The notes beneath the pieces are model-generated. The model was not told the DNA's origin, did not search any database, and worked only from the letters and a program-made list of their open reading frames with translations. A DNA stretch of 64,000 nt from the NCBI GenBank assembly GCA_023954155.1, contig JAMLIO010000007.1, positions 1 through 64,000 of the forward strand, written 5' to 3'. Origin of the DNA: Pseudobdellovibrionaceae bacterium (lineage in GTDB: Bacteria; Bdellovibrionota; Bdellovibrionia; Bdellovibrionales; UBA1609). The position numbers and the translations under genes are program-made. Numbering within the stretch: position 1 is the first letter of the stretch; each line of letters starts with the position of its first letter. This document shows positions 1 to 64,000 of the stretch, piece after piece.

Positions 1-60
1 ATGCCTTTGCGTTCGCAAAATCATGCCAAGCCGAACTCGCATTTCGACCATATATTTAGA
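1..60. repeat. Left-edge copy of a dispersed hairpin repeat
   Basis: Bases 25-51 are identical, in reverse-complement orientation, to bases 20794-20820 downstream of rpoN. The match continues more loosely on both sides. A small dyad (TTTGCG, two bases, CGCAAA) lies at 7-20, where the other copy has a related dyad. The copy sits just downstream of rarA, and its other half would lie outside the window, so I cannot see whether long inverted arms are present here. Confidence 0.7.
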
Positions 61-103
61 AATAGGGCCCCCAATTCCGAAGGCTGCAAAAAAAACAGAG
101 AGC

Positions 104-1246
104 TTAGTGGTTTTTGAGGTTGGTAGGGATGAGTTTGTTGGGGTTTTTGTCGTAGTTTTGTTTGGTGATTTTTAGGGCACTGACGACGGTGCGCGATTTT
201 GGGGCTTGGCTGAGGTACATTACTCCATGCGTTAGGTTGTAAATGGCCTCTGGTAAGCCGACGGCTTTGATGGCCTCCATACAATTTAAAGCCACTGTCA
301 GGGCTTGGGAGTCTGCTAGGCCAATGTCTTCTGAGGCGAAAATGATCATTCGACGGGTAATATATAGAGGGTCTTCGCCCAAATCTATCATTCTATAGAA
401 GTAGTACATGGCCTCTTCCGCATTGGAAGATCGCATGGACTTAATGAAAGCCGAAATCAGGTCAAAGTGCTCGGCCCCCTTTTTAGGGTACGCCTTGGTG
501 GCCTCTGTACCTGTAATTTTTTCAATAGAGGCCCAAGTTAATGGAAGCATTTTGTCTTCTATAATAGTGGGCAGGTGCAATTGCACTTGCTCCACAAAGT
601 TGATCAGGGTGCGCGCATCCCCTTGGGCTCTCATGATGAGTTCCATTTGGGTTTCTGGTGCAAAAAGATCGGATATGTTTTTAAAACCTAAAAATTCGGA
701 CCCTTTTTTGAGCAAAGCCAAAAGAGAGCTTTCATCATGATTTTTAAGCTGCACAAGATGACAGCGACTTAAAAGGGCAGGGTTTAAAACCACTCGAGGG
801 TTTTCTGTAGTGGCGCCGACAAAAATGATGTCCCCTTTTTCAATGCTGGGTAACAAGACATCTTGTTGAGCTTTAGAAAGTCTATGGGCCTCATCAATGA
901 ACATCAAAGTCTGTTTTTGATAAAAGACAAATCTTTCGCTGGCCTTCTGACACTCCTCACGAAGTCCCTTGGCCGTGAGGTCCACGGCATTAAGCTCGAC
1001 CACATCTTGGCCAAAGTTTTTTACAAAGAGTCTAACTAGCGTGGTCTTTCCACTTCCTGGGGGACCATAAATGATAGTGCTCGGAAAACGTCCCTGCTTA
1101 AAAAGTTCAAGCACCGCAGGTTTGATAGAGTTCTTTACGACCAAAAAGTCATCCCAAGTTTGGGGACGGAGTTTCTCTGATAAAGGAGCATGTTCTGAAA
1201 TCTGTTGACGGTTTTGTGCTTGAAATAAATCCATGGAAAGTATCAT
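104..1246 (-). CDS. rarA: AAA+ ATPase RarA/MgsA (WRNIP1 family)
   Basis: This is a replication-associated recombination ATPase that acts at stalled forks in the cytoplasm. Walker A (GPPGSGKT, about residues 61-68), Walker B (FIDEAHR, about 115-121) and the sensor region GATTENP are visible, followed by the helical MgsA C-terminal part. At about 380 residues it is somewhat shorter than E. coli RarA (about 447), mainly at the ends. I chose the ATG at 1246 because GGAAAG lies shortly upstream; a TTG eight codons earlier and an ATG four codons later are alternatives. It lies downstream of the pil operon but after that operon's terminator, so it probably has its own promoter. Family assignment is secure. 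The exact role in this organism is inferred. Confidence 0.9.
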   Translation of the reverse strand: MILSMDLFQAQNRQQISEHAPLSEKLRPQTWDDFLVVKNSIKPAVLELFKQGRFPSTIIYGPPGSGKTTLVRLFVKNFGQDVVELNAVDLTAKGLREECQKASERFVFYQKQTLMFIDEAHRLSKAQQDVLLPSIEKGDIIFVGATTENPRVVLNPALLSRCHLVQLKNHDESSLLALLKKGSEFLGFKNISDLFAPETQMELIMRAQGDARTLINFVEQVQLHLPTIIEDKMLPLTWASIEKITGTEATKAYPKKGAEHFDLISAFIKSMRSSNAEEAMYYFYRMIDLGEDPLYITRRMIIFASEDIGLADSQALTVALNCMEAIKAVGLPEAIYNLTHGVMYLSQAPKSRTVVSALKITKQNYDKNPNKLIPTNLKNH

Positions 1247-1312
1247 TTTCCACTTTCCAGCTACAATCAATCTCTAACAGGCTGAGCAAATTTTATTGTT
1301 TAAACACAAACG

Positions 1313-1342
1313 AAAAAAGCCTCGTACTTGACGAGACTTTTG
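1313..1342 (-). terminator. Rho-independent terminator of the pilM-Q operon
   Basis: On the minus strand the stem AAAAGTCTCGT / ACGAGGCTTTT (one G-U wobble in RNA) with loop CAAGT is followed by a T tract. It lies about 35 bases after the pilQ stop codon and before rarA. Confidence 0.8.
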
Positions 1343-1374
1343 AAATGGATTGAGTATTTAAAAGTATTGCTTCT

Positions 1375-3591
1375 TTAGTTGGCTAAAGCATCTGAAGACA
1401 TATAATTTTTGTCCAAAATTCTTGGAGTAATAAAGATCATAAGCTCTGTATCTATTTTTGTTAGACCTTTAGTTTTAAATAGCCATCCAAAAATGGGAAT
1501 ATGTCTAAGAATAGGAACACCAATTTCAGTATCTGTGGTGTCGTTTTGGAAGATACCACCAATCACAGCTGTTTTATTGTTATCCACAAGAACTTTAGTT
1601 TTAGCCTGACGAGTGTTCTTAGGACTCAAACCCGATTGATCAGCCGCACCAGGGAATTCTCTTTTTACGTCAACATCTAAAAGCACACTGGCATCCGTAG
1701 TGATCTGTGGTGTCACCTTCATAGTTAATTCTAAGGGAATCGCAACTGGTTCGGCTTGTCCCAAACCACTACCAGCACCAGCAAAGGTTACTCGTTGTCT
1801 TAAAATTTCAGTGGCTTGTAAAATTTCAGCCTGTTGATTGTTTAATGTCACAACTCGTGGAGAAGAGATGATCTTGATCTGCTTGTCTTCTTCTTTCAAG
1901 TTCAATAAGGCATTGATGTTTCCTAAGAAGTCAAAGCTTCCAATTCTTAGCCCCACAGAAAGAGGATCCGTACCTGTAGTCACCTGACCTAGGTTTCCTT
2001 GAATGTTGTTCACCCTAAAACTTGGGAAGATAGAGATCTGTTGTCCACCGAAGTTTCCTAGCTGAGTGTTCGCTCCCATCACACCCCATCTTAAACCAAT
2101 ATCACGCGCAAACTCTCTAGAAGCTTCTACAATCTTAGCTTCAATTAAAACTTGTGGAGGTGGAGTGTCGAGTTCTCGAAGCAAAGCTACCATTTTGTTA
2201 ATATTAGAAAGAGTATCATTGATAATGATTGAAGAGGTACGAGCATCACTAAACAGATTCCCTCTGTCTTTGGTCGACAAAGGCTTCAATTGCTTTTCGA
2301 CCTCAATGGGTGAAGCGTACTTCAGAGGTACCACTTTAATAATAACTGGCTCAAGTTTTACTTGAGACTCTTGAATCTTAATTGCAGCATCAGCTTCTTT
2401 TTCTAAATCTTCTAGTTTACTGATTCTAAGGACATTTCCTGTTCTGATATAACCTAGATTATGAGTCTTCATAATAGTCATTAAAGCCTGATCCCAAGGC
2501 ACATCTCTAAGTTTTAAAGAAATTTTACCCTCAACACCCTGACCCACAACCACGTTAGCACCTGCTTGATCCGCAATAAAGTTGATCACAGCCGTGAGTT
2601 CTTCATCATTCACCTGTAAAGAAATCAGATCTCCTGTAAAATCTGTATTCTCAAGCAAAAACTCTTCCATGTTGTTCACATTCGGCACAGATTTTCTATT
2701 AGGAGCTAAACCTGATGATGTGGCCATTCCAGAAACCAAAGCTGTACCAGGTGAAACCACAAGTCCTTTTTCTTGCACTGACACATTGGGCTCAATGTCG
2801 TTTTTCAATTGAATGATGACTCTTGCTGTTCCATCGGTATTTTCGTAACTGCTGACAGCTCCAAAAGACTGTTCAAAATCCTTCATGAATAAAGGTCTTT
2901 TATAGATGTCAGGAATTTTTGTGTTTTCGATATCAATAATATACTGCTGAGCCTTGGCATCATACTGAGTATTAAATTCCAGATTACGTCGGGCTCGGAT
3001 CACAACAGATCCCCCTCTTAAATCAGAATCGTACTCTAAAGCTGTAATACGGTTCGGTTCAAATTTATTTACTGGTGGCTCATCAATCATGCTGTCAGTG
3101 ATAGGACTTGTGACTGCATCATTAAAACTGCCAGTCAAACTGTCTTCAAAACTCTGATCCATAGAATCCGAAATCTCAAATCCGCCTGTCATCCCTTCAA
3201 GTGGGTCTGGACCCGTATCATCGGGTAAAGACGCCACATCATCCATATCATCAAAACCCCAATCATCTTCAGGCAATGTGGGTGTAGGACTGCTAGATGA
3301 AGGCTCATCTTCCATAGCAACGTCCCCAAAGTCATCAAAACTTCCGCCGTTGTCTTCATCTTCGAAAGCCATTCCATCAAAGTCATCTAACCCATCTTCA
3401 GAGAACTCTCCATCAAGCTCACCTTCCATATCTAAGGTTTCACTTCCTGATGCCGAGGCCTCTGGAACTTCTGAAAACTCTTCATTGATCAGCCCAACAT
3501 CCTCTGTCGCTCCGTCACTTCTATTGGTCAAAGAGCTTCCACAGCCCACCAGTGACAACACCATAAGTCCTAATATAATTCTGGAGATCAT
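1375..3591 (-). CDS. pilQ: Type IV pilus outer-membrane secretin PilQ
   Basis: PilQ forms the outer-membrane channel through which type IV pili extend. The 738-residue protein starts with a lipoprotein-type signal (lipobox LVGC at residue 17). A very acidic, Asp/Glu/Ser-rich low-complexity stretch follows to about residue 165, then an AMIN domain (about 185-280), an STN/N0 domain (about 325-390), a NolW-type domain (about 415-490) and the C-terminal secretin domain, ending near LMIFITPRIL. AMIN domains bind peptidoglycan in related PilQ proteins. It is the last gene of pilMNOPQ, 50 bases after pilP, and is followed by a terminator. The long acidic linker is longer than in the enterobacterial-type family. 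Identification is secure from domains and operon order. Confidence 0.95.
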   Translation of the reverse strand: MISRIILGLMVLSLVGCGSSLTNRSDGATEDVGLINEEFSEVPEASASGSETLDMEGELDGEFSEDGLDDFDGMAFEDEDNGGSFDDFGDVAMEDEPSSSSPTPTLPEDDWGFDDMDDVASLPDDTGPDPLEGMTGGFEISDSMDQSFEDSLTGSFNDAVTSPITDSMIDEPPVNKFEPNRITALEYDSDLRGGSVVIRARRNLEFNTQYDAKAQQYIIDIENTKIPDIYKRPLFMKDFEQSFGAVSSYENTDGTARVIIQLKNDIEPNVSVQEKGLVVSPGTALVSGMATSSGLAPNRKSVPNVNNMEEFLLENTDFTGDLISLQVNDEELTAVINFIADQAGANVVVGQGVEGKISLKLRDVPWDQALMTIMKTHNLGYIRTGNVLRISKLEDLEKEADAAIKIQESQVKLEPVIIKVVPLKYASPIEVEKQLKPLSTKDRGNLFSDARTSSIIINDTLSNINKMVALLRELDTPPPQVLIEAKIVEASREFARDIGLRWGVMGANTQLGNFGGQQISIFPSFRVNNIQGNLGQVTTGTDPLSVGLRIGSFDFLGNINALLNLKEEDKQIKIISSPRVVTLNNQQAEILQATEILRQRVTFAGAGSGLGQAEPVAIPLELTMKVTPQITTDASVLLDVDVKREFPGAADQSGLSPKNTRQAKTKVLVDNNKTAVIGGIFQNDTTDTEIGVPILRHIPIFGWLFKTKGLTKIDTELMIFITPRILDKNYMSSDALAN

Positions 3592-3641
3592 CCGTGACTC
3601 CTTTGTAGTTTTAATAAAATATTTAAACTTCTAAAATCCAT

Positions 3642-4529
3642 TTATCTACCTACTCGTAAAACCTGTGTAGAGTAAAACTTCTGCCCACCCTTAACCGCAC
3701 GTGATTCAATCACAATGATTTCGCCTTCACGAATGTCTTCAACGTATCCATTGTTTCGGCCAATGGGGTCTTTCTTTTTCACCATATAAATGTTGGCCTT
3801 AGGATCGCGAATAAGAGCTTTGGGCTCTTTCGTATTCCAAGCAATAGCTGTTAATGATAGTTGAGTTAAATCGTACTGCAATAACCCAGAAGGGCCACCA
3901 CCTCGACGGTCTAGAGACTGTCGAGATTGTAGGATCGGCATAAAAGGATCTCTTCGATCACGATCTTCGTATATAAAAATCGGATAGAACTCTCGATTTA
4001 AAACTTCTTCGTTAAGCTCCATCATTCGACGCGCAAATTCATCTTCGAGTCGATCCTCTGTCATCTCTTCCATCGGAATAGGAGCATCTTCATCTTGCGC
4101 ATTCCAATTTAACTCGTCATCAGGATTCACACCTTCTGGAGTTTGTCCATTAGGCGCAAAATCACCGTCTTGTCCATCTTGATTATTTACAAATGGGGCA
4201 TTCATAGTTCCACGACTAGGTGCTGTTCCTGGAGTGGGCTGTGATGGCACAAAGGGTTCTTGTGGTGGAGTTGGCGGAGGCAGATCTACATCTTCATCCT
4301 GCCGAGCCGAGTTCGGATTTTGCGGCACTTGACCTTGGCCAGCTTGGTCCCCGTTTTGGTTTTGGGATGGCTGCTGACCAGAGGCGGCCTCACCTGGAGG
4401 CATATCCAAAGTGTCCTGTTCGGCAGGATTAGCTGAGACTCCTTGGTCTTGCGCATAAACACTGCTTAAAATCAGACTCATTCCAATTCCAATCGCAATA
4501 AGAGGTCCCATAACTTTTAGATTTCTCAT
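3642..4529 (-). CDS. pilP: Type IV pilus lipoprotein-like assembly protein PilP
   Basis: PilP is an inner-membrane-associated periplasmic protein that links the PilM-N-O complex to the PilQ secretin. The 295-residue product has a signal peptide or anchor (about 8-26), a long Gln/Pro/Asn/Asp-rich disordered region to about residue 150, then the PilP domain with the diagnostic RRDPFMP motif (about 191-197) and a C-terminal beta-rich part. The usual lipobox cysteine is not evident, so it may be anchored by an uncleaved helix or released. Its ATG overlaps the pilO stop codon (ATGA), which implies translational coupling. Confidence 0.9.
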   Translation of the reverse strand: MRNLKVMGPLIAIGIGMSLILSSVYAQDQGVSANPAEQDTLDMPPGEAASGQQPSQNQNGDQAGQGQVPQNPNSARQDEDVDLPPPTPPQEPFVPSQPTPGTAPSRGTMNAPFVNNQDGQDGDFAPNGQTPEGVNPDDELNWNAQDEDAPIPMEEMTEDRLEDEFARRMMELNEEVLNREFYPIFIYEDRDRRDPFMPILQSRQSLDRRGGGPSGLLQYDLTQLSLTAIAWNTKEPKALIRDPKANIYMVKKKDPIGRNNGYVEDIREGEIIVIESRAVKGGQKFYSTQVLRVGR

Positions 4530-5209
4530 CGGGCCCCTCCTCCTGCTTCACCTACTGGTCTCAATGAATCAGCCACCACGTCCGTCACTAAGCTATAGGC
4601 TTCAAACGTCACATCAAATCTTAAAGGCGGAGATTTTCCCGAGGTGAGGTCCGTGGCCGACAACTGTCCCGCACTGATTCTTAAACGTTTAAGTGTAATG
4701 ATATCATCAGTTCTTGTCAGGTAAGATAAAAACCTCATGACTTGAGCATAGTTTCCGCTAAATGAAGTGCTGATTTCAAAAGGTCGTATGTAATTGGCAA
4801 TATCAAACCAATCAGGAGCATTACCACCTACTTTACGGGCCACTGGTGGTGAAGCTCCACTTCCCGTTCTGCCATCAGAAATACTTTCAAAGAAAATCCC
4901 TGCGGCACGAGCCTCTTCGGAGATGATTCTTTGCACAGTTTCTGGAGACATCCCCATTTTAAACCGTGCTGCGCGACGACTGGTTTCATTTTTTATCGCC
5001 GCAATCTCTTCTTCAATCTTAGGACCTCGTTCAATAGTTTCAACCATCATGGTGTTTTCGGCTTGAATAGTACGTATCTTGCCTTGAGTTTCAGCTCGTC
5101 GGGTCTCTACATTAGGAGAGTTGAAAATAAAAAAATAGTAAAAAGCGGCCAGCCCCACGCTGATGAGTAAGGTGTCTCTAAGACTTAACCGCCGTAGTCT
5201 ATCTTCCAC
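4526..5209 (-). CDS. pilO: Type IV pilus inner-membrane protein PilO
   Basis: PilO pairs with PilN in the inner-membrane alignment complex of the pilus machine. The 227-residue protein has one N-terminal membrane helix (about 13-30), a coiled-coil section (about 32-75) and a C-terminal ferredoxin-like domain typical of PilO. Translation begins at a GTG (5209): GGAGGG lies about nine bases upstream inside the end of pilN, and no better start is present. It overlaps pilN by 11 bases and pilP by 4, so the genes are almost certainly co-translated. Confidence 0.9.
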   Translation of the reverse strand: MEDRLRRLSLRDTLLISVGLAAFYYFFIFNSPNVETRRAETQGKIRTIQAENTMMVETIERGPKIEEEIAAIKNETSRRAARFKMGMSPETVQRIISEEARAAGIFFESISDGRTGSGASPPVARKVGGNAPDWFDIANYIRPFEISTSFSGNYAQVMRFLSYLTRTDDIITLKRLRISAGQLSATDLTSGKSPPLRFDVTFEAYSLVTDVVADSLRPVGEAGGGAR

Positions 5210-5843
5210 TAACCGAACCCTCCATAATACCTGCTCTTAATCTAAAGGAAACATATCGACCCACTTCATTGCGTAGCTCTTGTTGGTTGTAGATTAAAAT
5301 ATTATTGAAATACTGACTCGCCTCTAAGTTCTGTTGAAACTGAGTGAGGTCGTTTTCAGATACAGCCACACCTTCCACATTGATTCCTGTTCTTTCCAGC
5401 TGCACATTGTTGAGCCACACTTGGAAGGGAAGCAGATCTTGAATGGCATCCAAAACCTTAATGGGTAACAAACGATCCTTATCAATTTGTCTAAAGTCGT
5501 TAAGCAAAGTACGACTGGCATCCAGCTCTGACTCACGAACTCTGATCTTTGCCACAGCCTCTCGGCTCTCTTCTCTCTGGCGTTCAGCACGTGACAACTG
5601 TTGTAAAAGACCACTGATCGCATTGTTGTTTCTACTGACCGTATACTTTTCAACGGCTATTATTGAAATTAGAGGCAGCACAATGATCAACAACTTCATC
5701 GACGGCGGCAGCTCTAGTCCTAACTTAATAGGACCACCCGCTTTGTTTCGTTGTAAAATTTCACCATAAGAAAGCTGATTGGCATTTGCTGGAATGGCTA
5801 GATTTTCTTGGGTGCGGTCACGCAGAAGGTTAACCTTGATCAT
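5199..5843 (-). CDS. pilN: Type IV pilus inner-membrane protein PilN
   Basis: This is PilN of the pilMNOP alignment subcomplex. The start MIKVNLL resembles the conserved cytoplasmic N-terminal motif (I/L-N-L-L) by which PilN docks into PilM. One membrane helix is present (about 49-65), followed by a coiled coil (about 75-120) and a periplasmic ferredoxin-like domain. Its length (214 residues) is typical. The ATG at 5843 overlaps the end of pilM by 14 bases. Confidence 0.9.
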   Translation of the reverse strand: MIKVNLLRDRTQENLAIPANANQLSYGEILQRNKAGGPIKLGLELPPSMKLLIIVLPLISIIAVEKYTVSRNNNAISGLLQQLSRAERQREESREAVAKIRVRESELDASRTLLNDFRQIDKDRLLPIKVLDAIQDLLPFQVWLNNVQLERTGINVEGVAVSENDLTQFQQNLEASQYFNNILIYNQQELRNEVGRYVSFRLRAGIMEGSVSGR

Positions 5844-6933
5844 CAGTGTCCCCCTCTAAGCGCAAACTTAAACCTAAAGCCACAGTTCCTTTCAAGGCCA
5901 CTTCGTCTTCATCATCTTCCAAGGCACCTGGTCTAATATCTAAAACACGACGTGGATCAAGAAAGTCTGTCGGCAATTCGAGAACACGTCCCAATGCCTG
6001 AGCTAAACCTTTTGTTTTTGCCGCTCCACCCGTTAAAAACACATGCGATAAAGAAATACCTTGGGTGGTGTTTAGAAAGAACTCAAAACTTCCTTGAATC
6101 TGATCACACACAGAGTCCAAAGCATTTTCAATCGCTTGAGCAGCCACATCGGGCATTGTGCCCTCTGGCCCCACCTTAAATCTTTCGGCTTCAAAATAAG
6201 AAATTTCCGCTGCAGTCTGGATCTCTTGGGTGAAAAAACTTCCTCCAACAGGAAGGTCACGACAGAAGATCACCTCACCACGATGAACCACCACAAAATG
6301 CGTAAAAAAGGCACCAATATCCAAAAGTGCCACAGCTTGATCATGGATATCGCCATAATTGTAGTTAAAGATATTGGCTACAGCAAAACCACTCACATCA
6401 ACATTGCCAACCTTGTAGCCAGAAGCTTCAACAGCAGAAACCACCTTACGTAAATGATTTTTCTGAGCCGCCACAATCAAGATATCTATCGTCTCGGCAT
6501 CACCATTAGATTGCGCTTCTAGAGTCACATAGTCCAAGTTGACTGACCCAAGATCAAAAGGGATATACTGCTCAGCTTCCCATCTCACTTGGTCAGATAA
6601 CATATTGTCATCCACTTTAGGTATACTGACTTTTTTTACCATCACCGCAGAGCCCACAAGACCTACATTGACCTTTCTTTTACCTAACTTTAATTTTTTG
6701 ATCACCGAAGCAATCACAGGTTCAAGTGCTTCGGGCTGAATCACTTCGCCTTCTGCCAGTGGGTTATTAGGAATCTTTTCGATAACAAATTTATGGATTG
6801 TACTTTTTTTGGTTGAAACTTCCACCAAGGCAGCCTTTACGCTGTCGGATCCTATATCTAGGCCAATATAATGCTTTTTTGAACCGCCAAATAGTGCCAA
6901 ATTCCCTCTAGTTGTCTTACGTGTTGTTAGCAA
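5830..6933 (-). CDS. pilM: Type IV pilus actin-like ATPase PilM
   Basis: PilM is the cytoplasmic, FtsA/actin-like ring component that binds the PilN tail. The nucleotide-binding signatures GLDIGSDSVK (about 24-33) and the second phosphate-binding region LLDIGAF are seen, and FLTGGAAKTKGL lies near the C-terminus. No ATG is available near the expected start. The frame opens with a TTG at 6933, and another TTG at 6900 is preceded very closely by AGAGGG, so the N-terminus is uncertain by 11 residues. It is the first gene of the pilMNOPQ operon, and the 240 bases upstream should hold its promoter. Confidence 0.92.
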   Translation of the reverse strand: MLTTRKTTRGNLALFGGSKKHYIGLDIGSDSVKAALVEVSTKKSTIHKFVIEKIPNNPLAEGEVIQPEALEPVIASVIKKLKLGKRKVNVGLVGSAVMVKKVSIPKVDDNMLSDQVRWEAEQYIPFDLGSVNLDYVTLEAQSNGDAETIDILIVAAQKNHLRKVVSAVEASGYKVGNVDVSGFAVANIFNYNYGDIHDQAVALLDIGAFFTHFVVVHRGEVIFCRDLPVGGSFFTQEIQTAAEISYFEAERFKVGPEGTMPDVAAQAIENALDSVCDQIQGSFEFFLNTTQGISLSHVFLTGGAAKTKGLAQALGRVLELPTDFLDPRRVLDIRPGALEDDEDEVALKGTVALGLSLRLEGDTDDQG

Positions 6934-7158
6934 AATTCTACTTACTTCGACTTAACATTTTAGCCAAACATTCACCAAAGTCTAAGCCCTCACTTTGGAC
7001 TTATTTTAGCTAAATCTTAAGTCTATATAAGTAGGCTCGCGCTACTTTATACCCTATTTAATTACAACTGACCGAGACCAGACTGTCAACTAAGGTCTTG
7101 GACTTGCTAAGGAAATCTTCACTCTATAAACAGAATCGTCCAACAATACTACGAAGGT

Positions 7159-7179
7159 CTAGTTTGCGCTACAAACTAG
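7159..7179 (-). terminator. Hairpin over the pilD stop codon, no T tract
   Basis: Perfect 8-base arms CTAGTTTG / CAAACTAG with a 5-base loop include the pilD TAG stop. The downstream minus-strand sequence lacks a T run, so this is an atypical terminator or an mRNA 3'-end stabiliser at the end of the long metK-pilD gene run. The following 225 bases up to pilM have no gene. Confidence 0.4.
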
Positions 7180-7937
7180 CTCATTAAAAAGTAATAGGCA
7201 TACGCAGAGAAGATCAAAAAAGGTCCGAAAGGAATGGCAATATTGTGTGAGGATTTTTTTTGTGTAAATAAAATATACGATCCCACAAGAGTCCCTGCCA
7301 CGCTTGACACCATCAGGATGAACACCAAAGACTGTGCTCCCAAAAGCGCCCCCAGCCATGCCATCAGCTTAATGTCCCCGCCGCCCATACCATCAATGCC
7401 TCTAAGTTTTTTATAAAACACTGCGGTCATATAAAAAAATCCACCACCTAAAATGGCACCCAATAAAGAGGCAAACGGAGTTCGGAGTTCGGGATTGATC
7501 AGGCTTCCTAAAATCCCGATGACTATTCCAGATAAAGTATAAATATCAGGCAAAAACATGTGTTTATAGTCTATAAAAAAACAGGGCACAGCGGCTGCTG
7601 TAAAAACACACAACTCTAAGGTCGTCCATGTGAATCCAGATTTATAGAAGATGGCCAAAAAGAGCAGGCCTGTAAGAAGCTCCACCAACGGATATTCAAT
7701 AGAAATGCGCTCTTTACACCCCGAACAACGGCCTTTTAAAAACAGCCAAGATATAATGGGAATGTTTTCATAAAATTTGATCTTTTTTTGGCAATGAGGA
7801 CACGAACTTCCTGGCGAGATCAGGCTGAGTTCCCGCGGCCATCTATAGATCACCACATTGGCAAAGCTCCCAAAACAAGCCCCAAAGGCAAAAGCTAAAA
7901 CATAGACCCCCATCAGGGTCATTGCACCCGCTTCCAT
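7176..7937 (-). CDS. pilD: Prepilin peptidase / N-methyltransferase PilD
   Basis: PilD is an inner-membrane aspartyl peptidase that cleaves and N-methylates type IV prepilins and pseudopilins. The N-terminal signature GSFANVVIYR, two zinc-type pairs CPHC and CSGC in the first cytosolic loop, and the catalytic GGGDIK motif in the C-terminal half are present, with about seven membrane helices. Its length of 253 residues is normal. The ATG overlaps the stop of the upstream permease gene (TAATG). The order ABC ATPase, permease, pilD, then pilM-Q matches pilH-I-D-M-N-O-P-Q of Myxococcus xanthus. Confidence 0.93.
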   Translation of the reverse strand: MEAGAMTLMGVYVLAFAFGACFGSFANVVIYRWPRELSLISPGSSCPHCQKKIKFYENIPIISWLFLKGRCSGCKERISIEYPLVELLTGLLFLAIFYKSGFTWTTLELCVFTAAAVPCFFIDYKHMFLPDIYTLSGIVIGILGSLINPELRTPFASLLGAILGGGFFYMTAVFYKKLRGIDGMGGGDIKLMAWLGALLGAQSLVFILMVSSVAGTLVGSYILFTQKKSSHNIAIPFGPFLIFSAYAYYFLMS

Positions 7938-8707
7938 TACGTCAGATCCTTCTCTTCAAACACCACAATGGCTAAGACCAAAAAGATCACCACCCACGAC
8001 AGACCATAAAGCAAAGACGCTCCATAGGCTGAGGCCGCGTCCCATTCATTGTAAGTCAAATCTGACTTCCAGTTTAACCCTTCCATATTGGGTAAGATCC
8101 ATAAAAGGATCGGTCCTACCGTCTTTACATATTCTGAAGGAGACAGTTTGAGTAAAAACTCAAGTGAAGACACCCAATGGGTGATCAAGAAAAAACAAAA
8201 TGAGAGACCCACCGTTAAGAGTGTGGAAGTCAAAAGAGAGATGAACAGCGCAAAAGAAAAAAGCACTAAGGATTCTACAAATATCCCCGCAAAAGGAATG
8301 AACACCTTAAAGCCCCACTCCAACCCTGTTAAAAACGAAGTGAGAAAAAAGAAGCCACTTAAAATTAAAAGAGTCACCGATAAACTTACGGCAAAACCAA
8401 AAAACTGCGCCAAAAGATATGTAGACCTAGAAATATCTTTAGAGAGAAAAATAAAAGCCGCTTGGCTTTCCAATTCTTCTTTGAGCAAAGAGGCTCCAGC
8501 AAGAACTGCTAAAAAGATGGCCCCCACCTGTGCTCCAGACAGACCAAAATTGATCGCTAGTCGAATCTCATCGTTAAACCCCAAGGGTCCAAGAAGTAAG
8601 CTTAATAAAGTCAGCAGAGTCCCAATGGTCAGACCCACATAATAAATCTTTTTATGTGATAAACTCACAAAGGTAAGATGGCTTAAGCTAATAAGTTTCT
8701 TTAACAT
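7937..8707 (-). CDS. ABC-2 type permease, PilI-like
   Basis: This six-helix ABC-2 family membrane subunit (256 residues) partners with the ATPase encoded immediately upstream. I chose the ATG at 8707 because GAGGG lies five bases before it; a TTG four codons earlier is the alternative. The gene overlaps the ATPase gene by 20 bases and pilD by one base. In M. xanthus the ABC exporter PilG-PilH-PilI, encoded next to pilD, is required for pilus assembly. The identical gene order here is the basis for calling it PilI-like. The substrate is unknown, and sequence alone would only support a generic ABC-2 permease. Confidence 0.75.
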   Translation of the reverse strand: MLKKLISLSHLTFVSLSHKKIYYVGLTIGTLLTLLSLLLGPLGFNDEIRLAINFGLSGAQVGAIFLAVLAGASLLKEELESQAAFIFLSKDISRSTYLLAQFFGFAVSLSVTLLILSGFFFLTSFLTGLEWGFKVFIPFAGIFVESLVLFSFALFISLLTSTLLTVGLSFCFFLITHWVSSLEFLLKLSPSEYVKTVGPILLWILPNMEGLNWKSDLTYNEWDAASAYGASLLYGLSWVVIFLVLAIVVFEEKDLT

Positions 8708-9563
8708 CGGAACCCTCAAGTAACATTTTATAAATGGCCGTAAGCTCTTGGTTGTCAGGAGTGACAGACCAAATTCTATAATTCTGTTGAATGTAATTCT
8801 GCAAAGTCGGACCTAAGCTGTGTTCGGCTACAGTTTCAAAGTGCAACTCATTGCTGTCACTCTTTTTATATTGCACGCTAAAGGTGGTGGTCTTTACTAA
8901 ACTCTTCACATCACCCATGTATCGAACTTGGCCTTGCCTGATCACCACCAAGAAGTCGCACACCTTTTGCACATCCTCTAGCAGGTGACTGGTCAGAAAC
9001 ACACTCTTCCCACTCTTCGCGTATTCATTCAGAGTGTTGACCGTACTCAAACGACTTTCGGGATCAAGACCATTAAAAGGTTCGTCTAAAATCAACAGGT
9101 CAGGCTGGGACAGGAGAGCTTGAGCTAGAGCCAAACGTTGATTCATCCCTTTAGAAAATCCCTTGCAACGACGATCTTTAACATAAGCTAAATCCACCAG
9201 TTCTAAAGTTTCCAAAATTCTTTTTTCTTCAAAGTTAGACGTGATAGAGCCTACAAACTTTAAGATTTCAACTGGGGTTAAAAATCCAGGAAATTCAGGT
9301 TTTTCTGGTACATATCCCACTCTGGAGCGGGCTTTAGCATAAGGCTGATCGCCAAAAAATAGCACTCGCCCTTCTGTAGGGCTCACAAGATTGGTGGCGA
9401 TTTTAATGAATGTGGATTTGCCAGAGCCATTGGGTCCCAAAAAGCAGGTGATGGTGCCTGCGGGCACTTCAAAGTTGAGACCTTTTAAGGCCTCGACTTT
9501 TTTTGATTGAAATCCCACATAAAAATTTTTTTTAACACCTTCTGCTTTCAGCACAGAATTCAT
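8688..9563 (-). CDS. ABC transporter ATPase, PilH-like
   Basis: This is the ATP-binding subunit of an ABC-2 exporter. Walker A GPNGSGKS (about 43-50), the signature [15 protein letters not shown] (a variant of LSGGQ), Walker [14 protein letters not shown] and the switch histidine in TSHLL are all present. A C-terminal extension of about 80 residues follows the core. It overlaps carB by 4 bases (ATGA) and the permease gene by 20, so translation is coupled. Position before permease-pilD-pilMNOPQ suggests the PilH role in type IV pilus assembly known from Myxococcus, which is an inference from synteny. Confidence 0.85.
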
Positions 9564-12500
9564 AGTTGCAAACCTTTTTGAAGCGGATACACATCAAATG
9601 ATCCCCTCTTTTGGTTTTGTAAGGCAAGTAAAAATGCTTGCGCCGCATCACTTTCTGTTAAACAAGGGATAGAGTAATCAATACAGCTGCGACGAATGCT
9701 AAAGCTGGCATCAATGGACTGCTTACCTGAGGTGGTGTTAATCACCAGACACACTTCCCCTGAACGAATTCGATCCACACAATGTGGACGGCCTTCATGA
9801 ACCTTCTTCACTTTCAAACATTCAATTCCATGAGACTGAATGAAATCAGCAGTCCCTCCTGTAGCACTCAGAGTATAGCCCATATCCACAAGCTTTTTAA
9901 TATCTGGCAACAGCTCTTGTTTGTCTTTGTCTCTTAAGCTTAAGAAAACTTCACCGCTATCTGGAAAAGTCAATCCCACAGAGATCATCGCTTTAAGTAG
10001 AGCCTCCGAATAATCCGTTCCCACTCCCATGCTTTCCCCTGTGGACTTCATTTCTGGTCCTAAAATTGAATCCGCATTGGGAAACTTTTTAAAGGGAAAG
10101 CTCACACCTTTGACCACAACTTTATCTAAAGACTCCTGCCAATTGAAAGTTTTTGTGAGTGGTAAACCCAAAATTGCTCTCATACCAATATCCACCAAAG
10201 GAATACGAGTCGCTTTAGACACAAAGGGCACTGTTCTTGAGCTTCGAGGGTTGGCTTCTAAAACATACACCTCATCATCTTTGACCGCGAGTTGTAAATT
10301 CAAAAACCCAATCACTTGCAAACGATCCGCAAGAGCAAGACTTAGCTCTTCAATTTTTTTCAAGGTTTCTGGCTTTAAACGTTGTGGGGGCATGACACCC
10401 ATGCTGTCTCCACTGTGCACACCCGCAGCTTCAATATGTTCGATCACCCCACCTATGACCTTCCAGTCTTTGGCGCGCACGAGGTCCACGTCAATTTCTA
10501 AAGCACGTTCTAAAAACTGATCGATCAAACATGGGTGTTCAACATCTATGTCTTTTTTATACTTAGAAAAATAATCCTGCAGCTCCACTTCGGATTCTAC
10601 GATTTCCATTCTTCTTCCACCCAACACATAACTTGGACGAAGCATCACAGGGTACCCAATTTTAGCGACAATCTTTAAAGCCTCATCGACGTCTGCCGCC
10701 ATTCCTGACTTGGGAATATTGGCATTACAAGCCTCTACGATTTTAACAAACTGACCACGGTCTTCTGCCAAATCAATAGCGTGTAGGCTAGAACCCAGAA
10801 TTTGAAATCCCGCCTGTTCTAAAGAAGGAGCCAAACGGATAGGAGTTTGCCCCCCAAGCTGACACACAAATCCTTTAGGGTTTAAAGCTTCACACACCTC
10901 GATCACACTTTCAGGATCAAGAGGTTCAAAAAATAAAAAGTCAGACGTATCATAATCCGTAGATACTGTCTCTGGATTGGAGTTGATCATAGCCACTTCA
11001 TATCCTAATGCCCTAAGAGCCTTCACACTTCTGACACAGCCATAATCAAATTCAATACCCTGACCAATACGGTTGGGGCCACTGCCAATGATGACGATTC
11101 TTTCTTTTTGTGATTTCAAAAACACATCTAAACCTTGTGGTTTTTCGCTCCAATAAGTGGAGTAAAAATAAGGTGTTTCTGAAGCAAATTCTCCAGCGCA
11201 GGTGTCCACTTGCAAATAACTTGGAGTGATCCCCCAGTTCTTTCTTAAACCTTTCACATCTTGAACGGGAATCTGAACCAATTTGGAAATGGACTTATCT
11301 GTAAATCCTAAACGTTTTGCTCGTTTCAGACTGTCTTCAGTGAGCTTTTGACCTCGGATCACCTCTTCAAAATCTACAATCTCTTTAAGCTGTTCCAAAA
11401 ACCAAGGATGAATGCCCGTCCACTCATTAAGTTCACTCACACTATGACCGCGACGAAAAGCCTCAAACAGGTAGTCCATGCGTTCACTGTTAGGATAACT
11501 GACTTTTTCTTTTACAAATTCCACTTCAACTTCGGCCATGTGACCATGTTCAAGAGACACATAAGCTTTGCTAAAGGACTCTTTAAATGTTCTACCGATT
11601 CCCATCACCTCACCCACACTTTTCATTTGTGTTGTCAGGTGGTCTTCTGAACCCGTGAACTTCTCGAAGGCAAAACGCGGAATCTTAGTGACCACATAAT
11701 CCAAAGCGGGTTCATAACACGAAGGTGTGGTTTTGGTGATGTCGTTTTGAATCTCTTCTAGAGTCTGTCCCACAGCCAGAAGTGCTGCAATCTTAGCGAT
11801 AGGAAATCCCGTGGCTTTACTGGCTAAAGCCGAAGAACGACTCACACGCGGATTCATCTCAATCACAACACGCTCGCGAGTGGTAGGATGCACGGCAAAC
11901 TGTATGTTTGCCCCGCCTGTCTCTACCCCCACAGCGTTGACAATCTTTTGCGCCTCATCCCGCATCTCTTGATACTCTTTATCTGAAAGAGTCTGTTGAG
12001 GCGCGACCGTAATGCTGTCTCCTGTATGCACGCCACAAGGATCAATGTTTTCAATCGAACAGATCACCACAAAGGTGCCATTTTTATCACGCATGATCTC
12101 AAGTTCATATTCATACCAACCAAGCAAACTCTGCTCTACTAAAACTTCTGAGGTCGGACTTTCATGCAAGGCATTGGCCAGTTTGGTTTTGTACTCTTCT
12201 AAAGAGTACGCCACTCCTCCGCCTGCTCCACCCAAAGTATAATTGGGGCGCAAGATGACTGGAAAATTAAAGTCCTCAATGTCTTTTAACCCCTGTTCAA
12301 AGGTAGACACCATCACGCTTTGCGCTTTGGATGCCCCGACTTGGACTAAAATATCATTGAATTTTTCTCGGTCTTCAGCGGCTTGGATCACATCAGGGTT
12401 GGCTCCAAGCATTTTAATATTCAAACGGTCAAAGATTCCGTCTTCATAAAGCTCTAAAGCTAAGTTTAAGGCCGTCTGTCCTCCCAATGTAGGAATCACA

Positions 12501-12760
12501 GCATCTGGTTTTTCTTTTTCTAAAATTTTAAGCAAAAACTTTTTCTTCAGAGGTTCAATATAAACTTTTGAAGCCACATCAGGGTCTGTCATGATGGTAG
12601 CGGGGTTAGAGTTCACTAGCACCACCTCCACACCCAAAGAGGTCAGTGCTTTACAAGCTTGTGTGCCTGAATAATCAAACTCACAAGCCTGCCCGATCAC
12701 AATAGGTCCACTACCAATGATTAAAATCTTTTTGTAGGGAATTGCATTTGCTGAACTCAT
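9560..12760 (-). CDS. carB: Carbamoyl-phosphate synthase large chain
   Basis: CarB makes carbamoyl phosphate from bicarbonate, ammonia and two ATP for pyrimidine and arginine synthesis. The 1066-residue protein shows the usual two homologous ATP-grasp halves. The first starts near residue 1 with [17 protein letters not shown] and the second near 550 with [17 protein letters not shown]. The C-terminal MGS-like allosteric domain covers about 930-1066. It overlaps the unknown gene upstream and the ABC ATPase gene downstream, each by 4 bases. The internal similarity is the ancient CarB duplication, not a recent repeat. Confidence 0.97.
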
Positions 12761-13416
12761 ATTCTTGTTTCTGCCTTTCTATCAAATAAAGGTTCATCAG
12801 CGTAAATTTTGCGGACATCCACTTGTTTGAAACGTAAATTTTGAAAGAACCGTCTAAAGATCAAATCCAAAAGCCTGATCTTCATCTCTAAGCGCACCTC
12901 AATATTTTTTTCTTTGCGGATCAACTTCACTTTAGAATCAATAAATTTCTCTGAACCTTGAGGGTGAACCGTCAGGTAAGCCCCCGCATACCAATCCTTG
13001 TTGTATCTAAAAAGACGGGTTTGGATGTAACGGTTCTTTTCTAAAAGCAGTATGGCATCGGTATTTTTAAAATAAATCTTATCTCGTGTGATCAGATCAC
13101 GAAAATACACCCATCCTCTACTTTCTTTATAAAAATAATAAATGCTCGATCTAGCTTGTTGCAGACTCTCTTTAAGGTCTTCTGAAATTTCTGGAACTTC
13201 ATGGACCATAGAAATACAACTGGTCCCTTGGTAAAGAAAATCATACAGATACCAGTCCCTAAATTGAATCCATTTGCTTTCAATATCAATTTGATCTTCA
13301 TCAAAGGGACCCGCAAAATCCACGTAGGACTGTTTCGCTAAAGTCAGTCGGTCCTGATACCCAGGACCTGAAAAGTGAGTGAAGACTTGATCTAGAAGTT
13401 CATTAAATTCAACCAC
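12757..13416 (-). CDS. Conserved-looking protein of unknown function between carA and carB
   Basis: I do not recognise this 219-residue protein. It has no signal peptide or membrane helix and is rich in aromatic and charged residues (Tyr, Phe, Trp, Arg, Lys), like a globular cytoplasmic protein. The C-terminal third is basic. Translation starts at a GTG (13416) with AAGGAG about nine bases upstream. The gene overlaps carA by 8 bases and carB by 4, so it is translated in step with both subunits of carbamoyl-phosphate synthase. This placement suggests a link to CarAB or pyrimidine supply but proves none. Confidence 0.85.
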
Positions 13417-14497
13417 GAACCATCTCCTTCATGAAGTAATCAAATAACAGAGCCGCATCATTGGGCCCTGGGTGACTTTCTGGGTGAAACTGCACACTAA
13501 GACATTTTAAACTTTCGCTTTTGATCCCCGACACTGTGTTATCATTAAGGTTCACATGGGTGATTTTAATATCGGCAGCATTGGGCAGAGGGCATTCTGG
13601 CATTCTCACCGCATACCCATGGTTTTGTGCTGTCATATAAACCTTATTTAAAACTAAATCTTTGACAGGGTGATTGCTTCCTCTATGTCCAAAGCGCAAT
13701 TTGAAAGTTTCAAATCCCAGAGCCAAAGATAAAATCTGGTGCCCCATACATATTCCAAAAATAGGTAGCTTCCCCACAAGCTCTCTGACTGTTTGGGGAG
13801 CATGCTCGACATCGGCAGGATCACCAGGCCCATTCGTGAGCATCAGTCCATCGGGACTCCACTCCATAATCTCTGCGGCAGAAGTTCTTGAAGGAAACAT
13901 GCACACTTCTGAACATCTCTGCTGTAATTCACGGATGATGTTCATCTTTGAACCAAAGTCCATCACCGCAATGCGTGGCCCTTGAGGATTTTGACCCTTA
14001 AAAGTCGTGGGTTCTTTTACACTGACTAGATTCACCCAGTCTTTTTCTTTTTTACGAGCCTGTTCAATAAGCTGTTTTGATTTTCCAAGAGCCTCTTGGG
14101 CGTCTTCAGCTTCGACGATAGCACCCCAAGTGGTGCCCTTTTCTCTGAGAGTCAGAATCAAGGCTCGTGTGTCGACTTCACTCAGCACAGGAACCTGTTT
14201 ATGGGTTAAACGCTTAAGCCAAGAGTTCTCTCGCGAGGTGTTTTGAATCTCAAGACACACAAAACCCCGAATGTGCACTTGGGAGGACTCCCACACTTCG
14301 TCATCTACACCATAGTTACCTTGCATGGGAGCAGAGGCCACCAAGATCTGTGAGAAGTAACTGGGGTCTGTTGCCATCTCTTCGTATCCAGAGTGACTGG
14401 TATTGAACACGATTTCTCCAGCACGAGCAGTACCACCGTTCCATTTACCAGAAAACACATCTCCTGTTTCTAATACTAAATATCCCTTACTGCTCAT
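13409..14497 (-). CDS. carA: Carbamoyl-phosphate synthase small chain (glutaminase)
   Basis: CarA hydrolyses glutamine and feeds ammonia to CarB. The N-terminal CPSase domain (about 1-150) is followed by a class I glutamine amidotransferase domain with the nucleophile in FGICMGHQ and the catalytic His-Glu in QFHPESHPGP. Length (362) is normal. The ATG overlaps the pyrB stop (ATGA), and the 3' end overlaps the unknown gene that separates it from carB. Confidence 0.96.
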   Translation of the reverse strand: MSSKGYLVLETGDVFSGKWNGGTARAGEIVFNTSHSGYEEMATDPSYFSQILVASAPMQGNYGVDDEVWESSQVHIRGFVCLEIQNTSRENSWLKRLTHKQVPVLSEVDTRALILTLREKGTTWGAIVEAEDAQEALGKSKQLIEQARKKEKDWVNLVSVKEPTTFKGQNPQGPRIAVMDFGSKMNIIRELQQRCSEVCMFPSRTSAAEIMEWSPDGLMLTNGPGDPADVEHAPQTVRELVGKLPIFGICMGHQILSLALGFETFKLRFGHRGSNHPVKDLVLNKVYMTAQNHGYAVRMPECPLPNAADIKITHVNLNDNTVSGIKSESLKCLSVQFHPESHPGPNDAALLFDYFMKEMVRG

Positions 14498-15387
14498 ATC
14501 TTTTCCTTAGTTAAGAGGGCTTTCATCAGAAACGCTCTGACATAGTGGCCGTTTTCTTTCTGCTGCCAGATCAAAGAATTTTTATGTTCAGCCAAACCAA
14601 ATTCAAAATCTTCATTACGTAAAAAAGGTCCTGGGTGCATCAGTGGCACGTCATGCTTTTCCAGTAGCTTTTGTGTGATCATATAATCCTTAGATACATC
14701 TAAAGCCCCACGCTCTTTCTGTGTTCTTAATCGAATGACCACGTCGGCCCAATCCATAGCTTCGTCCAAATTTGAAAACTTCTGCCAATGAGATTCACCA
14801 CTCCAGTGTGCAGGGTCAGCGCACTGTCCTAACTCGTACCCTAACTTTTGCGCTATCACTGAATGAGAGTGGGCGACTCGGCTATGCTTCGCATCACCAA
14901 CAAACAACAGCTTTAAACCCGAAACACGTTCTGTGTCTTTGTACTCCATGATGGTCACCAGATCTAAAAAGGCCTGTGTGGGATGATAAAGTTCACCATA
15001 ACCCGCGCAGATAATGGGGATAGAGGTGTTTTGATAAAATTGCTCTACGTCAATGTGCTCGCCAGAACGTATGATCAATAAATCAGGGTGATTCATTTCA
15101 AAGACTTTCAAAGAGTCTGCAATACTTTCCCCTTTAGACATACTGGTAAAACCGTCCATCTGAAAATAGCTATGTCTAGCCCCTAAACGTTGAGCCGCAG
15201 TTTCAAAGCTCACCCGAGTGCGAGTGCTGGGTTCAAAGAAAATTTGAAAGACCAAATAAGGCTGATCTAAGGCTAAGGAACTCCAACCTTTTTGGGCGAC
15301 CTGTTGTTTTAAAGCCAAAGAAGACCGTAGAATAGACTCAAGGTCACTTGGAGACTCTTGTTTTAAGGAAAATATTTGTGTTAGCAT
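14494..15387 (-). CDS. pyrB: Aspartate carbamoyltransferase catalytic chain
   Basis: PyrB condenses carbamoyl phosphate with aspartate in pyrimidine synthesis. The carbamoyl-phosphate loop FEPSTRTRVSFE (about 52-63) and the HPGP motif near the C-terminus are present, and the length (297) fits. No pyrI regulatory gene is adjacent. The gene follows lepB by 37 bases and overlaps carA, which gives a pyrB-carA-X-carB block whose order directly channels carbamoyl phosphate to its consumer. Confidence 0.95.
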   Translation of the reverse strand: MLTQIFSLKQESPSDLESILRSSLALKQQVAQKGWSSLALDQPYLVFQIFFEPSTRTRVSFETAAQRLGARHSYFQMDGFTSMSKGESIADSLKVFEMNHPDLLIIRSGEHIDVEQFYQNTSIPIICAGYGELYHPTQAFLDLVTIMEYKDTERVSGLKLLFVGDAKHSRVAHSHSVIAQKLGYELGQCADPAHWSGESHWQKFSNLDEAMDWADVVIRLRTQKERGALDVSKDYMITQKLLEKHDVPLMHPGPFLRNEDFEFGLAEHKNSLIWQQKENGHYVRAFLMKALLTKEKI

Positions 15388-15424
15388 GCTAAAATCACAC
15401 TCTAGTAAAGTATCCTCGAAGAGT

Positions 15425-16168
15425 CTAGAGTTTTTTAAAAACTCTATCCCAGCGCAGACTCGACAGATCGCAGAAGTCCATTCTAGGGTTCATTTTTTCG
15501 CAGCTGAGCAAGATTCTCCACGCTGGCCCCACCATATTCCCCACAGGCACACTGCCCCACTGCCTGCTGTCACTGGAATGATTACGGTTATCTCCCATAA
15601 AAAACAGCTCTCCATCTAGAACAATATGGGTGGTCGTAGGTAGTTCTTCCTGTCCTCGTGCCCTAGACATAGTGAGATAGCGGACCTGCTCAATCTCTTC
15701 AGAAAAAAGCTTAAGCCCGTCACTGCCATCGGGGTCAAAAAGCTCTTTATAAGTTTCTTCCCACTTTGGCCCCTCACCATACTCTATCACTTCGATATCA
15801 TTGATCTTTACAATTTGGTCACCCAGCATTGTGATCTGATCCCCAGGAAGCCCAATCAGTCTTTTGACAAAATAAGGGCCTCCATCTTTAGATTTAAAAA
15901 CTACAATTTGCCCTCTTTGAGGCAGTCTAGGACCCAATAGCCACGTTTGAGTAAATGGAATTTTGACACCCGTGAAGACTTTTCTTACCACGATATAGTC
16001 ACCCACATACAGGTTGGGAAACATACTGCCAGAGGGAACCACAAAAGGTTCAAAAAAGAACCAACGCACTGAAAAGAGCAGCAATACAAATAAAATAAGT
16101 TTGGATAAAACCTGCCAGAATGTAGGTCGCATTTTAACTCTAGATGGCGCCTTAGTCTCTGTGGTCAA
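15425..16168 (-). CDS. lepB: Signal peptidase I, first of two tandem copies (downstream)
   Basis: This membrane-bound serine peptidase removes signal peptides from exported proteins. One N-terminal membrane helix (about 20-38) precedes the catalytic serine motif PSGSMFP. The general-base lysine lies in VKRLIGLPGD, and the C-terminal box GDNRNHSSDSR is intact, so it looks active. Translation starts at a TTG (16168): AAGGAGG lies five to six bases upstream and no other start fits. It is a paralogue of the next gene upstream, 47 bases away. Confidence 0.92.
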   Translation of the reverse strand: MTTETKAPSRVKMRPTFWQVLSKLILFVLLLFSVRWFFFEPFVVPSGSMFPNLYVGDYIVVRKVFTGVKIPFTQTWLLGPRLPQRGQIVVFKSKDGGPYFVKRLIGLPGDQITMLGDQIVKINDIEVIEYGEGPKWEETYKELFDPDGSDGLKLFSEEIEQVRYLTMSRARGQEELPTTTHIVLDGELFFMGDNRNHSSDSRQWGSVPVGNMVGPAWRILLSCEKMNPRMDFCDLSSLRWDRVFKKL

Positions 16169-16215
16169 CGGTCCTCCTTACGTAGAGATCTTAAACACTC
16201 CACTCAGCTCTATGC

Positions 16216-16968
16216 TTAATGCACTGTATGAAAGAAGCGTGTGCCCCGAATCGTCAATGGATTACAGACACGAATGAGACTAAAGCTCTTATCGCAAGAG
16301 AGCCATACAAACATGGCTTTCCCAATTAAGTTTTCATAAGGAACATAACGAAATGCCTCTTTCATGCGACGGCTGTCTTCGGAGTTAATCCGATTATCTC
16401 CCATCACAAAGTAATGATTCGGCGGGACTTCATAGGGGCCAAACTCTCCCTCAAAGGCGTCTTTAGGCAGCAGCACACTGTAAGTGTAATCCCCTAAATG
16501 CTCTTCCCAGTGAGCATAGTTTTCCATAGGGCCCGCATTGCTATGATCAAAGTCTTTCTCTTTGAGCCAATCCCAATCCGACTTGTGTTTTTCAGGTACA
16601 GATTTTTCTACCAGTTCGTCATTCACATACAGATTGCCGTTTTCGTAATACACTTTATCACCAGGCAGTCCTACCACTCTCTTAATGTAGAAGAGGTTAT
16701 TTTCAGGGTTTCTAAAAACCGCAACCTCTCCACGCTCTGGGCCGCCAAACTTCACCATCCATTTTTTGCTAAATGGAATTCTCACTCCATAAGTGGCTTT
16801 ATTCACAAAAATATGATCGTTGATCAATAAACTAGGGAGCATACTTCCTGAAGGAATGACGTAGGCTTCAACAAAAATCCACCGAAAGAACAAAGCTACT
16901 GCAAATGCCACCACAAATGAGCCAAGGCCCTCTGTCCAAAATTTTTTGTCTTTCATCTTTTGAATCAC
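16216..16968 (-). CDS. lepB: Signal peptidase I, second tandem copy (upstream)
   Basis: This full-length type I signal peptidase (250 residues) has one N-terminal helix, the catalytic serine in PSGSMLPS, the lysine in IKRVVGLPGD and the C-terminal GDNRINSEDSR box. The GTG at 16968 is the likely start because AGGAG is seven bases upstream; the next ATG would leave a 19-base gap. It lies 28 bases after lepA, repeating the common lepA-lepB pairing. Both copies keep all catalytic residues, so they may differ in substrates or timing. Confidence 0.92.
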   Translation of the reverse strand: MIQKMKDKKFWTEGLGSFVVAFAVALFFRWIFVEAYVIPSGSMLPSLLINDHIFVNKATYGVRIPFSKKWMVKFGGPERGEVAVFRNPENNLFYIKRVVGLPGDKVYYENGNLYVNDELVEKSVPEKHKSDWDWLKEKDFDHSNAGPMENYAHWEEHLGDYTYSVLLPKDAFEGEFGPYEVPPNHYFVMGDNRINSEDSRRMKEAFRYVPYENLIGKAMFVWLSCDKSFSLIRVCNPLTIRGTRFFHTVH

Positions 16969-16996
16969 GCTGGTACTCCTGTTGAATGTCCTCAGT

Positions 16997-18796
16997 TTAA
17001 CTGTCAGACTTCAAGACCGCAAGAAAAGCTTTTTGCGGAATTTCAACCTTCCCAATCTGCTTCATGCGCTTTTTACCTTCTTTTTGCTTCTCCAAAAGTT
17101 TTCTCTTACGGCTGATATCCCCACCATAACACTTTGCGGTAACATCTTTTCTAAGTGCCCCGATGGTCTCCCTAGCAATGATCTTTGCTCCAATAGCGGC
17201 TTGAATGGCCACTTGATACTGCTGACGCGGAATGATCTCTTTGAGTTTTTTAGCCAAGTCACGCCCTCTGGCCTGAGCCTTGGATTTATGCACAATGACC
17301 GAAAGCGCATCCACAGGCTCCCCGTTAATCAAAATGTCCATCTTAGATAAATCTGAAATCTTATACTCACTCAGTTCATACTCCATAGAAGCAAAACCCT
17401 TAGTCATGGACTTCAAACGGTCATAGAAATCAAACACCATCTCGTTAAGCGGAAGTTCATAAACAATCATCACCTTGTCAGCCAAGATGTACTCCATCTT
17501 TTGCTGAATGCCTCGTTTGTCTTCACAAAGTTTAATAATACTTCCCACATATTCTGAAGGAGTGTGCACAGACAAGGTCACATAAGGCTCTTCTACCCTT
17601 TCGATACGAGAGGCATCGGGTAAATCAGAAGGGTTTTCAATCTCGTTCATCGTACCATTGGTCTCATAAACTTTGTAAACCACAGTAGGTGATGTGGTGA
17701 TCAGGTCTAAATTGAATTCTCTTTCCAGTCGCTCTTGCACAATCTCCATGTGTAAGAGACCTAAGAACCCACATCTAAAACCGAAACCTAAAGCCGCTGA
17801 CTTTTCCGTTTCAAAGGTTAAGGAAGAATCATTCAAAGCGAGCTTTTGCAAAGCCTCCTCTAATTCTTTGAACTGAGGAGTTTCAATAGGGAAGATGCCC
17901 GAAAACACCATGGGTTTTGCTTTTTTAAATCCCGCTAGAGCCACTGTGGCTCCCTTTTTACTGGTAGTGATCGTATCCCCGACTTGCACCTGCCTTAAAT
18001 CCTTAAGGCCACAGATCACAAAGCCCACTTCACCTGCGGTCAGTTCTTGTAACTCTACAGGGTGGGGGGTGAAAACCCCGAGCTTTAGCACCTCATGTGA
18101 TACTAAATCATTGGCCATAAACTTGATCACATCGCCCTTTTTGATAGAGCCCTCAACCACTCGTATTAAAGTGATGACACCCTGATAAGCATCAAACCAC
18201 GAATCAAAAATCAAAGCTCTTAAAGGAGCAAGATCATCCGTTTGCGGCGGAGGGATCTTTTTCACCACAGCCTCAAGAATGTCTTGAATCCCAATCTTAG
18301 CTTTAGCACTAGCTAAAATCGCTTCAGAGGTATCGAGTCCAATGACATCCTCAATCTGTTCTTTGACCACATCAGGGTTAGCGGCAGGTAAATCAATTTT
18401 ATTAAGTACAGGAATGATCTCAAGATCGTTATCCAAAGCCAAATACACATTAGCTAGAGTTTGCGCCTCCACACCTTGGGCGGCATCCACGACTAGTAAC
18501 GCCCCTTCGCAAGCAGCTAGTGAACGTGAGACTTCATAACTAAAATCCACGTGCCCTGGGGTATCAATCAAGTTGATGATATACTCTTTACCATCTAAAG
18601 CTTTGTAATTAAGACGTACAGTTTGAGCTTTAATCGTGATCCCACGTTCCCTCTCAATCTCCATACTGTCTAAGTACTGATCCTTAAGTTCACGGTTGGA
18701 CAAAGCCCCCGTGAACTGCAAAATGCCATCGGCCAAAGTGCTCTTACCATGATCAATATGGGCAATGATTGAAAAGTTACGAATATTTTTAGACAT
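16997..18796 (-). CDS. lepA: Elongation factor 4 (LepA), back-translocating GTPase
   Basis: This is a ribosome-bound translational GTPase of 599 residues. The G1 motif AHIDHGKST (about 12-20), the effector region [19 protein letters not shown] and NKIDLP are all present. The C-terminal LepA-specific domain follows, with the [17 protein letters not shown] tail. The ATG lies inside the last codons of metK (8-base overlap), so the two are co-transcribed and probably co-translated. Confidence 0.97.
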
Positions 18797-19943
18797 AGGA
18801 TTTTAAAGCTTCTACCTTATCTAATTTTTCCCATGTAAAGCCTTCGTTTTCACGACCAAAATGGCCGTAAGCAGCAGTCTTTTTATAGATGGGTTTTAAC
18901 AGGTCAAAGCTTTCAATGATCCCTGCGGGTTTAAGGTTCCAAAGCTCACGAACCGCAGCCTCAAGCTGAGCCGAAGGCACCTTCGCCGTCCCAAAATCTT
19001 GCACTAAAATATTAGTGGGTTCAGCCACTCCAATGGCATAAGACAGTTGCACCAGAATACGATCTGCAAGCCCTGCGGCCACAATGTTTTTGGCTACATG
19101 TCTTGCCGCATAGGCGGCAGAACGGTCGACCTTAGAAGGGTCTTTCCCCGAAAAGGCCCCGCCACCGTGGGCTCCATGGCCACCGTAAGTGTCCACGATG
19201 ATCTTTCGACCCGTTAAACCACAGTCCCCTGTTGGTCCACCAACTACAAAGCGCCCTGTGGGGTTAATAAAAAACTTAGTCTTACTGTCAATGTACTCAG
19301 AAGGAATCACCTGCTTGATCAACTGTTCGCGAACATATCCTTGAATGTCACCTTGGCTGACATCGGGAGAATGCTGGGTAGAGATCACAATGTTTTCAAT
19401 ACGACTGACTTTGCCCTCTTTGTACTCAACCGTGACTTGGCTTTTACTATCGGGCCTTAAGAAAGGCACCACACCCGCCTTACGATCTGCGGCCATCTGC
19501 TGCACTAATTTATGAGATAAAGCTATAGAAAGAGGCATAAGTTCTGGAGTTTCATTGACGGCATAGCCAAACATTAAACCTTGGTCCCCTGCTCCCATTT
19601 CTTTGCTGCTGCTTTCATCAACACCCATGGCGATGTCTGCACTTTGTTTGCCTACAGCGTTAATGATCGCACAGGCTTTATAATCAAAGCCGATGTCGCT
19701 GGAGTCGTACCCGATCTCCTTAATTGTGTTTCTGACTATGTCTTGAAAATTGATATTTGCGGAAGTGGTGATTTCTCCTGCCAACACAACCAGTCCCGTA
19801 GTCACTAGTGTTTCGCAGGCTACACGGCTTTTAGGGTCTTGCTCTAACAGGGCATCTAGGATGGAGTCACTGATCTGATCGCTGACCTTATCTGGATGCC
19901 CTTCTGATACGGATTCACTGGTGAATTGATAATTTTGGCTCAT
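18789..19943 (-). CDS. metK: S-adenosylmethionine synthetase
   Basis: MetK makes S-adenosylmethionine from methionine and ATP. The N-terminal [13 protein letters not shown], the central [12 protein letters not shown] and the C-terminal [20 protein letters not shown] signatures are intact, and the length (384) is normal. AAGGAGG stands seven bases before the ATG. It is the first gene of a long minus-strand run that continues through lepA, two lepB genes, pyrB, carAB and pilH/I/D-like genes. A perfect inverted repeat about 50 bases upstream could be its operator. Confidence 0.97.
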
Positions 19944-19989
19944 CGGCCGCCCTCCTTAATGCACTCGGGATATATTCCTAAAGTACACT

Positions 19990-20007
19990 TTGATAACAAA
20001 TTATCAA
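19990..20007. promoter_or_regulatory. Inverted repeat upstream of metK
   Basis: TTGATAA, four bases, TTATCAA: perfect 7-base arms, 47-64 bases before the metK start in the only space between hpf and metK. It looks like a dimeric repressor site or part of the promoter. Confidence 0.4.
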
Positions 20008-20024
20008 TAGGCGGGCAATACCAT

Positions 20025-20052
20025 GAGCGGCTTTAGCCTGACTAAGCCGCTC
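20025..20052 (-). terminator. Hairpin over the hpf stop codon
   Basis: GAGCGGCTT and AAGCCGCTC form 9-base arms around about ten bases, and the arm nearest hpf contains the final codons and stop. No T tract follows in either direction, so it is a weak intrinsic terminator or an mRNA 3'-end structure. Confidence 0.4.
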
Positions 20053-20404
20053 TGCTAGATGCGTATCTTTTAAGACTTTCCTCTTTGGCCTTACGAGATT
20101 TCTGACGGCGCATTTTGCCCGATTTGAACTTCGTATGGCTTCTTTCCATTTGCTTTAAAACTTTTTCAAAGCTTTCATCAATGGCCTCAAAATAATCATC
20201 AGTGATGGCCTTAGCAATATACAAAACACCATCGCAATCGACTTGCAGGTTCACAATGCGTTCATGTTTTTGGTCCAAAAAAGTAACATTGACTTTAAAG
20301 GGCTTATGCGTTTCGAACCTCTTAAGCTTTTCTGCTTTTTTATTGGCATAATCCACCAAGTAGTTCGACCAGTTCCGATGTCTGAATGTATAGTTGACCC
20401 TCAT
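20042..20404 (-). CDS. hpf: Ribosome hibernation promoting factor, HPF/RaiA family
   Basis: This 120-residue protein binds the 30S decoding region in stationary phase and blocks or dimerises ribosomes. It has the HPF beta-alpha fold pattern (hydrophobic strands around KVNVTFLDQ and DGVLYIAKAI) and a strongly basic C-terminal tail. I chose the ATG at 20404 because GGAGG lies four bases before it; the frame extends to a TTG ten codons upstream without a ribosome site. The gene follows rpoN, as hpf does in many proteobacteria. A second family member lies at 29686. The upstream gap holds a sigma-54-like promoter candidate. Confidence 0.85.
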   Translation of the reverse strand: MRVNYTFRHRNWSNYLVDYANKKAEKLKRFETHKPFKVNVTFLDQKHERIVNLQVDCDGVLYIAKAITDDYFEAIDESFEKVLKQMERSHTKFKSGKMRRQKSRKAKEESLKRYASSRAA

Positions 20405-20755
20405 ACGACCTCCATTGATTTCTCTTCGGACCAATGTCTAGAATTCCCAAGCCCTTTTCTAACAGTAAAAAAATAAAAAACTTTAGAGAAAAGTCACTTC
20501 TTTTCTAAGCCCATTTACTTTTCTCTTTTTAAGACCCACATAAACGAATAAATCGCATTACCCCACCGAAGGCCACACACTCACTGCACTGTTAAGAAAA
20601 TGTTGAAGTCCACACAAAGGGTTTGATTTTGAAACAAAAAACCCACCCTATTTTTGCGAAATACGAGCCAAGAAATCTTTCAAATACCAATGTAAATAGA
20701 TATAAAAACATTTATGACCACCAAAACTGTTGCGCAAATCCACCTCCACACCTTA
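20405..20755. other. Intergenic region upstream of hpf
   Basis: About 350 bases contain no convincing gene. It is AT-rich with A and T runs. The notable element is a sigma-54-like promoter on the minus strand near 20656-20672. The rest shows no clear terminator or repeat. Confidence 0.6.
20656..20672 (-). promoter_or_regulatory. Possible sigma-54 promoter for hpf
   Basis: The minus strand reads CTTGGCTCGTATTTCGC, that is GG and GC separated by exactly ten bases, with the flanks partly matching TGGCACG-N4-TTGC. The leader to the hpf start would be about 240 bases, which is long. The adjacent gene upstream is rpoN itself. Confidence 0.3.
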
Positions 20756-20914
20756 GCCTCCCGTTTGGGGTGGATGGGCTCCTTTATTTATAGATGGTCG
20801 AAATGCGAGTTCGGCTTGGCGCATTTTTGCGAATGCAAAACTGTGCCAAACGTCACTGTCTGAGCATTTTGAGTATCTATAAATAAAGGAGCCCATCCAC
20901 CCCAAACGGGAGGC
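20756..20914. repeat. Perfect 40-bp inverted repeat with conserved 79-base loop
   Basis: The arms 20756-20795 and 20875-20914 are exact reverse complements, 40 of 40. The loop includes 20794-20820, shared with the left edge of the window, and a small dyad TTTTGC-ATTC / GCAAAA-type. It begins five bases beyond the rpoN stop codon. It could act as a strong transcription barrier, but its length and recurrence point to a dispersed non-coding repeat element. Confidence 0.9.
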
Positions 20915-20918
20915 GGGT

Positions 20919-22361
20919 TTAGAAGTATTTTTTGCGTTTGCTTGAAGGCAAGATGCCTAAGACATCGCGGTACTTGGCCACAGTTCGACGAGCGATTTCG
21001 ATGCCGTCGTCTCTAAGCAAGTCCACAATCTTTTGGTCCGAAAGTGGCTTTTTGGCGTTCTCTTTAGCAACTAGATCTTTGATCTTAAGCTTCACAGATT
21101 CACTGGCCAAAGAGTCCCCGTCGGTTTTAGAGATTCCTGAGTTAAAAAAGTATTTCAGCTCAAAAATTCCTCTTGGAGTGTGAACATACTTATTGGTGGT
21201 CACACGACTCACTGTGGATTCGTGCATCTCAATATCATTAGCGATGTCCTTTAAAATCATAGGACGGATATGGGCTGGGCCCTTCTCGAAAAACTCCAGC
21301 TGATGTTTCACAATACTTTCTGTCACCTTATAGATGGTTCTCTGGCGTTGCTGGATGGACTTGATCAACCATACTGCTGATTTTAATTTATCCTGAATGT
21401 AATCTTGAGTCTGTTTGGATTGCCCTTCCAGCTTGGCCGCAGACTTACTCCCACCATCTGTCAGCAGGCTCTTATAGAAACTTGAAATTTTAAGCTTAGG
21501 CAGTCCCTCTTCGTTAAGGGCCACAACATACTCTTCGCCTACCTTGTACACATAGACATCAGGAGTGACATACTGGGTGTCAGAAGACTGGAAGGCACGA
21601 CCTGGCTTGGGATCAAAGGATAAAATGATCTTACAAATTTCAACCACCTCTTCGATGGCCAGATTCATGGATTTTGCGATACTTTCGTAATTCTTCTTTT
21701 CCATGTCTTTAAGGTGATGTTCAATCACGTGCATCACATCTTTGGTGTCTTCTTCTAAATGTTTGGCTTGCAACATGAGGCACTCTTTAAGATCACGACT
21801 TCCTACTCCAGGAGGATCAAACTCTTGCACAAAAGGCAGTATCTCCTCTAACTCTATGACCTCAATATTTTCTTCTTCTGCAATCTGCCCTAGAGGAACT
21901 TTGATATAACCATTGTCATCAATATGAGAAATCAAAAGGCTCACCATCGCCATCTCTTCTTCATTGAAACCACTAAGACTGGCTTGCCACTGCAAGTGCT
22001 CTTTTAAGGTTTGAGAGACAGAAATGAAATTGTCATAGTTAATGGCTTCACTGGGAGCCGTCGCAGACAGGCCTCGGTACTGCAAATCATCGTCACCGTA
22101 CTCATACTCATCTTGTTTTTGAGGATCTTGGTCTTCGGAACTGGAATCTTTTTCTTGGGATGTTGAAGACAGCTCTACACTGGGATCGTCTTCGATGGTG
22201 TCCATGATCTCTTCAAGGACGGGGTTTTCATCTATCTCTTTACGAATTTCATTTTCAAGCTCTAAGCGCGACAATTGCAGCATTTTGATCGCCTGCTGAA
22301 GCTGGGGAGTCATCCTAAGTTGCTGCGATAATTTCAGGCTGGTTTTAAGCTGCATAGACAT
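20919..22361 (-). CDS. rpoN: RNA polymerase sigma-54 factor
   Basis: This alternative sigma factor recognises -24/-12 promoters and needs enhancer-binding ATPases. Region I at the N-terminus is Gln/Leu-rich (MTPQLQQAIKMLQLS). An acidic region II covers about 52-90. The core-binding domain and HTH follow, and the RpoN box ARRTVAKYR lies near the C-terminus. Length (480) is normal. GAGGAG lies nine bases before the ATG. The lptC/A-lptB-rpoN-hpf order is the classical one. RpoN commonly drives pilin and flagellar genes in this lineage, but no target can be proved here. Confidence 0.97.
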   Translation of the reverse strand: MSMQLKTSLKLSQQLRMTPQLQQAIKMLQLSRLELENEIRKEIDENPVLEEIMDTIEDDPSVELSSTSQEKDSSSEDQDPQKQDEYEYGDDDLQYRGLSATAPSEAINYDNFISVSQTLKEHLQWQASLSGFNEEEMAMVSLLISHIDDNGYIKVPLGQIAEEENIEVIELEEILPFVQEFDPPGVGSRDLKECLMLQAKHLEEDTKDVMHVIEHHLKDMEKKNYESIAKSMNLAIEEVVEICKIILSFDPKPGRAFQSSDTQYVTPDVYVYKVGEEYVVALNEEGLPKLKISSFYKSLLTDGGSKSAAKLEGQSKQTQDYIQDKLKSAVWLIKSIQQRQRTIYKVTESIVKHQLEFFEKGPAHIRPMILKDIANDIEMHESTVSRVTTNKYVHTPRGIFELKYFFNSGISKTDGDSLASESVKLKIKDLVAKENAKKPLSDQKIVDLLRDDGIEIARRTVAKYRDVLGILPSSKRKKYF

Positions 22362-22433
22362 TCGTCGTTTCTCCTCTACTAGACCCCTTGCCTTGATTCT
22401 TAAATGTCTTTGGCCCTTTATCTAAAGCCTAAG

Positions 22434-23156
22434 TTACATTCTAAAATCTTCTCCCAAGTAGAACTCTCTAGCTAGGCTAGATTGAGTGATCTGTATAGGT
22501 TCTCCTTCGACAATAACCGTGCCAGACTTTAGTAAATACGCATACTCACAAATCTCAAGTGTTTCACGTACGTTATGATCTGTAATAAAAATCCCAAGCC
22601 CTTCAGACTGTAGCTTTTTGATAATCTTTTTGATCTCACCAACAGCCAGAGGGTCAATCCCCGCAAAGGGTTCGTCTAAGAATAAAAACTTAGGTTCCCC
22701 TGCAAGGGCTCGCGCGATCTCGACACGTCGTCGCTCACCACCTGAAAGACTCATGCCCAAACTGTTGCGAATGTGTTCCAAACCAAAATCCTTAAGCAGC
22801 TTCTCTAGTCGTTCTTTTTTTAGAGTGCGCTTATAGCCATGGGCTTCAATAGCCACCAGAATATTGTCTTCTACCGTAAGCTTGCGAAAGATGCTGGCCT
22901 CTTGAGCTAAGTAACTCATCCCTAGTTTAGCTCGCTGAGAGAGCTTCAGTTTAGTGATGTCTTTACCATCAAGTAAGATGCTCCCCTTATCTGCATCTAC
23001 AATTCCTAGGGTCATATAAAAGCTTGTGGTCTTACCTGCACCATTAGGTCCCAGAAGACCTACGATCTGTTCACTTTCAATCTTAAAGTTTGCACCCTGA
23101 ACAACGGGGCGTCCCTTATAACTTTTAAAAATATTTTGCACCATTAAAACCGACAT
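22434..23156 (-). CDS. lptB: LPS export ABC transporter ATPase LptB
   Basis: LptB powers extraction of lipopolysaccharide from the inner membrane with LptF/G. Walker A GPNGAGKT, signature LSGGERRRVEIARAL, Walker B FLFLDEPFAGIDP and the switch His in ITDHNVRE are all present. The start is the ATG at 23156: GGAGG lies four bases upstream and the codon shares one base with the previous stop (TGATG). A TTG one codon earlier is too close to the ribosome site. The protein has 240 residues, as expected. Confidence 0.96.
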   Translation of the reverse strand: MSVLMVQNIFKSYKGRPVVQGANFKIESEQIVGLLGPNGAGKTTSFYMTLGIVDADKGSILLDGKDITKLKLSQRAKLGMSYLAQEASIFRKLTVEDNILVAIEAHGYKRTLKKERLEKLLKDFGLEHIRNSLGMSLSGGERRRVEIARALAGEPKFLFLDEPFAGIDPLAVGEIKKIIKKLQSEGLGIFITDHNVRETLEICEYAYLLKSGTVIVEGEPIQITQSSLAREFYLGEDFRM

Positions 23157-24136
23157 CAATCCTCCGTCAAACTTTTAGGGGCTTCCGACTTCACTTGGCC
23201 TTTTAAGATTTGCACGCGTTTGCCTTTATCATAAAGCACAATTTCATTTCCGACCAAAACATTCTCTCCAGATACAAATCTGGGGTTACCTTGAAACAAG
23301 AACAGGTCCTCTTTAAGCTGAATCTCAAGACGTTCGGCCGACGCAGAACGGTCTCCACTAGTGACAAACACTCGTCCTTGAATTCTGAGCATTTCAAGCT
23401 CCCCCTTGGTCTTTGAATAGACAAACTCTGCGCGTTGTCCCGTTATAGCAATATCATCAATTTGAATAAAGAGGTTATCGCGAAAGATCATGTGGCGCTC
23501 TTGCAAACTCATCTGTGCTGTTTGACTTTTAATGGTGGCCTTTTGATACCCTTCGATATGCTGGTGGCACTCAATAGGCCCAGAGATTTCCACGAGTCCA
23601 CTGCTGATACTGCCATCCATACCGCTGCCACTTAACTTTGTGTTCTGACCTGGGCTTTCAAAATAAATAGAAGACTTGGAAAAAAACCTCTCTTGGTCTG
23701 AAACATAGCTCAAACTCGTGGTTTGAAAGATATAGCCGCTTTCGGTCTCACCCTTAACATCTTGATGAAGTTCCAGATTACGCGTTGAGGTGTTGATGGC
23801 CCCATGTACAGCAGCAATACGCACCAATTCAGAGTTGTTTTTATAAAATTTAACTCGCGAATCTTGCACATCCCAAGTCTGCTCAAAGCTATCACTCAAC
23901 GCGGTCTTAGCCTCTAACACCCATTCTTTCTGACCTTCAGTGTCGGATTGAAATTCCGTCAATAGCACATCTTTCATTACCTGCGCAGGAGCCTGTGGGG
24001 CGCTGACATGATCTGATGTGATGTCCAAAACTTGGTTCAAGCCAGAAGCTCTGTGGCTTTTGTCCACAGGAGTTTCTAAAAAGAAAAAGTAAAATGTAAA
24101 TAAGCCCAAAACTAGGAGCTGAAGCAAGAACGACAT
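23156..24136 (-). CDS. LptC-LptA fusion: LPS transport bridge protein
   Basis: A single membrane helix at the N-terminus (about 3-20) is followed by an LptC-like beta-jellyroll region (about 50-190). A second OstA/LptA-like region (about 195-320) has repeated beta strands including ITGQRAEFVYSKTKG and LFQGNPRFVSGENVLVGN. Single LptC and LptA proteins are each about 185-190 residues, so 326 residues fit both domains without the LptA signal peptide. No separate lptA lies between this gene and lptB, where it is usually found. The product would be an inner-membrane-anchored protein that includes part of the periplasmic bridge. Another LptA elsewhere in the genome cannot be excluded. Confidence 0.75.
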   Translation of the reverse strand: MSFLLQLLVLGLFTFYFFFLETPVDKSHRASGLNQVLDITSDHVSAPQAPAQVMKDVLLTEFQSDTEGQKEWVLEAKTALSDSFEQTWDVQDSRVKFYKNNSELVRIAAVHGAINTSTRNLELHQDVKGETESGYIFQTTSLSYVSDQERFFSKSSIYFESPGQNTKLSGSGMDGSISSGLVEISGPIECHQHIEGYQKATIKSQTAQMSLQERHMIFRDNLFIQIDDIAITGQRAEFVYSKTKGELEMLRIQGRVFVTSGDRSASAERLEIQLKEDLFLFQGNPRFVSGENVLVGNEIVLYDKGKRVQILKGQVKSEAPKSLTED

Positions 24137-24197
24137 GCCCCTATCCTAGCTTAACTGCTAGGATTTGTCGCCTGCAATATTGATTCAGATTATAAAT

Positions 24198-27002
24198 CTA
24201 GGCAGCTGCTTTTTTGGCATTGGCCTTTACAAAATCGATCACTTTGGTGACATTTTCTGGGTATTTGTCTTTTTCATAAGACAGCCCAAGAAGCCCTGTC
24301 TCACTGACAAACCGAACTCTGGCAACAAGCATAACGCTCTCATCAAAGTCATCCGCATCCAGCTTTACTTTGACCACATCCCCTAAGTGCAGACCATCCA
24401 CACCTGTCATACCAATACCAGATTCACTTAAGTTATCCAGCTGCCCGATCTGCACTCCGCCTTCAAATTCCACAGAGACAGTCCCTGTAGCCTGAATACG
24501 TGAGTGGCGTCTAAACCCAATACCTAGCCCCGACGAAAGCTCAGGAACATCAAATAAATTTTTCCAGTCAATAAAGCCTTCACGCCACAAGTAAATAAAA
24601 TCTTTGATCTCATAGTCATCTATGCTTTTCATCACTTGGCTTAATGTGAGTGGTCCTTCCGACTCGCCCTCATAAGCAATATACCAAACAAAGTCTTCCT
24701 GCATGCGCTTTTCTTCATTCATCTTATGCGCAATCACCTTAAGATCTTCGACTCGAGTAGCCCCTTCAAGGTCATACTCCGAATCCTGATCCTGTTCGGC
24801 ATCCGTCCCAGAGGCACTGACTCTTGTAGCCCCTTCTTCATCTGAGTCTTCTTGTAAGGCTTCTACGGGAACATCTCTTGTGATCTCTTCTTCAAACTCA
24901 CTTAGATTTTCTTCTACGCTGGACTCTGAAGCGTTCACGCGTGTGGCTTCTTCTTCTTCCGCCTCAGCATCTAATTCAGAAGCGTCAAGTTCATAAGGTA
25001 AGTCGTCCTCATCTTGCTGATCCTCTTCGGTGGCCACCAAAGAATGTTCTACCACACCCAAGGCATGACTCACACGGGTTGCACCTTCTTCTTCATCGTG
25101 AGCCTCTTCATCATCTGCCAAAGACGCACTGACTCTGGTCGAACCTTCGGCTTCATCGTCTTCAATACTAAAAGCTTCAAAGAGTTCATCTTCAGAACCT
25201 TCAATATCTTCGATGTCCTCTAGATCATCAATATCATGTAAGTCTTGCGTAGAGGCACTCACACGAGTGGCCCCTTCTCCATCATCCAAGTCATCTTCAT
25301 CGTCTATATCATTCAGAAGAGCTTGCAGTCTGGCTTCATTGTCATCCTCTTCAGAAGCTTGAACACGTGTAGCCTCTTCATGCTCATCGTTTTCATCTTC
25401 AACTGATGAACCTTGAACTCTAGTGGCTTCTTCGCTCTCCGCACTCAATTCAGCGTCGTCATGAGCCAAGTCGTCCATAAAAACACGAGTGGCTTCTTCT
25501 GTTGCCGATTGACCGCTCCATTCTAAATTTTCCACTTCTTCATCTTCTGACTCTCGGCCCGCAGGCACATTTTCCATGTCCATCAGTGAGTCCACACGAG
25601 TGGCATCTTCAATGACTTGGCTGACACCATCAAAATCAAAATTATGATCCTCACCCTCTTCTTCGCCTCTGGCTTGCACATCTGAATCTAAAAGCGAAGC
25701 CATATCAATTTGCGATTCACTAACTTGGGTTTGACCATCAAAGCTCAGATCCAACTCTTCATCTACAGATCCTTCTTGATCTGAATCCTCACCCGAAGGT
25801 GGGCTGAATGCTGAACCTAAAATAGAGGCTAAATCGTCGTCCCCATTTGAACTTTCATCTTCTTCTAAATCACTTAAATCTAAAGAGGCACTTACACGAG
25901 TGGCACCCTCTTCTTCATCTGAATCGTCTTCCAAATCAGACAAAGAAGCACTGACTCTTGTCGCCCCTTCTTCTTCATCGTCAGAGTCCGCATCCAGATC
26001 AGAGAGTGAAGCACTTACGCGCGTGGCACCTTCTTCGTCTGCTGCATATTCATCATCTTTCACATCTGCATGTTCATCAAAAGATTCAGACTGCTCTTCA
26101 AGAAGTTGTTCTATGTCTACAGTGCCTTGATCTTCGACGTACGTAGGTTTAGCGGCTACAGCCTCTTCTGGATCATCCGCTGAGCCTGCTTCTGCTAACA
26201 GCTCCTCAATGTCCGCACCTTGCACTAGCTGCTCTTGAGCATCATCCAACAGGTCTTCTATCTCTTGTACAGAATCTGAAGTCTCTATAACATCAACGGC
26301 CTCGTATGAATCAGAATGAGACATGGGCTCTTGCGTGGCCTCTTGCCGTAAAGGAATAACATTGTCCACATCTTCCTCAGCAGGAATCTCAAGCGGAAGA
26401 TCAACAGTAGACACCATTGTTCTTCCATCGTCCTCTAAGCCACCAACTTCAGAAGTAGGCTGCACATAAACTGCCGTCGCATCAGGATTAAAATCCGAAG
26501 AGCCAGTGTCATGTGACACATGACCTGAAGCTCCCGAATGAGGAACCTCTGAAGACGAGTGAGTAGGTTGAGAGTACGCTGACACTATAGGTTCAGAATG
26601 AGTTGACTGAGAATATGCCGATACCACAGGCTCAGAATGCGTGGACTGGGAATGACCTTCTTGGTGCTGTTGCACTTCACGATGTGTAGAACGTTGTGGT
26701 TGCTCAACAGGAGACGGCTCTGCCGCTATAGCAGCAGGAGTCACGTAAGATTCACTCACTGGAGATTGCGACGCCTGGGAATGGTGCACTTGCGAATGAC
26801 CGCGACGGAAGCTTGAGCTTTGTTGCGCCACGGCTCCCATATTCATTTTTCTTGCCCAATCCGTGAAGGACAACCACTCTTGGTGGGGCACACCCCAAAT
26901 CAAAACATCAGCCTCGGAACCAAACATTTGCGCGACACTGTTTGTTTCATAAGGTCCTAATACATCACCGTTTTTTAATACGAACCATTCCATACAGTTC
27001 AT
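24198..27002 (-). CDS. GYF - TRV-repeat - GYF - PilZ signalling protein
   Basis: A GYF_2-like domain opens the 934-residue protein (about 5-55, WFVLKNGDVLGPY). A Ser/His/Gln-rich region follows to about 170, then a very acidic segment (about 170-750) with thirteen copies of an (A/S)TRV core, mostly in the context EEGATRVSAS, spread over about 324-750. A second GYF_2-like domain (about 765-820) and a PilZ domain (about 829-934, with RRHSR and NLSESG, the c-di-GMP-binding motifs) end the protein. It is probably a cytoplasmic c-di-GMP effector. The repeats resemble phospho-threonine FHA ligands, which is inference. There is no ribosome site before the ATG, so the exact start is uncertain (a second ATG is three codons in). 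Confidence 0.85.
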   Translation of the reverse strand: MNCMEWFVLKNGDVLGPYETNSVAQMFGSEADVLIWGVPHQEWLSFTDWARKMNMGAVAQQSSSFRRGHSQVHHSQASQSPVSESYVTPAAIAAEPSPVEQPQRSTHREVQQHQEGHSQSTHSEPVVSAYSQSTHSEPIVSAYSQPTHSSSEVPHSGASGHVSHDTGSSDFNPDATAVYVQPTSEVGGLEDDGRTMVSTVDLPLEIPAEEDVDNVIPLRQEATQEPMSHSDSYEAVDVIETSDSVQEIEDLLDDAQEQLVQGADIEELLAEAGSADDPEEAVAAKPTYVEDQGTVDIEQLLEEQSESFDEHADVKDDEYAADEEGATRVSASLSDLDADSDDEEEGATRVSASLSDLEDDSDEEEGATRVSASLDLSDLEEDESSNGDDDLASILGSAFSPPSGEDSDQEGSVDEELDLSFDGQTQVSESQIDMASLLDSDVQARGEEEGEDHNFDFDGVSQVIEDATRVDSLMDMENVPAGRESEDEEVENLEWSGQSATEEATRVFMDDLAHDDAELSAESEEATRVQGSSVEDENDEHEEATRVQASEEDDNEARLQALLNDIDDEDDLDDGEGATRVSASTQDLHDIDDLEDIEDIEGSEDELFEAFSIEDDEAEGSTRVSASLADDEEAHDEEEGATRVSHALGVVEHSLVATEEDQQDEDDLPYELDASELDAEAEEEEATRVNASESSVEENLSEFEEEITRDVPVEALQEDSDEEGATRVSASGTDAEQDQDSEYDLEGATRVEDLKVIAHKMNEEKRMQEDFVWYIAYEGESEGPLTLSQVMKSIDDYEIKDFIYLWREGFIDWKNLFDVPELSSGLGIGFRRHSRIQATGTVSVEFEGGVQIGQLDNLSESGIGMTGVDGLHLGDVVKVKLDADDFDESVMLVARVRFVSETGLLGLSYEKDKYPENVTKVIDFVKANAKKAAA

Positions 27003-27075
27003 ATCGGTCTGTCACACTATGGGATAAAGTTTTTAAGTCTAGTTGTGAGGGCTAAAGCCCTAATTTGGTTCTGAT

Positions 27076-28113
27076 TTAGACTATAGACGAGTCGGGGGGC
27101 AAAAGCTCACTTTTAGCCAATTTAAAAAAGATCATCGTGACTACGGGCCCCAATATCACCCCTAAAGGTCCAAATACGACCAGTCCCCCTAGGGCAGAAA
27201 AAAAACCTGCTAAAGGGTGTAAGCTGTCGTACTGACTTAAAAACCAAATCCGCACAACGTTGTCAGAAATCCCCGCCACTACACTAGCAACGATCATAAT
27301 AACCAGAGCCACAATATTGTCTTGCGCATAAAAGTACCCACAAATAAATATACTTACTGGCACAATTCCCACCAGAGGAATTTGTGATAAGAAAAAAGTA
27401 AGAAAAAATGTACTTACAAAATAATGAAAACCCAATATCTTAGCAGGCAAAGCCACAAGAATAGCCTGAGTAAATCCAGTTAAAAAAGCAGCAAAGAGTG
27501 TAGACTGCGAAGAACTCTGGACCACTTCCATAAGTTTTTCCAACTCTTTTTTATCTACGAAAGACAATTTACATAAGATCTCTTTGATCCTCTTGGCATC
27601 AACAATAAAATAAAACAGACTCGCACTAAAAAAGAACAGCGAGAGCATAAAACCTGGTAAACCCATCACCGCTTGCGAAACTACACTAACTACTTTCCCT
27701 GCCCCAGCCTCAATACCCTTTCGTGTATATTCTATAGCCTTTTCTTCTGGTAAAAGCTGATGTAAGGGTCGAATCTTACCATAGGCTCTTTTAAGAATCA
27801 GTTCCGTACTGTTCACCGTAGAGTTTGCCTCCACATTGGAAAGCTGCTCTTTGATATTGCTAAACAGACTGATAAACGAAAAAACAAAGGGGACTAAAAG
27901 AATGACGATCATACTTAGCAACCCATACACCGACAAGGACTTGCTCATTTTAAGTCTGTTTACAAAAAATTCTTTTTGCAAAGGACGAAGTGCAATCGCC
28001 ATCACCCCTGCTAGCAATATCCAAGTTAAAAATGGCAGAACAAAAAGAAAAAACAAAATTCCAGTCAACACCAACACAATCATCAAAAGATGATTCTTTA
28101 CGAATTGAGCCAT
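27076..28113 (-). CDS. AI-2E family membrane transporter
   Basis: This is a polytopic inner-membrane protein of 345 residues with about eight hydrophobic segments. It includes paired helices at the start (10-45), a long soluble loop (about 85-150) and the C-terminal Gly/Pro-rich signature LGGLVVFGPLGVILGPV, typical of the AI-2E (PerM/TqsA) family. Members exchange small solutes or signals, some linked to autoinducer-2 export or Na+/H+ exchange. The substrate cannot be told from sequence. The start codon lies two bases after the stop of a 49-residue gene, with which it forms an operon. Confidence 0.85.
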   Translation of the reverse strand: MAQFVKNHLLMIVLVLTGILFFLFVLPFLTWILLAGVMAIALRPLQKEFFVNRLKMSKSLSVYGLLSMIVILLVPFVFSFISLFSNIKEQLSNVEANSTVNSTELILKRAYGKIRPLHQLLPEEKAIEYTRKGIEAGAGKVVSVVSQAVMGLPGFMLSLFFFSASLFYFIVDAKRIKEILCKLSFVDKKELEKLMEVVQSSSQSTLFAAFLTGFTQAILVALPAKILGFHYFVSTFFLTFFLSQIPLVGIVPVSIFICGYFYAQDNIVALVIMIVASVVAGISDNVVRIWFLSQYDSLHPLAGFFSALGGLVVFGPLGVILGPVVTMIFFKLAKSELLPPDSSIV

Positions 28114-28115
28114 TC

Positions 28116-28265
28116 CTACCTCATTGCAACATCGTCATTGTCATAAAATTGGAACTCAAGATCATCAACGTCAAACTGTTCCAAACCTCTGACGGTATTT
28201 ATGAATCTGTCTCTGGCGTCCTCATCTAAACTAAATACATCTAGGTTAATATGATAGGTTTCCAT
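28116..28265 (-). CDS. Small acidic protein (49 aa) upstream of the AI-2E transporter
   Basis: The frame begins at ATG 28265 with a near-perfect ribosome site (AAGAAGGAGG, six bases away) and ends with TAG at 28116, two bases before the transporter ATG. The product starts METYHINLDVFSLDEDAR, is acidic and has no membrane helix. The strong ribosome site and tight coupling are the evidence that it is real. I do not recognise it. It could regulate the transporter or its translation. Confidence 0.7.
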   Translation of the reverse strand: METYHINLDVFSLDEDARDRFINTVRGLEQFDVDDLEFQFYDNDDVAMR

Positions 28266-28373
28266 TTTGACCTCCTTCTTGTAGATAAAAATTTACCATA
28301 AAGGAGAAAATGTGATTCTTGGTTGCGTGTTATAATTGTGAAATTTAGTACGCATTTCAATACGTACTGAAGT

Positions 28374-29072
28374 TTAAATCTCTAACGAGACTTTAGGCGT
28401 AAATTTATACCCCGTTCCATGCACCGACTGAATATAGGCTGAAGCTGGACCTAGTTTGCGGCGCAATTTACTGACATGGGTGTCTACTGATCTAGCGTAT
28501 ACATGAACATCTTCACCCCAAATGTCATTTAAGATTTCATCTCTTGGAATAACATCTTCTTCTTTATCTGCCAGATAAATTAAAAGTTTAAACTCCAAAT
28601 GAGTGAGGTCCACATTTTTAAATTCACCACCAATAAGCACTTTCACAGCCTGTTTATTTTTATCAATAATAAGACCTTCCCACTCCATCACATTAGATAA
28701 TTTTTGATCCAACTGAACTTTCTTGAGTTTGTTCTCGACTCTAGCTCTAAGTTCTAAGCTTTCAAAGGGTTTGGTGATGTAATCATCCGCACCCGCTGTG
28801 AAACCCAAAACCTTATCGGAAAGATCTTGATATGAGGTCAAAAAGAAAATGGACTGCTTAGGGTTTTCCATATTGATTTCAGAACAAAATTTAATCCCAT
28901 TCCCATCTGGAAGTTCAATGTCTAACAAAATTAAATCATATTTGTTTGCATTTAATAGTGCTTTGGCTCCTGCCACGCTGTCCGTCCATTCCAAATCCGC
29001 AATGGCACCCAAGGCTTGTCTTACAATAGTGAAAATCTCCTTACTGTCTTCTACCAATAACACTTTGTGCAT
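28374..29072 (-). CDS. OmpR-family response regulator
   Basis: This is a two-component transcription regulator of 232 residues. The receiver domain (about 1-120) has the acidic pair in VEDS, the phospho-acceptor Asp in LILLDIELPDG and the Lys in ITKPF. The C-terminal winged helix (about 130-228) shows THLEFKLLIYLAD and RSVDTHVSKLRRKLG. The start is ATG 29072 with AAAGG six bases upstream; a GTG two codons earlier is less likely. No histidine kinase is adjacent. It is divergent from a histidine phosphotransfer protein across a perfect palindrome, so both may belong to one phosphorelay. Autoregulation at that palindrome is plausible but unproved. Confidence 0.92.
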   Translation of the reverse strand: MHKVLLVEDSKEIFTIVRQALGAIADLEWTDSVAGAKALLNANKYDLILLDIELPDGNGIKFCSEINMENPKQSIFFLTSYQDLSDKVLGFTAGADDYITKPFESLELRARVENKLKKVQLDQKLSNVMEWEGLIIDKNKQAVKVLIGGEFKNVDLTHLEFKLLIYLADKEEDVIPRDEILNDIWGEDVHVYARSVDTHVSKLRRKLGPASAYIQSVHGTGYKFTPKVSLEI

Positions 29073-29090
29073 ATACACCCTTTCTTTAAA

Positions 29091-29109
29091 AAATAAGTGA
29101 CACTTATTT
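29091..29109. promoter_or_regulatory. Palindromic operator between response regulator and Hpt genes
   Basis: AAATAAGTGACACTTATTT is a perfect palindrome (9-base arms, one central base). It overlaps GTGACA (29097-29102), the -35-like element of the plus-strand promoter, and lies 19 bases from the minus-strand start. It is placed to control both genes. Confidence 0.6.
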
Positions 29110-29125
29110 AGATACCTTTTAAAAT
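29097..29125 (+). promoter_or_regulatory. Sigma-70-type promoter of the Hpt gene, leaderless start
   Basis: GTGACA, 17 bases, TAAAAT: five of six matches at each element. The -10 element ends six bases before the ATG at 29132, so transcription would start at or next to the A of the start codon. No ribosome site precedes the ATG. Confidence 0.55.
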
Positions 29126-29131
29126 GTACAA

Positions 29132-29437
29132 ATGCAAATCGAGAGTGAGAAGCCTCAAGAAGGTCTAGAAGAGTATGTCCCCGAATTTCTTGATAGCAGA
29201 GATCAAGATATTTTGTTGCTTAAAGCCGCTTTAGCCCAAGGGGATTTTGAAACCCTCCGTCGCAAAGCCCACGACTGGAAAGGGTTTTCTCGCCCTTTTG
29301 GTTTTTTAAAACTTGAAGGCATTGCGAAAAAATTAGAAGAGGCCGCTAAAAGCACGGCGTCAACGGAATGCTCCCAGCTTTTAGAAGAGGCCGAGGTTTA
29401 TCTCCAGAAAAAACGCGAACTTATTTCTAATGTGTAG
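29132..29437 (+). CDS. Histidine phosphotransfer (Hpt) domain protein
   Basis: This is a free-standing Hpt protein of 101 residues, all helical. The phospho-accepting His is in KAHDWKGFSRPFG (about residue 47), the typical H-x-x-K-G motif, followed by helix pairs rich in Leu, Glu and Lys. Such proteins pass phosphate between hybrid kinases and response regulators in the cytoplasm. It is divergent from an OmpR-type regulator with a shared palindromic control region. The ATG has no ribosome site and is expected at the transcript 5' end. Confidence 0.82.
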   Translation: MQIESEKPQEGLEEYVPEFLDSRDQDILLLKAALAQGDFETLRRKAHDWKGFSRPFGFLKLEGIAKKLEEAAKSTASTECSQLLEEAEVYLQKKRELISNV

Positions 29438-29493
29438 AACTCTTATCTTTTTTGTGCATAAAACCTGACATTTACAAAATCTCTACTTTTGTT

Positions 29494-29582
29494 TTGAATT
29501 CAACTGGATTGAAATGCACAGAGTCTCACACATGAGACGTGCGCTTACGTTCATTTTAAGTTCAACTAGATTGCGTTACACT
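29494..29582. repeat. Imperfect direct repeat upstream of the second HPF-like gene
   Basis: The 25-28 base units at about 29494-29521 and 29555-29582 share the pattern TTCAACT-R-GATTG followed by a T/A-CAC. Between them lies GTCTC-ACACAT-GAGAC. The units are about 61 bases apart, roughly six helical turns, as paired activator sites would be. Confidence 0.35.
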
Positions 29583-29685
29583 TGCACTAACCCATACCAC
29601 CCTTGAGGTAGATTGCTGGAACTTCAGGTTTCTGGTAAAATATAAGCTCAGATTTCTCTAACAACCATGAAAAAAAGGAGAAGTT

Positions 29686-30081
29686 ATGGCTGATACAGAT
29701 AAAAACAAAAACCAAGTTCCTGATGTACAAATTATGTGGGGCAATATTGGACGAACTGAGGCCTTAGAAAAATACATTCTACAAAAAACTAAAAAAGTCC
29801 TTAAGCTCGCCCCCAATGCGACAAACTTGGTTATTTCTTTATCTATAGAAAACCCTATCAACAGCGCAGGCGTTCCAGAACAAAAAGTGGATGCCGAACT
29901 GCGAATTCCTAAAAACCAAACCATCAACGCCAGCAAAAAAGGAGCTGACATCTATAAAACTATTTTAGAAGTCCAACACGCGCTGTTGACTCAAGTCAAT
30001 GCGATGAAATCCCACAGACTAGCAAAACGTCACGAAGCCCCTGTGCTTGCAGAAACGGACACAAACAATAAGATTGCTTGA
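29686..30081 (+). CDS. HPF/RaiA-family ribosome-associated protein, second copy
   Basis: This 131-residue protein has the HPF/YfiA layout: a strand-helix-strand pattern with LEKYILQKTKKVLKLAPNA, a beta region ending AELRIPK, and a helix with ADIYKTILEVQHALLTQ. The C-terminal extension is short and polar, unlike long HPF. AAGGAG precedes the ATG by about six bases. It is distinct from the hpf next to rpoN, and the basic tail of that copy is weaker here. Ribosome binding under stress is the likely role, inferred from the fold family. The 248-base upstream gap holds an imperfect direct repeat. Confidence 0.7.
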   Translation: MADTDKNKNQVPDVQIMWGNIGRTEALEKYILQKTKKVLKLAPNATNLVISLSIENPINSAGVPEQKVDAELRIPKNQTINASKKGADIYKTILEVQHALLTQVNAMKSHRLAKRHEAPVLAETDTNNKIA

Positions 30082-30098
30082 TCAAGCTTTCTGAAAGT

Positions 30099-31430
30099 TT
30101 ATAAAATATTTGCAGCCAGTTCCGCCAACTCTGATCTTTCCCCTTTGGATAAGGTTACATGAGCAGCAATTGGATGACCTTTAAATCTTTCTACTGAATA
30201 GCTCAGTCCACTGTTTGCCGCGTCCACGTAGGGATTATCAATTTGGTAGCGATCACCAGTGAGAACCACTTTGGTTCCCTCACCCGCACGAGTGACAATG
30301 GTTTTAATCTCGTGCGGCGTAAGGTTCTGCGCTTCATCCACAATCAAGTACTGATTAGGAATACTTCGACCTCTGATATAAGTCAGAGGTTCAATATTGA
30401 GCATCCCCTGATTGATCAGCTCTTGAGCGCGGCCCGCAGCCTTCTTGTCAGCACCCATTAAGTATTCGACGTTATCAAAAATGGGCTGCATCCAAGGGTT
30501 TAATTTTTGCTCGACGTCTCCAGGTAAATACCCGATGTCTCTTCCCATGGGGAAGATCGGTCGACTCACCAACAGACGCTGAAAGCGGCCTTCGTCTAAA
30601 GTTTTATATAAACCCGCCGCTAAAGCCAAAAGCGTCTTTCCTGTTCCTGCTTTACCCACTAAAGAGACAAAAAGGATTTCATCATTTAAAAGTGCGTCCA
30701 GAGCAAAACTTTGCTCGACGTTTCTGGGATGGATTCCCCAAATGCTTTCAGCAGGAGAAATCAAAGGCACGATCTTATCGCCCTCTTTACTATAGCGTCC
30801 AATGGCACTGTGGTTGGGGTTGGACTTGTCCTTAAGCACGACATATTCGTTGGAAAGCATCTGAGCCTCGGCAGGCTGGGACACTGACTTATCTTCATAA
30901 AAGGCATCAATGATCCCCGAATCTACTTCCACTTCGCGACGGCCTGTATAGTAATCCTCATTGCTGCCAATGCTGTTAGGCTCATAGTCCCTAGCTTCAA
31001 TCCCAAAAACGTCGGCTTTAATTCTAAGGTTGATGTCCTTAGTGATCAGCTCCACAACCTCTTTAGGGAATTTGCTTTGCAGATAAAGGGCTGTTCCCAA
31101 AATGCGGTTGTCAGCCTTATTGGATTCTAATTCTTCTGGCAGCCCTTCCATTTCAATATCGGTCTGCACAAAGATACACGTGTCGGTGTCCTCATTCACC
31201 TTCACACCCTTAGATAACTTTCCTTTGTCTCGGAGGACGTCAACAAAACGACTGAATTGTCTGGCGTTACGGCCATTCTCGCCCATGTCTTTTTTAAATC
31301 TGTCGATCTCTTCGATCACGGATATGGGAATAAAAACATCCGCATTGTGAAACTTCGTCACAGCCACCGCATCAAATAAAATCACGTTAGTATCAATAAC
31401 AATTTTCTTACGAACTTGAGTTGTTTCCAA
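30099..31430 (-). CDS. PIN domain - PhoH-like ATPase
   Basis: This is a 443-residue PhoH2-type protein. The N-terminal PIN ribonuclease domain (about 8-145) carries acidic residues in VIDTNVILFD, ISVIEEIDRF and SNKADNRILG. The C-terminal PhoH ATPase domain (about 225-440) has Walker A GKAGTGKTLLA and Walker B YLIVDEAQNLTPHE. Members unwind and cleave RNA. Translation starts at TTG 31430, where GGGAGG stands eight bases upstream and no ATG is available. No small antitoxin-like partner (PhoAT) is seen upstream. It converges with the HPF-like gene. Confidence 0.9.
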   Translation of the reverse strand: METTQVRKKIVIDTNVILFDAVAVTKFHNADVFIPISVIEEIDRFKKDMGENGRNARQFSRFVDVLRDKGKLSKGVKVNEDTDTCIFVQTDIEMEGLPEELESNKADNRILGTALYLQSKFPKEVVELITKDINLRIKADVFGIEARDYEPNSIGSNEDYYTGRREVEVDSGIIDAFYEDKSVSQPAEAQMLSNEYVVLKDKSNPNHSAIGRYSKEGDKIVPLISPAESIWGIHPRNVEQSFALDALLNDEILFVSLVGKAGTGKTLLALAAGLYKTLDEGRFQRLLVSRPIFPMGRDIGYLPGDVEQKLNPWMQPIFDNVEYLMGADKKAAGRAQELINQGMLNIEPLTYIRGRSIPNQYLIVDEAQNLTPHEIKTIVTRAGEGTKVVLTGDRYQIDNPYVDAANSGLSYSVERFKGHPIAAHVTLSKGERSELAELAANIL

Positions 31431-31556
31431 TAGGCTTTCCTCCCTATCTTAAGGCTAACAGCCCAAGACTCAAGGAAAAGCACTTGGCGCGTCAAAACCC
31501 TGTTTTTGCCTATTCCAGCAACAACTTCACTTTTAGTAATGGCAAGTATAATTCCG

Positions 31557-31586
31557 AGTTTTGAATCAGATTAAAAACCAAACATC
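31557..31586. repeat. Degenerate copy of the PilZ gene 3' end
   Basis: About 30 bases here match 31628-31658, the last codons of the PilZ gene, with a few substitutions and one base missing. The spacing is about 71 bases. It looks like a decayed duplication of the gene tail in non-coding DNA. Confidence 0.6.
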
Positions 31587-31625
31587 CTAGCTCTATTTCT
31601 GTGCCCTAGGGACGCTTGAAGCATC

Positions 31626-32174
31626 TTAGTTTTGAGTCAGATTGGAAACCAAAACATCTCCAGAGTCTTTTTTCAAACTTGTCGCTACAGTCTCTAAAAA
31701 CTTCACGAAGTGAAATAAAGCCTCTTCATTCACCGAGCCCTTTTGAAAGTAAGCCCCATGACGATACACATCTTCATCCTGATCATAACGAATGTTTTGA
31801 ACTTTTAAAGTGAAAGGAAAGTACGCATTGTGATTGAGGTAAATGCGCATGGCCACCTCTTCGCCTTCTTGAAAAAAACCTAACTTTTTCTCGATATCAA
31901 AAGACACACCACTTGTAGAGATATCAAATAAAAGAACCTTTTTTAAACCCACTTTAGGAATCACAATATGAGTGCCCAAAAACTCGGTCAGGATCGTACG
32001 TTTGACTTTACGTCGATCTTCGGCAATAGCACTTTGACGTAGTTCAGAAATGTCTTTCACCTCGACGGCTTCATGCTGATGTTCTACAGATGGCGCTGCG
32101 GCCTCCGTATCTGATTTCTTTTTCTTACGTTTCTGCTTGAGCCTTGAGGTTAAATCAATAACATTATTCGACAT
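31626..32174 (-). CDS. PilZ domain protein (c-di-GMP receptor)
   Basis: This 182-residue cytoplasmic protein has a Lys-rich N-terminal segment (KQKRKKKK near residue 15) and a PilZ domain from about residue 55. The c-di-GMP motifs are visible as RRKVKR and DISTSGVSF. A C-terminal helix (about 140-170) follows. I favour ATG 32174, which has GGGGG about six bases upstream; an ATG two codons earlier has no spacing to it. It stands alone, divergent from a lipoprotein gene, in a region rich in c-di-GMP genes. Confidence 0.88.
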   Translation of the reverse strand: MSNNVIDLTSRLKQKRKKKKSDTEAAAPSVEHQHEAVEVKDISELRQSAIAEDRRKVKRTILTEFLGTHIVIPKVGLKKVLLFDISTSGVSFDIEKKLGFFQEGEEVAMRIYLNHNAYFPFTLKVQNIRYDQDEDVYRHGAYFQKGSVNEEALFHFVKFLETVATSLKKDSGDVLVSNLTQN

Positions 32175-32252
32175 CTCCATCCCCCGTATGTATCATATCG
32201 GGAAGAGAGAAAGACGACTTTAGTAAAACCTGATAGAGAGAAATTAAGAGCC

Positions 32253-33311
32253 GTGGCCCCTAAATTTTACACTTTAAAGCCTTACCTGCACCTTAGTGTT
32301 GCCCTTGTGTTGCTGGGCCTCATCAGCGGTTGTCAGCTCTCATATATGACCCAAAGTGCTTACAATCACCTGAAGATCATGAGCCAAAGGAAGAGCATTG
32401 AGAAGCTGCTTAAAAACCCAGACCTTCCTCTAGATCATCGGCAAAAATTTGAGTTGGTCATAAAGATTCGTCCCTACATTCAGGATCTAGGACTCAATGT
32501 GACCAATAACTATAAAACCTATGTGGACTTAAAACGCCCTTATGTGTCTTACCTCCTGACAGTGGCTCCTCCCTATAGCATAGAGCCCATGACCTGGAAG
32601 TTCCCTTTTGTGGGTGAATTTCCTTATAAAGGATTTCATAATCAAAACCGTGCCGATCGTGAAGCTCTGTCCTACAGTCAAAAAAATTACGACACCTATA
32701 TTCGTGGAGTCAGCGCTTACTCCACGCTGGGTTGGTTCAATGACCCTTTGCTCTCTTCCATGCTTCAGTACACAGAGGCCCAGCTCATAGAAACCGTCAT
32801 TCATGAGTCTGTGCATGCCACCGTGTTTATTAAAAACAACGTGGAGTTTAACGAACAGCTCGCGGTCTTTGTCGCTCGCAAGGCCACTCTGGAATACTAC
32901 AAAACCCACGATGCTAAATCCTATGAGACTTTACTTCACACTTTTGCGGACGAAACTCTTTACTTCCAGTTTATCAATAAATGCTTAGAGCAACTGACAG
33001 AATTTTATCAGTCCAAAGAGCACCACACTCCAGAGCAAAAGACCCTGATCTTTGCAAAGATCCAAAAGCAGTTCAAAGAAGATCTTTTACCCCAACTTCA
33101 AACGTCCTACTTTACCAAATTTAGTGAACTCCCTCTCAATAACGCTTTTTTTGCCAGCCAAAAAGTGTACTTTGAAAATCAAGCCCATTTTGAAAACAAG
33201 TACAGCGAATTTCAAAACATCAAAGACTTTATTGAATTTTTGAAAAAAGAAGAAAAGAAGCTGGTTGAAATCTTTGCTGCATTTCAAAACCCAGAGCCCT
33301 CTAGTCTATAG
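32253..33311 (+). CDS. Lipoprotein with zinc metallopeptidase motif (putative aminopeptidase family)
   Basis: The 352-residue product has a lipoprotein signal with lipobox ISGC (Cys about 27) and a zinc-site motif HESVH (about 187-191) followed by NEQLAVF with a candidate third ligand Glu. These fit the family of predicted bacterial aminopeptidases usually annotated as DUF2265/Aminopep. The C-terminal part is helical and charged. GTG 32253 is the start, with AAGAG just upstream; it lies 78 bases from the divergent PilZ gene. Activity and substrate are inferred, and it probably acts in the periplasm attached to a membrane. Confidence 0.75.
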   Translation: MAPKFYTLKPYLHLSVALVLLGLISGCQLSYMTQSAYNHLKIMSQRKSIEKLLKNPDLPLDHRQKFELVIKIRPYIQDLGLNVTNNYKTYVDLKRPYVSYLLTVAPPYSIEPMTWKFPFVGEFPYKGFHNQNRADREALSYSQKNYDTYIRGVSAYSTLGWFNDPLLSSMLQYTEAQLIETVIHESVHATVFIKNNVEFNEQLAVFVARKATLEYYKTHDAKSYETLLHTFADETLYFQFINKCLEQLTEFYQSKEHHTPEQKTLIFAKIQKQFKEDLLPQLQTSYFTKFSELPLNNAFFASQKVYFENQAHFENKYSEFQNIKDFIEFLKKEEKKLVEIFAAFQNPEPSSL

Positions 33312-33356
33312 AGAGCCCGTGCACGAAATCCTGTGTTACGATTCTACAAAAGAAAC

Positions 33357-34280
33357 CTAGCCAATAGAAACTTGGTTACGTCCGCGTTTTTTAGATTTGT
33401 ATAAAGCTTGGTCTGCCTTTTCAAATAGCATATCCCAAGGATCGCCACCTGCATCACGTGTGGCTACCCCTAGAGATATAGTGATAGGCAGTTTTACGTT
33501 CTCGTACTCAAACTTAAAGCCTTCAACACTGGCACGAATCCTTTCTGCAATGTCAGCAGCGGTATGTCGTGGTGTTCCCGAAAGCACTAATACGAACTCT
33601 TCCCCTCCAAAGCGAGAGAAAAAGTCTTCACTACGAGTCAATTTGTCTTTAACAAGTTTGGCAATCTCGTTGATCACAAAGTCCCCTGCGGCGTGCCCGT
33701 AGGTGTCGTTGACCTTTTTAAAGTGATCAATATCAAACACGATCACACTGATAGGAATGCCCAAAAGGTCAGAACGCTTGATCGCCTCAGGAGCATAAGC
33801 CAGTAAGGCTCCTTTATTGTAAGCCCCCGTCATAGAGTCGATCTGAGTTCTATCAAATGTCTTTTTGTTAGAGACAGCTTCGATATTGCCTCGTTCTAAA
33901 AACTTAAAGATCACGTTGCCAGTTTTGATCTGATCGTTATTTTTCAACACGGCTGTGGTCAAAGGCGCTACAGGTTTAGAATTGATCACTGTTTTATTGG
34001 TAGAGTCCAAATCCATAATGTAGGTCTCTTCCCCTTGCAAAATGAACTTAGCATGGCTTTTACTGATACTACGATCATCAACGAACACTGTACTTGTCGG
34101 CGAACGACCAATCACAATATCATCACCTTCAAGACTCCACTGCTTACCAATACTGCTTGCAGGTCCCACAAGCAAAACTAAGGTTGGCGGTGTCTTATCC
34201 GCATTGTCCAGATGAACTTTAAGAGTTTCACTGGTGAGTACACTGGTTTTATCTTCATCTTTAGGATCAAAATTTGACAT
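33357..34280 (-). CDS. FHA-GGDEF diguanylate cyclase, DgcB-like
   Basis: This enzyme makes cyclic di-GMP from two GTP. A short tail with Thr12 in DEDKTSV precedes an FHA domain (about 32-125) with the phospho-threonine-binding GRS, SKSH and N residues. The GGDEF domain (about 145-305) has the active GGEEF (225-229) and an intact inhibitory site RSED five residues before it. In Bdellovibrio DgcB, an FHA-GGDEF enzyme needed for prey invasion, a phosphorylated threonine in the N-terminal tail is read by the FHA domain; the same layout is seen here. The ATG has no ribosome site, and a promoter candidate places transcription start at the ATG. Confidence 0.92.
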   Translation of the reverse strand: MSNFDPKDEDKTSVLTSETLKVHLDNADKTPPTLVLLVGPASSIGKQWSLEGDDIVIGRSPTSTVFVDDRSISKSHAKFILQGEETYIMDLDSTNKTVINSKPVAPLTTAVLKNNDQIKTGNVIFKFLERGNIEAVSNKKTFDRTQIDSMTGAYNKGALLAYAPEAIKRSDLLGIPISVIVFDIDHFKKVNDTYGHAAGDFVINEIAKLVKDKLTRSEDFFSRFGGEEFVLVLSGTPRHTAADIAERIRASVEGFKFEYENVKLPITISLGVATRDAGGDPWDMLFEKADQALYKSKKRGRNQVSIG

Positions 34281-34286
34281 ACAAAT

Positions 34287-34316
34287 ATAGTAACTATGAA
34301 ATTTAGGTTATGGCAA
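34287..34316 (-). promoter_or_regulatory. Promoter candidate for the FHA-GGDEF gene, leaderless
   Basis: On the minus strand TTGCCA (34316-34311), 18 bases, TACTAT (34292-34287), then six bases to the ATG at 34280. The -35 element lies inside the end of the phosphoesterase gene. Confidence 0.35.
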
Positions 34317-35424
34317 CCTCTTCCTCAATTCGATGATAGCCTTTCCACTCCTTCAGGCGAGCTAAAGGTTTGCGACTCTCATGTGGATATTCTAGCAGGA
34401 CATAAGTCAGTTTGGTGATCTTGCCTAAAGAATTGATATCCAAGGATGTCAAATCCGTCCATGTTCCAGAATTAAAATACTGTTTACCATCTGCCCAAAG
34501 CTTATACTTATACACGTGATTATGGCCAAATACGACCGTGTGCACTCTTTCATCTTTTAAGATTTTGGCCGCACCTTGAGTCAAATCAGGAAAAACCGCA
34601 CACTCCATCATAATTTTAAAAACTTCGCGGAAGCCCCATGCTTTTCTAGGATTATTACTGACAAACATAGAGCGTAGCATATAGCCGAACACCTTAAACG
34701 TGCTTTTCACAAAAAATACAGGCTCATTCACAAGCATCCATCGCAAAGCCTTCCCAAAAGGTCTAGCTTTATCTACATGCGGGTAACGCAATTTAAGCCG
34801 CAAAACACATTCCACAAAAAAATGTGAGCCAAATGGAAGATTCAAAATGGGTTCAGGAATGTCTTTGCGCAAGAAAAACTTTTTCGGGTTCATTCTATTC
34901 GCAGCTTCGTGCATGTGTCCGTGTTCGACGTGCACTCCATCAAAGAAATAAACTAAGTTTTCATATTGGATACGATGACCTACGACCGTATTCAAATACT
35001 CTCTGACTCTGGGCCAAAGGATCTCTTGGTCATGGTTGCCCACAATATACGTGATTTTATGTCCTTGTGAAACAAACTTTTTTAAGCTTTCAAAAAATAT
35101 GGGATGGCCTTCCACAATTCTTTCCAGCTTATTCAGAGTCATGGACTCGGTGATCACTGAAACATAGTGCCCGTGATAGTCGATCTGTAAGAAATTAAAA
35201 ATGTCGCCGTTAAAAATCAGCTCCACTTCGCAATCGGCAAATTGTCCAGAAGTGTAGTGTCCAATAAACTCTGCAAACTTTTGATCAAAATAAAACTCTT
35301 CCAAAGGGTTTAAGGTGCCGTCTTGCAATTGCAGGCCCACGCCCAAATGCAAATCACTGACAATCAGCTTTAATCTTCTATGTTTTGATTTTTGGACTGT
35401 GAGTGATTCTGCTGCCGCATTCAT
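34303..35424 (-). CDS. Metallophosphoesterase (calcineurin-like)
   Basis: The dinuclear-metal motifs appear in order: SDLHLG (about 23-28), FNGDIFN (about 68-74), GNHD (about 128-131), an HGH pair near 168-170 and FGHNH (about 300-304), then HxH-type C-terminal residues. The 373-residue protein is longer than simple UDP-diacylglucosamine hydrolases (LpxH, about 240), so it is not a plain LpxH although the fold is the same. It has no signal peptide. The substrate is unknown. It lies just upstream of the FHA-GGDEF cyclase on the same strand. Confidence 0.85.
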   Translation of the reverse strand: MNAAAESLTVQKSKHRRLKLIVSDLHLGVGLQLQDGTLNPLEEFYFDQKFAEFIGHYTSGQFADCEVELIFNGDIFNFLQIDYHGHYVSVITESMTLNKLERIVEGHPIFFESLKKFVSQGHKITYIVGNHDQEILWPRVREYLNTVVGHRIQYENLVYFFDGVHVEHGHMHEAANRMNPKKFFLRKDIPEPILNLPFGSHFFVECVLRLKLRYPHVDKARPFGKALRWMLVNEPVFFVKSTFKVFGYMLRSMFVSNNPRKAWGFREVFKIMMECAVFPDLTQGAAKILKDERVHTVVFGHNHVYKYKLWADGKQYFNSGTWTDLTSLDINSLGKITKLTYVLLEYPHESRKPLARLKEWKGYHRIEEEVAIT

Positions 35425-35495
35425 AATTTAGAGTTCCAAAGTGCTTATTCATGTTCCACACAAGACAGGAAGAGGTCTTGTGCACTCAAATTCAT

Positions 35496-36650
35496 CTAAT
35501 TGTCTTCGTCAGGACGGCTGCCTTCAAGCATAGTCAGAGCAATTCTTAATGCTTTTACAGTTCTTCTCAAAAGTTCTTCTTTGCCTTCCATCTTAGTCGT
35601 GATCTTTTGATTTTGAATCCTGTACTTCTCAAGATCAGAATTAACAAGGTTTAGTTGTTTTTTCAAATCAAGAATCATCTCATCTTTAGATGACATGACG
35701 GCATCGGATTCCGTCTTCATGATTTCAAGGCGGTTTTCCAATTCTCTTTCACGAATACGAACATGATCGAAACTGGAGTTGATCTTCTCTTCGAGTTCGA
35801 TCAGTCTCTCTTGCAATGCTCCAATTTTAATCTCTTTGGCTTCTAAGCTTTGGGTCAGAATCTTTTTTTCCTCTTCAGCAATCTCTTTGAGATTAGAAAA
35901 ATTGGCTTCTGACTGTCTTAACTGTTGTTTAATAGACTCGGTCAGCTCTTTAAAGTGCTGCCCTGCTGAAGACAACTGCTCGTTGTCTCTGCGCAGTTTT
36001 TGCACTTCTTTTTCTAACTCTAATACTCTATTCTGTGCGAGTTCTAAATAATTGGCAGATCGTAATTGATCTTCAAGTCCCATGCCTGATACAGGCATAG
36101 TCGCTGTGGGTTTAGAAGAAAATTGCTCAGGCACTTCAACGGCTTTAATACTTTGAATTTTTTGAGTCTTGTCATCAAAAGCCTCTTCTCGGCTAGGCGC
36201 AGAGGCTACAGGCACAGGGGTCTTTTCTTCCGCAATATGGGCTACAACACTTCTTTCGCGTTTGGCGGCACTCTGCTTGCTATGTTCTGACTTGATCACA
36301 TTGAGTTTACTTTTTTCTCCACGAGGGCTTGCAGGCTCTACAGGTCCTGCCAGCTCTTCCGCAGTAGCAATCTTGCTCACCGTAGCCTCTGGGTGCACTA
36401 GCATCTCTCCTAAAACAGGATCAATGTCCTCAAAAGCCTTACGTCGAGCTTGAGCCCGAGGACTTAACCCAGGAGGCTGTTGCTGCTGCTTGTTGACCAC
36501 AGATGACTTTTCTAACGTAGGATCAGGGATATTTTTTGTAGCTGTCTTTTCGACCGTTACACCCAACTCATCCTGCTTTGACGGCTTTACTTTGACGTCA
36601 TCTAGGCCTCTAAATAAATTTGTGGCTTCTCCAGCCGATTTCTTACCCAT
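35496..36650 (-). CDS. Coiled-coil protein of unknown function
   Basis: About 384 residues. The first half (to about residue 200) is low-complexity, rich in Ser, Pro, Lys, Glu and Ala, without membrane segments. The second half (about 205-370) is a long coiled coil (heptads in LELEKEVQKLRRDNEQL and onward). Such a layout suits a cytoskeletal, polarity or scaffold protein, but nothing in the sequence names a function. The start is uncertain: ATG 36650 or TTG 36683, neither with a good ribosome site. It is divergent from the ECF sigma gene, with a palindrome between them. Confidence 0.75.
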   Translation of the reverse strand: MGKKSAGEATNLFRGLDDVKVKPSKQDELGVTVEKTATKNIPDPTLEKSSVVNKQQQQPPGLSPRAQARRKAFEDIDPVLGEMLVHPEATVSKIATAEELAGPVEPASPRGEKSKLNVIKSEHSKQSAAKRERSVVAHIAEEKTPVPVASAPSREEAFDDKTQKIQSIKAVEVPEQFSSKPTATMPVSGMGLEDQLRSANYLELAQNRVLELEKEVQKLRRDNEQLSSAGQHFKELTESIKQQLRQSEANFSNLKEIAEEEKKILTQSLEAKEIKIGALQERLIELEEKINSSFDHVRIRERELENRLEIMKTESDAVMSSKDEMILDLKKQLNLVNSDLEKYRIQNQKITTKMEGKEELLRRTVKALRIALTMLEGSRPDEDN

Positions 36651-36731
36651 AGCTAAAGACCCATCGGTGTTATAGCCTCTCAAATTAAGACTAGTTATGG
36701 GTCTAATGTAAAATCTGGCAAAAAGTGTCTC

Positions 36732-36746
36732 AAAATGTTACATTTT
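36732..36746. promoter_or_regulatory. Palindrome AAAATGT-T-ACATTTT between coiled-coil and ECF sigma genes
   Basis: Perfect 7-base arms around one base, 63-77 bases before the sigma start. The core 12-mer AATGTTACATTT recurs at 51001-51012 upstream of PEP carboxylase. Confidence 0.45.
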
Positions 36747-36808
36747 AAGAAACTAACTGTGTCTGACCGAAACTTTTTATGTTCTGCATGGTTAAATAAG
36801 GAGAGTGA

Positions 36809-37387
36809 GTGGCTAAAGCGAACGCCCAAAGTGCTAAGCTTGACGATGAACTGATGCAAGGGATTGCTAAGGGCTGCTCGAAGTCTTTTGGCCTTCTTTT
36901 TGAGGCGCATGGTTCACTGGTTTTAGGATACGCCAAACGCCTTATGAAAGATCAAAATATGGCAGAAGACATCTCACAGGAGGTTTGGATGAAAGTAGTC
37001 AGAGCATCATCCACATATCAAGGCCAAGGACACTTTAAGGCGTGGTTACTCACGCTCACAAGAAACCTTTGCTTTAACAAGCTTAAAGTGGAGCAGCGTT
37101 TACACTTCACCGACAACACCGAAGAGCTTTCTGCAGCTGTGGATCATGAATCTGAAAACCTAGAGACTCAGATGCTTTTTGAGTCTCATATCACTCAAAT
37201 CAAGGAGGCCATTGACGAGCTGCCTGAGAATCAACGCTTGGCCATCACCTTACTTGTGGTAGAAGAACTGTCTTACGAAAGCATTTCTGATCACCTAGAG
37301 ATTTCTGTTTCCGCCACAAAGTCTCTGATCCACCGTGCACGACAGAATCTGCTAAAAAAACTTAAACACAAAGAGGAGGCATCATGA
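36809..37387 (+). CDS. ECF-type RNA polymerase sigma factor
   Basis: This is a group IV sigma factor of 192 residues. The sigma-2 domain (about 25-95) contains AEDISQEVWMKVVRA and the promoter-opening part FKAWLLTLTRNLCFNKL. The sigma-4 domain (about 125-185) has LPENQRLAITLLVVEELSYESI and the HTH. Start is GTG 36809 with AAGGAG about six bases upstream. Two genes follow in tight coupling: a membrane protein that should be its anti-sigma factor (ATGA overlap) and a small periplasmic protein. Envelope-stress control is the likely job, inferred from this layout. Confidence 0.9.
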   Translation: MAKANAQSAKLDDELMQGIAKGCSKSFGLLFEAHGSLVLGYAKRLMKDQNMAEDISQEVWMKVVRASSTYQGQGHFKAWLLTLTRNLCFNKLKVEQRLHFTDNTEELSAAVDHESENLETQMLFESHITQIKEAIDELPENQRLAITLLVVEELSYESISDHLEISVSATKSLIHRARQNLLKKLKHKEEAS

Positions 37388-37779
37388 CCCACAACGATCA
37401 ATGGTTTAAAGAGCCTGTCTCTGACGACCTAAAAAATAAAATTTTTGCCCAGGTGCAACCTGAACTTGAAGACAATAAAAGACGCTTTGAGGCCGAGAAG
37501 GCTTCTGCCACTCCTTATGTCGCTGGATTTTGGAGTTGGAAAAAGTCGTTCAGGTTTTCTGCCATTGCCGCAGCATTTGCACTGATGTTCTTCTTACGAA
37601 CGCAAAACATCATTGAAGTCGAATATCCTGCGACCACCTTTTCAGAACTCGCCAGCCTTACCCCTGAAGTGTTTGAAGTGATTGAAAACCTCGACTTCAT
37701 TGACCAACTGGATAATATTGACCTAGAGGAAATTCGCAAAGAGATGAAACAAAAAAATCGTAAAGGGAGAAGCTCATGA
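37384..37779 (+). CDS. Probable membrane anti-sigma factor
   Basis: This 131-residue protein has one membrane helix (about 57-75), a cytoplasmic N-terminal part rich in charged residues and a short acidic periplasmic part. It lacks the His-Cys zinc motif of ZAS anti-sigma factors. The call rests on position directly after the ECF sigma gene (ATGA overlap) and membrane topology. The next gene also overlaps by 4 bases. Confidence 0.7.
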   Translation: MTHNDQWFKEPVSDDLKNKIFAQVQPELEDNKRRFEAEKASATPYVAGFWSWKKSFRFSAIAAAFALMFFLRTQNIIEVEYPATTFSELASLTPEVFEVIENLDFIDQLDNIDLEEIRKEMKQKNRKGRSS

Positions 37780-38081
37780 TCCGATTAAATAAAGCTTATA
37801 TTTTACCCTTGATCATCACGATGTTCATACTAGACACGCACTTCACCCATGCTCAAGGGCGTAAACATTATAAGTCCGACAACTCTTATAGTCGCTATGA
37901 CTCCAAGGACAGTTCTGAACGCAAAGATTTTGATAAAAACTTTAATCGCTATCAACATCTCTCGCCCCAACAAAAGCAAGAGAAGCTAGATAAGTGGCGT
38001 GAATTTAAATCCAACACCACTCCTGAAGAGCGCGATTTCATCATGAAAAAGATGCGCAGAGACCGCCGCCGTGGACGCTAA
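37776..38081 (+). CDS. Small periplasmic protein, CpxP/Spy- or DUF3106-like
   Basis: The 101-residue protein has a signal peptide (cleavage likely after HAQ or THA, about 26) and a highly charged helical mature part with LSPQQKQEKLDKWREFK and TPEERDFI, which recall LTxxQ-type sensors. The C-terminus is Arg-rich (RRDRRRGR). It is the third gene in the ECF operon. In CnrYXH-type systems a periplasmic sensor of this fold controls the anti-sigma factor; the parallel is inference. Confidence 0.65.
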   Translation: MIRLNKAYILPLIITMFILDTHFTHAQGRKHYKSDNSYSRYDSKDSSERKDFDKNFNRYQHLSPQQKQEKLDKWREFKSNTTPEERDFIMKKMRRDRRRGR

Positions 38082-38184
38082 ACTAAAATCTCTCCCCGCT
38101 CTAGATTTCTAAATAAATTTGAGTCGTGTTGAGTAAAAAAGAGGGGCTCTTGACCGCAACAATCAAGCTCAGTGGCGTTTTTAC

Positions 38185-39249
38185 TTATGAAGGCAGAACT
38201 GTCGTGGCATGGTACTGCGGGTGTTGTTGATTAACGGCATTAAGCTGTCCGCAAGCTGCAAAGATGTCTTCGCCTCGAGTCTGACGAATATAAACCTTGA
38301 TCCCTCTTTTCATTAAGTATCTCTGAAACGACAACACCGTTTGCATATCCGGCTTAAAATAACCAGAGCCTGGATGTTCATTAAAAGGAATCAGATTGAT
38401 CATGCATCTCATACCTCTAAGAAGCTCGGCTAACTCCCCTGCATGCTCCATTTGATCCGTCACTCCCTTAAGCATCACGTATTCAAAAGTCACATCTTGA
38501 CCTGTCTTTTGAATATGAGCCTCACAGGCTTTCAACAGATCTTCAATGGGCCATTTTTTATTTACTGGCATAATGTCACTGCGAACTTGATTGTTAGACC
38601 CATTTAAGCTAACAGCCAAACGTGCACCAGAATCAGAAATCAAAGGAATCATGGGCACCAGTCCTGATGTGGAGACGGTCACTCGTTTGCGAGAGAAGTT
38701 CAATCCATGGGGCTGATTTAAAATATCAATGGAATGAAAGACCGCGGTGGGATTATCTAAAGGCTCGCCCATACCCATAAACACCACATTGGTCAGGGGG
38801 GTTTGCTCTTGCTGTTCTAAGATATTTTGCACCTGCACAAATTGCCCCACAATTTGGCCCGCAGAAAGTCGCTTTTTAAGCTTCTCTTTACCTGTGTAAC
38901 AGAATTTACAAGCTAAATTGCAACCCACTTCAGAAGACACACACAGGGTCTTTCTTTGGTCTGCGGGAATCATTACAGTTTCAACTGTAAAACCTTCACC
39001 TACAGCAAAGAGAAATTTTTGTGTTCCGTCCTTACTGATACGGTGATCTACAATCTCAGGAAGATTAAAACTCACCCACTCCTTCACCTGTGCCCGAAAA
39101 GCCACGGAAAGGTCTGTCATCAGCTCAGGGTCATACACTTTTTTGACATAAACCCATTTGTATATCTGCTGAGCCCTAAAGGGTTTTTCCCCTTTAGACT
39201 TTAAAAACTCGGCAAAATCTTGGAGTTTAAAATCAAAAAAATTAACCAT
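38185..39249 (-). CDS. rlmN: 23S rRNA / tRNA (adenine-C2) methyltransferase RlmN
   Basis: This radical SAM enzyme methylates A2503 of 23S rRNA and A37 of tRNAs. The CxxxCxxC cluster site is in CNLACKFC, followed by GMGEPLDN, and the second catalytic cysteine near the C-terminus is in AACGQL. I place the start at ATG 39249, where GAGTGAG lies about seven bases upstream and the N-terminus matches the family; an ATG nine codons earlier has its GGGGG only two bases away. About 354 residues, normal length. It converges with the ECF operon and diverges from glutamate dehydrogenase. Confidence 0.95.
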   Translation of the reverse strand: MVNFFDFKLQDFAEFLKSKGEKPFRAQQIYKWVYVKKVYDPELMTDLSVAFRAQVKEWVSFNLPEIVDHRISKDGTQKFLFAVGEGFTVETVMIPADQRKTLCVSSEVGCNLACKFCYTGKEKLKKRLSAGQIVGQFVQVQNILEQQEQTPLTNVVFMGMGEPLDNPTAVFHSIDILNQPHGLNFSRKRVTVSTSGLVPMIPLISDSGARLAVSLNGSNNQVRSDIMPVNKKWPIEDLLKACEAHIQKTGQDVTFEYVMLKGVTDQMEHAGELAELLRGMRCMINLIPFNEHPGSGYFKPDMQTVLSFQRYLMKRGIKVYIRQTRGEDIFAACGQLNAVNQQHPQYHATTVLPS

Positions 39250-39369
39250 CGTATTGCTCACTCTTTTCCTATACATGACCCCCTATTTTCTGTAAACCCA
39301 GGACCCCATCGATGTAAAAAGTACCTCTCAAAAATGACCTTTTTAATGGTTTTTAAGAAGAAACATGTG

Positions 39370-39391
39370 AAGCCCACGTTAAGGGCTTTTT
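39370..39391 (+). terminator. Terminator-like hairpin in the leader region of glutamate dehydrogenase
   Basis: AAGCCC-acgtta-AGGGCTT followed by TTT on the plus strand. No plus-strand gene lies upstream for over 1 kb, so it may be an attenuator of the gene at 39506. Confidence 0.5.
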
Positions 39392-39505
39392 GTCACTAGG
39401 ACTAACTCAGGGCAACGCCAAATAATTAGGATTCCAATATATTGCAATTCAGGTTATTTAGAGGCTATTCAATGTTTTTGAATGATAAGGAAATAAGGAG
39501 AAGTT

Positions 39506-40774
39506 ATGATTCACTCAGAGGATCACCTCTACGCCAACGCCTTTTTTAAAAATACCATGGACCATTTAGACAAAGTAGGGAAACTCGCTAACATCAGTCC
39601 CCACGTCCTAGAAAGCCTAAAGCACCCAAGGCGAAGCATCACCGTCTCTATCCCTGTAAGAATGGACAACAATGAAATGATGGTCTTCACAGGTTACCGT
39701 GTCCAACACAACCAAGTTTTAGGACCTTTTAAAGGCGGAATCCGCTTCCACCCTGCTGTTAATTTCGGAGAAGTTGCAGCCCTTGCAACCTTAATGACTT
39801 TTAAAAACTCTTTGCTCAATTTACCTTTAGGTGGAGCCAAAGGGGGCGTAGCTGTTGATCCGTCTACACTTTCAACCAATGAAGTTGAGCAGCTCACGCG
39901 CCGATTCACACGTGAGATTGCGCCCTTTATCGGACCTGACAAAGACATTCCTGCTCCTGACGTCGGCACAAGCGCACAGACTATGGCATGGATGATGGAC
40001 ACTTATTCTCTAGACACAGGATTCTCTCAAACAGGTGTTGTTACTGGTAAGCCTGTTGAGATCGGAGGCTCTAGAGGACGTGAGTCCGCAACAGGTTTAG
40101 GTGTGGTGTTCACCATCGAAAAGGCTTTACAGACCCAAGGTAAAGACATCAAGGGAGCCACTCTTGCTGTTCAAGGGTTTGGTAAAGTAGGTATGCACGC
40201 CGCCCTTGAGGCCTTTAAACTGGGAGCCAAAGTTGTGGCTGTCAGTGATGTCTCTGGCGCCATTTATTCTGAAGAAGGATTAAACATTTCTGATGTGATT
40301 CAATTCCAAAAAGAAAATACTTTTATCAAAGGTTACCCCGAAGCAACAGACATCAGTAACGAAGATCTGTTAAGCCTTAAAGTGGATGTTCTTGCCCCTT
40401 GTGCTTTAGAAGGTGTGATCAACAAAGACAATGCGGCTAAAATTCAAGCCAGCATTATTGTCGAAGGCGCCAATGGACCTGTCACCAACGAAGCTGACTT
40501 GATTCTTAACGACAAAAATATTTTGGTCGTTCCTGATATTTTAGCCAATGGCGGTGGCGTGATTGTCTCTTACTTTGAATGGGTTCAAGATATCATTTGG
40601 CTCTTCTGGTCTGAAGATGAAGTTCGCACAAAATTGCAACAGATCATGTATCAGTGCTTTGACAATGTTTGGAAATTCAAAACAGAACAGAACGACACCT
40701 TTAGAAGTGCAGCGATGTCTGTGTCCTTACTGCGTTTACAAAAAGCAATGATGTTAAGAGGACAAGCTTGGTAA
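39506..40774 (+). CDS. Glutamate/leucine dehydrogenase family protein (probably glutamate dehydrogenase)
   Basis: The 422-residue enzyme interconverts glutamate and 2-oxoglutarate with NAD(P). The substrate loop GPFKGGIRFHP and the catalytic lysine region LPLGGAKGGV are followed by PAPDVGT and the Rossmann motif QGFGKVG (about 218-224). A hexameric NAD-type enzyme of about 420 residues fits. AAGGAGAAG lies just before the ATG. The next gene, pyrD, overlaps by 7 bases. A terminator-like hairpin lies 115 bases upstream. Confidence 0.9.
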   Translation: MIHSEDHLYANAFFKNTMDHLDKVGKLANISPHVLESLKHPRRSITVSIPVRMDNNEMMVFTGYRVQHNQVLGPFKGGIRFHPAVNFGEVAALATLMTFKNSLLNLPLGGAKGGVAVDPSTLSTNEVEQLTRRFTREIAPFIGPDKDIPAPDVGTSAQTMAWMMDTYSLDTGFSQTGVVTGKPVEIGGSRGRESATGLGVVFTIEKALQTQGKDIKGATLAVQGFGKVGMHAALEAFKLGAKVVAVSDVSGAIYSEEGLNISDVIQFQKENTFIKGYPEATDISNEDLLSLKVDVLAPCALEGVINKDNAAKIQASIIVEGANGPVTNEADLILNDKNILVVPDILANGGGVIVSYFEWVQDIIWLFWSEDEVRTKLQQIMYQCFDNVWKFKTEQNDTFRSAAMSVSLLRLQKAMMLRGQAW

Positions 40775-41775
40775 GCAAATGGCTTCGACCTTGGCTTTTA
40801 TTACCTGTATCTTGGGCTCACTCGTTGAGCCCAAAATTTTTAAAGTACGCCTACAACTGGCGTCGCACGTCTTTACCTGAGCACACGTGGCAGAATGTGC
40901 AGTGGAAGCACCTTAAGTTTCGTAACCCCGTAGGGCTTGCAGGTGGCGCTGATAAAAATGCCGAAGCTGTGCCCGCGTGGTGGCATCTAGGCGCAGGCTT
41001 TGTCGAAGTGGGCACTGTGACTCCTTTTGCGCAAAAGCCCAACCTAGGACAAACTGTGGCTCGGGATTTACAAGCCAAAGCCTTGTGGAACTGTCTTGGT
41101 TTTCCCAACCATGGTGCACAAAGAATCAAGACGCGTTTATTAAAACTTCCACCCAAGGGTGGGAGGCCCACTCCCCTCTTTGTCAACATTGGTAAGAACC
41201 GTTGGACCTCTAACGACGAGGCTCATCATGATTACACCAAATTGATCTCTGACTTTTACGACGTGGCAGATGCTTTTGTGATTAACATCAGCAGCCCCAA
41301 CACCAAAGGGTTAAGAGACCTCTTTCAGAAAGATAATTTTCTAAAGTTTCTCACCCCAATTCTTACCACCTACAGAGGTTTGCCTTCCACCGAGCCCTTA
41401 CCACCCCTGTTTCTCAAACTCAGCCCTGATCTTTCTGAAGAAGACCTACAAAATATCATCGAAGTTTTAAAAACCACGGAAGTCCGCGGTCTGATCCTGA
41501 CTAACACCACCCTACATCGTGAGCCCTCAATGAGTTTCCCCTTAGATCGAGGTGGAGTTTCTGGTGCCCCTTTAAATCCAAGGTCCAAAAAGATTCTGTT
41601 AGACACCCTGAGACTTCTTGGCGCACAACGTCCTGAATTTTTCATCATCTCAGTGGGGGGGATCATGAATAAAGAGGATATAAACGAGCGCTTGGCTCTG
41701 GGTGCCGATCTAGTGCAAGTTTATTCAGCGTTAATCTTCGAAGGTCTTGGTTTTTTTACCAAAGTTAGAAATTAA
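40768..41775 (+). CDS. pyrD: Dihydroorotate dehydrogenase, class 2 (quinone-linked)
   Basis: PyrD oxidises dihydroorotate to orotate at the inner membrane. The FMN-binding NPVGLAGGADKN, the substrate motif NISSPNTKGLRDL and the C-terminal SVGGI are present, and the N-terminal hydrophobic helix suits membrane association. Start is TTG 40768 (AAGAGGA about five bases upstream), which overlaps the end of the dehydrogenase gene. Length 335. It is the fourth pyrimidine gene in the window, far from pyrB and carAB. Confidence 0.93.
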   Translation: MVSKWLRPWLLLPVSWAHSLSPKFLKYAYNWRRTSLPEHTWQNVQWKHLKFRNPVGLAGGADKNAEAVPAWWHLGAGFVEVGTVTPFAQKPNLGQTVARDLQAKALWNCLGFPNHGAQRIKTRLLKLPPKGGRPTPLFVNIGKNRWTSNDEAHHDYTKLISDFYDVADAFVINISSPNTKGLRDLFQKDNFLKFLTPILTTYRGLPSTEPLPPLFLKLSPDLSEEDLQNIIEVLKTTEVRGLILTNTTLHREPSMSFPLDRGGVSGAPLNPRSKKILLDTLRLLGAQRPEFFIISVGGIMNKEDINERLALGADLVQVYSALIFEGLGFFTKVRN

Positions 41776-41820
41776 AATTCTTATGTGACTAAAACGATTC
41801 CATCTAATAAAATCTGTAAG

Positions 41821-42237
41821 ATGAATCGCAAGAAAAGAGCTTATTGGATCCCCGTTGTAACTGCCCTGATGAAGCGCGGCGATGAAGTTCTCTTAGGTTT
41901 AAGACCCGAAGGCCACAACCTTGCAGGCTACTGGGAGTTTCCTGGCGGTAAAATGGAACTAGGAGAAGAACCCGAAGACTCGCTCAAACGCGAGCTTAAA
42001 GAAGAGCTGGGCATTGATGCAGAAATTGGCGACATTTGTCTGACCAGTTCCCATAATTATGGAGACACCACAATTTTACTTTTATTTTATGAAGTCCCTT
42101 ATTGGGTAGGTGAACCTAAAACCGTTCATCATAGTGGGCTGAAGTGGGTGAAGATTGACAGCTTGTCCAAAGAAAATCTGCCCGAAGCCAATTTTAAAGT
42201 TCTAGACAAGATCATTGAAGTTTTAAAAAGGTCATGA
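41821..42237 (+). CDS. Nudix hydrolase, MutT-like
   Basis: This is a pyrophosphohydrolase with the Nudix box pattern GGKMELGEEPEDSLKRE...EELGI in residues about 42-64. It probably cleans oxidised nucleotides such as 8-oxo-dGTP (MutT-like, about 138 residues). The start is uncertain: ATG 41821 is favoured, a GTG 12 codons earlier is possible, and neither has a strong ribosome site. The stop overlaps the glycosyltransferase start (ATGA). Confidence 0.85.
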   Translation: MNRKKRAYWIPVVTALMKRGDEVLLGLRPEGHNLAGYWEFPGGKMELGEEPEDSLKRELKEELGIDAEIGDICLTSSHNYGDTTILLLFYEVPYWVGEPKTVHHSGLKWVKIDSLSKENLPEANFKVLDKIIEVLKRS

Positions 42238-43472
42238 GTTCTTTGGAATCAAAAAAACTGCACATTTGTTTTGTTACTAAAAATGCTCCTACAAGCACAG
42301 GCCCTAACGAGCAAGGCCACATTTTGCCCATGGCCAGACAGATTGTAAAACTAGGGCATCATGTCACCATTCTAACTTGGAAATCCTCTCTGGCTCAAGA
42401 AAAGTACGAAGAGGAAGGCATTACGGTGCTCTTCTTAGGCGAAGGACACTACAAATCCATCAAAGACTTTCCTGAGGTGGCCGCCGCTAAGATCAACGAG
42501 CTTCACCAAACTCAGTCCCCTATTGATATCGTTCATTCTTTAGATACACCCTTTGCCAAGCCCCATTTGCTTTTTAAGAAAAGGTCTTTTGCTTTATCCT
42601 ACGGTGTGGAAGTCACCTCTATGACTGAAGTGTTCTCGAAATTTGTTAAAACCTATTCGGGAGACGTTTCTGCTCTGAGAAACATGGCATCGGGTACATA
42701 TTTGTTTTTAAAACAATACTTAAATAAAGATTATAAAACCCTTCGCCATGCCGACGGGGTCTTTGTCACAAGTCCTAAACAAAGTATTGCCTTAGATCGT
42801 TATTACCTTTATCCCAGTATGCGCACCTACCAAGTGCCGATCAGCTTAGCTACAGGGTTTTTCTCTAAAAAAGAAAAGAGTGCGGACCTTTTAAATAGTC
42901 TAGACCTCGATTACAAATCCCAGGTCATCGTTGCCCGTCACGACATGGAAGACCTCGGTGAAATTTCTTTTCTTCTTGGAGCCTTTGAAAGAGTGGCCGT
43001 AAAAAAACCACGCACCCACCTGCTGATTATTGGTGATGGACCGTTTATGAAGGAAGCCGAACGACGCAGCCTAGAACTGGCTTTAGCCAACAGGGTCCAT
43101 TTCTTAGGTCAGCTTCCACGCAAGCAGTACGTAAATTACATTGCTCTGGGGGATATTTTTATTCAACTCGATGCTCGAACCTCAGGCATGGGACAAAGTC
43201 TTTTTGAAGCTATGGCCCAAGAAAAGATTGTGATTGGTTCAGAATTTAGTCCCATATCTCACTTCATCGAAGACAAAAAACAAGGCTACCTGATTCGCCC
43301 TGGGGAAAAGGAAAAATTAACGCAGTTGATTATTAAAAGCTTTGAAAAAGCAGATGAAACCTTGGCTTTGGGCCAGAATGCCCGCAACAAGATCATCCAA
43401 AATTTTGATCGGAAAGCCCTAGCAAGCCATGCCTGCCAAGCCTTTTATCAAATCATCGAAAATAAACGCTAA
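42234..43472 (+). CDS. Glycosyltransferase, GT4-like
   Basis: The 412-residue cytoplasmic enzyme has two Rossmann-like domains. The acceptor domain starts with HICFVTKNAPTSTGPNEQG. The donor domain has LLIIGDGPFMKEAE, FLGQLPRKQ and the later SLFEAMAQEKIVIGSE, the E-x7-E region of GT-B retaining transferases. Acceptor and sugar are unknown; it may build surface glycans. It is translationally coupled to the Nudix gene. Confidence 0.85.
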   Translation: MSSLESKKLHICFVTKNAPTSTGPNEQGHILPMARQIVKLGHHVTILTWKSSLAQEKYEEEGITVLFLGEGHYKSIKDFPEVAAAKINELHQTQSPIDIVHSLDTPFAKPHLLFKKRSFALSYGVEVTSMTEVFSKFVKTYSGDVSALRNMASGTYLFLKQYLNKDYKTLRHADGVFVTSPKQSIALDRYYLYPSMRTYQVPISLATGFFSKKEKSADLLNSLDLDYKSQVIVARHDMEDLGEISFLLGAFERVAVKKPRTHLLIIGDGPFMKEAERRSLELALANRVHFLGQLPRKQYVNYIALGDIFIQLDARTSGMGQSLFEAMAQEKIVIGSEFSPISHFIEDKKQGYLIRPGEKEKLTQLIIKSFEKADETLALGQNARNKIIQNFDRKALASHACQAFYQIIENKR

Positions 43473-43545
43473 ATCCCTCAAGAAACTGTGTAACTCAAAG
43501 AAAACACTTGGGTTTATCGTTTTTATTCATTAACATTAACTTATT

Positions 43546-43845
43546 ATGACAAAAGCAGACTTAATAAATTTAATAGCAACAAAGGCCAACATCACACGCG
43601 TTAAGGCCGAAGCTGTGGTGAATACAATTTTTGACAGCATGGTAGAGTCTCTTGTTGAAGGCGATCGCATTGAAATAAGAGGGTTTGGCTCTTTTGTAAA
43701 TAGAGAGTACAAAGGTCACCAAGGCCGTAACCCTCGCACGGGCGAAATCATTTCTGTCAAAGCGAAGAAGTTACCCTTTTTTAAAGCTGGTAAACAATTT
43801 AAAGAAGAGATCAACAATGGCTCTTCGACAAAGGAGAACTCGTGA
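43546..43845 (+). CDS. HU/IHF-family DNA-binding protein
   Basis: The 99-residue nucleoid protein has the HU family layout: LINLIATKANITRVKAEAVVNTI at the N-terminus, the beta-arm signature GFGSFVNREYKGHQGRNPRTGE, and a short tail. Its precise subtype (HU or IHF) cannot be told. The last codons overlap the start of an acidic protein gene by four bases (GTGA), so the two are made together. Confidence 0.95.
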   Translation: MTKADLINLIATKANITRVKAEAVVNTIFDSMVESLVEGDRIEIRGFGSFVNREYKGHQGRNPRTGEIISVKAKKLPFFKAGKQFKEEINNGSSTKENS

Positions 43846-44237
43846 ACGCACCCGCCACACTCAATCGTAGTCTGATCACTGTTTTTTTCACTGAAAAGTT
43901 TTTCACCCTGATTCAACCTTATCTAGTCGACGACATTCCAGATATCACTCTTGATGATTTAAATGCGGATCCCGTTATGCTTTTAATCCCACCTTGTGAT
44001 GACGAAACCGCAGACGAAGAGATCGCTGCCATTCAAGAACTGATCACTGGAGCCATTTTCAGCCTATTCCTAGACGAAAACCAAACTGCTCCTGAATTAA
44101 CAGAAAGCTTTGACTCTTATTTTGATATTGAATTTTCTGAAGACGTGTATGACCTAGCCACCGAGTACGATCTGGCTTATGCCGATGAAGAGATCGACTT
44201 AGATGGCGAAGACGCCACTCCACCCGCATTTCAATAA
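43842..44237 (+). CDS. Acidic protein translationally coupled to HU
   Basis: This 131-residue protein has no signal peptide or clear membrane helix and is heavily acidic throughout, with few basic residues after the first 20. It starts at GTG 43842, with AAAGGAG about five bases upstream, overlapping the HU stop. It is not a family I recognise. The charge and coupling with a basic DNA-binding protein make a DNA-mimic or HU-binding role worth considering, as inference only. Confidence 0.75.
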   Translation: MNAPATLNRSLITVFFTEKFFTLIQPYLVDDIPDITLDDLNADPVMLLIPPCDDETADEEIAAIQELITGAIFSLFLDENQTAPELTESFDSYFDIEFSEDVYDLATEYDLAYADEEIDLDGEDATPPAFQ

Positions 44238-44246
44238 ATCCTCACT

Positions 44247-45212
44247 TTATTCTGACAACTTAAAATCTTGGAATTTAAATTCCGAGATTTTTTTTAGTCC
44301 ATAAATCGCCATAAACAGACGTTCAAGCCCAATAGCTATCCCACTGCACTGAGGGAGTTTGGCTGTGGCAGCAAAAATTTCGGGATCATAGGGATGACGG
44401 GGTCTTTGCACAGACACTCTTTTTTGGTTTTCCACTTTGTAACGCTCTTGCAATCTTTCCGCATCCTGCAATTCAAAAAAAGCATTTCCCAGCTCAAAGC
44501 CCTTCCAATAAATTTCAAATCTATCCGCCCAACCTTGAGAATTTAAAGCCGCTAGGGCCGCCTGTGATGGTGGAAAGTCCTTCACACAAAGCAGCTTCCC
44601 CGTTTCAAAGTGAGGTTCGATCCGCTCAAGCCACACTCTAAAAAACAGATCATTAAAAGTGTCTGACTCGGCCACAGGAATATTTAGACTGTGGCATAAA
44701 GACCATAGATCGGCACGGGTGGTTTCAGGCGTAAGCTTCAATCCTAGAGGTAAAAATAGATCCGCAATCTTAAGGGTCTCCCACTGGGGCACCTCAACTT
44801 CTCCCGCTACACCACAACTCCCAATCACTTCTGCAATGAGGTCTTTTACGGTCTGCTGAAGTTTTTGCGAGTCAGCTCCTACCTCGTAAAACTCTAGCAT
44901 GGTGAACTCAGGTCGGTGAGCATCTGAATGCTCTTCGTTTCGAAAACAGCTTTTAATTTCAAAGAGCGAACCCCAGCCTGCGGCCAATAATTTTTTAAGA
45001 TGAAACTCAGGGCTGGTGGGCAATTCTAAAGTTTGGGTCTGACTTCCATACTTAAACTCCGTCTGAAAAGGATAGAGTTCGGCCTCAAGAGCCCCCGCAG
45101 GAACCAAAGTCGGTGTGACCACCTCTTCAAACCCCTTCGAACTTAAAATAGTCCTGACTTGGTTTAAAAACCGAAACCATTTTTTACAGTTTATCTTTAC
45201 CTTTTCATCCAT
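44247..45212 (-). CDS. epmA: EF-P lysine lysyltransferase-like (EpmA/PoxA/GenX)
   Basis: This is a class II lysyl-tRNA-synthetase-like protein of 321 residues without the anticodon-binding domain. Motif 2 is in IKSCFRNEEHSDAHRPEFTMLEFYE and motif 3 in GIAIGLERLFMAIYG. It charges elongation factor P with beta-lysine in related bacteria; no efp or epmB gene is seen here. The 3' coding end contains a hairpin that serves the opposing plus-strand genes. No clear ribosome site precedes the ATG. Confidence 0.9.
   Translation of the reverse strand: MDEKVKINCKKWFRFLNQVRTILSSKGFEEVVTPTLVPAGALEAELYPFQTEFKYGSQTQTLELPTSPEFHLKKLLAAGWGSLFEIKSCFRNEEHSDAHRPEFTMLEFYEVGADSQKLQQTVKDLIAEVIGSCGVAGEVEVPQWETLKIADLFLPLGLKLTPETTRADLWSLCHSLNIPVAESDTFNDLFFRVWLERIEPHFETGKLLCVKDFPPSQAALAALNSQGWADRFEIYWKGFELGNAFFELQDAERLQERYKVENQKRVSVQRPRHPYDPEIFAATAKLPQCSGIAIGLERLFMAIYGLKKISEFKFQDFKLSE
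44262..44295 (+). terminator. Terminator of the HU operon inside the epmA 3' coding end
   Basis: The stem AAAATCTTGGAATTT / AAATTCCGAGATTTT (one G-U wobble) is followed by eight T. It lies within the last codons of the convergent epmA gene, so one sequence both encodes protein and terminates opposite transcription. Confidence 0.85.
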
Positions 45213-45379
45213 AAGCTCTGTCTCGATCTCTCTTTTGTAGAGTTAAACAATATCTTGTTATTTAATTTCGCTCTGTGTGTGGGGCAACTGTTATTTCCGC
45301 AATTTTGCTTATTTTTCCACACTAAAATCCTTGACCTCTTCACTGAAAAAAGAGACTCCTAAGCAAGGAGGTCTATACC

Positions 45380-45835
45380 ATGAAATTCACTCAAGAAATC
45401 GAAAAACAAATCAAAGCCCTACTTGAAAACGAAACCATTCAAAAGTTGAAAAAAGAAGTTGATAAAACTTCTAAAGAACTTAAAAGCACAAACTTAACGG
45501 AACTGCTTGAGACTCAAGGAGCTAAACGCATAGAGAAGCTTGAAAAGTCTTACAAAAGCATGCTGGTTCGTCTGAATAAAGCCCAAAAACAATTAGACCT
45601 AGAACTAAACCGTCTAAAAAACACTTTAACTGTCACTCGTAAAGAGGCAGGAAAGTCTTTAGGCACAGTGGTCAGAACTGTCGAAACCGAGCGCAAACGC
45701 CTGCAAAAGATCGTCAAGTCTGAAGCCCAAAAGAAAAGAGTCGCAAAAAAAGCCAAAACTGCGGCCAAAAAAGTGACTCGCAAAGCCAAGGCCACAACCA
45801 AAAAGGTTGCTCGCAAAGTCACACCTAAAAAATAA
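45380..45835 (+). CDS. Histone H1-like, Lys/Ala-rich protein
   Basis: The 151-residue protein has an N-terminal coiled coil (about 1-105) and a basic C-terminal tail with KKAKTAAKKVTRKAK-type repeats. Eukaryotic H1 and bacterial H1-like proteins share such tails, which bind DNA non-specifically. The coiled-coil half is unlike HctB and suggests oligomerisation, and a granule-associated (phasin-like) protein is an alternative. AAGGAGG stands before the ATG. It ends 100 bases before gcvP with two hairpins between. Confidence 0.75.
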   Translation: MKFTQEIEKQIKALLENETIQKLKKEVDKTSKELKSTNLTELLETQGAKRIEKLEKSYKSMLVRLNKAQKQLDLELNRLKNTLTVTRKEAGKSLGTVVRTVETERKRLQKIVKSEAQKKRVAKKAKTAAKKVTRKAKATTKKVARKVTPKK

Positions 45836-45838
45836 TTC

Positions 45839-45856
45839 AGATTTCATTTACGAAAT
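45839..45856 (+). promoter_or_regulatory. Hairpin GATTTC-ATTTAC-GAAATC in the gcvP leader region
   Basis: Perfect six-base arms just after the histone-like gene, about 30 bases before a terminator. The pair could act as alternative leader structures. Confidence 0.35.
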
Positions 45857-45886
45857 CCAAAAAATTCAATATAAGTGTTCTCAGTA

Positions 45887-45914
45887 TAAAAGCCCGACAA
45901 ACTGGGCTTTTTTT
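45887..45914 (+). terminator. Terminator 22 bases before the gcvP start
   Basis: AAAAGCCC-gacaaact-GGGCTTTT with following T residues. It can end the histone-like transcript. The remaining 22 bases to the gcvP ATG leave no room for a new promoter, so gcvP transcription must pass it. Confidence 0.7.
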
Positions 45915-45935
45915 GTTCTTAAACAGGAGAACCCT

Positions 45936-48786
<2,851 letters not shown>

Positions 48787-48788
<2 letters not shown>

Positions 48789-48813
48789 AAAATAAAATCC
48801 TTGGCCTTAAGGA
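48787..48813 (-). terminator. Rho-independent terminator of the caspase-like lipoprotein gene
   Basis: On the minus strand TCCTT-aaggcc-AAGGA then TTTTATTTTTT. The stem contains the stop codon. It lies just after the convergent gcvP stop. Confidence 0.7.
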
Positions 48814-50882
48814 CACACCTCGGCCAGGGCTTTGCTGATTTTGAGTTTGTTCACGTCAGAAGTGATGCCACCCGCAGTGGATGTGCTGCTATCATCTAGA
48901 CTTGTCAGGCTATAGCCTTCTCTAATTTCATAGTAGTGATAACGCGATTTTTCTGGAATTCGTCTTTCATATTCTAAAATCAAGTCCATACTTGAACATA
49001 ATTTATTTGTGACAAAGAATTTCACATGTATCGCTCTTTCGTACTCTATGTTGGCATAATGCCCAGATTTTTCAGATAAGTCATAAGCAGCTATCTCTTT
49101 AGGGTAGGAATGCTCTAATATCTGACGCAGATAAACCTCATCGTAGAGCTTATGTTTTGTTCTTACATAGTACTCAAGCCGTATCAAGTCTATCTTAGAT
49201 GATCCTTCCATTTGTTTAAGCATAGTTTTATAGGTCGGGCTTGTAAAAATATCTAATACTTTACTAGCCTCAGAATTTTCCCAAGCTATCACAGACTTTA
49301 AAACCTCTACCGCATCAAAATAAGAGCCCCACTCATCTTCACCTGATCCATCTATATAAATCTTAGCTTTTGATTCAAATTCAGATAACATTCTTTGGTA
49401 AATCGCGGGGTCCTTGTATCCAAATTTTAAGATTTCACGAGCCGCCCATTGTGCAATTTCATCTCGGTTGTTTATGATATCATGAAAGCCCTTCTCCACA
49501 ATTCTATGATCCTTGACGTGTAAACAAGCTAGACCCGCAACAGTGAACATGTCCCACTTGCCCTTAGGTAAAGATTCAAAGCGCAGCTCAGGCAAGTGCA
49601 TCTCGTAAGAACAAATGGCCTCTGCCTTTTCGCGGGTAATTCCTTTGGTAAGATCTAAAATTTTATTTTGATAATCTGCGATCTGTTTGGGTGTAAGAAT
49701 GTTAAAGTATTGCCCAATACTTAATAGGTTCATCTGTACATTTAAAAATCCTTCCACACTTCCTGACAGATAATCGTGCATCACCTTTTTAGGAACTTGA
49801 GTCTGTTGTATTTGCTTTAAGATTTCTTTTTCACGATCAGAAGGAGGATCATTATTATCTTCCCTATTTCTTCTCCTGTCTTCATTCTCATTTCTTGCAA
49901 AATCACCAATGGTAAATAGGCGGCGTAAGAACACCTCTTCACTATACATACTGTCTAAAATAAATTGCAGTTTATCCTCTGTGGTCTGAGCTACAATCAT
50001 AGGACAGGCATCTAAAAACACTTCCCCCGTAGTTCCTGCTGTCTGCTGTTGTGTTGTCACTTTTAAAGCTTGCGACCAAAAGTCATTATTTTTAGCATGC
50101 GAAATCTGAGACAAATGCTGATCGTAATCGCCCACTTCTTTAAAATAGTTATGCAGCATCGGGCGCACATTACGACCTGAGGGTCCTACAGAATCAAATC
50201 CATAAATCTTAGGAACTTTAGCAAAGATATTGACCATTCGATCATGAAAACTGCCGCCAATAGGTGTATAACGAATGGCTGCGATATTTTGCGCCTCAAG
50301 CTCATTAAATCCATCTTCAACTAACACTCTGACATACTCTTCTGGTGTGCGATGATCTTTAATCTTTCCCGCCAAAGTGTTACAGCCAAATAAGAACACC
50401 TCTTTAGGAGCATTCAAAATACCTGGACAGGTGCGTTCACAAGTTGTGCGCTCTAAGTTTTCAGTGGACAAGTTAAGTCCTGAGCTTCCAAAAAATGCAC
50501 CGCCAAAGTGTCCCGAGATCACAAGAATGTCACATTTAATATCCGCCTTACAGGCGTTTTCAAACCACTGGTCTTTAGCACCACTGTCTGCCAGTTCAAT
50601 CAAATTAAAATGAGGTAGGTACTCGCTAAAAATTTCTTTTTCATCTGCAGAGTTAATCGTAATTGCACATAGATTTTTTTTCTTGGGATCAATATTAGCG
50701 ATCTGATCTTCCAAAGAAGCCACATGTCTTTTGTTATTAACATATTTGTAAGCATGTATTTTACGCAAGAACTCTCTAGACTCTTCGATCTGTGCTTGTG
50801 TTCGAGGCGCATCCGAAGAGCACTGACAGCCATTCACTAATAGTAGTGAAAGCAATAAACCTATTCGCAATTGAGTCTTCAA
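48807..50882 (-). CDS. Lipoprotein with caspase-like (clan CD) catalytic signature
   Basis: The product has 691 residues from TTG 50882, chosen because GAGGGGGA lies upstream and it gives a lipobox LVNGC (Cys 19); upstream codons to 50963 add a non-signal extension. Two hydrophobic strands carry ISGHFGG (His about 125) and FLFGCNTLAG (Cys about 167). This His-Gly / Cys pair after beta strands is the clan CD (caspase, gingipain, CHAT) pattern, 42 residues apart as in caspases. A soluble, mostly helical C-terminal region of about 500 residues follows, unlike anything I recognise. Activity and substrate are inferred. It is divergent from PEP carboxylase. Confidence 0.75.
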   Translation of the reverse strand: MKTQLRIGLLLSLLLVNGCQCSSDAPRTQAQIEESREFLRKIHAYKYVNNKRHVASLEDQIANIDPKKKNLCAITINSADEKEIFSEYLPHFNLIELADSGAKDQWFENACKADIKCDILVISGHFGGAFFGSSGLNLSTENLERTTCERTCPGILNAPKEVFLFGCNTLAGKIKDHRTPEEYVRVLVEDGFNELEAQNIAAIRYTPIGGSFHDRMVNIFAKVPKIYGFDSVGPSGRNVRPMLHNYFKEVGDYDQHLSQISHAKNNDFWSQALKVTTQQQTAGTTGEVFLDACPMIVAQTTEDKLQFILDSMYSEEVFLRRLFTIGDFARNENEDRRRNREDNNDPPSDREKEILKQIQQTQVPKKVMHDYLSGSVEGFLNVQMNLLSIGQYFNILTPKQIADYQNKILDLTKGITREKAEAICSYEMHLPELRFESLPKGKWDMFTVAGLACLHVKDHRIVEKGFHDIINNRDEIAQWAAREILKFGYKDPAIYQRMLSEFESKAKIYIDGSGEDEWGSYFDAVEVLKSVIAWENSEASKVLDIFTSPTYKTMLKQMEGSSKIDLIRLEYYVRTKHKLYDEVYLRQILEHSYPKEIAAYDLSEKSGHYANIEYERAIHVKFFVTNKLCSSMDLILEYERRIPEKSRYHYYEIREGYSLTSLDDSSTSTAGGITSDVNKLKISKALAEVCP

Positions 50883-51000
50883 ACGCGTTCCCCCTCTATT
50901 TTGATCTTTATCCAGATAGACTGTGAATCTTGAGCGATTTTTTAACCTTGCTGCGCCTTTCAAAGGCCAGCAAAGAAAAGACCGACACGGTTCACGTTTT

Positions 51001-51012
51001 AATGTTACATTT
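51001..51012. promoter_or_regulatory. 12-mer AATGTTACATTT, second copy
   Basis: Identical to the core of the palindrome at 36732-36746. It lies between the caspase-like gene and PEP carboxylase, both divergent. Confidence 0.35.
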
Positions 51013-51041
51013 CAAAGCTCACTTAAAACAAGTTCATGTCG

Positions 51042-51089
51042 ATTTAGCCTAGACTAAATATAGATTAGATTTAGTTTCGTAGGTATAAT
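51042..51089 (+). promoter_or_regulatory. Promoter and operator region of PEP carboxylase
   Basis: Three half-sites ATTTAG (51042), CTAAAT (51054) and ATTTAG (51069) are followed by a perfect -10 box TATAAT (51084-51089). No consensus -35 is at the right distance. The half-sites stand where an activator would bind. Confidence 0.5.
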
Positions 51090-51096
51090 CGTTTCT

Positions 51097-53709
51097 ATGA
51101 AAGACTCAGCTCAGGCCCAACCCAACTTAAGTCCATCTCCCTCACCTAAGACAGCCTCTTCGGACCACTTTTCTTCCGCACAAGGGACATCTTTACTGCT
51201 ACTTCACGAGCTGTATGAAGCCATTGAGGGCCGTTTAGATGAAGCCACCAAAAGTAACCTTGGGAGTCTCGTCGGATTTTTAACAGGCTCGCAAAAAAAC
51301 TATACGCCACCCTCAATCAATGGCGCAGCCTCGGTCTATCAAGCCACACAGACCGTAAAGTTTTTAAAGTTCTATTTAGAGTTCAATCATCTCTCCAAAA
51401 GATTCCATCGCATCCGAGAGACTGTGGAAGCCCATCTTGTGCCCGACCTAATGGAAGAGTTCAAAAAGAGTGCACAAAACATCAATGCCGAAGAGTTTAT
51501 AAAATATTGTGATCAATTTCAGATTGACTTGGTCCTTACCGCTCACCCCACAGAAATTTACGAAAGAAAGATTCTCAAAAAATACATTAAGCTGATGAGC
51601 AATTTAAAACAGTCCGCAGATTCTAAGTCTTCTATGTTTCACAAAGACTTAACCAAAGAGCGCCAAGCTTTACTCTTAAGCCTATGGCTCAGCCCCAATC
51701 GCCGTCGTGAGCGCCCCAGCCCCAAGGATGAGGCCAAGCTGGCACAAATGATCTACCAGTACTCTTTGTGGGAAGGCCTCTCACAATTTAAACGTTTATT
51801 TTACAGTTTTTTAAGAGAGCAGAGTCTGCCTCTGCAAGTGGATAAAAATAACTTTCAATTTTATTCTTGGATGGGGGCTGACAGAGACGGAAACCCTTAT
51901 GTCACCGCTAAAGCCACAACCAGTGTGGTGCAGAGTTTTATCAAAAAATCTTGTTATTTATATTACCGAAGCTTTAAAAGATTAAAAGAAGACTTGAGTT
52001 TTGACATTCCTCTCAAGCACGGAACCTATTTGCCTGAAGATGTGATTGACGATTGCAATTCCAAAATTCAAGAGGTGATCCGTTCTGGTTTTGACTTTGA
52101 GATCATCACCCGTAATGAAAAATACATCTATGAACGCATGCAAGAACTGTATGACCGACTTGTGGCTTACAACGCTAAATTCTTAGCCGATCAGAGGCTC
52201 CTAAATATTATGGATCGTCTAGAATCTTTTGGTTTAGCGGGTATGAAGTGGGACATACGACAAGAGAGCGCTTACCATGATCACATCTGTGATGAGATCT
52301 TTGCAGAGCATCTCTTAAAACCCTACTCTTCCATGTCTGAGTCCGAAAGACTGTCCTTCATTCACGCGTCCCATAAAAAATTTAAAGTCTGGATGGACAA
52401 CTCCGAATCCAAAAATTTTTCGTCTGCGGCCCTAGACTTTATCTTGACTCTTAAAATGATCTCTAGATACGGCACTAAGGTTTTTAAGTACTATATCATC
52501 TCTATGACTCGTAGTGCTTCTGATATGCTGCTCATCCAAAGGCTTTTACAAAGTTTAGGTTCAAAAACTCAGGTGGTTCCTTTATTTGAAACTCTAGAGG
52601 ATTTAGAGAACTCTCCCGAGATCATGCGCACTTATTTTTCAGAGATCAAAAATGATGTCGCCTCTGATTATAAACAACTGGTCATGCTAGGATATTCCGA
52701 CAGCGCTAAAACAGGCAGTCGATTGTCCTCTGTGTGGAATATCTATCATGCTCAAAGAAAATTGTCTTTGATTTCCAAAGAACACCACATTCCTCTTTGG
52801 TTCTTTCACGGACGTGGGGGCAGTATTGGACGCGGTGGGGTTCCCGTACCTCAAGCCATTAAATCCTATCCTGCTGAATCTATAGAAGATGGCTTTCGTG
52901 TGACTGTTCAAGGTGAGGTGATCTTTGATCGCTTTGGATTTCCCGAAGTGGCCGTGCAGTCGATGATGACCTATATTGTAAGTCTCCTAAATTATAGATT
53001 TGCAAAAAGAAAATCCCCTGAACTGCTAAGCAAAGTGGAAAACCTGTTTGCGGAACTGAGTGAAGTGTCTAAATCCAAGTATCGAGACTTGATCGAACAT
53101 GAAGAGTTTTTCACTTACTTTGAATCCGTCACACCCGTCAATCACATGGCGGATTTGAACATTGGAAGTCGCCCGACCAAAAGAAGTAAGTCCAAAAAGA
53201 AATCCTATCGTGCCATCCCTTGGATTTTTGGTTGGACCCAAAATCGCTCCTTACTTCCTGCGTGGTATGGAGCGGGAACCGCTATTGACTACGCCATCCA
53301 AAAATGGGGACTTGAGGAAGTGAAGTTTTTGTATCAAAACTTCTTTCTATTTCAGTCCGCCATCGACTCGATTTATAACACTACGCTAAAAACCAATCTT
53401 AAAACATTCGAATCCTATCATAAGCACTTAAGTCAAAAATCCGAATCTTCAGAAGAGTTTTTTAAAAAGATCATGGAGGAGTATCAACTTTTAACTTTAC
53501 ATTTACATAAAGTTATTGATACGCCTTCTTCTGTACGCAGCAACTTTGAGGAAAAACTAAAGGGTCGACTGGAAGTCATGGATTGGCTCAACGACTATCA
53601 GATCGAAATCTTAAGACAAGAACAGCGCGATGAACTCTCCTCTGATTTGCAAGAGCTTTTAATTTTAAGCATTCAAGGCATTGCTTCAGGAATGGGAAAC
53701 ACAGGATAA
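51097..53709 (+). CDS. ppc: Phosphoenolpyruvate carboxylase
   Basis: This enzyme carboxylates PEP to oxaloacetate, refilling the TCA cycle. Signatures: LTAHPTE with the catalytic His (about 148), MGADRDGNP (about 262), GYSDSAKTGS (variant of GYSDSxKD), FHGRGGSIGRGG, and the C-terminal NTG. The length of 870 residues is normal to slightly short, with a Ser/Pro-rich N-terminal tail. The ATG follows a TATAAT box by seven bases and has no ribosome site, so the mRNA is probably leaderless. Confidence 0.95.
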   Translation: MKDSAQAQPNLSPSPSPKTASSDHFSSAQGTSLLLLHELYEAIEGRLDEATKSNLGSLVGFLTGSQKNYTPPSINGAASVYQATQTVKFLKFYLEFNHLSKRFHRIRETVEAHLVPDLMEEFKKSAQNINAEEFIKYCDQFQIDLVLTAHPTEIYERKILKKYIKLMSNLKQSADSKSSMFHKDLTKERQALLLSLWLSPNRRRERPSPKDEAKLAQMIYQYSLWEGLSQFKRLFYSFLREQSLPLQVDKNNFQFYSWMGADRDGNPYVTAKATTSVVQSFIKKSCYLYYRSFKRLKEDLSFDIPLKHGTYLPEDVIDDCNSKIQEVIRSGFDFEIITRNEKYIYERMQELYDRLVAYNAKFLADQRLLNIMDRLESFGLAGMKWDIRQESAYHDHICDEIFAEHLLKPYSSMSESERLSFIHASHKKFKVWMDNSESKNFSSAALDFILTLKMISRYGTKVFKYYIISMTRSASDMLLIQRLLQSLGSKTQVVPLFETLEDLENSPEIMRTYFSEIKNDVASDYKQLVMLGYSDSAKTGSRLSSVWNIYHAQRKLSLISKEHHIPLWFFHGRGGSIGRGGVPVPQAIKSYPAESIEDGFRVTVQGEVIFDRFGFPEVAVQSMMTYIVSLLNYRFAKRKSPELLSKVENLFAELSEVSKSKYRDLIEHEEFFTYFESVTPVNHMADLNIGSRPTKRSKSKKKSYRAIPWIFGWTQNRSLLPAWYGAGTAIDYAIQKWGLEEVKFLYQNFFLFQSAIDSIYNTTLKTNLKTFESYHKHLSQKSESSEEFFKKIMEEYQLLTLHLHKVIDTPSSVRSNFEEKLKGRLEVMDWLNDYQIEILRQEQRDELSSDLQELLILSIQGIASGMGNTG

Positions 53710-53710
53710 T

Positions 53711-54772
53711 ATGCACTCTCTTTATGACGCCATCGAAAAGACTCTAAACACCCTCAATTATTCCTACCAAAATCCTAAACCCTTAGCTGCGGCTATTTTA
53801 AAAGCCTCAGATTACTTCATCAAACGCGCAGGAGCTTCTCCTTGGGCTGACCCTGATTTTTGTGCCGCTTATATTGCCCATTTTTTACCCATGAATGTCT
53901 TTCGCTTACGCCAAGGGCTTATTCGCTTACAGCAACCACAGATTCTTCAGCTTTTGCATCACACTCCTGTTTATGATTATGGATGTGGGCCTCTGACATT
54001 TTTAATCGCTTATACCTTGACCTTTAAACAGTGGCCTTACAGTTATAAATATTTTGACCTTGATCCGCGCGCGCCTCGTTTGGGTTTACAGATTTTAAAA
54101 CAGACTCTGACAAGAATGGCGACGGAAACACAACATGATAAACCCACAGCCTCTCTCAGCCAAGAGCTTCCAACACATCTTACGCCTCTAAATCAAGTGT
54201 CTTCAGATCATATTGTCACTTTATCCTATTCTTTAAATGAACTTCCCGAAGCTTTAAGGTTACAATTCTTAAACTTTAAGCACCTTTTGATCTTTGAACC
54301 TTCTATGCGCACCACCTCACGTCAGCTCTTAGAGTTTAGAAGCATAGCACTTAAACAAGGGTTTTTTAGTCTTGCACCGTGCTTTCATAGTTTAGCTTGT
54401 CCCATGCTCACCCATTCACAAAAGGACTGGTGCTTTGATCGCGCGAGTATAGATCTTCCTCCTCAAGCCTTGAATCTCTACAAACATCTTCCTTTTGATC
54501 AAGAGCAAGCCACTTTTTCTTACTTGCTGTTAAGCCAAACAGAGGCGGCTTCTGTGGCAGCTACTCCATGGGCACGAGTGGTCGGTGACACTCTCAAAGA
54601 AAAAGGCAAAACCCGCACCATGATTTGTAGAGATGAACGCCGTGAATTTCTGGCGGTTCTAAAAAAACAAAAGCTAGACCTTAAGCTACATCGAGGTGAG
54701 GCCATACAAATTCCAGAATCTACCGAAATCAAAGGCAACGAGCTTCGCATAACATCCTTGCCTGAGTCCTAA
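53711..54772 (+). CDS. Rsm22-like methyltransferase
   Basis: This 353-residue protein has the SAM-binding motif VYDYGCGPLT (about 92-101) and the C-terminal Cys/Trp/His region ACPMLTHSQKDWCFDR with TFSYLLLSQ, the pattern of the Rsm22 family (a mitochondrial ribosome assembly factor, with bacterial members of unknown role). The ATG at 53711 follows the ppc stop by one base with AGGAT upstream; an in-frame start 10 codons earlier would overlap ppc. Which RNA it acts on, if any, is unknown. Some Cys ligands of the family look altered (one CPH-type pair is CPM here). Confidence 0.75.
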   Translation: MHSLYDAIEKTLNTLNYSYQNPKPLAAAILKASDYFIKRAGASPWADPDFCAAYIAHFLPMNVFRLRQGLIRLQQPQILQLLHHTPVYDYGCGPLTFLIAYTLTFKQWPYSYKYFDLDPRAPRLGLQILKQTLTRMATETQHDKPTASLSQELPTHLTPLNQVSSDHIVTLSYSLNELPEALRLQFLNFKHLLIFEPSMRTTSRQLLEFRSIALKQGFFSLAPCFHSLACPMLTHSQKDWCFDRASIDLPPQALNLYKHLPFDQEQATFSYLLLSQTEAASVAATPWARVVGDTLKEKGKTRTMICRDERREFLAVLKKQKLDLKLHRGEAIQIPESTEIKGNELRITSLPES

Positions 54773-54814
54773 AGCTTAGATAAACTTTCTTAGTAAGACA
54801 CTAAAGAGGGTGGT

Positions 54815-55657
54815 ATGAGCAGAAGGCTTCAGAAAATAGCAACAAAATGGACTTTTTTATGCTTCGTGATCTTAGGGCTTCCTGCGCTTACCTCAGCCAA
54901 ATGCCCTTCCATTGATCACAGCAATAAAACTCTACAAGCTCCTGCTAATTTTTTAACAACAGCCATCTACGCCCTACATTCACAATTCACCACAGAGAAC
55001 TTCAGCAGTGATGAAGCCCTCGCAGCACGAGCTCAACTTTTTGATACCGTATTTAATACTCCCTATTGGGTCAAACAGGCTAAAAATCGTCAAAGTGCTA
55101 ATTTACTGTGGCACTGGATACGCACTCAGTACTGGGGTATTGTAAACCAGCAGGGTTTACTTAAAGAAGAACAGGGATATAAATCTAAAATCAACCAGAA
55201 CTTACACGTCGACTTAGAAAAGATCTTTAAATTTCCTGCTTTTCCTCACGTGATCAGTGGCAAAAAATTCATCTGCCCTCACAGAGACAACGCTTACTAC
55301 CCTTGTGATAGCAACAATCTGATCTTTGATGTGGTACTTTCTCCAACTCTGGCGTGCAGTGCTCCTGAATTTCAATCCAATATGACTTTCCAATATATCT
55401 TGACTCAAACCAGTCATGGCTGGGCGATCCTAGATGTTCTATTTAAGGGGGTAAGCCTTATTAAAGACACCTATCGTGGATTTGAAGATTTGCATAACCG
55501 TTACGGTAATTCTAAGGCACTGGCTCATGTTCAAAGACTCTACTCACTGCCTGTAGATAAAAAAACAAACCCCAACGATCAACCACCTCACTCTGGCGAA
55601 CTGGCTTTTAATAGAAAGTATAAATACAAACTGCCTAAATATCCTCTTAATTTTTAG
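54815..55657 (+). CDS. Secreted protein resembling MlaC / Ttg2D phospholipid carriers
   Basis: The 280-residue product has a signal peptide (about 1-34, cleavage near TSAK). The C-terminal third has GWAILDVLFKGVSLIKDTYR, closely matching the conserved W-x-x-x-D-V-x-x-x-G-V-S-L motif of MlaC, the periplasmic lipid carrier. No other mla genes are adjacent. A Cys-rich middle part (CPH, YPCD) is unusual. Lipid binding is inferred from the motif only. Confidence 0.6.
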   Translation: MSRRLQKIATKWTFLCFVILGLPALTSAKCPSIDHSNKTLQAPANFLTTAIYALHSQFTTENFSSDEALAARAQLFDTVFNTPYWVKQAKNRQSANLLWHWIRTQYWGIVNQQGLLKEEQGYKSKINQNLHVDLEKIFKFPAFPHVISGKKFICPHRDNAYYPCDSNNLIFDVVLSPTLACSAPEFQSNMTFQYILTQTSHGWAILDVLFKGVSLIKDTYRGFEDLHNRYGNSKALAHVQRLYSLPVDKKTNPNDQPPHSGELAFNRKYKYKLPKYPLNF

Positions 55658-55672
55658 GCTAAGAATTCAATA

Positions 55673-56464
55673 TTATCCTGCGGACAACTCTAATTCAAAA
55701 TCTCTGATCTCTCTTTTAAGACTGTCCTTAATGGGGCCTTCTGCCATATTAGCAACACCCTGTTTATAGTATTCCACAGATGAAGAATCCAAAAGCCCTT
55801 TTAAATTTTCTACAAGAGCGTTGGCCACCATAGGGCTACCGTAAGCAATCTCTTGCAGCAATTTAGTGTGAATCATTTGTTTGTCTTGTTCACTCACATT
55901 GCTTTTTAAATATTCTAAAGCTTCGGGGATAAGATGTGCATCATGATAGCTGATATATTCATTAAGAATAATATCTCTCCAGCTTGCATCATAAATGTCT
56001 TTCGAGTTTAAATGATTAAGCACTGTCTTTTTAATATGACCACTAGAAAATTGTACAGCATCTTTTAAAAGCTTTTCTAAATAACTGGCAGACAACATAT
56101 CCACATCTGTCAGATGCTCATTGATACTGCTTAAAACATTCAACTCATAAGCTCTAGGATCTTCTTTACCAAAATCACAGGCTTCCGTTCTTAAGCAGTT
56201 TTTAAGCTCTAAATACTTTTGATGAAAGGCCTTATCGGGATTCACTGAAGACGCTTCCACCTTACTTCCTGAAGGAAGTCTAGGAGGTTCTTCTGGAGTT
56301 TTAAACTTCTGGCGTAAACTAGGGATGATCTTTTTAATCGCGTTTTCTTCTTGGCCACTGATCTCGCGTGCTGGAGCTTCTGGCTTAAATTCTTTCGCAA
56401 AGTAGTACCCTACACCTATTAAACACATCGCAACTAGTATTAAGAAAAAATCAAACTTTTTCAT
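55673..56464 (-). CDS. Membrane-anchored protein of unknown function
   Basis: The 263-residue protein has one N-terminal helix (about 6-23) and a helical, charged soluble part with an alpha-repeat feel (similar helix pairs around residues 105-250). I do not recognise a family. Its start is two bases after the stop of the lysozyme-like gene, so the two genes form an operon and the product may act with that enzyme in the periplasm. Confidence 0.75.
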   Translation of the reverse strand: MKKFDFFLILVAMCLIGVGYYFAKEFKPEAPAREISGQEENAIKKIIPSLRQKFKTPEEPPRLPSGSKVEASSVNPDKAFHQKYLELKNCLRTEACDFGKEDPRAYELNVLSSINEHLTDVDMLSASYLEKLLKDAVQFSSGHIKKTVLNHLNSKDIYDASWRDIILNEYISYHDAHLIPEALEYLKSNVSEQDKQMIHTKLLQEIAYGSPMVANALVENLKGLLDSSSVEYYKQGVANMAEGPIKDSLKREIRDFELELSAG

Positions 56465-56465
56465 A

Positions 56466-57857
56466 CTATTCCACCTCTGTCCATGTTTGGGTTGTTGGAG
56501 TTGGTGCTAGTCGTCCACTATAAATGTATCCACTTTGTTTTTTATACTCAACCTTATAATATACATCTCTATCAGTGCCACGAATCACTCTCGCAAGCAC
56601 ATCTAATCTTTCACCTTTAGGAACTCTAGTGATCAGGGCTCCAGCTGCTGTGGTACGTAAATTGATTCCTTCTGAAGCTTTAACCATCACTCTGTCAGAA
56701 ATATTAGCTAAATACATTTTGGCTGTTTTTCTGTCTGAAGGAATTAAATATTTATCGTAGTCTGCATTGGTCCCGCCATGAACGTATCCCACGTGTTCAC
56801 CATTAGAAACCAAGTAGTATCTGATTTTAGAAGCAGGATTGATATATACATCTAACACCTGATAAATTTGTCCCTTATTGATTACTGACACAAGATCGCC
56901 ACCTGGAGTTTTTCGTAAATTGACGTTGACCGTCGCTTCTACGAATCCACCTACTTTAACTACATCAGGAGAACTCACCACTGGAGTTGTAGGAACTGGG
57001 GTCTCTGGTGTGGGTGAAGGCTCGCTTGGTTCATCAAAACATTTTAGCCCCCCACCCTGCACTAAACAGTTAAAATTATATTCATAAGTTTTTCTGTTAT
57101 CCACGTACTTGGCCCAAGAGGTCGACTTGAATTTATCATAGTAATTTATGTCATTTCTAGCCCATGTGTCTTTAGGATTGGTCCAACGACACAATTTGCT
57201 TGAACCCCCATTGTAGGCAGAATACATAGCTCGCGTTCGAGACACATAATTACTAGCACTTCCCACACACGATGCACTAGCTGCTCGCTCCCACTCTTTA
57301 TAAACTAAATCTAAAGCATAGATGATATTATCTTGAACTCTAGCGGCTCCCCCTGCATTGACTTGCACAAAGTGCCAACGGTCATCTACTTGCATCAACC
57401 CATGCCCATGTCCAAAGTCTCCTCTCATCATACGCAACTTGCTATCTGTAGTCCTGTAGTGAGACCAAAAGCTCTCTTGGTGAACAAGAGCTAAAACGGC
57501 CTTAGTCCAAGCTGCCTCTTCAGCAGAGGATGCACTAGGTTTTCTGCGCTTTAAATACGATGTACTCATACCAGTAATGAACTTATTCATTTCAGACATA
57601 TATCTTTGTCGCTCTTCAGTTCTAGATTTGGCATCTTGAAAGACGATCGCCTTCCAATAATTATTCACATCACTTTCGTTTTGAAAGACATTTACTCGAC
57701 AAGCTCTAGGAGCTCGACCAAAGTTCCATTCGCCAGAAATGCCCTCATTACATTTCCAATTGTCAGGAGTCTTATTTTGCCCGAGCACAGGAATAGAGAA
57801 TAAACCTATTACAGAAACCGCCAATACAAATTTTGTTATATGCTTTATGTCTTTCAT
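56466..57857 (-). CDS. Secreted lysozyme-like protein with two SH3-like domains
   Basis: The 463-residue protein has a signal peptide (about 1-26). A lytic transglycosylase/lysozyme-like domain (about 110-240) carries the candidate catalytic Glu in LVHQESFWSHY and the GHGHGLMQVDDRW motif typical of SLT folds. A Pro/Thr-rich linker (about 285-305) is followed by two bacterial SH3-like domains (VNVNLRKTPGG and GINLRTTAAGA). It probably cleaves peptidoglycan, either the cell's own or that of prey. It is the first gene of an operon with the gene at 55673. A perfect inverted repeat precedes the start, and no ribosome site is visible. Confidence 0.82.
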   Translation of the reverse strand: MKDIKHITKFVLAVSVIGLFSIPVLGQNKTPDNWKCNEGISGEWNFGRAPRACRVNVFQNESDVNNYWKAIVFQDAKSRTEERQRYMSEMNKFITGMSTSYLKRRKPSASSAEEAAWTKAVLALVHQESFWSHYRTTDSKLRMMRGDFGHGHGLMQVDDRWHFVQVNAGGAARVQDNIIYALDLVYKEWERAASASCVGSASNYVSRTRAMYSAYNGGSSKLCRWTNPKDTWARNDINYYDKFKSTSWAKYVDNRKTYEYNFNCLVQGGGLKCFDEPSEPSPTPETPVPTTPVVSSPDVVKVGGFVEATVNVNLRKTPGGDLVSVINKGQIYQVLDVYINPASKIRYYLVSNGEHVGYVHGGTNADYDKYLIPSDRKTAKMYLANISDRVMVKASEGINLRTTAAGALITRVPKGERLDVLARVIRGTDRDVYYKVEYKKQSGYIYSGRLAPTPTTQTWTEVE

Positions 57858-57859
57858 AA

Positions 57860-57882
57860 CTAGATTAACGGCTATAATCTAG
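57860..57882. promoter_or_regulatory. Inverted repeat before the lysozyme-like gene
   Basis: CTAGATTA, seven bases, TAATCTAG: perfect arms, 3-25 bases before the ATG. It may be an operator or a hairpin that hides the start. Confidence 0.45.
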
Positions 57883-58046
57883 ACGAGACCAAGGACGACT
57901 CGATCTTAGGACGGCAAAGGTCAAAAAAAGTGAACAACTCCTTGGCAAACCCCAAGTGAGTGTTTCATTTTAAGAATGTTTTTTTATTTTTCTGTCTAGT
58001 AAATGGTAAAACTTTGACCATGCGCTAGTGGACACTAGACTTAATT

Positions 58047-58685
58047 CTAGCCCCTAAGTATGTAAGAAATCTTATGATCTTTTAATTTTTCTATAGGCTG
58101 ATGACCTTTGGCGGAAAAGCAGAAATCATATCCCAACACTTGGCTCACCTCATAGTCATGATCTGTATCCCCAACATACACCCCTTTTTTATAACCACGC
58201 TCTTGTAAATAGGGCTTCATTCTTTGGGCCTGCTCAATTTTGCCCCTGGCATAAATGTCACTAGCACCAGAAATATCATTAAAATAGTGCCTTATATTGA
58301 AGGCCTGTAATTGTGATTCAAGGTGTTCAATATTCGCCGCAGACAAAACATATTGGTTCACATTAAGGGCTTTGGCGGCTTCCAAAAGCTCTAGTGAATC
58401 TTCAAATAAGGTCATCTGTGAATCATACGAGTGAAAGCCTGTAATATACTTTTGGGCCACACGATCAAAGTCAGGCCCTTGGGAGGGCAAACCTAAGGCC
58501 GCATAATAACGTGAAACAGGAAAGCCAAAGTGTTGCCGATATTCATCGACAGTGATGGCCTCAAGCCCCTCCTCGACCAAAATTCTTGCGATCACCTTAT
58601 GTGTGTAGGTCAAATCGTCCAAAAGAGTGCCATTCCAATCCCAAATCACCACATCATAATCTTTGATAAAGTCCTTAAAACACAC
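58047..58685 (-). CDS. HAD-superfamily phosphatase, phosphoglycolate-phosphatase-like
   Basis: The 212-residue enzyme has motif I DWNGTLLDD (about 16-24; a normal family would have DxDGT, and here the second Asp is Asn with a Trp before it), motif II LSAAN, motif III Lys in ARGKIEQ, and motif IV GDTDHD. Because the DWNGT variant is common in this HAD subgroup, the enzyme may still be active. GTG 58685 is the start, with AAAGGAG nine bases upstream. The substrate is unknown. Confidence 0.8.
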   Translation of the reverse strand: MCFKDFIKDYDVVIWDWNGTLLDDLTYTHKVIARILVEEGLEAITVDEYRQHFGFPVSRYYAALGLPSQGPDFDRVAQKYITGFHSYDSQMTLFEDSLELLEAAKALNVNQYVLSAANIEHLESQLQAFNIRHYFNDISGASDIYARGKIEQAQRMKPYLQERGYKKGVYVGDTDHDYEVSQVLGYDFCFSAKGHQPIEKLKDHKISYILRG

Positions 58686-58868
58686 AGAAATTTGCTCCTT
58701 TAGGCCTAAAATGTAGGGCGTCCATTAGGTGTACAATCTTTTCCTTGTTTTTTCTAGCCTTTGGCCGATTTTTTGGCTTTTTTAAAAAAATTAGAATTTC
58801 AAGCATTTAAGTCCTTCTCTTCTCAAACCGATACAAAACAAAACGAGAAGTGTAAGGGGCATATCTAT

Positions 58869-60635
58869 ATGTACACAAATATCGCGTCAAAAAAGAACTG
58901 TTTAGGATTAGGCTTTTTAGCGTCCATATTTATCATCTTACTCGCAGGCTGCTCTGGAAGTGAGTTTTCTTCTGTCGGTTGCGGAGATGGTGATGATTGT
59001 GATGTGGGAGGCCTTTCTTATTTCTGGGATATTTCTGATTGGCAAGGTTGCGATAAGACCTGCGGTGGCGGAACAGAACTCCGAACCATTGTCTGCCGTG
59101 ATACCGATGGAAATAAAGTTCCTGATAAACGATGCCCTGGAACTAAAGAGCCCACTTCCCGAACCTGTAACACCCACTCTTGTGCTGGCGATTACGATTG
59201 GTTGATTGGCAGCTGGGGAGCGTGTTCTGAAGTGTGCGGTGGCGGACAAAGATCACGTTCCGTAACTTGTAAACACAAAGATGGAGCCACTGAAGCTGAC
59301 AACAAATGTCCAAGTCCAAAACCCGCTACTAGCGAAACTTGTAACTCAGACCCTTGTACTTCAGGATACTACTGGAAAGTTTCTGAATGGAGCACATGTT
59401 CTAAAACTTGTGGAACAGGAATCAGAACACGAACAGTATCTTGCGTCAACGGCGCAGGACAAGCAGCACCTAACGATTCACTTTGTGAAGGCACACGCCC
59501 TGCAGAACAAGGAACATGTAACAGTCACGCTTGTGAATCCACTTACACCTGGTACACAGGAGACTGGGGCAACTGTTCTAAAACTTGTGGTGGCGGGATT
59601 CAAACTCGTACAGTAGCGTGTTTACGTGACAATGGTACATTTGCTGCCGAATCTTACTGTAGTAGCGCTGGTCCAAGACCCCAAGACACAAAAACTTGTA
59701 ATTCACAAGCGTGTGGTCCTACATGTTCCAACACTAAATACATCAACACTCAAGTGCCAAACACTTCAAATCAGTTAGACATCTTGATTGTGGTGGATGA
59801 CTCTGGATCTATGGCGGCTGACAACCAAAAGTTAGCACAAAAACTTAAAGGTTTTACTGACGATCTTGAGCAACGTTGTAATATCACCGACTGGCAAATG
59901 TGTATCACCACTACAGACGTGGACTACTATGAGGGACGCGCGATCATGTGGCAGTCTCATGGACATCATATTCTTAAAGCAGGAACACCTAACATCCATA
60001 ATATTATCACTAACACTATGACATGGATTGGACACGGCTGGAGTTCTGACGAACAAGGAATCAAAGCGATTAACCTTGCCGTTCAACAAAATAACAGAAC
60101 TAAGTGTTTCAGAGACAAGGCCGCTATGTCTGTCATCTTAATCTCTGATGAAGACGAACGTTCTGTTGGTGGAAACCAAGCTTTAAGTTCAACTCAATAC
60201 AAACCACTTGGAGCACTTAACTACCCTAACTCTGTTCCTACAACCATTAAGACCTACTTAGGTAATGACAAGAAGTTCAACGTGAACTCTATCATTGTAA
60301 AGGATGCTCAATGTAAAGCTACTCAAGACGCTCAGGGTGCAGGAGCTAAGAGTTTCTATGGTACAAAATACCAAGAACTTTCTAACCTCACTGGCGGTGG
60401 TGTAGGCAGCATTTGTAGTTCTCACTACGTGGATCACTTAAAAATGTTTGCCAATAAGATCGTACACACGGTCTCTTCTATCCCACTACAATGTAGACCT
60501 GTGTTTACCCCAAGTGTGACTGTCACACCTGGACACACGGGCCAGTCCTTCAATGTGGTTGATCGAGAGTTAATTTTCACCCCTGTAATCCAAGGCCCAG
60601 CCAATATTACAGGTTCATACTGTTGTGCTCAATAA
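58869..60635 (+). CDS. Lipoprotein with four thrombospondin type 1 repeats and a VWA domain
   Basis: The 588-residue lipoprotein (lipobox LLAGC, Cys 28) carries four TSP1 repeats at about 51-105, 109-164, 168-222 and 226-282. Each has the pattern W-x-x-W/C-S-x-x-C-G-x-G and six cysteines. A VWA domain (about 300-510) has the MIDAS DDSGSM. The start is ATG 58869 with AAGGGG nine bases before; upstream in-frame codons lack a signal peptide. TSP1 repeats are rare in bacteria. VWA plus TSP1 is the adhesin design of apicomplexan TRAP. A surface adhesin for cell contact is a reasonable inference. Confidence 0.85.
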   Translation: MYTNIASKKNCLGLGFLASIFIILLAGCSGSEFSSVGCGDGDDCDVGGLSYFWDISDWQGCDKTCGGGTELRTIVCRDTDGNKVPDKRCPGTKEPTSRTCNTHSCAGDYDWLIGSWGACSEVCGGGQRSRSVTCKHKDGATEADNKCPSPKPATSETCNSDPCTSGYYWKVSEWSTCSKTCGTGIRTRTVSCVNGAGQAAPNDSLCEGTRPAEQGTCNSHACESTYTWYTGDWGNCSKTCGGGIQTRTVACLRDNGTFAAESYCSSAGPRPQDTKTCNSQACGPTCSNTKYINTQVPNTSNQLDILIVVDDSGSMAADNQKLAQKLKGFTDDLEQRCNITDWQMCITTTDVDYYEGRAIMWQSHGHHILKAGTPNIHNIITNTMTWIGHGWSSDEQGIKAINLAVQQNNRTKCFRDKAAMSVILISDEDERSVGGNQALSSTQYKPLGALNYPNSVPTTIKTYLGNDKKFNVNSIIVKDAQCKATQDAQGAGAKSFYGTKYQELSNLTGGGVGSICSSHYVDHLKMFANKIVHTVSSIPLQCRPVFTPSVTVTPGHTGQSFNVVDRELIFTPVIQGPANITGSYCCAQ

Positions 60636-60648
60636 CAAGGAGAGTAAG

Positions 60649-61143
60649 ATGAGCGAAGAAACTAAAAAAGATGACCAAACTTTAGCATCAATAAGTTTTA
60701 TCCTAGGCTTAGTCCTTGTTGGAGCGGCTATATTCTTAGTCAAAAACTTTGATGGCAATTCAGACAAAGTAAAGGCTTTAAAAAGAGCTGACATTTATGC
60801 CCAGCAATTGATCGACAAAGGCTTTGAAGTAGAAGTAGACCGAGACATGCCAGGCAGAACCCTAGCTTCAACCCCTAGTACTGACAGTGAGCTTGTGCAG
60901 GCTCTTGAAGGACCTTTAGGTATTGATCCTTGGGGTTACCCCTTCCACTACTTTGTAGAGAAGCAGCCTAACACTCTTACAGGAAAGATGGTCGTCTGGT
61001 CAGGTGGTCCTAACAATAAATTTGAAACCATTGCTGACGAGATCAAAAACTCATTAAAACAAGGTAAAAATATTCGCTTTGTGGGTGATGATTTCGGTAA
61101 AGTGATCAAATTTAAATTAGATCCAAGCTTTGCCAACAAATAA
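60649..61143 (+). CDS. Membrane protein with pseudopilin-like domain
   Basis: The 164-residue protein has one N-terminal helix (about 17-36) and a soluble domain with LGIDPWGYPFHYFV and MVVWSGGPNNKFET, the pattern of the GspG-type pseudopilin C-terminus (DPWGxPY...GxDN). It lacks a canonical prepilin cleavage site with the Gly-Glu pair, so it is probably not processed by PilD. AAGGAG lies seven bases before ATG 60649. It follows the TSP1-VWA gene by 13 bases and is probably co-transcribed. Confidence 0.65.
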   Translation: MSEETKKDDQTLASISFILGLVLVGAAIFLVKNFDGNSDKVKALKRADIYAQQLIDKGFEVEVDRDMPGRTLASTPSTDSELVQALEGPLGIDPWGYPFHYFVEKQPNTLTGKMVVWSGGPNNKFETIADEIKNSLKQGKNIRFVGDDFGKVIKFKLDPSFANK

Positions 61144-61201
61144 AATCTACTGAGTGACTTCTCTTGAAGTTCATTCCGCTTGGATGAAAACCAAAATTCA
61201 T

Positions 61202-61233
61202 AAAAAAAGACCATTCTAAAATGGTCTTTTTTT
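61202..61233 (+). terminator. Terminator after the pseudopilin-like gene
   Basis: AAAAAAAGACCATT-ctaa-AATGGTCTTTTTTT: perfect stem with a T run. It ends the TSP1-VWA operon. Confidence 0.85.
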
Positions 61234-61324
61234 AGTATCTACTTTTTTTCAACGAATTGATTGCTGTTTCAAGATTTTATATCCTCAAAGACATGCGCAA
61301 TTCGGCTCACATTTTCTGCGAAGG

Positions 61325-61762
61325 CTACTCATCCCAAAGACGTTCGTTGTCCCACTCATAGATCATGCAAAGGGCAGGCTTATAACCTAAATCTCCTGAT
61401 GCAGTCAGGGTCACATAAGCTTCACAGTCCAAAGTGCCTGTGGAGCCTTCATCCCCTACAAACGGAGCGTAAACCAGATACACAAAAGTGGTTCTGCCAT
61501 CCTCGTCTACGATTTGATCCATTAACTTTTTAACTTGGACCGCACCAGTACGTTCTGTTTCAAATTCCCCTAAACTATTCACCACATACTGCATGTCATA
61601 GATAGGCATTCCTAAGTCCACAGACCCTTCAATAAAGGGCAGATGTTTTTGTACTGTAGTCTCATCTAAAACATAGGTCGGTTTATTTTGTGCAAAACTG
61701 ACCGACGCCAGTAAAAACGATAAGCTCAACACCACTAATGATTTTAAGTTCAAATTTTTCAT
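61325..61762 (-). CDS. Secreted protein of unknown function
   Basis: The 145-residue product has a classical signal peptide (cleavage near SFAQ, about 24). The mature part contains two cysteines (LDCEAYV and ALCMIYE) that could form a disulfide. I do not recognise it. GGGAG lies nine bases before the ATG. It converges with the pseudopilin-like operon. Confidence 0.75.
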   Translation of the reverse strand: MKNLNLKSLVVLSLSFLLASVSFAQNKPTYVLDETTVQKHLPFIEGSVDLGMPIYDMQYVVNSLGEFETERTGAVQVKKLMDQIVDEDGRTTFVYLVYAPFVGDEGSTGTLDCEAYVTLTASGDLGYKPALCMIYEWDNERLWDE

Positions 61763-61840
61763 CTTTTGGCACTCCCTTTTTTAAATTTGGAGCCAAAATA
61801 CAACCCTAAACCCCCCTAGCCAAGGGATTTTTAAAGGCAC

Positions 61841-62941
61841 CTAGCGTGTGGCGGTAAAAAATGTTCTGTTTTCGTCAGGATATTCTGCCAGACTGACCCA
61901 AAAACCCAGTCTACCAATCTCGCGCCCGTCTTGGGTCTCAATAAGAACCCGATATTCGCCCTCTTGGTAGTTCTGTTTGGAGGCATAGCCTCTATAGCCC
62001 CCTTTGCGTCCCCCACGAATGCTCATAGGAATACGATCTGTGGTCGTCCATTGCTGTTTGGAGTCATTATACAGCTGCCAATGTAAAATCACGCTGTCAC
62101 TAAAACGCGCTGGAGAAAAGACTCTGACAAACACATAAATCTTGTCCCCCTCTTGAGCGACAAAATGCTGATCGCCCTTTCGCCAAAACATCCACGTGGG
62201 GGTTTGATGCTTTAAAATGTAATCCCCTTCGACTTTCTGCACATCGTGATAGATCCCAATCTCTTGCGTAGATAAAGGCACAGGGGGAATCCAACCCAAG
62301 TAATAAAATAAACCAAAAAGACTTAACACCGCCACACCTGGTAGGATCAGCGCATTTCTAAGAGCCTTACCGTTGTTCACACGCCTTAATAGCATTCGAT
62401 AAAGGGCCCAAAGAAATAAAAGTGTGGCCACCAAAGACAAAGCAAAGGGCTGCCAACCTACAAATCCTAGCAGGACAGGAAAGATCATCGAAAAGAAAGA
62501 AAAAACACAGATCAGATACAGGCCAATTTTAAAGTTCACTTTATTTTTTCTAAAGAACTTCAACTCATTGATCACCATCAACGAGACCATAAAAATAATA
62601 AAAGCAAAAGAAGAAAAGATCGAAGCACTCTTGATAAAGAAGATCGAGTAAATGCTTAAAAGCCCACCCATAAAGAAATGTAAAAACACATCCCTATAGT
62701 CCCAAATCTTAGAAAACATCCTACGCACTTGGATGCCCCCATCTTGGCGACTTAAAAAATCATAATAAAGCAGAAGACCAATAGTAAAAAGATAAATCAC
62801 CTGCTGAGCCACAGTCAGTGGATTATCAATATCAGATACGGTAAAAATATCTACTAAAACTCCAAAGAAAAAAAATCCAATATTGATTCGGGTTTCGTTT
62901 TCATTGTAATAATTTTTAAGACGATTCGTTAAACTTCCCAT
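61841..62941 (-). CDS. DUF2914 membrane protein
   Basis: The 366-residue protein has seven or eight membrane helices in the first 215 residues and a soluble C-terminal domain (about 240-360). The signature LHWQLYNDSKQQWTTTDRIPM, which recurs in other DUF2914 proteins, is near its middle. The function of the family is unknown. A TATATT box six bases before the ATG and no ribosome site suggest a leaderless transcript. Confidence 0.75.
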   Translation of the reverse strand: MGSLTNRLKNYYNENETRINIGFFFFGVLVDIFTVSDIDNPLTVAQQVIYLFTIGLLLYYDFLSRQDGGIQVRRMFSKIWDYRDVFLHFFMGGLLSIYSIFFIKSASIFSSFAFIIFMVSLMVINELKFFRKNKVNFKIGLYLICVFSFFSMIFPVLLGFVGWQPFALSLVATLLFLWALYRMLLRRVNNGKALRNALILPGVAVLSLFGLFYYLGWIPPVPLSTQEIGIYHDVQKVEGDYILKHQTPTWMFWRKGDQHFVAQEGDKIYVFVRVFSPARFSDSVILHWQLYNDSKQQWTTTDRIPMSIRGGRKGGYRGYASKQNYQEGEYRVLIETQDGREIGRLGFWVSLAEYPDENRTFFTATR

Positions 62942-63083
62942 ATTCAGAATATAAACTAATTCCCATAGGGACTAAATCTCTTTTTACAGCAAAGCAAACT
63001 TTGACAAGGAACACGACCAAAGTGAGGTCTCGTTTTATAGATTTCCTACATCTTGAAATTTAAACTCTTAAGGCTCAGCTAAA

Positions 63084-63103
63084 TTAAGCTTTAACAAGCT
63101 TAA
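63084..63103. other. Inverted repeat in the gap between OM protein and DUF2914 genes
   Basis: TTAAGCTT-TAAC-AAGCTTAA, perfect 8-base arms, 43-62 bases after the stop of the barrel gene. No T run follows. It may be a weak terminator or a binding site. The rest of the 204-base gap shows nothing. Confidence 0.4.
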
Positions 63104-63145
63104 GGATTTAAATTTTCCTATTTATGAAAATGAAGATTCTGCTCC

Positions 63146-64000
63146 TTAAAAACTCATTCCAAATTGCATTTTCAAAAAAGTTAATCTTGGGAAATACGAA
63201 GCAAAACGCATCACTTTTTTAACATCATCTTTATCATTGTGATCGCTGGTATGATCTGTAAAACGCTCGTACTTATACAGCTCAAACACAGGCTGAGACC
63301 AAGACACCCAATCCACTGTAAAGGTCATGTTTTTTTTAATTGTCCAACGATTAGAAACTCCAATATGAAACCCTAACGACTGCTGCACCAGTTCTCTGGC
63401 TGTGCTTGCATAGATCGGAGAAATCCCATCCATCAGTGCATCACTCAGGTGAACACCAAAATTAAAAAACACTAACCCATAAGTGATATTTAAACTATTT
63501 CTACTTTTATACGATCTTTTTAACAAAGAAATTCTTTCTTCTGAAAGACTTCCGATCTCATCAAAAAAAATGGACACATCACTTCTGACATACTCAAGCT
63601 CATAAGTGGTGGAAGGGTCTACAATCCAACCTAATGTCAGACCATATTTATTGGGCAACAAAATATCTATCGGTGAATAATTGACTAGGACCAGCCAGTC
63701 ACTATTGGCACGACGAACTTTAGACTCACCTATCACGTTAGAAACATAGTTCACAGCCCCTTGAGCGGCATCCACAGCACCCTGTACGTTCAAAGACTTC
63801 TGTTGTAGCACCTTTGGAGTTGGCACATCACTCCGACTCTGATCGTAATCTTGGTCTGGTTTTTGAATTTGATTTTGTGATTGAGCAGGCAACCGAGTGG
63901 AAGTTTGGGTGTCTACTTGAGCCAGAGTGAGTATCGGGGTTTGTATCTGAGCCTGAACTCGGGTTGCCAGTAGAGCATGGGCCATCACAACACATCCTGT
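63146..64000 (-). CDS. Probable outer-membrane beta-barrel protein, 5' end cut
   Basis: The frame remains open to the right edge, so the true start is beyond the window. Near the edge, residues VVMAHALLATRVQAQ look like the end of a signal peptide. A Gln-rich linker (about 20-75) follows, then amphipathic beta strands with alternating hydrophobic residues ending in the C-terminal MQFGMSF, whose last residue is Phe, the typical barrel-insertion signal. No family is recognised. The gene is upstream of DUF2914 with no overlap. Confidence 0.7.
   Translation of the reverse strand, partial: TGCVVMAHALLATRVQAQIQTPILTLAQVDTQTSTRLPAQSQNQIQKPDQDYDQSRSDVPTPKVLQQKSLNVQGAVDAAQGAVNYVSNVIGESKVRRANSDWLVLVNYSPIDILLPNKYGLTLGWIVDPSTTYELEYVRSDVSIFFDEIGSLSEERISLLKRSYKSRNSLNITYGLVFFNFGVHLSDALMDGISPIYASTARELVQQSLGFHIGVSNRWTIKKNMTFTVDWVSWSQPVFELYKYERFTDHTSDHNDKDDVKKVMRFASYFPRLTFLKMQFGMSF

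Follow-up and report, generated by a model that had tools for sequence, protein, structure and literature searches.

What is a protein that joins thrombospondin type 1 (TSP1) repeats to a VWA domain doing in a bacterium, and is it kin to the apicomplexan TRAP family, whose two defining domains (PMC9019593) it carries? The gene in question lies in a 64,000-nucleotide stretch of contig JAMLIO010000007.1 of a Pseudobdellovibrionaceae bacterium; this whole stretch is referred to here as the window, and the gene product as the window protein. The organism belongs to the Bdellovibrio lineage, whose members are kin to predators of bacteria. We give a probability of about 0.62 to the reading that the window protein belongs to the Bdellovibrionales MIDAS family and acts as a lipoprotein adhesin on the outer face of the outer membrane, built from a TSP1 rod and a metal-binding head.

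The open reading frame is real, running from an ATG at 58869 to a stop codon at 60633 to 60635 and coding for 588 amino acids (58869 to 60635, + strand, as are all features of the gene given below), with a Shine-Dalgarno-like AAGGGG, read directly, 9 bases upstream of the ATG (58854 to 58859). Residues 1 to 27 (58869 to 58949) are a predicted lipoprotein signal peptide, a hydrophobic stretch preceding the lipobox LLAGC (58938 to 58952), in which Cys28 is the predicted lipidated residue. Lipobox-like motifs recur among relatives, and the original prediction of a lipoprotein is supported. The residue at +2 is Ser and not Asp, the pattern of an outer-membrane lipoprotein. The lipobox places the protein in the envelope and does not necessarily imply the surface, although by analogy with Bd0875, the Bdellovibrio MIDAS adhesin discussed below, the window protein is probably surface exposed. 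A juxta-anchor cysteine pair, C38...C44 (58980 to 59000), is matched by a closely spaced Cys pair among relatives, the Bd0875 orthologue included, and is followed by TSP1 repeat 1 (residues 51 to 105; 59019 to 59183), repeat 2 (109 to 163; 59193 to 59357), repeat 3 (167 to 222; 59367 to 59534), and repeat 4 (226 to 282; 59544 to 59714). The VWA or integrin-I-like domain (303 to 539; 59775 to 60485) leads into a small beta-rich C-terminal region (540 to 588; 60486 to 60632), the counterpart of Bd0875 residues 326 to 378 (PMC11003981). A recent transfer of the gene is unsupported, with GC (0.445) and GC3 (0.37) falling within the spread of 21 other open reading frames of the window; the TSP1 part alone has a GC of 0.476 and a GC3 of 0.32. 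Elsewhere in the window (24198 to 27002, - strand) a 934-aa protein contains numerous acidic repeats built around the motif ATRV.

All four TSP1 repeats score above the Pfam curated cut-offs. The ADAMTS-type model is by far the best scorer on the array (PF19030 TSP1_ADAMTS, 172 bits against a cut-off of 23.8, E 2.2e-51, in four stretches), ahead of PF00090 TSP_1 (75.9 bits against 21.6, E 2.7e-21). The genome (2.44 Mb) has no other TSP1 hits, and none came from 14 control genomes. Six cysteine columns are conserved across 33 repeats, with some repeats lacking canonical cysteines, and a chance likeness to TSP1 is unlikely because Cys, Trp, and Arg positions are shared. The TSP1 assignment made originally is thus upheld by profile searches, including its cysteine pattern. 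Compared with solved structures, the repeat profile matches THSD7A best (7.7e-14), followed by thrombospondin-1 (3e-7) and circumsporozoite protein (1e-4), with ADAMTS-5 (0.037) and TRAP (0.075) lower. The window repeats share with metazoan TSP1 (ADAMTS, THSD7A, and thrombospondin-1) the six-cysteine pattern with W..C...CGGG..R.V.C, and differ in being part of a VWA-headed lipoprotein from a bacterium. Between genomes, likeness is slightly higher for repeats at the same position (0.435) than at different positions (0.394), and the repeats at positions 2 and 4 show the strongest conservation.

Recognition of the head as a VWA domain calls for more than Pfam, which sees it weakly and below cut-off (VWA_2, 0.075; VWA, 0.094); a profile of 24 relatives likewise finds VWA structures in the PDB weakly (mussel PTMP1, 4.6e-4; integrin alpha-L, 0.14; MIC2, 0.68). 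An AlphaFold2 model of residues 296 to 588, computed from an alignment of 30 sequences (the window sequence plus 29 VWA relatives from IMG/VR contigs), has a pLDDT of 76.5 and a pTM of 0.79. It superposes on the integrin alpha2 I domain (VIA-align Z 16.5, 188 residues), fits the alpha1 I domain similarly (Z about 16 over ~185 to 190 residues), and matches integrin I and beta-I domains. The usable model covers the head only, single-sequence AlphaFold2 of the whole protein giving a pLDDT of 32.6. The MIDAS motif DxSxS (D310, S312, and S314; 59796 to 59810) is invariant in 24 of 24 relatives, and E395 in the DEQ/DER loop (60051 to 60053) and D427-E428 within ISDEDERS (60147 to 60152) also fall in invariant columns of the alignment. 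The VWA assignment is therefore secure despite the subthreshold Pfam scores, given the modeled fold, the invariant motif, and an NCBIfam match at 1e-32, and the intact MIDAS read from the sequence at the outset stands. Searches of viral sequences gave no match to the whole protein among viral contigs and none to the TSP1 array among phage sequences; the head alignment recovers only general VWA proteins from IMG/VR. We note that these occupy 35 contigs (L149 to L183) and mostly measure ~530 aa, their VWA lying in the second half of the chain. A scan of genome contigs gave a single weak Clostridia VWA match.

The NCBIfam match is to MIDASAdhsBdello (NF052240) and scores 113.7 bits, where the threshold for an equivalog is 700; by this score the window protein is a homologue of Bd0875 and not an equivalog. 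A protein of genome G050 (L097) scores 730 bits and is taken as the Bd0875 orthologue. The group that includes G050 (f3/g30) is probably Bdellovibrio, and the order Bdellovibrionales, since several G050 paralogues sit roughly where Bd numbers predict if the genome is close to HD100. D64 and E211 of L097 equal HD100 D66 and E213, with a constant offset of two, and these Bd0875 metal-site residues are kept in the window protein as D310 and E428 (PMC11003981). Bd0875 is a lipobox protein with a MIDAS fold within a small beta domain built from both termini; antibody signal is seen at the predator-prey junction and later on the outside of invaded prey, and upon loss of the protein about 10% of prey are rounded, dead, and uninvaded (PMC11003981). 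The D66A and E213A variants fail to complement, and Y349A restores function (PMC11003981). The two proteins thus have in common a lipobox, a VWA domain with DxSxS, a conserved acidic loop residue, a C-terminal small beta region, and, as we infer, the same bacterial order. They differ in that Bd0875 carries no TSP1 stalk and its MIDAS is covered by a cap region (HD100 residues 143 to 176), said to distinguish Bd0875 (PMC11003981); this insert is present in L097 and is a gap in the window protein alignment. A closer Bd0875 relative is present in the same genome as the window protein, on contig 9. Deletion of three further MIDAS proteins of B. bacteriovorus, Bd0767, Bd1483, and Bd3132, gives no such invasion phenotype (PMC11003981), and homology is therefore no guarantee of a role in prey entry. 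The closest homologues are uncharacterized: a Bdellovibrio protein (G050:C1:583139-584089, a 425-aa frame) and 765- to 805-aa proteins of a group that is apparently Pseudobdellovibrio-like (g44). They share a 47-row head clade with the window protein (100/99 support) and ~40 to 49% head identity, and differ in that the place of TSP1 is taken by a short linker, a Pro/Thr linker, or PKD/Ig-like repeats.

The head is nearly universal in the order and the TSP1 array is not. Of 141 genomes in the order, 138 have the VWA lipoprotein head and 42 have TSP1_ADAMTS domains; in the rest of the phylum, such domains occur in 7 of 228 genomes. We read TSP1-VWA proteins in 11 genomes of three families (12 distinct proteins): seven genomes of the window's own family (G000, G002, G023, G026, G029, G030, and G046), two of the Bdellovibrio family (G077 and G105, the latter with two copies), and two of a third (G121 and G122). 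Six genomes have four repeats, G077, G105, G121, and G122 have two, and G023 has one. The combination is thus conserved in other genomes and well beyond chance, but it is not core to the lifestyle, because only 7 of 47 genomes of the window's own family have it. Other members have, in the stretch that separates the anchor from the head, ~40 to 60 residues, a longer Pro/Thr-rich linker, ~240 residues, or ~450 residues of repeats weakly matching the PKD domain. The head is kept while the stalk is exchanged, among one to four TSP1 repeats, PKD/Ig-like repeats, a Pro/Thr linker, and almost nothing. TSP1-bearing heads are clustered on the head tree (2 label changes versus a mean of 11.2 for shuffled labels) and may have a single origin; the Bdellovibrionaceae group whose members have no stalk or bear repeats branches from within the TSP1-bearing lines, in a tree whose midpoint rooting gives no direction of stalk gain versus loss.

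Several further proteins came to light in this survey. G023 has two identical 444-aa VWA frames with one TSP1 repeat, 4,266 bases apart (L032, 8477-9790 and 12743-14056), reflecting either a tandem duplication or an assembly artifact. A Bdellovibrio-type lipoprotein of ~913 aa (L047:3396-6134, - strand) combines PKD domains with one TSP1 domain, and its C-terminal stretch resembles, by eye, a Hint-type autoprocessing domain; a similar frame is present in L038, and there are hits in ~920-aa frames across f3/g30. Three frames of 494, 596, and 535 aa (L049; G091:C1) have a prepilin-like N terminus (e.g., GFSLIQLM) and C-terminal TSP1-like repeats, and a DUF4832/glycoside-hydrolase-like protein (L042:6653-8533, + strand) has one C-terminal TSP1 repeat.

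How, then, does the window protein relate to TRAP? The domain set and the adhesive parallel that were pointed out originally hold, and the authors of the Bd0875 study also liken the MIDAS head to TRAP and MIC2, with thrombospondin unmentioned (PMC11003981), but kinship by descent is not supported. TRAP-family hallmarks include a transmembrane helix and an acidic tail with a subterminal Trp (PMC9019593). The window protein has no C-terminal transmembrane domain, ending in a beta region (...GSYCCAQ) and being anchored through its N-terminal lipobox; it also has no acidic cytoplasmic tail or subterminal Trp, its sequence ending with the head and having no Trp near the C terminus. Lacking the TRAP-type helix and tail, it has no direct link to an internal motor. 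Domain order had been described as reversed, which is correct along the sequence, because the window protein is anchored at its N terminus and TRAP at its C terminus, but not in space: in both TRAP/MIC2 and the window protein, a VWA with MIDAS is borne beyond one or more TSP1 repeats, in the order anchor, TSP1, VWA from the membrane outward. The window TSP1 and VWA sequences are closest to neither TRAP nor MIC2. The window protein is thus not a member of the TRAP family, and its pairing of TSP1 and VWA is best seen as a convergent domain assembly, given that the VWA is native to the order, the TSP1 repeats are nearer to ADAMTS/THSD7A, and the TRAP hallmarks are absent.

An ancient transfer of TSP1 from animals is plausible. 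The fuller scenario, in which an animal-type TSP1 array was anciently taken up and came to serve a native MIDAS head as its stalk, yielding an attachment adhesin convergent with TRAP in its parts, its order from the membrane, and its use in cell entry, is one that we hold only tentatively, as possible rather than probable. TSP1 is not unique to Bdellovibrionales among bacteria, since arrays are also found on four alphaproteobacterial plasmids. In Azospirillum they adjoin traA, two TSP1-domain proteins lying directly after it in a conjugation locus (L147, 3197-6540), and the fact that bacterial TSP1 is contact related elsewhere too supports a contact role. The literature that we searched, outside of which further papers may exist, includes no paper linking thrombospondin type 1 with Bdellovibrio.

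Could the binding part be the TSP1 repeats, recognizing glycan or lipopolysaccharide, with the VWA head playing a part in regulation or assembly? In animals and apicomplexans, TSP1 domains bind glycosaminoglycans, the conservation of repeats 2 and 4 would suit a binding site, and TSP1 also occurs in other Bdellovibrionales proteins without VWA. We nonetheless consider this unlikely, as it is the VWA head that is conserved in all members whereas the TSP1 array varies from zero to four repeats and is replaced by unrelated spacers, and the loss of canonical cysteines from some repeats fits a spacer better than a binding site. The protein might instead serve motility, as a focal-adhesion adhesin like CglB of Myxococcus, and not prey attachment. 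CglB is also a bacterial surface protein with a VWA domain; it works in gliding focal adhesions, and the portion of the report drawn on here mentions no TSP1 stalk (PMC13104615). The NCBIfam CglD model weakly matches two Bdellovibrio-type heads (1e-7 and 9e-7), but both fall far below its 400-bit cut-off, it does not match the window protein at E up to 1, and Bd0875 is a much closer characterized relative, such that a gliding role is quite improbable.

The downstream gene raises one further alternative, that the protein faces the periplasm and, instead of being an adhesin, works with its neighbor to secrete proteins or assemble pili. This gene (60649 to 61143, + strand) starts 13 bases past the stop codon and codes for a protein with a single transmembrane segment, its one N-terminal hydrophobic segment, and a T2SSG-like domain; the match of the neighbor family to T2SSG (GspG-type) is weak (five of six members, best 0.0011), and we saw no prepilin motif in the window neighbor. 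Homologues adjoin TSP1-VWA genes in G002, G030, G077, and G105 (twice) but not in G023, G026, G029, or G046. Four TSP1 repeats plus the head would, by our estimate from general knowledge, exceed the typical width of the periplasm, and Bd0875 was detected on the surface (PMC11003981). We regard a periplasmic role as very unlikely; as a guess, the neighbor could help deliver the TSP1-VWA lipoprotein to the surface.

In the surface adhesin that we favor, the lipid on Cys28 would anchor the protein, and the four TSP1 repeats would form a stiff, disulfide-bonded rod holding the MIDAS head away from the cell, a stalk role that is consistent with the exchange of this segment among relatives. At the C terminus, the VWA head would hold a divalent metal at D310/S312/S314, bind a ligand carried by another cell or by a surface, and be able to withstand load. 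The TSP1 array lies behind the anchor segment and ahead of the head, in a type of VWA lipoprotein that is nearly stalkless in many relatives. Ligand binding by the head is likely, and the protein presumably takes part in attachment to prey or partner cells.

With these findings, the MIDAS-adhesin family of Bd0875 grows beyond the few proteins studied so far and becomes an order-wide set whose stalks are exchangeable. The Bd0875 authors drew the VWA half of a comparison with TRAP, to which the window protein adds the TSP1 half. Should the attachment role prove true, then invading bacteria and apicomplexans would have arrived independently at one two-domain design, and the question of why TSP1 pairs with VWA would become testable in a bacterium.
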